A DNA stretch of 30,467 nucleotides from a virus: the IMG/VR virus record IMGVR_UViG_3300050821_013712, positions 1 through 30,467 of that record, one strand, 5' to 3'. Within the stretch, counting starts at the first letter, position 1; the number at the start of each line of letters is the position of its first letter. Under the pieces are notes generated by a model. That model had not been told where the DNA came from. It saw only the letters and a list, made by a program, of their open reading frames with translations, and searched no databases. Both the position numbers and the translations under genes were made by a program. Shown here piece by piece: positions 1-30,467 of this stretch.

Positions 1-1032
1 TGTAAAACAGGTGTTTGGGATAAAGGCGGACCAGCAGAAGGAATCCGAGCAGATATGGTTCGAGCGGATTCGATTGTAAAAGAGCCTGAGGGAACACAAG
101 AGCATATTCCCACAGGAGTGTCAACCTCAAAAGGAGTTACGGATATGGCCGAAGAAAAAGACAAGAAAGAGGATGCGACTGCAAAGGGTGACGCTGCGAA
201 GGCAGATACTCGTTCCGACTCCGAAAAGATTATGGATGCCTTGAAAGAGGTTTCCAAATCTTGTGACTCCCTCAAGAGCCGAATGGACGCTTGGGACAAC
301 GAGAAGGAGGAGGAGAAAAAGAAGAAGGAGGATGCCGCGAAGGCTGATGCCGCTGCTGCTGATGCGAAGGAGAAGGCTGACAAAGCTGCTGCCGACGCTG
401 CGGCTGCCGACGCTGCAAAGGGCGATGCCTCCAAGCCCGATGCCAAGAAGGATGATGGCGATCTTCATCTCCTTCACAAGAAGGACGCGGCGGACGCTGC
501 CAAAGCCGACGCTGCCCGCGCCGACGCGACCGCAGCGGAACTCGCAGCGACCAAGAAAAAGCTTGCAGAATTGGAAGCTGCATTGCCTGAAATCAGGGCA
601 ATGATTCCAAAGCAGTTGTCCGACGAGGACTTCAATGCGATGGCAGAAATCCAATCCCGAGCGGATTCTGTTTATCAGGGCTTCAACAAGAAGGCCCCGC
701 GTCCCCTCGACGGCGAAACCAAGATGAATTATCGTCGCCGCCTTGCTAATGGGTTGAAGGAGTTCAGCGCCGATATCAAGGACGCTGACCTCTCCATCAT
801 TCCCGAGGGCGCCTTCTTCGATAGCATCGAGCGGCGTGTGTATGCCGATGCCACCGAAGCTTCTCTGAATCCTCAGGATCTGGAGGACAACGAAATCCGA
901 GCCGTTTCCAAGCGAGACGATGCGGGTCGGAACATCACCACCTACCATGGCAAAAAGACGTTCATCCACCAGATGGCTCGTCCCCGCCAGATTGTGAGTC
1001 GGATGGGATTGCCTGACCGACGGTCCCATTAA
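1..1032 (+). CDS. Scaffold-like head protein, 5' end outside window
   Basis: The frame is open from the first base of the window, so the gene probably starts upstream. A second possible start is the ATG at 145, eight bases after AAGGAG at 131-136, giving a 295-residue protein starting MAEEKDKKED. The first half is extremely rich in Ala, Asp, Lys and Glu (about 145-580) and looks like a long charged helix or coiled coil. It is followed by a more ordinary domain containing APRPLDGETKMNYRRRL and DSIERRVYADA. From memory, such a tail follows a DUF2213 domain in phage head proteins located just before the cement and capsid genes. The role inferred is capsid scaffolding or core, possibly fused to a maturation protease whose body lies outside the window. 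The real-gene call is firm; the function is inferred from composition and position. Confidence 0.8.
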   Translation, partial: CKTGVWDKGGPAEGIRADMVRADSIVKEPEGTQEHIPTGVSTSKGVTDMAEEKDKKEDATAKGDAAKADTRSDSEKIMDALKEVSKSCDSLKSRMDAWDNEKEEEKKKKEDAAKADAAAADAKEKADKAAADAAAADAAKGDASKPDAKKDDGDLHLLHKKDAADAAKADAARADATAAELAATKKKLAELEAALPEIRAMIPKQLSDEDFNAMAEIQSRADSVYQGFNKKAPRPLDGETKMNYRRRLANGLKEFSADIKDADLSIIPEGAFFDSIERRVYADATEASLNPQDLEDNEIRAVSKRDDAGRNITTYHGKKTFIHQMARPRQIVSRMGLPDRRSH

Positions 1033-1074
1033 TCTCGTTCATTGAACGGGATAACCTAAAAGAAAGGATGAGCC

Positions 1075-1671
1075 ATGACTATTCCGTTTAACCCCAACGT
1101 TGTCACCAACGCTGCGGGTGGTTTCAATGCCCAGTCAAATGGGTATGTTGCAGGCTTTGCCCTTGACGACCCCCACATTCGCAACGAATTGCGTGGGGGT
1201 CCACTGGGTCCGGCCGAGACGCTTCCTATGTGGGGTGGCATTCCGGTGATGGTGTCTATTCCGCCGCCCTCGCCTGACAGTCAGGATTCGCTGGGCAATA
1301 TCATCACTCGGGCGACGTCCAATGCAACAATCTTGGGATGGTCGGTCTTCAATCAAGACCATTCCATGATCAGTTCGACCTCGTCTCCTGCGCCTCAGGC
1401 GGCGCCGGGTATGATGGTTGCCTACTATCTTGTTGGCAGCAGAGCCCGCATCGTTCTACCCTGCGATCCCGCCTTAGCGAGCCTCGTTGGTACTCCGATC
1501 AATTCAGCGGTTGCTTGGGACTTCACCAACAACATGCTAATTGCGGGTACTGGTCTCGGTGTCGAAATCCTATCGTTCAACATCGGGAACAGCATGGTTC
1601 CAGTTTACAACGCGACAACCGGCGCGTTGACCTGGAATCGCGCGGGAAGTGTCGCCGTCGTTAAAATCTAA
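1075..1671 (+). CDS. Capsid decoration / structural cement protein
   Basis: A 198-residue protein directly upstream of the major capsid gene. It starts at ATG 1075 behind an AAGAAAGGATGAGCC ribosome binding site. The sequence is Gly/Pro/Ala/Val rich with short hydrophobic strands and no membrane segment or signal peptide, as expected of a beta-rich virion surface protein. Position between a scaffold-like gene and the capsid gene is the usual place of the cement (decoration) protein in phages with DUF2184-type capsids. Residues 120-198 (GSRARIVLPCDPALASLVG onward) resemble the beta-barrel part of that family. Function is inferred from neighbourhood and general character; there is no diagnostic motif. 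Confidence 0.75.
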   Translation: MTIPFNPNVVTNAAGGFNAQSNGYVAGFALDDPHIRNELRGGPLGPAETLPMWGGIPVMVSIPPPSPDSQDSLGNIITRATSNATILGWSVFNQDHSMISSTSSPAPQAAPGMMVAYYLVGSRARIVLPCDPALASLVGTPINSAVAWDFTNNMLIAGTGLGVEILSFNIGNSMVPVYNATTGALTWNRAGSVAVVKI

Positions 1672-1696
1672 AACAAGGACCCAAACTCAGGAACAC

Positions 1697-1711
1697 GCCG
1701 GCATAACCGGC
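1697..1711 (+). other. Small hairpin upstream of capsid gene
   Basis: GCCGG at 1697-1701 and CCGGC at 1707-1711 form a perfect five-pair GC stem with the loop CATAA, in the 59-base gap before the capsid start. It lies just upstream of the AAAGGAGAA ribosome binding site at about 1717-1725. There is no T-run, so it is not an intrinsic terminator. It may protect the mRNA 5' end after processing or be fortuitous. Confidence 0.3.
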
Positions 1712-1730
1712 TATGTAAAGGAGAACTTCA

Positions 1731-2753
1731 ATGCCAGTTATTGCACCGGCCTTTATTCAGGCTCATCCGTCATTTGTCGAGCCTGGTGTTATCCTCCAGT
1801 ATTCACAGGCGTCCAACGCCTTCGACCTACTTCCCTCAGGTGGTCCGATGCCGAAGCTGGGTGAGGGCGATCTGTGGGTTTATGCAAAGAGGGCTGATAT
1901 TCGCACGAAGGTTGCGGCGGGTCAATCCGCTTACAACCAGCTGCCCTCAGTCACCATCGTCATGTCACAAATCTCGGTGCCGACTTATTTGCTCCGAGTA
2001 CGCGGTGAATTTGATCACCACGACACCGCTGCCCTCGCACGCTGGGGGATGCCGATGATGGAGGCTCAACGCCTCGGTATGCGCCAAGGCCATTTCCAAC
2101 TCGCTCGTAATGGGTTGCTTTATGGCTTCAACCCCCAGAATGGTGAGGGGTTGCTCAATACGAATGGCGCGACGGCAACGACACTACCGCCTGATTCCAA
2201 CGGAAACGATACGATGGTCACCTATGACAATGGTGAACTCGCATTGTTCTTCCTGACGATTATGGCGGCAATTAAGACTCGGACATATCAGTTCGGTATT
2301 GGTCGGAAGTTCACTATCATTGGCCCGCAGCGTGATCTGGGTATGATGGAGATGGTGAACATCGTCCAGTTGGTTCAGTTCCAGCGTGCCGGCGCCGGTT
2401 CTGCAACCTCTGCTCAAATGGTGAAGTCGGTTATGGAAATGAACGGCGACACCATTGATTGGGGCTACGATGACACCCTGATTGGCAAGGGACAAGGGGG
2501 TACCGACGCTATTGTCTTTGTGATGACAGAGGTTGAGAAGCCAACCGGCACGAAGTGGAATACCAACGAATGGGCAAAGATCGCCCCTGGCCTCGAAGCC
2601 TGCACCGCTATGTATTGTGACAAAGCGGCGCCGACTGAGATTCCAACTCCGCTTCCGGGTGGTGCAACAGACATTTTGTCGGAGTTCAGGATTTCACCTG
2701 GCTGGGGCATTCGTCCCGAAGCCATCACGATCCTGAGCGTCCAGAACTCGTAA
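1731..2753 (+). CDS. Major capsid protein
   Basis: A 340-residue protein starting at ATG 1731 behind a strong AAAGGAG site. It resembles the DUF2184 family of phage major capsid proteins: an N-terminal arm, a region running through YLLRVRGEFDHHDTAALARWG and MRQGHFQLARNGLLYGFN, then the segment DTIDWGYDDTLIGKGQGGTDAIV, which is the typical 'short-lived tag' region of that family, and a C-terminal WGIRPEAITILSV strand. It forms the icosahedral shell together with the cement protein just upstream and the scaffold-like protein before that. The strong ribosome binding site and the structured RNA just downstream fit high expression. Length fits the family. It could be mistaken for a generic virion protein, but the order and motif pattern make capsid the best call. 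Confidence 0.88.
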   Translation: MPVIAPAFIQAHPSFVEPGVILQYSQASNAFDLLPSGGPMPKLGEGDLWVYAKRADIRTKVAAGQSAYNQLPSVTIVMSQISVPTYLLRVRGEFDHHDTAALARWGMPMMEAQRLGMRQGHFQLARNGLLYGFNPQNGEGLLNTNGATATTLPPDSNGNDTMVTYDNGELALFFLTIMAAIKTRTYQFGIGRKFTIIGPQRDLGMMEMVNIVQLVQFQRAGAGSATSAQMVKSVMEMNGDTIDWGYDDTLIGKGQGGTDAIVFVMTEVEKPTGTKWNTNEWAKIAPGLEACTAMYCDKAAPTEIPTPLPGGATDILSEFRISPGWGIRPEAITILSVQNS

Positions 2754-2787
2754 TTCCGCACGGGGCCTCCTCAAGCTTGGGCGGATA

Positions 2788-2844
2788 GGGCAGTTTGATA
2801 TAGGTTAAGGGTTACCTCCCATCCTTAGTCATGTCAGACTGCCC
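2788..2844 (+). promoter_or_regulatory. Nested RNA stem-loop after capsid gene
   Basis: GGGCAGTTTGA at 2788-2798 pairs with TCAGACTGCCC at 2834-2844 (eleven pairs, one G-U). Inside it TAAGGG at 2806-2811 pairs with TCCTTA at 2822-2827 (six pairs, one G-U). It occupies the only sizeable gap in the head module (2754-2864), 34 bases after the capsid stop codon. There is no T-run after it, so it is not a classical intrinsic terminator. It may act as an mRNA 3'-end stabiliser, a processing site or a partial attenuator that sets capsid expression above the downstream genes. Confidence 0.55.
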
Positions 2845-2864
2845 GCATCATAAAAGGGAGAATT

Positions 2865-3404
2865 ATGATGACCGATATGTATGTGGCAAACGCAACCAAA
2901 CAACACTACACATTCCTATACCGAGCGTCAGGACGTTCTAGTCCAACCGCTCAAGAGATTCCGATTGGGACTCAGGTTAAAATAGCAGGTAGTCCAACAC
3001 CCGATGATATTCAAGGTATCATACTCCAGCATGAACCTTATGGGTTTATGGAAGTTGGTAGGTATGACTCGTCAAGGTTTGGTGGGATTATGTATTCTCT
3101 TGGTGCCCCTATCTCCGAGAATGTATTGAAAAAGGCCATTCTTAAATACCAAGAACTAAAGGATGAAATGGGCAAAGTTATTCGGAAGGAGAGCGCCGTT
3201 GCTGCTTCCAGTACCATCGAGAATGAGATTATTGGCCCAGATAACAATGCCATGAAGCTCACCAATCTTGAAATGTCCGTTGAGGAGGATCCCCCTAAAG
3301 AGGGTTCTAAAGAGGGGCATCCAGACCTGTTCTCAGAGGGCATTCAGGTTTTGCGTGTTCCCCCATCTGAGGGCTCGAATGTCAGAGGGTTGAGGAGTCG
3401 GTAG
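2865..3404 (+). CDS. Conserved phage head-associated protein, function unknown
   Basis: A 179-residue soluble protein without signal or membrane segment. Two adjacent ATGs exist at 2865 and 2868; AAGGGAG at 2854-2860 is four bases from the first and seven from the second, so the second is the likelier start. The N-terminal half (YVANATKQHYTFLYR, then a segment around IPIGTQVKI and a YGFMEVGRYD stretch) resembles a family found immediately after the capsid gene in myoviruses of Burkholderia and alphaproteobacteria. The C-terminal third is acidic and low-complexity (VEEDPPKEGSKEG). It ends in TAG overlapping the GTG start of the next gene. Its place suggests a head-tail connection or head-completion role, which is inference only. 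Confidence 0.75.
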   Translation: MMTDMYVANATKQHYTFLYRASGRSSPTAQEIPIGTQVKIAGSPTPDDIQGIILQHEPYGFMEVGRYDSSRFGGIMYSLGAPISENVLKKAILKYQELKDEMGKVIRKESAVAASSTIENEIIGPDNNAMKLTNLEMSVEEDPPKEGSKEGHPDLFSEGIQVLRVPPSEGSNVRGLRSR

Positions 3405-3880
3405 TGACTGACGATCCAACATTCACAGGTTATCAGGCGTTCCTGACTAATATCGTGGGCGTTCCCGCGGATCAAATGCCTGTGGATGTGGATCCAAATG
3501 CTGTCCAATTCTCTTACGACTTCTCCCTGAATATGACCTATTGGTGGTTGCTGGCTGTTCCCTCACAGATCACATCACCTAGTATTTATGCGACCGCTGT
3601 CTATAGTCTTGGCGCGGATACGCTCATTAATTACGCACCTGACATACCGGGATCCGGTGATCCGACTTATTGGTCGGATCTACGGGACTCCTTTAACATC
3701 AACAATTTCGTGGGTGGAGTGATTAACTTCTCCTCTGACCAAAGCACGTCGCAAGGTATTGCAGTTTCGGATTTCTTAAAGAGTATGACCTTAGGCGATC
3801 TCCAAAACTTGAAAACGCCTTGGGGCCGAATGTATCTCTCCATCGCGCAGAACATCGGCACGCTCTGGGGGATATCATAA
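3404..3880 (+). CDS. Conserved virion/neck-region protein
   Basis: A 158-residue protein starting at GTG 3404, which overlaps the TAG stop of the preceding gene by one base and has GAGGAG at 3392-3397 six bases upstream, strong support for this non-ATG start. It is rich in aromatic and small polar residues (NMTYWWLLAVPSQ, PTYWSDLRDSFNINNF) with no membrane segment. The C-terminal part LKTPWGRMYLSIAQNIGTLWG is the most conserved-looking portion. It lies between capsid and sheath genes, where adaptor, head-completion and tail-terminator proteins are encoded. No specific family was recognised; a connector role is inferred. The stop overlaps the next ATG (TAATG). Confidence 0.72.
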   Translation: MTDDPTFTGYQAFLTNIVGVPADQMPVDVDPNAVQFSYDFSLNMTYWWLLAVPSQITSPSIYATAVYSLGADTLINYAPDIPGSGDPTYWSDLRDSFNINNFVGGVINFSSDQSTSQGIAVSDFLKSMTLGDLQNLKTPWGRMYLSIAQNIGTLWGIS

Positions 3881-4386
3881 TGGCTGACTCCATTTCCCTG
3901 AAAATGGGTTTTATCAATACCCCTTACACTGCGGAATCGATTGCTCGTCCAGTCACTGCCGCAAGAGCGGAATCTCGACGCCCGCGTCGCCGCAGTTTTT
4001 CTAAGACCATGACAGCAGAGGATGTGGCTGCGATCCTTGAAGCCAAATACCAAATTGTCGATGAATTTACCAAATTACATGCGGCGGATATCCAACTCTC
4101 CATACTTAGTCAATTTGAAAAGGTAGCAGGGGACGTGATGACAGGTGGTCGTCGCGCAACTAATATGGGAGCGTTGCTCAAGCCTGCTACCAAAGAAATA
4201 GAGGCGTTGTTCAAGAAATTCCTAGACACAGAGGAAATGAATGGTCGGGTTCCTGGAGTCCCGACGAAAGCTGCTCTTGCGGGAGTGAGACATGGCCGTG
4301 GTTCCAAGACAATGCAAGGTGTCTCGCGGCCCTCGTTTATCGATACAGGTATATATCGAGCTTCCTTTAGGGCGTGGGTAGATTAA
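3880..4386 (+). CDS. Putative neck / tail-completion protein
   Basis: A 168-residue protein. The frame can be extended to an ATG at 3820, but ATG 3880 is chosen because it overlaps the previous stop (TAATG) and has a GGGGGA element nine bases upstream; the earlier start would give a 61-base overlap. It has a basic stretch near residues 33-43 (RRPRRRSFSK), then helices (EDVAAILEAKYQIVDEFTKLHA), and ends RPSFIDTGIYRASFRAWVD. The C-terminal 'idTGlYraSf' pattern resembles HK97 gp10-type tail-completion/neck proteins, which also end with such a segment. It sits between the head genes and the sheath, in keeping with that role. The family assignment is tentative. Confidence 0.7.
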   Translation: MADSISLKMGFINTPYTAESIARPVTAARAESRRPRRRSFSKTMTAEDVAAILEAKYQIVDEFTKLHAADIQLSILSQFEKVAGDVMTGGRRATNMGALLKPATKEIEALFKKFLDTEEMNGRVPGVPTKAALAGVRHGRGSKTMQGVSRPSFIDTGIYRASFRAWVD

Positions 4387-5423
4387 TGGTAAGAATTAAC
4401 GAAGCAGCCGCCTCTGCCAAAACACCACTTGCCGCAAGTCTTGCGGCAGGTGTTGAAAACATATCCTATAATCAAAGAGTTAATTTTACCCTATATAAGA
4501 AAGTTATTCTTCCAGTCGATGGATTTGTATTCTGGGTTAAATGGGATTTGGCTAGTGGCGGCATTGACCCCACACTGTCTGGTATCCTAAGCATCAAAGG
4601 ATCGCTCCACTATTCCACCGACGTTGGGCAACATGAAGATGCTACCATCGCTTATAACACCGTTGTCTTTACCGCGTTATCGGAAGTTGACACGTTTAAG
4701 GACATCAATCCCCAAACTATGTATTTGGCGAATTTTGAAGGAATTCGGTTTTCTTTTAGTAGTCGAGGTAAATTTTACGAACAAGCCAACTTGTATCATT
4801 ATATGGGCACTGCCGTATCGGCGATTGACGAAACCCAGATTATTGATACTCAGGCAGAACTCGACGCTCTGGAACCAATTGTATCTAACTCCCTTCCGAT
4901 TTGGTTGGCGATGAGGTCCTATGTCCCACCATATCCTGGGTTTACATGTCCAATTGATTTATACCCATCATTCCTTGTACCCGATAATTTAGAACCTCCT
5001 TATGGCGCTGTCCATATTGAGGATACCCGTTCACTCGTGGAAACAGCTTTCTTGGGCCCAACGTTGACCAGTCAACAATTGGCGGCTGAAACTGTTCGGG
5101 TAACAACATATGGTGTTAATAATGATACCATAATCACTTTCCTTAATTTCGTTATCCAATATTCGTATGATTGGAATTACATCGGAATGATGAATATGCC
5201 AATCATCGTGGATGAAAAAAGGACTAGCCCCGAACTCGGTGTTCTTGCCCAGAAGAAAACCATCGAGTTTAAGATTGCCTATCTCCAAAAGAGCGTCCGA
5301 AATGTCGCACGCCAGTTTATTAAACATTGTGTGGTGCAGAACGAGGCTAAGATCGAGCCTCCAGGAATCAGTGGCAATATCTCAGCCCCAAGAACCCGCG
5401 CAACTGTAGGAGCAGGAACATGA
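4386..5423 (+). CDS. Conserved virion structural protein upstream of sheath
   Basis: A 345-residue protein. ATG 4386 overlaps the previous stop (TAATG) and is preferred to GTG 4374, which would read into the upstream gene. No membrane segment or signal. The protein is beta-rich and aromatic in its first half (NFTLYKKVILPVDGFVFWVKWDLASG, then GIRFSFSSRGKFYEQANLYHYMG) and ends in a helical part with KRTSPELGVLAQKKTIEFKIAYLQKSVRNVARQFIKH. From memory, proteins with this pattern are conserved between capsid and sheath genes in related myoviruses and are found in virions. The exact role is unknown; neck, whisker or tail-terminator functions are possible. It overlaps the sheath gene start by four bases (ATGA). 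Confidence 0.78.
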   Translation: MVRINEAAASAKTPLAASLAAGVENISYNQRVNFTLYKKVILPVDGFVFWVKWDLASGGIDPTLSGILSIKGSLHYSTDVGQHEDATIAYNTVVFTALSEVDTFKDINPQTMYLANFEGIRFSFSSRGKFYEQANLYHYMGTAVSAIDETQIIDTQAELDALEPIVSNSLPIWLAMRSYVPPYPGFTCPIDLYPSFLVPDNLEPPYGAVHIEDTRSLVETAFLGPTLTSQQLAAETVRVTTYGVNNDTIITFLNFVIQYSYDWNYIGMMNMPIIVDEKRTSPELGVLAQKKTIEFKIAYLQKSVRNVARQFIKHCVVQNEAKIEPPGISGNISAPRTRATVGAGT

Positions 5424-6874
5424 GCGTCTACCAAGATCCAAATGCCATCGTTACGGTACAAGTCACAACTATCCTAGCGCCTGCTCCTCAGAACTATCAG
5501 CAGTCTGGGGTGCTGGTGTCGTTTGGCGGTACGACAATCGTCCCCAACAGTGTGTCGTTGTTAACCCAGTTCAGCGACTTGAGTCCACTACTACAACCAT
5601 CCGGTGGCATTACAGGTATTACCTGGGCAACAGGTATTGCGACTGTCACCACCAGCAGCCCCTTACCCACCAATGTGACGACAGGTTCTGTTGTCCAGAT
5701 GGTGATTACAGGAATCCTTCCTCCAGGGTATAATGGAGCATTCACCTGCACCGTCACTGGTCCCAGCGAGTTCACTTATCCTCTAACCACTGATCCAGGC
5801 GGTCCTGGGGGATCAGCAGGGGGTGGTCAATTCCAATTGTATTCTGTTTCCCAACTTAATTCGATGGCTTCCACATTCTTTCGACAAGGAACGGGAACCA
5901 CTTGTTTTGTTTTGGAGTTGGGTTATCAGCCTCTGTTCTCGGCTGAGATTTCAGCTATGGAAGATTGGCTCAATCTCAATCCCCTGTCTTACTACGGATA
6001 TTTGATGCCCGATTATTGGGGCACTGCTGCGAATATTCCTGCTGCTCTGGCCCTTTACCAGCAATTCACTGATCCAGAAGCGATGACCTATTTCTGGACG
6101 ACGATTGAACTTGCGGCGGTTGGATTGATTCCAAATACCGTGAAATGCGTCATCCAGATGATTGAGGCTCCGGGCGTTCAGGCAGCGAGAAATGCCACGC
6201 TTCCGGGGAACTATTCCGAGTTCACTCTAGCCTCGATGTTTTTCTGGGCAATGCAATACAAGGCGACCTCAGTCACCCGTATCTCGCCTATGTGCTTCAA
6301 ATACGTTTATGGTGTTACAGCTTACCCCTCGCAAGGCAATGGACCACGCCTTGTCTCCTTCAAGAACAATTTTGTCAATTACATCCAGACAGGAGCAGAG
6401 GGTGGTATTGCGTTCACCAACGTTTATCAAGGTGTCACAGCAGATGGAAAGGATTACTTCAATTGGTGGTGGACTATCGATTGGGTCCAACTCAGCATCA
6501 ATGTTGACCTGACCAACGCTATCATTAATGGTAGCAATAATCCGTTGGCTCCTCTGTACTATGACCAGCCAGGTATCAATTATCTGGAATCTGTGCTTGC
6601 GGGTACGATGACGCGAGGTGGACAATTTGGGCTTGTTAATGGTGCGGTTGTCCAGACTGAGCTTAACTCGGCGGACTTGTCAACTGCCATTAATTCTGGC
6701 ACGTTTACAGGCCAATGCAATGTGAACGCGGTTCCGTTCATCCCCTATTCCCAAGCGAACCCCAGTCACTATGGGATCGGGGAATACGATGGGCTATCAA
6801 CCATTTTCATTCCTGCCCGAGGTTTTGTTCACATTCTCGTGGTTGTTGTAGCCACCGACATTGTGACCCTTTAA
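5420..6874 (+). CDS. Contractile tail sheath protein with inserted beta domain
   Basis: A 484-residue protein starting at ATG 5420 (ATGA overlap; AGGAG upstream). The C-terminal half contains KDYFNWWWTIDWVQLSINVD, then NPLAPLYYDQPGINYLESVL, which matches the DUF3383-type tail sheath family from memory. Sheath subunits form the outer contractile cylinder around the tail tube; the tube gene follows immediately, as usual. Residues 61-136 (about 5600-5827) look like an extra domain inserted into the N-terminal part: GIATVTTSSPLP, PGYNGAFTCTV, EFTYPLTTDPGG. It resembles the small beta domain often annotated as 'ubiquitin-activating E1 FCCH domain' in phages, probably exposed on the tail surface. 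Together with the tube this establishes myovirus morphology. Confidence 0.92.
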   Translation: MSVYQDPNAIVTVQVTTILAPAPQNYQQSGVLVSFGGTTIVPNSVSLLTQFSDLSPLLQPSGGITGITWATGIATVTTSSPLPTNVTTGSVVQMVITGILPPGYNGAFTCTVTGPSEFTYPLTTDPGGPGGSAGGGQFQLYSVSQLNSMASTFFRQGTGTTCFVLELGYQPLFSAEISAMEDWLNLNPLSYYGYLMPDYWGTAANIPAALALYQQFTDPEAMTYFWTTIELAAVGLIPNTVKCVIQMIEAPGVQAARNATLPGNYSEFTLASMFFWAMQYKATSVTRISPMCFKYVYGVTAYPSQGNGPRLVSFKNNFVNYIQTGAEGGIAFTNVYQGVTADGKDYFNWWWTIDWVQLSINVDLTNAIINGSNNPLAPLYYDQPGINYLESVLAGTMTRGGQFGLVNGAVVQTELNSADLSTAINSGTFTGQCNVNAVPFIPYSQANPSHYGIGEYDGLSTIFIPARGFVHILVVVVATDIVTL

Positions 6875-6898
6875 TCGGAAACTTAAGGAGCCTCAACA

Positions 6899-7339
6899 AT
6901 GGCGACCCCACTTGTAGACCAGGGCCAATTAAACCGCATTCGTGCGAGTGTGGTTTGGCCTGATAACCCTCAACTCAATCTCGTCTCCTCTTATCTTGCG
7001 AAAGAGGGGTTGAGGCTCGCACTGGAAGGCAATGCCTCTGACTACCTTCCAACTATGACAGGTGCAGTTCCATCTCCTGCGCCTTACCAAATCGTGACCT
7101 TGACAATGGCGCTCGTTAAGTCACAGTCCCTGGCTGCCGTATATAAGGCACAATTTGAAAGTAATTGTGTTGTGGGTGCAGCTACCGTTCGTCCCGACTC
7201 CACGACGCTTGGGCTCTACAGCCTAAACAACATGGTCCTTGAAAGTGTCAGGGAAATGTCGTTCGCCGGTGAGGATCCCTCTTGGGTCGTTACGGCAAAA
7301 GGTTACTACCTCGTTAATGCGTTCCTGTTCAATACTTGA
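6899..7339 (+). CDS. Tail tube protein
   Basis: A 146-residue protein beginning at ATG 6899 behind AAGGAG. The pattern GQLNRIRASVVWPDNPQLN, SYLAKEGLRLALEG, MTGAVPSPAPYQIVTLTMALVKSQSLA and the ending VREMSFAGEDPSWVVTAKGYYLVNA fits the tail tube subunits encoded directly after DUF3383-type sheath genes. The protein stacks as rings to form the DNA-conducting inner tube. Size (about 16 kDa) and position between sheath and tail assembly chaperones agree with this. No oddities were seen. Confidence 0.9.
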   Translation: MATPLVDQGQLNRIRASVVWPDNPQLNLVSSYLAKEGLRLALEGNASDYLPTMTGAVPSPAPYQIVTLTMALVKSQSLAAVYKAQFESNCVVGAATVRPDSTTLGLYSLNNMVLESVREMSFAGEDPSWVVTAKGYYLVNAFLFNT

Positions 7340-7361
7340 GGATATCACTGGGAGGTGATAT

Positions 7362-7967
7362 ATGGCTACCGTAGTATCCATAAACAAAAGACTTAACTTA
7401 GCGGTACCTCTGGATACCGACATAGGTAAAATTTGGGTTCATTCTGTACCCCTATCCAGAGAAGTGTTTGAATCCAACTACTTGGTCCTGACCAGAACTT
7501 TATCTGCCATTTATGCGAATGGTCTTGGACCAGCAATGGCCCCACGTGTTGCCGCCATGTTGCTGAGAGATACCGCCAAAGAAATGGAAGTTGAGGAAGC
7601 GGTTCAGAATAATTTGTTCCAAGAGATTTATCGTCTTTCCAATGTCCTGATGCCCAAGTCCACTGGGGGCTGGGAAACAGTGCCATTTGGTGAGGTGAAA
7701 ATGAAGAAAATGGTTGATGAGGAATCTTTAGCGGAGGCGGAAAATGCCATCGTCTATTTTATTGTTGCCTCGGCGGTCCATATAAAGAAGGAATTGCCGA
7801 TGGCATATCAGGGTTTGAAGTCAATTTGGAACGCGCAAATTACGTCGTCCAATGTTACGGTGTTCAGCAATTCTTTAACGACCTCGACTGGGGAAGGGAA
7901 TACTGGAGAGAAGGTTCCGGAGATACCCAAGCCCCAGGTTCCGAGAGCATCATCTGTACCGTCTTAG
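7362..7967 (+). CDS. Tail assembly chaperone, short form
   Basis: A 201-residue soluble, mostly helical protein starting at ATG 7362 with GGGAGGTGAT upstream. It lies between the tail tube and tape measure genes, the position of the gpG/gpGT-type chaperones that coat the tape measure protein during tail assembly. Lys/Glu-rich helices dominate (EMEVEEAVQNNLFQEIYRLS, KMKKMVDEESLAEAENAIVYF). The last 49 codons after the slippery site are low-complexity (TTSTGEGNTGEKVPEIPKP) and look like the disposable tail of the unshifted product. A -1 frameshift at 7811-7817 produces a longer fusion with the following reading frame. The chaperone function is inferred from position and the frameshift architecture. 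Confidence 0.85.
   Translation: MATVVSINKRLNLAVPLDTDIGKIWVHSVPLSREVFESNYLVLTRTLSAIYANGLGPAMAPRVAAMLLRDTAKEMEVEEAVQNNLFQEIYRLSNVLMPKSTGGWETVPFGEVKMKKMVDEESLAEAENAIVYFIVASAVHIKKELPMAYQGLKSIWNAQITSSNVTVFSNSLTTSTGEGNTGEKVPEIPKPQVPRASSVPS
7811..7841 (+). promoter_or_regulatory. Programmed -1 ribosomal frameshift site
   Basis: The heptamer GGGTTTG at 7811-7817 fits X XXY YYZ in the frame of the upstream gene (G GGT TTG, decoded Gly-Leu). It lies in the overlap of the two chaperone frames. Five bases downstream AATTTG at 7823-7828 and CAAATT at 7836-7841 form a six-pair stem with a seven-base loop, in the usual spacing for a stimulatory structure. The stem is AT-rich and thus weak. Dual tail-chaperone frameshifting is a well-known conserved feature of long-tailed phages. 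Confidence 0.85.
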
Positions 7968-8080
7968 AGTGGACAACAGGAGAAGGATTCGCCGAGTTCT
8001 ATGAACAGGTAGGTAATAAACGGTATTCATCCGCACTAGAATGGCGTCAGCGCCACATAATTAATCTCTGGAGAACCTGA
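7817..8080 (+). CDS. Tail assembly chaperone, frameshift extension
   Basis: This frame (ending ALEWRQRHIINLWRT) is in the -1 frame relative to the short chaperone, is open back to the stop at 7718-7720, and has no convincing start of its own: the only candidate is a TTG at 7826 without a ribosome binding site. It is therefore read after -1 slippage, giving a 239-residue fusion of 152 residues of the short form plus 87 from here. The extension contains VVQCYGVQQFFNDLDWGREYW and CTVLEWTTGEGFAEFYEQVG. Its stop overlaps the tape measure start (TGATG). Known T-extension domains in G-GT pairs bind the tape measure protein; the same role is inferred. Confidence 0.82.
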   Translation, partial: EVNLERANYVVQCYGVQQFFNDLDWGREYWREGSGDTQAPGSESIICTVLEWTTGEGFAEFYEQVGNKRYSSALEWRQRHIINLWRT

Positions 8081-10122
8081 TGGCTGAGGGTGATGGCGCT
8101 GCCCAAGTATTCAAAGAGGTTAAAATCTCTTTTGATGAATTTGCGGCATCTTTCAACCAATACGCTGATAAGCTGAAGGAGACAGAAGGCGTTTGGCGAT
8201 CAAAAATGAATATGTGGAAGTCCATGTCTGGCGGAATAGGCCAGATGGAATCTTCTGTATCCAAATTAAGAAACTCCACTAAAGGGTGGGCGGGAGAACT
8301 TGAGAATGTTGCCCGCAATTTAACCACTATTGGTGGTCAATGGAATAATCTTCAGCGATTGATGAAATCTGGATCTACCGCCCTTTATAAAACAGGCGGT
8401 TCAATGGTGGCTGGAGAAGAGGTTGGTGCTCTGGCTGTAGCTGCTGGAACTGCTACCAAAGCATTGGGTGTTGCTGGATTAGCAGTCACTGGACTTGCTA
8501 CCGCGGCTGTTGCCGCAGCAACGGGCATCTATCAATTAGCTCAATGGGGAGCAGGAAAAGGTCGGCGAGCCTATGGTTTCGGTGCAGATGTTGGGTCGAT
8601 GTCTGCTTCCGAAATTTATATGTCCCGATATGTTAATCCCGACGCTGCTATGGCAAATGCGGCTCAGGGTCGATATGATATCACGTCACCCCAGTATGTC
8701 GCGATGCGCGCTGGGCTTGGAATGAAAGGGAGTTTTGAGGGTCGAGAAACTGGCGCTCTGTCGAGGGAAATGGTTGAAGCAGCCGCTCGCCAGATGCATC
8801 AGGGCTCCGATCGAACAGCTTTGGCAGTAGCTCATGCGAGAGGACTCGGAAGCCTATTCTCAGATGAGGAGTTAATCCGACTTCGGAATTCCAATGAGAA
8901 ACAAATTGCGGAATATGTTAAAGAGGCAGAAAGCAGGAAAAGCCAATATGAATTAACTAAGGAAGAAATAGACGCCGAAAATAAATTAATTACCGCAATT
9001 AATAGTCTTGAAACCACCTTTATGACTGAAATGGTGAAATTGACTGCGGATTGGTTACCTAAAATTGAGCGAGTAGCCGCAGGATTAGAGAACCTCATCA
9101 AGGCTATTGATGGATGGAAAACAGCTATATCAGATTGGCTACATGCTCCAGCTTTCCCTGAGGATGAAGGTGATGGAAAAGGAGGAGGAGGTAAAGATGA
9201 TAGTACATTTGGGGATCCAATAGGCAAGGCTTGGGATTGGCTCAAGAAACATGTAGGAGACCTTTCTCCTGTGAGTTCTGCCCATGCAGGTGAACTTCCC
9301 CAAGGAACTGCTGGAAATCCAATTATCGTTCAGGATAAGGTATTAACTGACCTTATCAACCAACAAAAACTCGATGCCGCTAGTGACATATCAACCGCAG
9401 GTGTATTAGGATTAAGTGGAGGAACTGCCCGAGCATCTGTTGGCGTACACACAAGCGGTCGTGGGGGAGGTGGTGGCGGTAACGCTGAAAAGATTGGTCC
9501 CATCGATCTTGGTGATCCAGAAGCAAAAGTTGGATCTTATCCTGACGCTATGCGGGTGATGCAAAAAGCAGGATTAACGTTCAATGAGGCTGCTGGACTT
9601 GCAGGTGAGTTTACTGCCGAGACACAATTGGGAACCATGTATGGGGGTAAAGTTCTAGGTGTTGGTACAGGAGATTCCGGTGCAGCATCGGGTATGGCTC
9701 AATGGCATTCAGATCGATGGAATAGACAAGTTGCTTGGGCAAAGTCTCAGGGGCTTGACCCCGCTAAACCCTCTACTCAGTATAAGATGGCTGCCCATGA
9801 GTATATAACCGAATGGCGTAAGAGACTTGGGTCAAGAATTAATGCCGCTACGACAGCAGCAGGAATTGAAGCAGCTACCGAACCCTTTGAGGGTAGTGCT
9901 TATGGTCCAGGTCGTGGTGCCGCAGTCAGTGGAACAGCAAGAGCTTTAAGAGAGGGAAAGAAAGATGGAACAGGCCCCCAGAGCATGAATGACCTCTCTG
10001 GATTCCAAGGTGCTCATCCCGCCCACTTTGTCAAGCTGAATGTGAACAATGCTGCCGGCGCCAACGTAATTGTTCAGGGTGGAATGCTTGGTGCTGGCTC
10101 TGGGCAATTCCAAGTTGCATAG
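8080..10122 (+). CDS. Tape measure protein with tail lysozyme domain
   Basis: A 680-residue protein, ATG 8080 overlapping the chaperone stop and preceded by GGAGA. Residues 1-110 are amphipathic helices. Residues 115-154 are a long Ala/Gly/Val hydrophobic stretch, typical of tape measure proteins that insert in the inner membrane. Residues 255-355 are helical again. A Gly/Asp/Lys linker follows (362-376), a Gly-rich linker at 458-468, and then, from about 487 to 640, a domain resembling Phage_lysozyme2 (AAGLAGEFTAETQLG, GAASGMAQWHSDRW), with Glu510 or Glu514 as candidate catalytic residue. The role is to set tail length and to cut peptidoglycan during DNA entry. It is short for a tape measure, implying a short contractile tail. 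Position after the chaperones supports the call. Confidence 0.88.
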   Translation: MAEGDGAAQVFKEVKISFDEFAASFNQYADKLKETEGVWRSKMNMWKSMSGGIGQMESSVSKLRNSTKGWAGELENVARNLTTIGGQWNNLQRLMKSGSTALYKTGGSMVAGEEVGALAVAAGTATKALGVAGLAVTGLATAAVAAATGIYQLAQWGAGKGRRAYGFGADVGSMSASEIYMSRYVNPDAAMANAAQGRYDITSPQYVAMRAGLGMKGSFEGRETGALSREMVEAAARQMHQGSDRTALAVAHARGLGSLFSDEELIRLRNSNEKQIAEYVKEAESRKSQYELTKEEIDAENKLITAINSLETTFMTEMVKLTADWLPKIERVAAGLENLIKAIDGWKTAISDWLHAPAFPEDEGDGKGGGGKDDSTFGDPIGKAWDWLKKHVGDLSPVSSAHAGELPQGTAGNPIIVQDKVLTDLINQQKLDAASDISTAGVLGLSGGTARASVGVHTSGRGGGGGGNAEKIGPIDLGDPEAKVGSYPDAMRVMQKAGLTFNEAAGLAGEFTAETQLGTMYGGKVLGVGTGDSGAASGMAQWHSDRWNRQVAWAKSQGLDPAKPSTQYKMAAHEYITEWRKRLGSRINAATTAAGIEAATEPFEGSAYGPGRGAAVSGTARALREGKKDGTGPQSMNDLSGFQGAHPAHFVKLNVNNAAGANVIVQGGMLGAGSGQFQVA

Positions 10123-10131
10123 GAGAATATC

Positions 10132-10326
10132 ATGATTCCCACTTCACGACAACGGATGATGTTAGCCCTTCTAAGACCAGGATCCTTTCATCTGCCCCCA
10201 GGGGTTCAGGGAGGATTAGGACCAAATGTTCATGGAAGGATTGGTCCAAGAAGAGTGGTTGCTTCAATACAACCGAATGGTTTTCAACCCACTCTTATAC
10301 AGGCTCAAGTTAAGATTGGTAAATGA
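10132..10326 (+). CDS. Small basic protein between tape measure and hub
   Basis: A 64-residue protein starting at ATG 10132 behind AGGAGAAT, nine bases after the tape measure stop. It is rich in Pro, Gly, Arg and Gln with no membrane segment; net charge is strongly positive (RQRMMLALLRPGS, GRIGPRRVVAS). Its stop overlaps the next start (ATGA). No family was recognised. Good ribosome binding site and tight packing indicate a real gene, perhaps a minor baseplate or tail component. Confidence 0.65.
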   Translation: MIPTSRQRMMLALLRPGSFHLPPGVQGGLGPNVHGRIGPRRVVASIQPNGFQPTLIQAQVKIGK

Positions 10327-11780
10327 GATATTACGCCATTAAAATAGCGGCGGGTCAAACAACTGCAACTGGTGGAAACACCAGCGGAACAGCAGGATCG
10401 CCCACACCTGCGGCTACTCCTTCTGCTACACCTTCTGTTCTAAATCGAAGGGGATTCCGAGTTGTCGAACCTCTAACCGTCACTGCACCAGGAGATAGTG
10501 GAGATCCATTAGGTAGTTCTGTTACTGCATCTCCCAATGCCACTCAGCCATGGGATACAGCCCTTGATCCTGATATTACCCATTATAATGTCGATTTCTC
10601 TTTACCTACTCCACCTGCATCTGTTCAACCTGTTCAGTCAGCACCTATTGGTGGATCAGGAATACAGCAAGGATCAGGATCAGGCGGAGCAGGTGGCGGA
10701 CCTCAAGGCGCCCAATTTATTTCAGTGGTGAACGGTCAAAATGATCCTGGAGCCCTGGATATCGAATTTGACATAAACCTGCCCGTTGGTGACTCTGGAG
10801 CTCCTAACTCTGCCTGGATAAAGATACGTGGTATTCCATTTAGTATGGTTACTCAATCTTCCAAGTTCAACAACTGCCGATTGCAAATGTGGGCAGGTTA
10901 TACGAATGGATTACCTTTAGCTAATCTGCAGGTCCCCCATCAAGGGTTGATACTGGATGGCAATATCTGGCCTGCTCTCGGGAACTGGATCTATAACGAC
11001 CTATCCCTGGAGTTCTTCGTCACCCCAGGATCACCTGGGGGAGTGGGGGGACCGACCAGTCCCAAGAACATTGTCCATAACGTTCCAGCAAATCAACCAT
11101 TTTCTACAGCCATTAAGAACGCACTCCAGACTGCATTCCCGCAATCCACGGTTAATGTCAATATAAGCCAGAATATTAAATTGGCTTATAATGATTATGG
11201 ATTTTACCAATCCATAGAGCAATATTCCACTTATCTTAAATCCTTGAGCCATGATCTATTGGGAACTCCGCAAACAACAGGATATCAAGGAATACGGATT
11301 CATTCTCAAGGAAACACCATAACTGTTAAGGATGACAGTACACAGGGAGGTGGACCCATAGCTCTCCAGTACACAGATTTTGTCGGTCAACCCACGTGGA
11401 TTGGTGCTAACAAGATTTCCATTAAATGTCTATTGAGAGGAGATATAAGCCCCACTGCTGGTAATACAGTACAGGTAACGCTCCCCGCGAATACATTGGC
11501 AACGGTTAGTAGTCCTGATCAGGCTAAGATTGGTCAAAACAACAATGTCCTAGCATTCCAGGGATCGTGGACTGTTACAGGTGTTCGTCATATAGGAAAA
11601 TTTCGGTCTCCAGGTATGGACTCCTGGGTTACAATCATTGAGGCTGTTACAGGTGGATCGAGCGGTGGGGGTTCAAATACTACTACCGATGCTCCAACAG
11701 GTCCAGACAATACGGGCGGCAAACAGACCTTTGGTCCAGACGCCACTGATCTTGCTGCCGGTCACAGTGGATTTGCATAA
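10323..11780 (+). CDS. Baseplate hub protein
   Basis: A 485-residue protein beginning at ATG 10323 (ATGA overlap; only weak Shine-Dalgarno, so probably coupled). The first 145 residues are an unusual low-complexity region rich in Pro, Thr, Ala, Ser and Gly (TSGTAGSPTPAATPSATPS; GSGIQQGSGSGGAGGGPQG). The folded part from about 146 contains DIEFDINLPVGDSGAPNSAWIKIRGIPFSMV and ends with TVTGVRHIGKFRSPGMDSWVTIIEAV, the latter resembling the final strand region of gp27/gpD-like hub proteins. A second Gly/Thr-rich tail closes it. Hub proteins join tube, spike and wedges. The low-complexity N-terminus is longer than usual for the family and may be a flexible linker. Confidence 0.78.
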   Translation: MRYYAIKIAAGQTTATGGNTSGTAGSPTPAATPSATPSVLNRRGFRVVEPLTVTAPGDSGDPLGSSVTASPNATQPWDTALDPDITHYNVDFSLPTPPASVQPVQSAPIGGSGIQQGSGSGGAGGGPQGAQFISVVNGQNDPGALDIEFDINLPVGDSGAPNSAWIKIRGIPFSMVTQSSKFNNCRLQMWAGYTNGLPLANLQVPHQGLILDGNIWPALGNWIYNDLSLEFFVTPGSPGGVGGPTSPKNIVHNVPANQPFSTAIKNALQTAFPQSTVNVNISQNIKLAYNDYGFYQSIEQYSTYLKSLSHDLLGTPQTTGYQGIRIHSQGNTITVKDDSTQGGGPIALQYTDFVGQPTWIGANKISIKCLLRGDISPTAGNTVQVTLPANTLATVSSPDQAKIGQNNNVLAFQGSWTVTGVRHIGKFRSPGMDSWVTIIEAVTGGSSGGGSNTTTDAPTGPDNTGGKQTFGPDATDLAAGHSGFA

Positions 11781-12556
11781 TGTCTCTTAGCCAACAGCAA
11801 CTTAACTTCCAGATTTCACCTATCGTATTGACAGGTGGAATTGCAACCAATATTACGGGTGGAATGTTGCCCCTTGTAGCATTGACAAATCCAAATGCTT
11901 TCTCCCAAAATCTGTTAACAGGTGATCCAGACTTTCAATTGAAAGATGCCTTTGCTATATTTTCCACCGCAGCGGGTGGAAGCTTAATTGAACAACAACC
12001 CGCTGAATATCCCTTTGCCAATTTAACTGTGGCTGCTAATGCTATTATCAGGAATCCAATCAACGTCTCCCTGATAATGATCACTCCGATGAAACAACAA
12101 TCGGCATGGTCAGTTAAACTCCAAACAATGCAGGCATTGAAGGCTACCCTAGACTCCCATAACAATGCTGGGGGAACATATACGGTTTACACCCCTGCAT
12201 ATACTTATACCAATATGCTTATGGTTAATTTAACCGATTGCTCCATGCCTACGTCCCCCATTCCGCAGAATGCATGGAAGTGGGATTTTACACGACCTTT
12301 GGTCTCATTGGAAGATGCATCAGGAGCATTGAGCAACCTTATGAACCAAATCAATAATGGAGTTCCATCATCCGGTGACTCATCAGGAGCAGGAACAGCA
12401 GGTGGTAATCCACCTAGCGTCGTTAACACAGGACCAGGAGCAGGAGCTTCAGCACCCACAATCAGTCAAACACCGTTTAACAATACAACCAGCAGCACAG
12501 CCACCTTTGACCCCTTCACGGGTCAACCCACTGTAGTCACAAGTCCCTTCTCATGA
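11780..12556 (+). CDS. Baseplate-associated tail protein
   Basis: A 258-residue protein. ATG 11780 overlaps the hub stop (TAATG). The conserved-looking body (MLPLVALTNPNAF, SLIEQQPAEYPFANLTVAANAIIRNPINVSLIMI, LQALKATLDSHNNAGGTYTVYTPAYTYTN, then WKWDFTRPLVSLEDA) recalls proteins encoded between hub and plug in related myoviruses. This arrangement fits a protein joining tube and hub, comparable to T4 gp53 or gp48 in position only. The last 70 residues are Gly/Ser/Thr/Pro low complexity. It overlaps the next gene by ATGA. Baseplate location is well supported by context, specific function is not. Confidence 0.72.
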   Translation: MSLSQQQLNFQISPIVLTGGIATNITGGMLPLVALTNPNAFSQNLLTGDPDFQLKDAFAIFSTAAGGSLIEQQPAEYPFANLTVAANAIIRNPINVSLIMITPMKQQSAWSVKLQTMQALKATLDSHNNAGGTYTVYTPAYTYTNMLMVNLTDCSMPTSPIPQNAWKWDFTRPLVSLEDASGALSNLMNQINNGVPSSGDSSGAGTAGGNPPSVVNTGPGAGASAPTISQTPFNNTTSSTATFDPFTGQPTVVTSPFS

Positions 12557-13041
12557 CAACCTACTACGAATTTGTTCCATCCAGAGTTAGTGCTCCAGTA
12601 TTCACTCCCACTTTGGATGGCAACCAATATAATGTTACCGTTGTTTGGAATGTATCTTCCAAACGGTATTATATTTATGTGATTACGATGGATGGTATAC
12701 TAATTGCTGCGGTTCCTTTAATCGAAAGCCCTACCTCTATGCCTATATCGAATGCGTATTGGGATCCACAAAATGCAAGGGCTGTGGTAACGACCACAGA
12801 TCCACATCCATTTATAATTGGTGCTCCAGTAAAGATATCCATTAACAGTATGGGTCCAAGTGGTTATAATGGATCAGGATTTGCTTTACCTTTAAGTAAA
12901 ACCGAGATTTGTTATCCAGTGGCAATTAATCCTGGTGAAGTGACGGTTATGGGTGTCGTTGATTACCTTATTAATTTGGTTGCTCCATATTTTAAGTCTA
13001 CCTTAGTATACAGGAATCAAACGTTTGAGGTATCACCTTAA
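12553..13041 (+). CDS. Baseplate plug protein with inserted FCCH-like domain
   Basis: A 162-residue protein starting at ATG 12553 (ATGA overlap, no clear ribosome binding site, so coupled). The N-terminal 60 residues (VFTPTLDGNQYNVTVVWN, then MDGILIAAVPLIESP) and the end (LVAPYFKSTLVYRNQTFEV) match the pattern of small baseplate plug proteins, which are usually about 100 residues. Residues 66-134 appear to be an extra beta domain (ARAVVTTTDPHPFIIGAPVKI, PSGYNGSG, EICYPVAINPGEV) similar to the inserted domain in the sheath. The plug is thought to close the tube at the hub-spike junction in minimal myophages. Assignment relies on remembered family patterns and position. Confidence 0.7.
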   Translation: MTTYYEFVPSRVSAPVFTPTLDGNQYNVTVVWNVSSKRYYIYVITMDGILIAAVPLIESPTSMPISNAYWDPQNARAVVTTTDPHPFIIGAPVKISINSMGPSGYNGSGFALPLSKTEICYPVAINPGEVTVMGVVDYLINLVAPYFKSTLVYRNQTFEVSP

Positions 13042-13952
13042 TGGATGATGTCCAAAAAGTTTCATTCACTAGGAATATTCACTCCTACGTTAAAACGCAG
13101 GTGCAGAATGGTCATCAGGTTCAACCAAAAAGACTTCCCTGCCATGTCTCGGCTATTAAGGAGAATGACCTCATTGAATTAACCTTTGATGTAACAGGTC
13201 CATATACTTTACCCAAAATTATTGTTCCACAAAGCTTTTCCAAATATCATCGGGAACCAACACAAGTTGGTGATCCAGGGTTCGTTCTTATGGGTGATTT
13301 CACACTAGCTGGTCCTAGTGCGAATCCTGGTGGAACCGCTTCTTTACATATTCGGGGCAATTTGACGAATGGAATATTCCAACCTATCAGCAATACAAAA
13401 TGGCCGAAGAAAGACCCTAACATGTTCCTTGTGACTGGGGGACCCTCGGGCCATACTACACAATCTGCTGACGGCAAGACTTCCCAAATCATTGATGCCT
13501 TAAACAATATCCTTCATACATCTTCCAATAATATTGTCCACCAGGCGCAACAAGCCATTGCTCATATTGCTGGACAAACCTTAACTAATGCTGCCAGCAC
13601 AATTAACCATGTTGCCCAGAATTTTGCCTTCGGTGCCCCAAGTACAACCACAACGATGGATGCTACAACATCCGACACACCGACAATTCCAACCATTCCA
13701 ACTCCGGTCGAAAAAACCATAGTTCAGATAATTGGAGATTTGCACGCGACTGGGAACATAACAACACCTACAGGATCAGTCGGACCTGGGGGATCAGCGG
13801 GGCCACAAGGGCCCCAGGGACCTCCTGGCGCTCCAATACAAGGCACTCTCCCCGCAACCATAATAGGAGCGAAGGGTGGTAATACAGCACTTGCTTCGTT
13901 GTTGGCTGCCCTTGTGACGATGGGCCTAATTGTGGATCATACAACGGCATGA
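13041..13952 (+). CDS. Central baseplate spike with collagen-like segment
   Basis: A 303-residue protein, ATG 13041 overlapping the previous stop (TTAATGG). The N-terminal OB-fold-like part (RLPCHVSAIKENDLIELTFDVTGPYTLPKIIVPQ, then QVGDPGFVLMGDFTLAG) resembles the gp5/gp45/gp138-type spike proteins that pierce the outer membrane. A Ser/Thr/Ala-rich helical part (residues 150-200) and a Thr/Pro linker follow, then TIVQIIGDLHATGNITTPTG, a usual beta-helix entry motif. Around residues 242-263 there is a short Gly-X-Y run (GPQGPQGPPGAP). The end AKGGNTALASLLAALVTMGLIVD resembles the trimeric C-terminus of related spikes. Encoded between plug and wedge genes, as expected. Confidence 0.78.
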   Translation: MDDVQKVSFTRNIHSYVKTQVQNGHQVQPKRLPCHVSAIKENDLIELTFDVTGPYTLPKIIVPQSFSKYHREPTQVGDPGFVLMGDFTLAGPSANPGGTASLHIRGNLTNGIFQPISNTKWPKKDPNMFLVTGGPSGHTTQSADGKTSQIIDALNNILHTSSNNIVHQAQQAIAHIAGQTLTNAASTINHVAQNFAFGAPSTTTTMDATTSDTPTIPTIPTPVEKTIVQIIGDLHATGNITTPTGSVGPGGSAGPQGPQGPPGAPIQGTLPATIIGAKGGNTALASLLAALVTMGLIVDHTTA

Positions 13953-14349
13953 GAACGGAATAGGAGATACTCCGATTCGTACATATGGTCGCATAGTCCC
14001 TGATCCTCTTTTACCGGATGAGAAAGTATGGGTAATGGTGGAAACAGATGCAAATGGATTTGATGATATGGTGTGGTTAACCACTGTCATTCAAACCATT
14101 AAACTTAACTTGGGTGAAAGCCCCTTTTATGCGAACTATGGAATACCTGCTCATGCATCGGTTATATCCCAGATCGCTCCCGATTCCTATATGTCAAGGA
14201 TCCAACAGCAATATGCCCAGTATTTTTTATCCTTGATTATATCAAGACAGGATGATGCTTTGGATGAACGAGGTATACCTTCTCCTAGTTATTTGGTAAC
14301 TGCTATAACTAAATATGGAGCATTTTTATCGGCAAAGGTTCCTTATTAA
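13930..14349 (+). CDS. Baseplate wedge, gp25/gpW-like; start uncertain
   Basis: Up to 139 residues. The body (VMVETDANGFDDMVWLTTVIQTIKLNLGESPFYANYGIPAHASV) resembles the gp25-like wedge subunit that usually precedes the J-type wedge. The only conventional upstream start is TTG 13930, overlapping the spike by 23 bases with no ribosome binding site. In contrast AGGAG at 13962-13966 lies eight bases before an in-frame ATT at 13975, and remembered relatives begin just ahead of the TYGR residues found there, so a 124-residue protein initiated at ATT is plausible. An ATG at 13949 is out of frame and meets a stop after four codons. The wide coordinate is given; the end is firm. Confidence 0.75.
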   Translation: MWIIQRHENGIGDTPIRTYGRIVPDPLLPDEKVWVMVETDANGFDDMVWLTTVIQTIKLNLGESPFYANYGIPAHASVISQIAPDSYMSRIQQQYAQYFLSLIISRQDDALDERGIPSPSYLVTAITKYGAFLSAKVPY

Positions 14350-14353
14350 TCAT

Positions 14354-14382
14354 TTGCGTCAATATTGTGTTCGTGCTAGAAT
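14354..14382 (+). promoter_or_regulatory. Predicted sigma70 promoter with extended -10
   Basis: TTGCGT at 14354-14359, a 17-base spacer, then TAGAAT at 14377-14382 preceded by TG at 14374-14375 (extended -10). It lies in the 53-base gap before the J-type wedge, a rare break in an otherwise overlapping gene chain. The predicted start near 14389 leaves a leader of about 13 bases containing AAGGATAG. The -35 matches consensus at only three positions; the -10 matches at five of six. Confidence 0.55.
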
Positions 14383-14402
14383 GCGGGCTTAAGGATAGAT
14401 AA

Positions 14403-15845
14403 ATGGCTCAGTTGCCAATCATAATGGGTCCCTCGGGACCTATAGCGACTCCCCCAGCTACGCTGAGGCAGCAATTGCTTACGTTGGTATCGGCGACGAA
14501 TCCAGGATATACAGCCAATCTACCTTCGTCTTTGATTGAGGATGTATCCTCAACAGATGTTGGTGCTCTTGTTATTTCTAACCAATTCTTTATTGACTTA
14601 TTGAATGCGGTAAGTCCTTATGGAGCGAATGCCTTTATATTAAACTTATTAGGGATTGACGTTTATGGTATTCAACCTGCCCAATCAACCAATACAGCGG
14701 TTGATGTAACGTTCATTGGAACACCTGGATTTATCATAATTCCAGGTTTCACAGTAGGAGATGGTACCTATCAATATATCTGTGCCGATGGTGGGGTAGT
14801 GGGAACAAATGGAGAATCCTTACCTATTCATGCCATTGCAACTGTACCTGGAACTTGGGCTGTTCCAGCAGGAACTGTAACGACCCTCGTAACTTCTGTT
14901 CCGATAGATATTGAATTAGCGGTCGTTAATACATCTAATGGTATTCCTTCAATCGCGTCGGAGGATGAAACTTCATTCCGAACCCGAACGCTTGTTGCAG
15001 GTTTAGCCTCATCAACAGGAATGGATAGATATCTTAAAACATTGCTTTGGAATATTCCAGGAGTTGTGCAAAGGCTTGTTTCTGTTCGCCAAAACATTAC
15101 CACTGGACGATGGATAATTATTGTTGGTGGCGGTGATCCCTATCAAGTTGCTTGGGCAATTTACTATGCCTTATTTGATATCCAAACATTAGATCGTCCA
15201 CCAATTGATATTGCTGCCATGCAGATGACAAATCCTATTATGATCACCTCAATTATTAACCATAATCTTTCCACAGGAATGATTGAGACTATTTATGGAG
15301 TTAATGGACCCAATGCATTGAATCAGCAACAATATACCGTTACGGTTATTGATAATAAGAATTTTACCATTCCAGTTGACGGAACACAATTGCCTGCGTA
15401 TCTTAGTGGAGGTCATCTTACTCCTAATCCTATTCTTCAACAGGTCAATCTTAATAGCTACCCGGATAATTATCTTATTCCCTTTATCATTCCTCCGCAA
15501 CAATTGGTAACAATGGTTATAACGTGGGATACGGACTCTCCTAATTACGTATCTCCTGATGCTGTGCAACAGGCAGTAGCTCCCGCGATTACCGATTATA
15601 TTAATAGCCTTTATGTAGGTGTGGCACCTATCAATATCTATAATATGGAAGCCGTATTCGTTAATTCCACAGTCAATATTCTCCCCGCCGAAAATATAAC
15701 CTCTCTAAATTTCTCCGTTGACTTTGACGGAGCAGGTCATTTTCCTGCCCCAGGAACAGGAGTGATATACGGTGATTCCAACAGCTACTTCTACACCACC
15801 ACTGACAATATATCCGTAGTTCAAGCTGGCACGATAACAGGATGA
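14403..15845 (+). CDS. Baseplate J-type wedge protein with inserted beta domain
   Basis: A 480-residue protein with ATG 14403 and AAGGATAG five bases upstream. The sequence follows the gpJ/gp47 wedge pattern: N-terminal helices (LIEDVSSTDVGALVISNQFFIDLLNAVSPYGANAFILNLLG), beta region (FIIIPGFTVGDGTYQY, AVPAGTVTTLVTSVPIDIE), then SIASEDETSFRTRTL, the hallmark of the family, and GMDRYLKTLLWNIPGV. Residues 272-339 (about 15216-15419) hold an FCCH-like insert (NPIMITSIINHNLSTGMIETIYGV, QQYTVTVIDNKNFTIPVDG), similar to those in sheath and plug. Domains after this (SPDAVQQAVAPAITDYINSLYVG) again fit the family. The wedge surrounds the hub and transmits the contraction signal. Confidence 0.9.
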   Translation: MAQLPIIMGPSGPIATPPATLRQQLLTLVSATNPGYTANLPSSLIEDVSSTDVGALVISNQFFIDLLNAVSPYGANAFILNLLGIDVYGIQPAQSTNTAVDVTFIGTPGFIIIPGFTVGDGTYQYICADGGVVGTNGESLPIHAIATVPGTWAVPAGTVTTLVTSVPIDIELAVVNTSNGIPSIASEDETSFRTRTLVAGLASSTGMDRYLKTLLWNIPGVVQRLVSVRQNITTGRWIIIVGGGDPYQVAWAIYYALFDIQTLDRPPIDIAAMQMTNPIMITSIINHNLSTGMIETIYGVNGPNALNQQQYTVTVIDNKNFTIPVDGTQLPAYLSGGHLTPNPILQQVNLNSYPDNYLIPFIIPPQQLVTMVITWDTDSPNYVSPDAVQQAVAPAITDYINSLYVGVAPINIYNMEAVFVNSTVNILPAENITSLNFSVDFDGAGHFPAPGTGVIYGDSNSYFYTTTDNISVVQAGTITG

Positions 15846-16987
15846 ATGCCCTAACTAATATACCGAAACCATCGCCTTATCCGGCGCCGCCTAATCCTAA
15901 TGCTTTGGTTCCTGTAAAAGCCTTAGCATCCGAAATCCTTGTTGGTGGTCGATCTGTTCTTGTTGCTACAAAGGATATAGTTGGTGGCTATATTGTAAAT
16001 CCTGCAACGACTAAGGATCAGGGATTATCGACCTTAACCAATTTATATGTGGATTTAACAGGACCCGCACAAACTTACCAGACTAATACAACCACACTTG
16101 TTCATCCAGGAGGATTCTTTAATCTTCCCGCAGCCCCCCAAGGTGTGTGGGTTAATTCGGCATCGAATGGCCATAAATTCTCCGCTGTTTTGGTAAAGAC
16201 ACAAGCCACCTTTGACGAGGAGAATACACCGCTACCAATTTACCAACAAGGCACTTTTCCACCTGGGGGACCCACGGGGCGCCTAGTAACGATTCCATCA
16301 TATCTTTACCAAGAATATTCAATGGACGATGATTTGCAGGCATTCGTTGCCGCTCAGAACTCCATGCAAAATAATATTGTGGATACATTCAATGGGCTTA
16401 ATCTTCCCGATTATACTCAATATCCAATTTCCGGTTCGCTACTTGATTGGGTAGCTGCGGGTCTGTACGGAATGATCAGACCTAGTTTGTCATCGGGTAT
16501 TTACAAATTATTGGGACCCTATAATACTGCGGAATATAATACTATAGTTTACAATGCCCGAGAGCTTTTATATCCCGATCAAATCGTCGCGACCAATGAT
16601 GATATATTCCGCCGTATCTTGACATGGCATATTTCCAAAGGCAATGGAAAGAATTTCAGTATCCAATGGCTCAAAAAACGGGTTATGAAATTCCTGATTG
16701 GTGATAATGGTAAAAATATCAACATTGATCAAACCTATCAAATCAGTGTGACCTTTGGGCCTAATTCCGAGGTTACAATCCGATTTGTTCTAGGTCTTAG
16801 AACCATTACAAATGGGTCTATGTATGACCAAGATAAATTTACATATAATTCCACAATGTATAATCAGCTGGATTCAATTTATGTGGCATATCCAAATTTA
16901 CCAAACATGTCCACGTTTGCAGAGGCAATCGCATCAGGGGTTCTTGAGCTTCCGTTCCAGTTCACCTACGATGTGGTTATTGGATGA
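15842..16987 (+). CDS. Outer baseplate wedge / fibre-docking protein
   Basis: A 381-residue protein beginning at ATG 15842 (ATGA overlap). Residues 155-381 (YLYQEYSMDDDLQAFVAAQNSMQNNIVDTFN, LLDWVAAGLYGMIRPSL, NDDIFRRILTWHISKGNGKNFSIQWLKKRVMKFL) resemble the protein that follows the J-type wedge in related phages, probably the gpI/gp6-partner position linking wedge to fibres. Residues 1-125 are an added N-terminal domain (GGYIVNP, LYVDLTGPAQTYQTNTTTLVHPGGFFNLPA, NGHKFSAVLV) clearly similar to the 94-residue protein at 18593-18877. This suggests a shared docking fold. The stop codon is in a small hairpin next to the homing endonuclease gene. Confidence 0.78.
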   Translation: MNALTNIPKPSPYPAPPNPNALVPVKALASEILVGGRSVLVATKDIVGGYIVNPATTKDQGLSTLTNLYVDLTGPAQTYQTNTTTLVHPGGFFNLPAAPQGVWVNSASNGHKFSAVLVKTQATFDEENTPLPIYQQGTFPPGGPTGRLVTIPSYLYQEYSMDDDLQAFVAAQNSMQNNIVDTFNGLNLPDYTQYPISGSLLDWVAAGLYGMIRPSLSSGIYKLLGPYNTAEYNTIVYNARELLYPDQIVATNDDIFRRILTWHISKGNGKNFSIQWLKKRVMKFLIGDNGKNINIDQTYQISVTFGPNSEVTIRFVLGLRTITNGSMYDQDKFTYNSTMYNQLDSIYVAYPNLPNMSTFAEAIASGVLELPFQFTYDVVIG

Positions 16988-16993
16988 ATAACC
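16975..16993 (+). promoter_or_regulatory. Hairpin at the start of the HNH endonuclease gene
   Basis: GGTTATT at 16975-16981 and AATAACC at 16987-16993 form a perfect seven-pair stem, extendable by a G-U pair, around the five-base loop GGATG. It spans the stop codon of the wedge gene and the only Shine-Dalgarno-like element of the endonuclease gene (GGATG, eight bases before ATG 16995). It may limit translation of the nuclease. No T-run follows, so it is not a terminator. Confidence 0.45.
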
Positions 16994-16994
16994 G

Positions 16995-17402
16995 ATGAGA
17001 AACAATCCTGAATATGTAGCTTGGGTAAACATGAGACGACGTTGCCTCCATAAAAATGGTATGGATTATCCTAATTATGCAGGTAGAGGAATCTTTATCT
17101 GTGACAGATGGCTAGATTCCTTTGATAACTTCCTACGGGATATGGGTTTAAGACCCAATCCAAAATATACTTTGGAAAGAATAGATAATAATGGAAATTA
17201 CGAACCAGATAATTGTATTTGGGCAACTCGCACAAAACAGGGACGTAATACTCGACGAATATCCCTTAGTCTGGAAAAGGCTGACGAAATACGACGGCTT
17301 TACAGACAAGGAGGAATTAACCAGACAAAATTAGCGGATATCTTCAAAGTTAACCAGACAACAATATCCGACGTTATTCGCAATACCGTCTGGAAAGGAT
17401 AA
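16995..17402 (+). CDS. HNH-type homing endonuclease
   Basis: A 135-residue freestanding nuclease. It matches the phage HNH pattern with YVAWVNMRRRCLHK, DYPNYAGRGIFICDRWLDSFDNFLRDMG (residues 24-51) and YTLERIDNNGNYEPDNCIWATRTKQGRN (58-85). The usual first His is replaced by Thr59 in the 'xLxRIDNxGxY' motif, as in some members. Residues 91-131 (LEKADEIRRLYRQGGINQTKLADIFKVNQTTISDVI) form a helix-turn-helix, likely for target recognition. ATG 16995 is the start; the ribosome binding site is weak and folded into a hairpin. It lies alone between baseplate and fibre genes and has no structural role, typical of a selfish intergenic homing gene. Neither flank is interrupted, so its target is probably nearby sequence in relatives lacking it. 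Confidence 0.88.
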   Translation: MRNNPEYVAWVNMRRRCLHKNGMDYPNYAGRGIFICDRWLDSFDNFLRDMGLRPNPKYTLERIDNNGNYEPDNCIWATRTKQGRNTRRISLSLEKADEIRRLYRQGGINQTKLADIFKVNQTTISDVIRNTVWKG

Positions 17403-17406
17403 AACA

Positions 17407-18369
17407 ATGGCTGGCACAGTCCTCATCTTCGGGAATAACGATTCCACAACAATTGCAGGATCGATAACTCCCCAGAGCCTTTCGGTCAACCTTGCTGCAG
17501 GATCAGGGGCGCAGTTCCCCCAGCCTATAGCTGGACAGGCATTTATTGCCACCTTCATTGATCAAGCGACAGGGACACAACGAGAAATTGTCCATGTCAC
17601 AGGTATATCAGGTGATACAGCTACCATTGTTCGTGCCCAAGAAAATACGGTAGCTCAGGCATGGACAGCGGGAGATATTTTTGCCCACTTGCATACTGCG
17701 GGTGCTATGCAAGCTATGGTGCAATTCTCCGAACTGGGGGACGGAGCTTTAGTCCATTGTGGAGTTGATGTAGGTTCTGTTAATACCGTAACCTCCAATA
17801 CGTTTCCCCCATCAACTTCGTATATACAGGGTGCCCAGTATGACATTTATATCCAGCACAATAACACTGGTCCCACGACTGCGGCCTTTGATGGATTGCC
17901 TCCTTATCCCGTCATTAATCTTGATGGCACATCATTAACTGCCAATGAGTTGATCGCTGGAATTGTAATGCAATTCCAATATAACAATAACAATTTCGTG
18001 ATACCTGTTCATCCCGTTCAATCTGTCTCTGGTCCCGCTGGCCCAACAGGTGCCACCGGAGCGCAAGGTGCTCAGGGGTTGACCGGGCCACAAGGACCAG
18101 GAGGACCACAAGGACCAGGAGGACCACAAGGACCAGCTGGACCTCAAGGCGCTACGGGCCCCTACGGTGTGTTCAGTGCTTATGGACAACCAGGATCCGT
18201 TTATTTAGTATATAATTGGATTGGATTTAAGGTTGGTAATGGAACGGTTGACTTCACAGGTCGGCAAATGTCCGATTATGGCGGCTCTTGGTTGCAGATA
18301 GGTGATGCTCCATTTTTGACCAGTCAACAAACAGCAGCGACAGTTAATTATTACCAACGAGTGGCATAA
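17407..18369 (+). CDS. Tail fibre/collar protein with collagen-like repeats
   Basis: A 320-residue protein from ATG 17407 with AAAGGATAA upstream. Residues 1-95 (AGSITPQSLSVNLAAGSGAQFP, FIATFIDQATGTQREIVHVTGISGDTATIVRAQENTVAQAWTAGD) form the beta domain common at the N-terminus of phage fibres. A middle beta domain follows. Residues 204-255 are Gly-X-Y collagen-like triplets (GPAGPTGATGAQGAQG and onward) with an exact DNA repeat. The C-terminal 60 residues (YGQPGSVYLVYNWIGFKVGNG) form a small terminal domain without a recognised family. Collagen-like triplets form trimeric stalks in phage fibres. The role is attachment to the baseplate or host surface. Function is inferred from context and composition. 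Confidence 0.8.
   Translation: MAGTVLIFGNNDSTTIAGSITPQSLSVNLAAGSGAQFPQPIAGQAFIATFIDQATGTQREIVHVTGISGDTATIVRAQENTVAQAWTAGDIFAHLHTAGAMQAMVQFSELGDGALVHCGVDVGSVNTVTSNTFPPSTSYIQGAQYDIYIQHNNTGPTTAAFDGLPPYPVINLDGTSLTANELIAGIVMQFQYNNNNFVIPVHPVQSVSGPAGPTGATGAQGAQGLTGPQGPGGPQGPGGPQGPAGPQGATGPYGVFSAYGQPGSVYLVYNWIGFKVGNGTVDFTGRQMSDYGGSWLQIGDAPFLTSQQTAATVNYYQRVA
18091..18135 (+). repeat. 18-base tandem repeat encoding Gly-X-Y
   Basis: The unit CAAGGACCAGGAGGACCA occurs at 18091-18108 and again at 18109-18126, with a nine-base third copy at 18127-18135, all identical. It encodes QGPGGP units in the collagen-like stalk of the preceding fibre protein. Exact repetition at DNA level suggests recent expansion and makes stalk length changeable by slippage. 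Confidence 0.85.
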
Positions 18370-18591
18370 ATGATGACTATAGAACAAAGGGATGAATTCT
18401 TGGGGACTTTATACAATCCTCGGTATGTCAATAAAGATCATACTGGAGCCATTGCTTTGACTGGAATTTTCAATGGTAATAAAATAATCTTTTTTGCAAG
18501 TCCCAAGGATTCGATGGAATATGGACGAAAAATCTATGCCAGAGTTATAGCTGGAGAATACGGTGATATAATGGATTGCGGAGAAGAATGA
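18370..18591 (+). CDS. Small protein of unknown function in fibre region
   Basis: A 73-residue soluble protein whose ATG 18370 follows the preceding stop directly; an alternative ATG exists at 18373. The sequence (IEQRDEFLGTLYNPRYVNK, GAIALTGIFNGNKIIFFASPKDSMEYGRKIYARVIAGEYGD) is compact alpha/beta in character with no membrane segment. No family was recognised. Codon structure and tight packing between two fibre-type genes argue for a real gene. It could be a small fibre chaperone or a moron, neither supported by a motif. Confidence 0.65.
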   Translation: MMTIEQRDEFLGTLYNPRYVNKDHTGAIALTGIFNGNKIIFFASPKDSMEYGRKIYARVIAGEYGDIMDCGEE

Positions 18592-18592
18592 T

Positions 18593-18877
18593 ATGGCAAC
18601 TCCAGTTCCAGGGCTCGCTTGGCAAACTCCAGCTACTGCTGGACAACCCATCAATGCCATAGGCGCCAATATGTCTGGTGGCTATGTGTCTAATCCCTCA
18701 AACGCTCCTGGTGTGCTATATGTCAATCCCACCGGACCTGCATCCAACGTGGCAAATGGGACAACGATTGCATTGCCACCAGGACAACCTTTCTATGTAA
18801 TCCCACAATCTACGTTACCTATATCCGTGGCGAGTGACTTTCCAAACCATGTCTTTGTCTCTGTCCAATGGCTATGA
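18593..18877 (+). CDS. Small virion protein sharing the wedge N-terminal domain
   Basis: A 94-residue protein; ATG 18593 lies two bases after the previous stop, with GGAGAAG upstream. It corresponds along most of its length to residues 48-120 of the outer wedge protein at 15842-16987: SGGYVSNP against VGGYIVNP, LYVNPTGPASNVANGTTIALPPGQPF against LYVDLTGPAQTYQTNTTTLVHPGGFF, and NHVFVSVQW against GHKFSAVLV. It is probably a beta-sandwich. Because it is encoded among fibre genes, it may cap or link the collagen-like fibres to the baseplate by using the same fold. This is inference; the similarity itself is visible. Confidence 0.72.
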   Translation: MATPVPGLAWQTPATAGQPINAIGANMSGGYVSNPSNAPGVLYVNPTGPASNVANGTTIALPPGQPFYVIPQSTLPISVASDFPNHVFVSVQWL

Positions 18878-18880
18878 CCC

Positions 18881-19519
18881 ATGAACGCACCCCTCTCACC
18901 CTCACTATTCGGTTTAAGTAGTGACGGAGTCGTTGGAGGGCCCGGTCCTCTAGGACCTTCTGGTCCTCAAGGCATCACTGGACCTGTAGGTCCACAAGGC
19001 CCGCCGGGTCCACTCGGTCCACAAGGCATCGCTGGGGGTCCAGGGTCTCCCGGCCCGACTGGAGCTCCAGGTCCACAGGGGCCTGCAGGCCCACAAGGCA
19101 ATGCTGGGCCTCAAGGACCGGCAGGTGAAGTTGGGACACTCATCGGTGATTTCTCAACTAATACTCCGTCGAACCTTCCCCCATCAGGGTTGATTCCGAC
19201 AAATTGGGATAGTGCAGGTAATCCCCCGGCTCCTGTTCAAGCGACTTCTGGACAGGGATTAATATACACTGTCACCGGCCATGTGTGGGTGTATGTTGGA
19301 ACCAGTGTCAATGCAGCGGGATGGATCGATGGCGGTCTTATTCAAGGACCGCCTGGTCCTGAAGGATTACAGGGTCCACAAGGTATTCCTGGTCCGACTG
19401 GTCCGGCAGGATCTCCTGGAGCACCTGGCATTGGAATCTCTGACGCTCCAATAGACGGAGTAACCTATGGTCGTAATGGCGGATTCTGGACTGGTATAAT
19501 CGACTGCGGAACTTACTAA
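18881..19519 (+). CDS. Collagen-like tail fibre protein
   Basis: A 212-residue protein starting at ATG 18881, three bases after the preceding stop; no obvious ribosome binding site is seen. Residues 19-84 are nearly uninterrupted Gly-X-Y triplets ([18 protein letters not shown] and onward). A short globular part follows ([41 protein letters not shown]), then a second collagen run at 155-187, and a tail [19 protein letters not shown]. The two-stalk layout is that of a trimeric fibre with a central knob. The middle 'GHVWVYVG' segment looks like the small knob domain often following phage collagen stalks. Likely a fibre component; no receptor-binding head seen, so it may be a connector. Confidence 0.8.
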
Positions 19520-19543
19520 CTCGCCCTATATAGGGTCAAGCGA
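19520..19543 (+). other. Palindrome before first fibre gene
   Basis: CCCTATATAGGG at 19524-19535 is a perfect 12-base palindrome, flanked by CTCG (19520-19523) and CGAG (19540-19543) that can pair as an outer stem with a five-base bulge. It sits in the 34-base gap before the fibre gene at 19554. There is no T-run. It could be a processing hairpin or a protein-binding dyad. Confidence 0.4.
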
Positions 19544-19553
19544 GAGGCTAGCC

Positions 19554-21116
19554 ATGCCAAATCAAGTCCGAGCACTTCGTAGCTCCACATCACAGAACCG
19601 ACCAACAGGTCGATTGCCGGGAGAACTTTATGTTAATTTCGCCGACAATCAATTTGGCGTTATTAATCCCTCCAATGCAGCCACAGACCTCATCGCAGTT
19701 CGGTATTTCTCAGCGACAGCCAGTTATTTTATTGGCGATTATGTCATTTATCAGGGTATAATGTATAGGGCTTTGGCGCCCTCGAATCCTGGATCCTTCA
19801 TTCCAGCAAATTGGTCTGTGATTGGTGGATCAGTTACCATTAGCGATATTGCACCATCTGCTCCACAAGTGGGACAATTATGGTTTGACAGTGTTGGGGG
19901 CCAACTTTATGTTTGGTATAATGATGGAAATACATCACAATGGGTCATTGCCGTTAATCAAGGTACGCCTGATTTAAGTGGCTTTTTGCTGCTGACTGGC
20001 GGTACGATGACGGGTCCATTGACACTGGCTACTAATCCTGTCACACCATTACAGTCTGCACCCAAACAATATGTTGATGCAGGCATTGCAGCAGTCAATA
20101 CCACTATTGCGGCACTTGTTCCGGCGATGAACGACAATCGCATCATCAACGGCGACATGCTTATTGATCAGCGCAACAACGGCGGGGTCGGAACGGCGAT
20201 AGGCTATACGGCCGATCGGTGGCAATATAGCGCGAGCCAAGCCTCTAAAGGACAATGGCAACGTTGGAACGGATCTAGTTTACCCGGATTTCCTTATGGG
20301 CTGAATCTCTTATCATTGTCGGCATATACTTTGCTGGCGTCGGATTATTTTCGCTTCATGCAGACTCTCGAAGCTGATACTGTTGGCGATTTTGCTTGGG
20401 GAACCTCACAAGCACAACCAGTCACATTATCATTTTGGGTGTACTCAACCGTTGCTGGAACATTTGGTGGTTCAGTGACAAACGCGGCTGGGACTAGATC
20501 ATACCCGTTTAGCTATTCTATTCCGGTTGCGTCTACATGGACGAAGATCATTATTAATATTCCCGGCGATACATCCGGGGCGTGGGTGCTGAGCGGCAAT
20601 GCTGGCTCCATGAATGTGAACTTTAGCCTCGGCGCGGGGGCAAACTTTAGTGGTGCAGCAGGGTCATGGGCGTCAGCGAGCTTAATTAGCGCGACCGGCG
20701 CGGTTAGTCTCGTCGCGATCAATGGTGCGTCCTTTTATGTAACCGGCGTCAAGCTTGAGATCGGCACTATAGCAACCCCTTATAATCGGCAGTCGCTGAC
20801 TAAGAGCTTGGCGGATTGCCAGAGGTATTTTTGGACGATTCCATACTCAGGTGGCGCAACCATCTATTATCTCGGGTTGACCACACCCAATCCCGCATGG
20901 TCATCGCAACCGACAATTCTGTTTCCGGTCGCGATGCGCGCTGCTCCGAGTATGCTCAACGCCGTTTTTACAACGTCGAGTCCGCCTAATGGAACGCCAG
21001 CATACATCATAGCGACTGCGCAATATGCCGTCATCAATAATTCTGCCAACAACTGGACTCAGGGTCCTTTCGGCGCGACCGCTGGTCTGAGCGCTCAATT
21101 CAGTGCGGAGCTTTGA
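19554..21116 (+). CDS. Tail fibre / receptor-binding protein, paralogue 1
   Basis: A 520-residue protein, ATG 19554 behind GAGAGG. Residues 1-100 are an N-terminal attachment region (RPTGRLPGELYVNFADNQFGVINPS; YFIGDYVIYQGIMYRALAPS). Residues 100-180 carry APQVGQLWFDSVGGQLYVWYNDGNTSQW and LTGGTMTGPLTLATNPVTPLQSAPKQYVDA, a usual fibre motif. From about 195 the receptor-binding part starts with NRIINGDMLIDQRNNGG and TADRWQYSASQ, continues with LSFWVYSTVAGTFGG and VTGVKLEIGTIATPYNRQSL, a carbohydrate-binding-like jelly roll, and ends in a variable C-terminal tip before AEL. It is paralogous with the two following genes. Its C-terminal half is richer in GCG/CGC codons than neighbours, a possible sign of transfer. 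The last codons supply the next ribosome binding site. Confidence 0.85.
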   Translation: MPNQVRALRSSTSQNRPTGRLPGELYVNFADNQFGVINPSNAATDLIAVRYFSATASYFIGDYVIYQGIMYRALAPSNPGSFIPANWSVIGGSVTISDIAPSAPQVGQLWFDSVGGQLYVWYNDGNTSQWVIAVNQGTPDLSGFLLLTGGTMTGPLTLATNPVTPLQSAPKQYVDAGIAAVNTTIAALVPAMNDNRIINGDMLIDQRNNGGVGTAIGYTADRWQYSASQASKGQWQRWNGSSLPGFPYGLNLLSLSAYTLLASDYFRFMQTLEADTVGDFAWGTSQAQPVTLSFWVYSTVAGTFGGSVTNAAGTRSYPFSYSIPVASTWTKIIINIPGDTSGAWVLSGNAGSMNVNFSLGAGANFSGAAGSWASASLISATGAVSLVAINGASFYVTGVKLEIGTIATPYNRQSLTKSLADCQRYFWTIPYSGGATIYYLGLTTPNPAWSSQPTILFPVAMRAAPSMLNAVFTTSSPPNGTPAYIIATAQYAVINNSANNWTQGPFGATAGLSAQFSAEL

Positions 21117-21145
21117 GCTATGATTGACTTCCCTGCTAATCCAAC
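21105..21145 (+). repeat. Fibre junction repeat, copy 1
   Basis: Forty-one bases running from the final AEL codons (GCGGAGCTT) and stop of fibre 1 through the ATG and MIDFPANPT codons of fibre 2. It matches 22434-22474 with three differences. The GGAG at 21107-21110 is also the ribosome binding site of the following gene. Confidence 0.85.
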
Positions 21146-22445
21146 AATTGGTCAAAACTTTACTGCTGCCGGTGTGACTTGGACTTGGGACGGTGCCAAG
21201 TGGACAGGCACTGTTAACTCATCAGGGGGTGGAGCTTCAATTTCCGTAGGTGATGTTCCCCCAACCAATCCCAAGTTAGGGGCGTTATGGTGGGATAGTG
21301 TTGGTGGACAACTTTACCTTTACTATAATGATGGTAACACAATCCAGTGGGTACCAGTCACAAACCAGATGGGCGGAGCTTATCTGCCCCTGACAGGTGG
21401 ATTTTTAACAGGCGCATTGAACCTCGCCGCCGACCCAGTATCAGCACTGCAACCTGTAACCCAGCAATATTTCAACAAATACCCAATGATTGGTGATAAT
21501 CGCATTATCAACGGCGACATGCGAATCGATCAGCGCGGCGTTAGTACCACTGGCGGGGCAGCAATCGGCTATGCAATTGATCGTTGGCAATTTGGCGCGT
21601 CACAAATAGGCAAGTTGACATGGGGGAATAATTCATTTTTTGCGTCAGCTGGGCCGCGGGGGTTTCCTTATTTTCTAGGCTTCGTATCGACCTCGGCTTA
21701 TGCCTCGTTGGCGACGGATTATTTTCGCATAGCGCAGATCATCGAAGCCGATATGGTTAGTGACTTCGCTTGGGGTGCGGCGGGCGCACAGTCGGTCACA
21801 CTATCGTTTTGGGCTACGTCTGGTACGACTGGGACATTCAGCGGCTCAATTTGCAACGCCGCCGCCACGCGCTCTTACCCATTTACTTTTTCACTTCCGA
21901 CAGCCGCCACTTGGACGAAAATTGTCCTCACTATCCCCGGCGACACCGCCGGAACATGGGTGATGAGTGGTAATGCGGCGTCGCTTATACTTGCATTCGA
22001 TCTTGGTTCTGGCGCGACTTATCGTGGTCCTGCGAATGCGTGGACAGCGACAAATTATGTCGGTGCGACTGGTTCAGTCAGTATTGTTGCGACCAGCGGC
22101 GCGTATTTGTTTGTAACTGGCGTCAAATTGGAGATCGGCTCTATAGCAACGCCATTCAATCGGCAGTCACTCGCCAAAAGCATGGCGGATTGTCTGCGGT
22201 ATTATCAAGTTGTATTCGGTATAGCTGGTGGTTATAACCTAGGTGGTTCTCAAATATATAACTCCCTTTCCTATCAATTCATGCGTGCGGTGCCATCTGT
22301 AACATTCGTAAATATTGCTTACACAAACGCTTCTGGTCTTGGCCTTGGTTATTCGCTAAATAATTCTCTATATGCTGTAGCGACAATTACAGGCACCGGA
22401 GCCGGTACGGTGACGTACTTTGCAATTTTGGACGCGGAGCTTTAA
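21120..22445 (+). CDS. Tail fibre / receptor-binding protein, paralogue 2
   Basis: A 441-residue protein starting at ATG 21120, ribosome binding site GGAG inside the end of the previous gene. It begins MIDFPANPTIGQNFTAAGVTWTWDGAKW, a short phage beta motif also starting the third paralogue. It then repeats the module KLGALWWDSVGGQLYLYYNDGNTIQW and YLPLTGGFLTGALNLAADPVSAL of fibre 1. The jelly-roll part (NRIINGDMRIDQRGV, IDRWQFGASQ, VTGVKLEIGSIATPFNRQSLAKSMADCLRYYQ) is closely similar to fibre 1. The tip after about residue 360 differs completely from the others, as expected for a host-range determinant. Likely arisen by duplication. Ends DAEL then TAA. Confidence 0.85.
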   Translation: MIDFPANPTIGQNFTAAGVTWTWDGAKWTGTVNSSGGGASISVGDVPPTNPKLGALWWDSVGGQLYLYYNDGNTIQWVPVTNQMGGAYLPLTGGFLTGALNLAADPVSALQPVTQQYFNKYPMIGDNRIINGDMRIDQRGVSTTGGAAIGYAIDRWQFGASQIGKLTWGNNSFFASAGPRGFPYFLGFVSTSAYASLATDYFRIAQIIEADMVSDFAWGAAGAQSVTLSFWATSGTTGTFSGSICNAAATRSYPFTFSLPTAATWTKIVLTIPGDTAGTWVMSGNAASLILAFDLGSGATYRGPANAWTATNYVGATGSVSIVATSGAYLFVTGVKLEIGSIATPFNRQSLAKSMADCLRYYQVVFGIAGGYNLGGSQIYNSLSYQFMRAVPSVTFVNIAYTNASGLGLGYSLNNSLYAVATITGTGAGTVTYFAILDAEL

Positions 22446-22474
22446 GCCATGATCGACTTCCCTGCTAATCCAAC
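22434..22474 (+). repeat. Fibre junction repeat, copy 2
   Basis: Second copy of the 41-base junction, joining fibre 2 end to fibre 3 start. The stop codon is TAA here instead of TGA. With copy 1 it flanks fibre 2 as direct repeats, so homologous recombination would remove or exchange exactly that gene. Confidence 0.85.
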
Positions 22475-23612
22475 TACCAACCAAATCTTCACCTCTGGGG
22501 GAGTGCAGTGGATTTGGGACGGCACGAAATGGGTTGCCAATGGTGTAGGTACTGGCTATGTGCCCCTGTCTGGTGGTACGATGACAGGACCTTTGATCCT
22601 GAATGCTGATCCCACAGTTGCATTAGGAGCAGCAACAAAACAACAGGCTGATGCCCGCACGCCAGGTGAGAATAGGATCATCAATGGGGACATGCGAATT
22701 GATCAAAGGAATAATGGTGCCCTAGTCACGGTAGGGGGATATTGTGCTGATCGTTGGGTATGGAATGCAAGTCAAACTGGAAAGGGTGGAACTCAACGTG
22801 TTACCAGCAATAATCCTGGATTCCCCTATCAACTTCAAATAGTTTCCACCACAGCGTATACACTTGTGGCGGCAGATTATTTTGGCATTTCCCAAATGAT
22901 TGAAGCTGATATGGTCAGCGATTTTGCATGGGGTACGGTAAACGCTCAACCCGCTACTTTATCATTTTGGGCTTATGCCAGCATAATTGGTACATACTCT
23001 GGATCTATTCAAAACGGTGCTGCTAGTCGATCCTTTCCTTTTACTTATTCAATTACAACTGCCAATACATGGACACGAATTATTATTCCTATTTTTGGGG
23101 ATCCAAATGGGACTTGGACATTGAGTGGTAATGGGGCCGGCGTCTATGTCTTTTTCAGTTCAGGTATGGGATCAACCCGAATTACTGCTACCCTTAATGC
23201 ATGGCAAAGTGGTAATTTTCTCAGTGGTCCTGGTGCAGTTAATTTAATGGGTACCAATGGTGCTGCTATGGGTTTCACTGGTGTCAAGCTTGAAATCGGC
23301 TCTATTGCTTCACGTTTTGTCCGAAAATCAACGGCAGAGGCATTGGCTGATTGTCAGCGATATTACCAAATTCTGCAATCTACTCTCGTTACTGGTTATC
23401 AAACAGCTGGAGGTCAAGTTTATACTTGCGGGACGTTTCAGACTGCAATGCGGGCGAACCCCACGGTTGTATTTTCAGGTATCTCCTATAGCAATGCGAG
23501 TAACCTTATAAATGGGTCTGTTAGCCCCTTTAATTTCTACAATGCCATATCTATAATAGCGACAGGACAGGGATACGCATTGCACAATGTTGCCCTTAGC
23601 GCGGAGCTTTGA
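22449..23612 (+). CDS. Tail fibre / receptor-binding protein, paralogue 3
   Basis: A 387-residue protein from ATG 22449, ribosome binding site GGAG at 22436-22439. It has the MIDFPANPT start and the WIWDGTKW motif, but lacks the DSVGGQLY module found in the other two. YVPLSGGTMTGPLILNADPTVALGAATKQQADA follows directly, then the jelly roll (NRIINGDMRIDQRNNGA, CADRWVWNASQTGKGG, MIEADMVSDFAWGT, GVKLEIGSIASRFVRKSTAEALADCQRYYQ). Its base composition is more AT-rich than in the other two, suggesting a separate origin. The tip ends LSAEL and TGA; that end is the ribosome binding site for the following assembly-type gene. Confidence 0.84.
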   Translation: MIDFPANPTTNQIFTSGGVQWIWDGTKWVANGVGTGYVPLSGGTMTGPLILNADPTVALGAATKQQADARTPGENRIINGDMRIDQRNNGALVTVGGYCADRWVWNASQTGKGGTQRVTSNNPGFPYQLQIVSTTAYTLVAADYFGISQMIEADMVSDFAWGTVNAQPATLSFWAYASIIGTYSGSIQNGAASRSFPFTYSITTANTWTRIIIPIFGDPNGTWTLSGNGAGVYVFFSSGMGSTRITATLNAWQSGNFLSGPGAVNLMGTNGAAMGFTGVKLEIGSIASRFVRKSTAEALADCQRYYQILQSTLVTGYQTAGGQVYTCGTFQTAMRANPTVVFSGISYSNASNLINGSVSPFNFYNAISIIATGQGYALHNVALSAEL

Positions 23613-23619
23613 ACATGAC
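23601..23619 (+). repeat. Fibre junction, partial copy 3
   Basis: The end-of-fibre half of the junction (GCGGAGCTTTGA) followed by AACATGAC, the start of the first assembly-type gene. Fifteen bases (AGCGCGGAGCTTTGA) recur exactly at 24075-24090. The same role is served: last fibre codons provide GGAG eight bases before ATG 23615. Confidence 0.75.
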
Positions 23620-24097
23620 TTATACGCAAGTTTGGGACTATACGCGCAATCAAATCAGTGACAGCATGATCATCCGCGACTCAGACGGTGCATTCATTCC
23701 GTTTGATCCCGGTAATACAGACTATCAAAAATATTTGGTGTGGTTGAGCGAGGGTAATACGCCCAATCCACCCGCCAATATGCCCAACCCACCGCCACCG
23801 ACAGACACCCTACCAATCAACACCAGTCCGCCAGTAGCTACCCTTAACGCCGACAATGTATTTTGTAACATTGGTGAATGGGATAGTGGCTCAGACAGCG
23901 GAATTATGGTGTATACCCAATGGTATGCTAACGACACATTGGTAGAGGGTGCAGTCAACGCTGTTTGGTATTTTGCTGGCTATGAAGGGCAAGACGCCTG
24001 TTGTCTTGTCACCGCGACCAACAATCTCGGCAGCGCTGAGGCTCAGACAAATGTCATTCAAATCCCTGCAAATGAGCGCGGAGCTTTGAGCCAATGA
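23615..24097 (+). CDS. Fibre assembly-type protein with Ig-like domain
   Basis: A 160-residue protein. ATG 23615 is preferred over TTG 23609 because GGAG at 23603-23606 lies eight bases ahead. Residues 1-48 (MTYTQVWDYTRNQISDSMIIRD, AFIPFDPGNTDYQKYLVWLSEGNTP) form the motif found in tail fibre assembly/chaperone-like proteins and are paralogous to the gene at 24123. A Pro-rich linker (49-72) follows, then an Ig-like domain (75-151: WDSGSDSGIMVYTQWYANDTLVEGAVN, CCLVTATNNLGSAEAQTNVI). The last residues RGALSQ are encoded by the fibre junction repeat read in another frame, a sign that recombination replaced the original C-terminus. It may be a chaperone or a virion decoration. Confidence 0.75.
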   Translation: MTYTQVWDYTRNQISDSMIIRDSDGAFIPFDPGNTDYQKYLVWLSEGNTPNPPANMPNPPPPTDTLPINTSPPVATLNADNVFCNIGEWDSGSDSGIMVYTQWYANDTLVEGAVNAVWYFAGYEGQDACCLVTATNNLGSAEAQTNVIQIPANERGALSQ

Positions 24098-24120
24098 TCG
24101 ACTTCCCTACGGAGCTATAA
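24078..24120 (+). pseudogene. Remnant of a deleted fourth fibre gene
   Basis: After a junction copy (GCGGAGCTTTGAGCCA), ATG at 24094 begins MIDFP, the conserved N-terminus of fibres 2 and 3, but the frame passes at once to T-E-L and TAA at 24118-24120, the conserved fibre C-terminus. The eight-codon MIDFPTEL frame is best explained by deletion of a whole fibre gene between its start and its last codons. The second ACGGAGCTATAA still provides the ribosome binding site for the gene at 24123. Confidence 0.75.
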
Positions 24121-24122
24121 AC

Positions 24123-24344
24123 ATGACCTACACTCAAATCTGGAACCATATGACAAACGATGTCCACGATTCCGTCATCGTGCGAGACGAGGATGGTGCC
24201 TTCATTCCCTTTGATCCCGCTAATATCGACTACCAGAAATACATGGCATGGCTAGATGAGGGCAATCAACCCACACCTGCTCAACAGCCCGCTCCACCAT
24301 CGGACAAAGAGAACTCGACACTTCCAGCACCTGAGGAGGAATAG
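24123..24344 (+). CDS. Short fibre assembly-type protein
   Basis: A 73-residue protein starting at ATG 24123, with GGAG at 24111-24114. It is clearly paralogous to the first 48 residues of the gene at 23615 (MTYTQIWNHMTNDVHDSVIVRDEDGAFIPFDPANIDYQKYMAWLDEGNQP), followed by an acidic Pro-rich tail (PAPPSDKENSTLPAPEEE), without the Ig-like domain. It overlaps nothing, and its stop adjoins the endolysin start. The position right behind a deleted fibre gene suggests it was that fibre's partner. It could be a fibre chaperone; the function is inferred from motif and place. Confidence 0.75.
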   Translation: MTYTQIWNHMTNDVHDSVIVRDEDGAFIPFDPANIDYQKYMAWLDEGNQPTPAQQPAPPSDKENSTLPAPEEE

Positions 24345-25040
24345 ATGCCTTACGATCGGAAATTCTTTTTTGACACTGTGCGGAAAGACCTGTTCAGTGG
24401 CACGTTAACCCAATCTCAAGTCGATGGTATGAACTACCTCCTTGAAGTCTGGGAATGGGCATTCGAGGCCAATAATCCCAACGATGGCACGATGTGGCTT
24501 GCTTATGCGTTGGCTACGTTCTACCACGAGACTGCCTACACTATGCAGCCCATTGAAGAATATGGGCGCGGATCGGGCAAATCTTACGGCAAGCCCGCGG
24601 GTCCTTATGGCCAGTGTTATTATGGACGAGGTTATGTCCAGCTAACATGGGAGGAGAACTATAAGAACGGTCAGAAATTCCTCCAAGAACGTTATGGCAA
24701 AGATTGCCAAATTCACCCTGTTGCCAACAATGCTTTGGACGCTGAAACATCGGCGCTCGTTTCATATGATGGCATGGTCTATGGCTGGTTCACAGGCGTT
24801 GGCTTGCCCAAGTATTTATCCAAGTCTAAGGGCATCGAAGATCCAGTCAATGCTCGCCGCATCGTCAATGGCACTGACAAAGCCTCTACGATTGCGGGTT
24901 ATTACTGGAAGTTCAAAGGTGCCCTGAAACAGATTCCAGCCACACAATCAGTAACAACAGTGGCAATGAACGAACTGCCAGGACTACCTGAAAGTGCCCC
25001 AATGCCAGACCCCTCGACACTGGAGCAGTCCGATGGATAG
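24345..25040 (+). CDS. Endolysin, GH19 chitinase/lysozyme-like
   Basis: A 231-residue protein from ATG 24345 with a strong AGGAGGA site four bases upstream. Residues 25-110 carry the GH19 pattern: LAYALATFYHETAYTMQPIEEYGRG (Glu62 of HET as catalytic acid, Glu71/72 nearby), then CYYGRGYVQLTWEENYKN, then VNGTDKASTIAGYYWKF. It hydrolyses the glycan strands of peptidoglycan at lysis. There is no signal peptide or membrane segment, so release depends on a holin, for which several candidates follow. The last 25 residues are a Pro/Ser-rich tail that overlaps the next gene by eight bases. Confidence 0.9.
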   Translation: MPYDRKFFFDTVRKDLFSGTLTQSQVDGMNYLLEVWEWAFEANNPNDGTMWLAYALATFYHETAYTMQPIEEYGRGSGKSYGKPAGPYGQCYYGRGYVQLTWEENYKNGQKFLQERYGKDCQIHPVANNALDAETSALVSYDGMVYGWFTGVGLPKYLSKSKGIEDPVNARRIVNGTDKASTIAGYYWKFKGALKQIPATQSVTTVAMNELPGLPESAPMPDPSTLEQSDG

Positions 25041-25386
25041 CATCCTCAACGAACTCCAAGCCCTTGCGATCACATGTCTGGGGGCTGCGGGAACAGCCCT
25101 ATGTGCTTATGTGTTCAACTGGCTTCGGACCAAGCTTGCTATCCAAGAAAGTGATAGCAATGAGGCAGAAATCCGTCGTGCTGCGCTTACGGAAGCAGGG
25201 AAACTTGTCCTACAAGGAAAGATCGACAATCCCGAAGCAATTCTGGAATCCGCAACCAAAGTTATTTCTGACCTGCTTCCAGCGGTGAAAGCCGAGGATT
25301 ACAATACCACTGATATCAAGGATATGATTATCGGTGCGGCAGCCACCTTCTTTCCCCCAGCCGGTTTACTTAAGCTACTTAAATGA
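25033..25386 (+). CDS. Putative holin with coiled coil (LLH-like)
   Basis: A 117-residue protein. ATG 25033 is preferred to the ATG at 24994 because GGAG at 25022-25025 lies seven bases upstream and the overlap with endolysin is shorter. One hydrophobic segment, residues 10-31 (ALAITCLGAAGTALCAYVFNWL), is followed by charged helices (ESDSNEAEIRRAALTEAGKLVLQGK). A second weakly hydrophobic part (IIGAAATFFPPAGLLKLL) is at the end. One N-terminal membrane helix followed by a soluble helical domain resembles the LLH family of phage holins. The position right behind the endolysin supports this. The sequence alone is not decisive. Confidence 0.7.
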   Translation: MDSILNELQALAITCLGAAGTALCAYVFNWLRTKLAIQESDSNEAEIRRAALTEAGKLVLQGKIDNPEAILESATKVISDLLPAVKAEDYNTTDIKDMIIGAAATFFPPAGLLKLLK

Positions 25387-25646
25387 GCAACGGAGTTACA
25401 GGGGTTGCGTCGGACACCATCAATGCGTTTCGGGGGTTCCCTATTCTGTTGGTTATGGTCCTGCTTAACGCGGCGTTCTTGTTCGCTGGGGTGTACTATC
25501 TGACCAAGCAGCAGGACGACGCGTCGCAGACCATTGATAAAGTTTTACAGCGTTGTTTGCCAGATGTTCATATGGAGGCCTATATCGTAACCAGTCCCCC
25601 ACGTCGAGGAAGCCCAGCAGTGGACCTGTTCAATGGCCATCAGTAA
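25383..25646 (+). CDS. Small single-span membrane protein of lysis region
   Basis: An 87-residue protein, ATG 25383 overlapping the previous stop (ATGA). One membrane segment at residues 19-40 (FPILLVMVLLNAAFLFAGVYYL) follows a polar N-terminus; the remainder is soluble (TKQQDDASQTIDKVLQRCLPDVHME). The arrangement suits an N-in protein with a periplasmic C-terminus. It could be an accessory holin or a short i-spanin-like protein, though no coiled-coil as long as in spanins is present. Function unassigned. Confidence 0.68.
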   Translation: MSNGVTGVASDTINAFRGFPILLVMVLLNAAFLFAGVYYLTKQQDDASQTIDKVLQRCLPDVHMEAYIVTSPPRRGSPAVDLFNGHQ

Positions 25647-25881
25647 TTTGCAGACGCCACTTACCAGTATAATTGCTCTAAGTGGCGCGTTACTAATCCT
25701 AACGATATTCGCGCTGATGGATTTTTACGCGGTGAGCCAGTGTTTCGCTTTAGCCCATACAGGAATAGCGACAAGCGATTTGTGTTCACCCGAACATCTG
25801 TTTCGGACCTCTCTTGAAATAGCTGGGATGGCAATTGGGCTATACGGCGTATATGGTGTCGCGAAAGTCTTAGGGAAATGA
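25633..25881 (+). CDS. Two-span membrane protein of lysis region
   Basis: An 82-residue protein with ATG 25633 overlapping the previous gene by 14 bases. There are hydrophobic segments at residues 12-34 (SIIALSGALLILTIFALMDFYAV) and 60-79 (SLEIAGMAIGLYGVYGVAKVL) with two cysteines between them (Cys37, Cys51). The size and two-span topology match class II holins, but there is no diagnostic motif. The tight overlap shows it belongs to the lysis operon. Confidence 0.65.
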   Translation: MAISNLQTPLTSIIALSGALLILTIFALMDFYAVSQCFALAHTGIATSDLCSPEHLFRTSLEIAGMAIGLYGVYGVAKVLGK

Positions 25882-26186
25882 GCACGCAGGAATATATGCA
25901 GTTACCCCCGGTGCCAAAATTAATGGATTATCCGGGGGCAATAGGCGTTAGTTTCCTAATTGTATTCACAACGGCAATGTTATTTGTGGCAAGTAAATAT
26001 GACCCAACAGGAGGAGTGTTGGCATTATCATTGTTGGTAGTCCTAGCTTTCGTTGGTGTCGTTATTTTTTGCCTATTTTTCACAGTTCCAAACGATGAAA
26101 TAACCTCCGCCGTAGTTGGTGGTTTAACCGCGGCATTTGGTGCAGTTATGGCATTCTGGCTGGGACGACCAAGAAATAAAGATTGA
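25878..26186 (+). CDS. Three-span holin-like membrane protein
   Basis: A 102-residue protein, ATG 25878 overlapping the previous stop (ATGA). Three hydrophobic segments, about residues 20-38, 46-70 and 76-95, are followed by a short basic tail (GRPRNKD). Three spans and a charged C-terminus are typical of class I holins; the last segment (GGLTAAFGAVMAFWLGR) recalls a common pattern in phage holin-like proteins. With the three preceding genes it forms the membrane part of the lysis cassette. Which of them is the actual holin cannot be told from sequence. The TTGACA of the next promoter overlaps its stop codon. Confidence 0.7.
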   Translation: MSTQEYMQLPPVPKLMDYPGAIGVSFLIVFTTAMLFVASKYDPTGGVLALSLLVVLAFVGVVIFCLFFTVPNDEITSAVVGGLTAAFGAVMAFWLGRPRNKD

Positions 26187-26210
26187 CAAGCCTGGGGCAT
26201 TTATGATAAC
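26183..26210 (+). promoter_or_regulatory. Predicted sigma70 promoter, perfect -35
   Basis: TTGACA at 26183-26188 (overlapping the stop codon of the preceding gene), 16-base spacer, then GATAAC at 26205-26210 (four of six). The predicted transcription start near 26217-26218 is next to ATG 26219, so the transcript would be leaderless or nearly so. Confidence 0.55.
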
Positions 26211-26218
26211 GTGCGGGA

Positions 26219-26443
26219 ATGAACACACCCTTTAAGCCACCCGGCACTACAACTCCCGATATTTATTTGTCAGGGGAAGCAGTTAACCAAATCATTATCG
26301 CCTTGAGCACGCCAACCATACTCGCTAAGGCGAGTGATGGATCAATGCATCCCTTTGTTGATCCATCACCGATCGGTAATATTATTATGGCGGCGCTTGA
26401 TGCGGCGAACAAAGAACTAGGGACGACTGAGCAAAAGAATTAA
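26219..26443 (+). CDS. Small protein of unknown function, own promoter
   Basis: A 74-residue soluble protein starting at ATG 26219. No ribosome binding site with spacing exists (GCGGGA abuts the ATG), consistent with leaderless translation from the promoter at 26183-26210. Sequence: polar N-terminus, then helices (YLSGEAVNQIIIALSTPTILA; IGNIIMAALDAANKELG). No family was recognised. Its 3' end overlaps by 27 bases the 3' end of the convergent gene on the other strand. It is the last plus-strand gene of the window. Confidence 0.6.
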   Translation: MNTPFKPPGTTTPDIYLSGEAVNQIIIALSTPTILAKASDGSMHPFVDPSPIGNIIMAALDAANKELGTTEQKN

Positions 26444-26722
26444 GGCTTTTTTTCGCTCCAACCCTTCTTGTAAATCCTTATTGTCTCCAGTCCACACAGC
26501 AGCCATATCCGGCAGGGGAATTTCTGGTTCCTCTTCTTCCTCCTTCGCTGGCGGCAATACGGATGATGGGTCTGAGGTCACCCGATAAACCAGATCGCGC
26601 CTCAAAGGCCGCGTATCACATCGCTGGGGGTACGGGTAATACCATCGACTAAATCGGTGGCAGGCTTCCGCATTGGTAGCCCCCAGTGAGAGTAAGAATG
26701 CCCCGATTAGTACCGCTCTCAT
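26417..26722 (-). CDS. Exported cysteine-containing small protein
   Basis: A 101-residue protein starting at ATG 26722 behind a strong GGAGGGA. Residues 1-20 are a typical signal peptide (MRAVLIGAFLLSLGATNAEA) with cleavage expected after AEA; the next residue is Cys21, but the sequence before it is not a good lipobox. The mature part has CHRFSRWYYPYPQRC, then an acidic stretch (KEEEEEPEIPLPD), and the C-terminus LEGLERKKALILLLSRP-like helix. From memory the CHRFxxWxYPxPQRC motif recurs in small phage proteins of alphaproteobacteria. It may act in the periplasm during infection. The acidic Pro-rich stretch could suit an outer-membrane spanin analogue, but that is speculation. Confidence 0.75.
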   Translation of the reverse strand: MRAVLIGAFLLSLGATNAEACHRFSRWYYPYPQRCDTRPLRRDLVYRVTSDPSSVLPPAKEEEEEPEIPLPDMAAVWTGDNKDLQEGLERKKALILLLSRP

Positions 26723-26732
26723 TTTTCCCTCC

Positions 26733-26951
26733 TCATATAATACCGCCCCCGACGACGGGAGTCATCGGGGGCGAGTATCCTAGACGTTGCATCGTTTCAC
26801 GGGCCAATGTCTTGTCGCCGGAGGTTAGAACAGCGACTCCCTGCTCGGGAGACCGAACAATGCCTTGTAGTGGACTTATGGATACAGCAATCTCCACACA
26901 CCCTCGCCGGTAGTCTAGGTTCCGCTGCGGTTGCAAGGATACCCCGAGCAA
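26733..26951 (-). CDS. Possible small gene upstream of the exported protein
   Basis: A frame of up to 72 codons (TTG start at 26951; a GTG at 26897 would give 54 residues). Its stop TGA overlaps the ribosome binding site of the next gene on the same strand, suggesting coupling. The sequence EIAVSISPLQGIVRSPEQGVAVLTSGDKTLARETMQRLGYSPPMTP is protein-like with sensible composition, but neither start has a convincing ribosome binding site. No family was recognised. Without it, 26723-27000 would be a 278-base gap. Confidence 0.4.
   Translation of the reverse strand: MLGVSLQPQRNLDYRRGCVEIAVSISPLQGIVRSPEQGVAVLTSGDKTLARETMQRLGYSPPMTPVVGGGII
26745..26772. other. Strong GC hairpin
   Basis: GCCCCCGA at 26745-26752 and TCGGGGGC at 26765-26772 form a perfect eight-pair stem; three further pairs (GAC/GTC, 26754-26756 with 26761-26763) close a GGGA loop after one mismatch. 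No T-run on either strand. It ends about 22 bases before the minus-strand start at 26722, so it may shape the 5' region of that mRNA. Confidence 0.5.
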
Positions 26952-26972
26952 GTATCACCTTTCATTCTGTAT

Positions 26973-27001
26973 ACTAGCACAAAACGTTGTCCTGTGCTAG
27001 T
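26973..27001 (+). terminator. Hairpin between convergent transcription units
   Basis: ACTAGCACA at 26973-26981 pairs perfectly with TGTGCTAGT at 26993-27001 (nine pairs, eleven-base loop). On the plus strand it is followed by the T-rich TATTTGTGATTT, a weak terminator tail; on the minus strand there is no T-run, but the hairpin lies directly at the stop codon of the GcrA-like gene. It may serve both strands as an end structure. Confidence 0.45.
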
Positions 27002-27504
27002 TATTTGTGATTTACGGGTACATAAGGTTTTGGTGCAGATACCTGTTGTTTGGTCCGAGATATATTCTTGTGGTATTCACAATACACACCAACGACTCCA
27101 ATCGTCGAATTACCACAATATCGATAATATTTCTTGGGATCACCGATGATCCAAGCACAATCATATTGCTTTTTTTGCTCCAGAGTGATGAGGCGCATCT
27201 TAAAGTCATGTGGAGTTGGGTCAGAGATTTCTCTGGGTGGTTCTGGTTGGGACGCTTTCCTCTCTCTTTCTTTTTCTCTGACCTCTTTAGATCGGTCTAG
27301 TAGTTCTTGGAGGGCAGCCTTCTGCGCATCCTTTTCCCCATGGGACTCAGGGCGTTCGATATTATTCCGTCTAAGGTAACTTGAAACGCCCTTAGCAGTA
27401 AAACCGAACTCCTCTGCAATCCCCTTGATTGTACGCCCCGACTTTACCAATTCCACAACTCGATCGTGCTCCTCGGGAGAAAGGATAACAGAAGGCTTAC
27501 TCAT
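27001..27504 (-). CDS. GcrA-like transcription regulator
   Basis: A 167-residue protein; ATG 27504 overlaps the stop of the upstream gene (ATGA) with no separate ribosome binding site, so it is translationally coupled. Residues 9-48 form a helix-turn-helix (SPEEHDRVVELVKSGRTIKGIAEEFGFTAKGVSSYL). A charged helical linker (53-95) follows. The C-terminal module has CAWIIGDP (116-123), YCG (129-131) and VYCEYH (141-146), the signature of GcrA, the alphaproteobacterial cell-cycle regulator that binds sigma70-RNA polymerase and acts at GANTC-methylated promoters. Cys116, Cys130, Cys142 and His145 could bind a metal. A role in redirecting host or phage transcription is inferred. The GcrA-like C-terminus is the clearest host clue in the window. 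Confidence 0.85.
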   Translation of the reverse strand: MSKPSVILSPEEHDRVVELVKSGRTIKGIAEEFGFTAKGVSSYLRRNNIERPESHGEKDAQKAALQELLDRSKEVREKERERKASQPEPPREISDPTPHDFKMRLITLEQKKQYDCAWIIGDPKKYYRYCGNSTIGVVGVYCEYHKNISRTKQQVSAPKPYVPVNHK

Positions 27505-28412
27505 TTTGGGCTTGCTTCTCCGTTGTTAAAGTCCGGCTGGAGTTGCTTGAGGACAGTTGTCACAGCCAGAGGACCAAATTTCGCGTCCCATTGAGCTATG
27601 GTTGCGAACACTTCTGGGAACTCGGAACGGAACTCAAGGATAACATGAAGTGTGTCCTCCATCACTACATTGGTTAAGTTTTCAACCTCGAACCGTATCG
27701 CATTGAAAGGCGATAGAGCCGGGGGCGGCGGTATCACAGCAGCTTGTGGCGGTGTTACCACTGTTTTCTTCGGCGCAGCAGCCGGTGCTGGGGGAGCCGG
27801 TGTCGGTATTTCGTGCGCAACATCTGGACCCACATCTTCTGGGTTTAGTTCTGTTGCCTCATCACCAACTGCCTTCTTGAGGTCCGTTACTTTCTGGTAA
27901 CTCAATGCCGTGGATTTAAATATTTCCTCATCGGTTTTACCTTCTCTGATGAGGTCTTTAACTTCTGCCTCTGCTGCCGCCTCAGCAGACCGCAAAAGCT
28001 TTTGAGCAGCATCCCGATTCATTTCTGAGGATAAAATCTCATCGGCGGCTGCCTTTGAGACAATCGCCCGATTTAATTCAACCGCTCTAGCGATATATGA
28101 TAGGGATACAATATCGCAGGGTAAAAGATGACGCACTCGTTCCAATAGTAATGGATCAAAAACACGATGGATTGTCTCGTAATAAGAACAACTTGCTTGA
28201 CTAAGGAAAAGGACATTCTTACACGCGACAGTCCACGTACCACCCCACTTCTCTTTGTCCCGAAAGAATTCGGAATGAAATTCCCGAATCCGTCGTCCTT
28301 TCTCAAGGATAGCATCGAGTTCCATGAATGAGGCTTGCTGAATATATTCTCGCCACTGTTCCGCAGTCCTTATTGTTACTCCAGTCTCCTGGGCTACCGT
28401 GATATCTGTCAT
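27501..28412 (-). CDS. Putative regulatory protein, unknown function
   Basis: A 303-residue protein, ATG 28412 with TAGGAGAC upstream. The N-terminal 180 residues are helical (TAEQWREYIQQASFMELDAILEKGRRIREFHSEFF; KNVLFLSQASCSYYETIHRVFDPLL; DIVSLSYIARAVELN), with an arrangement distantly reminiscent of DUF3102/ParB-like phage proteins. An Ala/Pro-rich linker (residues 202-238: PTPAPPAPAAAPKK) joins a C-terminal helical domain (NAIRFEVENLTNVVMEDTLHVILEFRSEFPEVF). No enzyme motif is visible. It forms an operon with the GcrA-like gene (four-base overlap), so they may act together, possibly as DNA-binding partner. Unrecognised; the function is open. Confidence 0.75.
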   Translation of the reverse strand: MTDITVAQETGVTIRTAEQWREYIQQASFMELDAILEKGRRIREFHSEFFRDKEKWGGTWTVACKNVLFLSQASCSYYETIHRVFDPLLLERVRHLLPCDIVSLSYIARAVELNRAIVSKAAADEILSSEMNRDAAQKLLRSAEAAAEAEVKDLIREGKTDEEIFKSTALSYQKVTDLKKAVGDEATELNPEDVGPDVAHEIPTPAPPAPAAAPKKTVVTPPQAAVIPPPPALSPFNAIRFEVENLTNVVMEDTLHVILEFRSEFPEVFATIAQWDAKFGPLAVTTVLKQLQPDFNNGEASPK

Positions 28413-28429
28413 TTATGTCTCCTATATCT

Positions 28430-28441
28430 TCAACATGTTGA
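28430..28441. promoter_or_regulatory. 12-base palindrome in leader of the 303-aa gene
   Basis: TCAACATGTTGA is a perfect palindrome lying 18-29 bases upstream of ATG 28412, between the end of the 49-codon gene and the ribosome binding site. It may be an operator half-pair or an RNA structure limiting translation. Only position and symmetry support this. Confidence 0.35.
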
Positions 28442-28447
28442 TGACTC

Positions 28448-28597
28448 CTAATGACGACGACTCCTGTCCCATGTAACCTGAGTTCTTTCCCATAACTCCA
28501 ACCATTGTAGGATACTCATTCTACTCGGTCGATTTATTCGGACTCCCTCAATCACCACATAGTTCATATCGATGATTAGATCAGGTGCAGGCATCAT
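28448..28597 (-). CDS. Unlisted 49-residue protein downstream of polymerase
   Basis: Start ATG 28597 (second ATG at 28594), AGGAG on the minus strand at 28608-28604 six bases upstream, and stop TAG at 28450-28448. Protein: MMPAPDLIIDMNYVVIEGV, then INRPSRMSILQWLELWERTQ, then VTWDRSRRH. Composition is protein-like with a Trp-rich amphipathic helix; no membrane segment. It fills the 232-base gap between polymerase and 303-residue gene, and has a near-consensus promoter just upstream. No family was recognised. Size and position suggest a small early regulator or accessory protein. Confidence 0.65.
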   Translation of the reverse strand: MMPAPDLIIDMNYVVIEGVRINRPSRMSILQWLELWERTQVTWDRSRRH

Positions 28598-28610
28598 TCG
28601 TTACTCCTAC

Positions 28611-28639
28611 ATTATAACATAGAAGTCTGACCATATCAA
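28611..28639 (-). promoter_or_regulatory. Near-consensus sigma70 promoter
   Basis: On the minus strand TTGATA (28639-28634), a 17-base spacer, and TATAAT (28616-28611): one mismatch to consensus in all. It begins six bases after the polymerase stop. The predicted start near 28604 falls on the last base of the AGGAG of the 49-codon gene, so transcripts from here would lack most of that site and may serve mainly the 303-aa and GcrA-like genes. Confidence 0.75.
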
Positions 28640-28644
28640 GCTTT

Positions 28645-30467
28645 TTATTTCGGTATAGCGCCCCATGTAGGACCAAACTTTACGTCCACAACTGAGGGTA
28701 TAACCAATTCAACGGCGTGCTCCATGATCTCCTTAACACGCTCCGTTATCGTTCTGTCCGAGATACTAAACAGGAGTTCGTCATGGAGAGTCAATCTCAT
28801 AGGAATTTTTTCCGCCTTCAATAAAGACATGGCTTTTTTGGTTTGGTCTGCCGAAGATGATTGGCACAACCTATTCATTGCCTTATAGGTATCAATGATG
28901 ACTCCCATGCCCGCATTATCAAATCGGCATCGGCGTTTGAGAAGGGTGCAGATATAGCCCCGCTCCTTGGCTATATCTTCACACTCCTCAAATAGACCTG
29001 TTAAGAACGGAGCACCTTCTTTCCATTTCTTTAAGATTGCCTTTGCTTCATCGCCAGCGACCTCAACACATTGCTGGCCCTCAGATCGCCATCGATTAAT
29101 CTCGGAGTATGATATTGGAATCCAATTCGTTCGACTCCCGTTTATCTTCTCTAGCCTCATCCATTGTGTTGGCAGTCCAAGAGCGCGAGCCATTTTAGCT
29201 TGCTTCATTCCATACGCTAAACCCAGATTCAGTGTCTTAGCCCTATCTCGTTTAAGTCCAGAGAAATCGGCAACCATTTGATGATAATCGGTGCGTGGGT
29301 CACGCCGGAATTGCTCGACAGCATCCCTTGATCCACGTATCCCCGCCTTATAAGCAAAATGAACAGCCATTCGTGGTTCTTGGGACGAATAGTCGAGGGA
29401 TGCAAATTCTTCGCCCTCCTCTGGTAGAAATAGGGAGCGTATCTCTGGCCCCCATTCTGGGTCTCGCACTGGAATCTGTTGCAAAGCGGGATCGGAAGCT
29501 GACCATCGCCCTGTGACTGTACCAACACTTGATCCCTGTTCAGCGTCACTTTCACTCCGCAATTGGTTAAAAGAGGCGTGAAGTCTGCCATGATTCTCGT
29601 AATAGAGGATATGGCCTTCAATAAAGGTTCCAGAAATTTTAGACATTTTCCGAAGGTCAAAAATATATTTAGCCACCGGACTGGTTTTAGATTGCACCGC
29701 CAATAGTTCTGTATTGATTTGCCACGCTCCTTTGGCGGTCTTTTTAATCCCTTGCACCCCAGCCTCAGTAAGAGCGGCATAACAGGAATCAGCTTGCCAG
29801 GGCGATACTGTAATGCCTGTTAACCGTTTTATCTCGTCAACGGTTTCTGGCATTCGACGCTTTTGAATATCATCTGATAGCCATTGAGCCCGATCGACAT
29901 TGACCCGCAATCCTAATCTCTTCATATCCACTGCTGCGGTGATAAGATCACACTCCAAATCAAATATGGTAGTGAGGCCCTCTTCCTGGATCCTTGGCAG
30001 CATGGCATAGTAACACTGGAGAGTCCGCTCGGCATCTGTCTCCGCGTATCCAGCAACCACAGGGCCGGGAAGGTATTTCAGGCTTGCCATCATAGTGGTA
30101 TGTTTGCAGGCAAATTGTCCCTCTAGCTGTTTGAGGCGATCAGTCTCCTTGCCCGCACCTAAGCATCGCATGGATATGGCTTCTAGGGAATAGCTAAACT
30201 CATTCTCGTTTAGGAGTGCCGACATGTGTTGGACGTCGATAATTTTGCCTACAGGATATTGTCCTGTCTCACGAAACAACCAGCCCACGTCATAGTTGGC
30301 ATGAGCCATGACCCAAGTTAGGTCTTGTCGCTTGACTACGGATGCCAGCCATCGAAGTGGTGCATCAATGTCAATATTACCGCTGCAATGGCGCAGAGGA
30401 TAATAAGCTTTGTGTCCGGTCCAAGCGACTGAAAACCCAATGATCTCTCCTATGCCAAATGCCCAAC
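28645..30467 (-). CDS. DNA polymerase, family A, 5' end outside window
   Basis: The frame is open to the window's right edge (607 codons visible); the ATG at 30309 is not the true start because residues upstream of it (GEIIGFSVAWTGHKAYYPLRH) already belong to the 3'-5' exonuclease domain. Counting from that ATG: exonuclease motif II AHANYDVGW (2-10), motif III YAETD (88-92, Tyr and Asp present), then palm/fingers with motif A FASLDYSSQEPR (302-313, Asp306), motif B RDRAKTLNLGLAYGM (354-368, Arg354, Lys358, Tyr366) and motif C LTLHDELLFSI (506-516, His509-Asp510-Glu511). All catalytic residues are present, so it should be an active replicative polymerase with proofreading. Leu362 aligns with E. 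coli Phe762. It heads the minus-strand replication/regulation cluster. Confidence 0.93.
   Translation of the reverse strand, partial: WAFGIGEIIGFSVAWTGHKAYYPLRHCSGNIDIDAPLRWLASVVKRQDLTWVMAHANYDVGWLFRETGQYPVGKIIDVQHMSALLNENEFSYSLEAISMRCLGAGKETDRLKQLEGQFACKHTTMMASLKYLPGPVVAGYAETDAERTLQCYYAMLPRIQEEGLTTIFDLECDLITAAVDMKRLGLRVNVDRAQWLSDDIQKRRMPETVDEIKRLTGITVSPWQADSCYAALTEAGVQGIKKTAKGAWQINTELLAVQSKTSPVAKYIFDLRKMSKISGTFIEGHILYYENHGRLHASFNQLRSESDAEQGSSVGTVTGRWSASDPALQQIPVRDPEWGPEIRSLFLPEEGEEFASLDYSSQEPRMAVHFAYKAGIRGSRDAVEQFRRDPRTDYHQMVADFSGLKRDRAKTLNLGLAYGMKQAKMARALGLPTQWMRLEKINGSRTNWIPISYSEINRWRSEGQQCVEVAGDEAKAILKKWKEGAPFLTGLFEECEDIAKERGYICTLLKRRCRFDNAGMGVIIDTYKAMNRLCQSSSADQTKKAMSLLKAEKIPMRLTLHDELLFSISDRTITERVKEIMEHAVELVIPSVVDVKFGPTWGAIPK

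Follow-up and report, generated by a model that had tools for sequence, protein, structure and literature searches.

The operon and its surroundings

The window analysed here is a 30,467-base IMG/VR virus record, whose first 25 kb include genes for head, sheath, baseplate and tail-fibre proteins; judging from these genes, it belongs to a contractile-tailed phage. Toward its other end, on the minus strand, the stop codon of a DNA polymerase gene is directly followed by a promoter, a 49-aa ORF, a 303-aa gene and a 167-aa gene for a GcrA-like protein, in that order (Table 1). The positions and translations that an earlier note had given for the two larger genes, and their ATGA overlap of 4 nt, were confirmed.

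Table 1. Features of the locus, in window coordinates
Feature	Position	Strand	Basis
GcrA-like protein, 167 aa	27001..27504	-	PF07750, 28.7 bits against a cut-off of 26.9; dN/dS 0.109
N-terminal HTH, residues 10-46 of the GcrA-like protein	27367..27477	-	non-GcrA type; 8-10 bits against the phage GcrA DBD profile
Sigma70-interacting domain (SID) homologue, residues 108-155, CAWIIGDP...CG...YCEYH	27040..27183	-	35.9 bits against the profile of 104 phage GcrA SIDs; 5YIX superposition
303-aa helical protein, function unassigned, phage paralogue family	27501..28412	-	ORF, homologues, helical model
Small 49-aa ORF, first gene of the operon	28448..28597	-	translation; intact in both relatives
Sigma70-type promoter TTGATA-17-TATAAT, extended -10 TG	28611..28639	-	11/12 match to consensus
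Conserved non-coding stretch 3' of the GcrA-like gene, long hairpin at end	26726..27000	-	conservation, folding
Terminator-like hairpin	26774-26743	-	terminator scan
Family A DNA polymerase, upstream neighbour, 5' end cut by window end	28645..30465	-	PF00476, E 1.5e-47; phrog_17, E 1.3e-89

The locus was compared with two related IMG/VR contigs, G001 (76,778 bases) and a shorter one (14,565 bases). The GcrA-like protein is 91-92% identical in both and the 303-aa protein about 84%. Because both are conserved in the two contigs and have dN/dS values of 0.11 (GcrA-like) and 0.15 (303-aa), these ORFs are real, selected genes; the 49-aa ORF differs by 0-2 residues. No match to the 167-aa or the 303-aa protein was found by tblastn against isolated phages. 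The G+C content of the window is 48%, against 67% in the nearest genome contig, which is binned as Rhizobiales, and gammaproteobacteria are the hosts of most isolated phages whose capsid and terminase are related. Mainly from the SID, we infer an alphaproteobacterial host.

The 303-aa protein had been described as DNA-associated-looking and as a possible partner of the GcrA-like protein, and neither description found support. It gave no significant match, by sequence or fold, in Pfam, NCBIfam, PHROG, PADLOC or the PDB. In its model, which is helical, residues 193-258 form a Pro/Ala-rich stretch of low confidence. A ParB-like HTH was suspected by eye at about residues 53-101; alignment to ParB HTH domains with hhalign was weak (P 0.04, probability 1.3%), searches for a ParB HTH or DUF3102 gave no Pfam hit and no fold match, and DUF3102 was likewise absent from the relatives. 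The only basis for a partnership is the ATGA overlap. Two paralogues in G001, 38% and 28% identical, lie more than 20 kb by either route from the 303-aa gene, and relatives in two other phage contigs have no adjoining GcrA gene. A dedicated partnership is thus not supported, since this paralogous phage family occurs elsewhere without GcrA. A pattern match to CxWIIGDP in one contig (L133) was out of frame and was rejected.

The family sharing the N-terminal domain of the 303-aa protein was previously undescribed (L008:2734-3414 and L008:3543-4232, both in G001; L131:5968-6984; L132:5932-6669). In L131 and L132, partner genes that look ParB-like by eye adjoin the family member, with no Pfam hit. 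No homologues were found in bacterial genomes that hold related capsid genes, in a search run without a positive control.

The 275-nt non-coding stretch downstream of the GcrA-like gene has a mean column identity of 92%, at least as high as that of the coding genes, with equivalents in the relatives at L005:8849-9122 and L002:4754-5030. It folds better than 200 of 200 shuffled sequences (z -3.9), the hairpin at its end being GC-rich, and had no match in Rfam, phages or plasmids. One stem carries a TTCG loop in the relatives (GTCGC-TTCG-GCGAC) and a longer loop in the window, the stem being kept; RNAalifold on the three sequences showed no double-sided changes. An inverted repeat immediately downstream of the GcrA-like gene was considered as an operator and discarded, its outer arms being unconserved in the relatives.

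The GcrA-like protein and its two domains

GcrA is a cell-cycle factor of alphaproteobacteria and couples methylation to sigma70. Of its two domains, the SID contacts sigma region 2 and the DNA-binding domain (DBD, residues 1-45) reads methylated DNA (PMC7403470). The earlier note had called the 167-aa protein a GcrA homologue and had listed failure to match PF07750 among the findings that would speak against this. In hmmscan the whole protein lay 1.8 bits above the Pfam gathering score; a separate profile search of the window with the same family had returned zero candidates at first look. The NCBIfam GcrA equivalog, NF050816, was missed by far (17.9 bits against a cut-off of 280).

Separate SID and DBD profiles were built from 104 phage proteins with a complete SID, drawn from 117 viral contigs encoding C-x-W-P-I-G-D-P. 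When the protein was split, its SID matched well and its N-terminal half poorly, which explains the low PF07750 score of the whole. In the SID, residues C116, W118, I120-P123, C130, Y141, C142 and H145 are kept, all at positions that do not vary among the aligned phage GcrAs, although part of the compared core, including P119, had been fixed by the search pattern. The C-terminal signature, reported as intact, is so for the core C-x-W-x-I-G-D-P...C...YC..H, but P119, which the pattern fixes in the other phage proteins, is I in the window protein. The modelled SID superposes on that of Caulobacter GcrA (5YIX chain B) with an rmsd of 1.3 Å over 44 columns, a TM score of 0.75 by target length and a probability of 1.00; for a domain of this length, Foldseek gives an E value of only 0.15. 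Both 5YIX and 5Z7I entered the analysis through sequence and fold searches only.

The N-terminal HTH is not that of GcrA. The first 70 residues scored 9.9 bits against the DBD profile, or 8.2 bits within the SID-selected set, in which the median is 60 bits. Every other SID-selected protein with a recognisable GcrA DBD scored above 8.2, and below it were found only proteins that lack a DBD or are cut off from it. The DBD signature, an N-terminal W plus a recognition helix [RK][NS]xVxGKxxRL, is absent: the W present in 98% of the others is L (L8), the R/K-N pair is A-K (A37, K38), a G found in 98% is S (S42) and a K found in 94% is Y (Y43), in an aligned set chosen partly by the recognition-helix pattern but not by the W. 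The best Pfam HTH for this head was the resolvase-type HTH_7, below threshold (17.5 against 23.8 bits). Both domains are nevertheless under purifying selection, which is strongest on the head (dN/dS 0.067, compared with 0.118 for the SID), and the head is modelled as three helices with pLDDT of about 90. Because of this constraint and the confident model, the altered head is unlikely to be degenerate and is probably in use rather than decaying.

A phage of this type that is less closely related (contig G003:C666, here L164, from a Rhizobiales bin; major capsid 64% identical) carries its own SID-like open frame at 16899-17375, CSWPVGEP...C...YCLRH, with V-G-E-P in the core and a head that again lacks the GcrA helix.

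As judged by these profiles, the 167-aa protein is a member of PF07750 through its SID and no GcrA ortholog, because the SID matches while the DBD profile and the NF050816 equivalog fail. It passes the gathering score and carries the SID core except P119, and it shows neither mark of a functional GcrA, namely a score above the NF050816 cut-off or the W and recognition helix of the DBD. The claim of homology therefore stands for family and SID but not for the HTH. From the SID we also infer binding to sigma70 region 2.

Promoters, GANTC sites and a possible mode of action

The hexamers of the operon promoter are invariant across the three contigs. In G001, nine extended -10 sigma70 promoters were found over 77 kb, against 1.1 in shuffled sequences, mostly ahead of genes that do not belong to the structural module, and without consistent GANTC. 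Because of this excess the phage type seems to depend on host sigma70. These sites represent a promoter class TTGACA(A/G)GG-n-TGCTATAAT, located in L007, L008 and L005:7217, the AGG after the -35 recurring in several.

Nothing seems to tie this phage type to GANTC. The earlier note had pointed to GANTC methylation, by which host GcrA steers sigma70 promoters, had suggested that a phage version could tie phage transcription to the stage of the host cell cycle or displace host GcrA, and had proposed to look for a CcrM-type methyltransferase and for the distribution of the site. A profile search for PF01555 (N6_N4_Mtase), the one CcrM-related family covered, found no match in the 76.8-kb or the 14.6-kb relative. 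The observed-to-expected ratio of GANTC was 0.75 in the window and 0.61 in G001; TCNGA, a control with the same letters in another order, gave 0.80 and 0.62, and avoidance of GANTC as a sign of CcrM was rejected because the control was equally depleted. The operon promoter contains no GANTC, the nearest lying about 65 bases downstream. With the recognition helix lost as well, a link to GANTC methylation is not supported. A different base modification is predicted for this phage type, 7-deazaguanine, G001 carrying genes for a DpdA-like transglycosylase, QueE and QueC (L005:1466-2443, L005:4194-4901, L008:14409-15197).

What survives of the idea that a phage GcrA acts on transcription is a probable action on sigma70. 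Because the protein is phage-encoded and has a GcrA-type SID, action on the host sigma70 polymerase is the likeliest mechanism. On balance, we think it somewhat probable that the 167-aa protein is a sigma70 cofactor on the GcrA plan, whose DNA-binding head lacks the GcrA recognition helix and is aimed at targets other than GANTC. Such a protein would carry its DNA-binding head at one end of a linker and, at the C-terminus, a domain docking on sigma70 region 2. It would be produced during infection from the operon's own strong sigma70 promoter, bind the sigma70 holoenzyme through its SID and recruit it to sites that its own HTH selects, most simply phage promoters, or stabilise it there; at the same time it would occupy the surface to which host GcrA binds. 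Co-expression from the same transcription unit would extend to the 303-aa and the 49-aa protein, which does not imply a physical partnership. The SID core with its profile score and structural fit, the lost DBD signature, the constraint on the head and the host-like sigma70 promoters favour a cofactor of this kind. Against it count the narrow PF07750 margin, the NF050816 score and the change of P119 to I; in addition, the phage promoters identified come close to consensus, so that they should need little activation, and the host assignment is tentative.

The same data bear on three other accounts. The unusual head could be incidental if only the SID mattered, covering sigma70 region 2 and silencing the host genes that depend on GcrA; SID-only GcrA-family proteins do exist in other phage contigs (L037, L084, L039), but the window protein has an HTH and it is the most constrained part, and we consider such a decoy unlikely, if the least so of the three. 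An ordinary GcrA mimic, drifted and still binding methylated GANTC to switch on S-phase genes of the host or phage promoters that contain GANTC, would agree with the shared domain order and Pfam family and with the published proposal for phiCbK gp222 (PMC3556154). The loss of the recognition helix and Trp, both of which phiCbK keeps, speaks against it, as do the GANTC-free operon promoter, the GANTC ratios matching those of the control and the lack of a PF01555 enzyme in the relatives; we regard it as quite improbable. Least credence goes to a phage DNA-binding protein whose small Cys/His C-terminal module has the GcrA fold but a ligand other than sigma70. The short match, the low whole-protein score and the substitution at P119 would fit that account, yet the remaining core SID residues are all retained and the model fits the sigma-bound SID.

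Comparison with known systems

A phage GcrA homologue has been known since 2012, when one was reported in phiCbK and proposed to up-regulate host replication in swarmer cells (PMC3556154). What appears new here is a phage SID on an altered DNA-binding head, and, by their sequences, the existence of SID-only phage proteins. With Caulobacter crescentus GcrA (5YIX, 5Z7I, 7YE1, 7YE2) the window protein shares an N-terminal HTH, a linker and the SID motif. It differs in lacking the recognition helix, in missing the NF050816 cut-off and in its linker, where a helix is predicted at 57-85, whereas the GcrA linker is described as unstructured (PMC7403470). The GcrA proteins of phiCbK (gp222) and Brevundimonas phage Bajun are likewise phage-encoded, with an HTH plus a SID. 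However, phiCbK keeps the W and TKSAVCGK and Bajun the W and SRAAVIGQ, neither of which the window protein retains, and both are Dolichocephalovirinae with genomes above 200 kb.

The SID-only proteins of L037, L084 and L039 also belong to PF07750 and lack the GcrA DBD but, unlike the window protein, have no HTH at all. In L037 (773-2031) and L084 (467-1329), a methyltransferase-like gene is followed by that of a 94-aa SID-only protein, the two overlapping by the 4-nt ATGA; the former matches PF01555 in L037 and falls below the Pfam threshold in L084, with weak PADLOC hits only. At 10 of 117 loci, a count that takes in the two queries, methyltransferase-like hits lay near a GcrA-family gene and in every case on its strand. 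A general linkage between phage GcrA and family A DNA polymerase, suggested by the window, phiCbK and L037, was rejected as a rule (1 of 117 loci, with two queries). It is a possibility, if a rather doubtful one, that the SID serves phages as a detachable sigma70 handle, found with a GcrA head, on another HTH as in the window, or alone and overlapping a methyltransferase-like gene as in L037 and L084; the new head might even read deazaguanine-marked phage promoters instead of m6A.

A protein that keeps the sigma70 handle and changes the DNA-reading head would naturally separate the two halves of GcrA and could serve as a tool for the SID's own role. Sigma-binding regulators such as AsiA and Gp39 also come from phages and target host RNA polymerase by way of sigma, but they bind region 4 and repress, whereas GcrA binds region 2 and activates (PMC7403470). 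If the 167-aa protein works as we propose, phages would be seen to activate by way of sigma region 2 as well, a strategy beyond that of the regulators covered there, which act on region 4.
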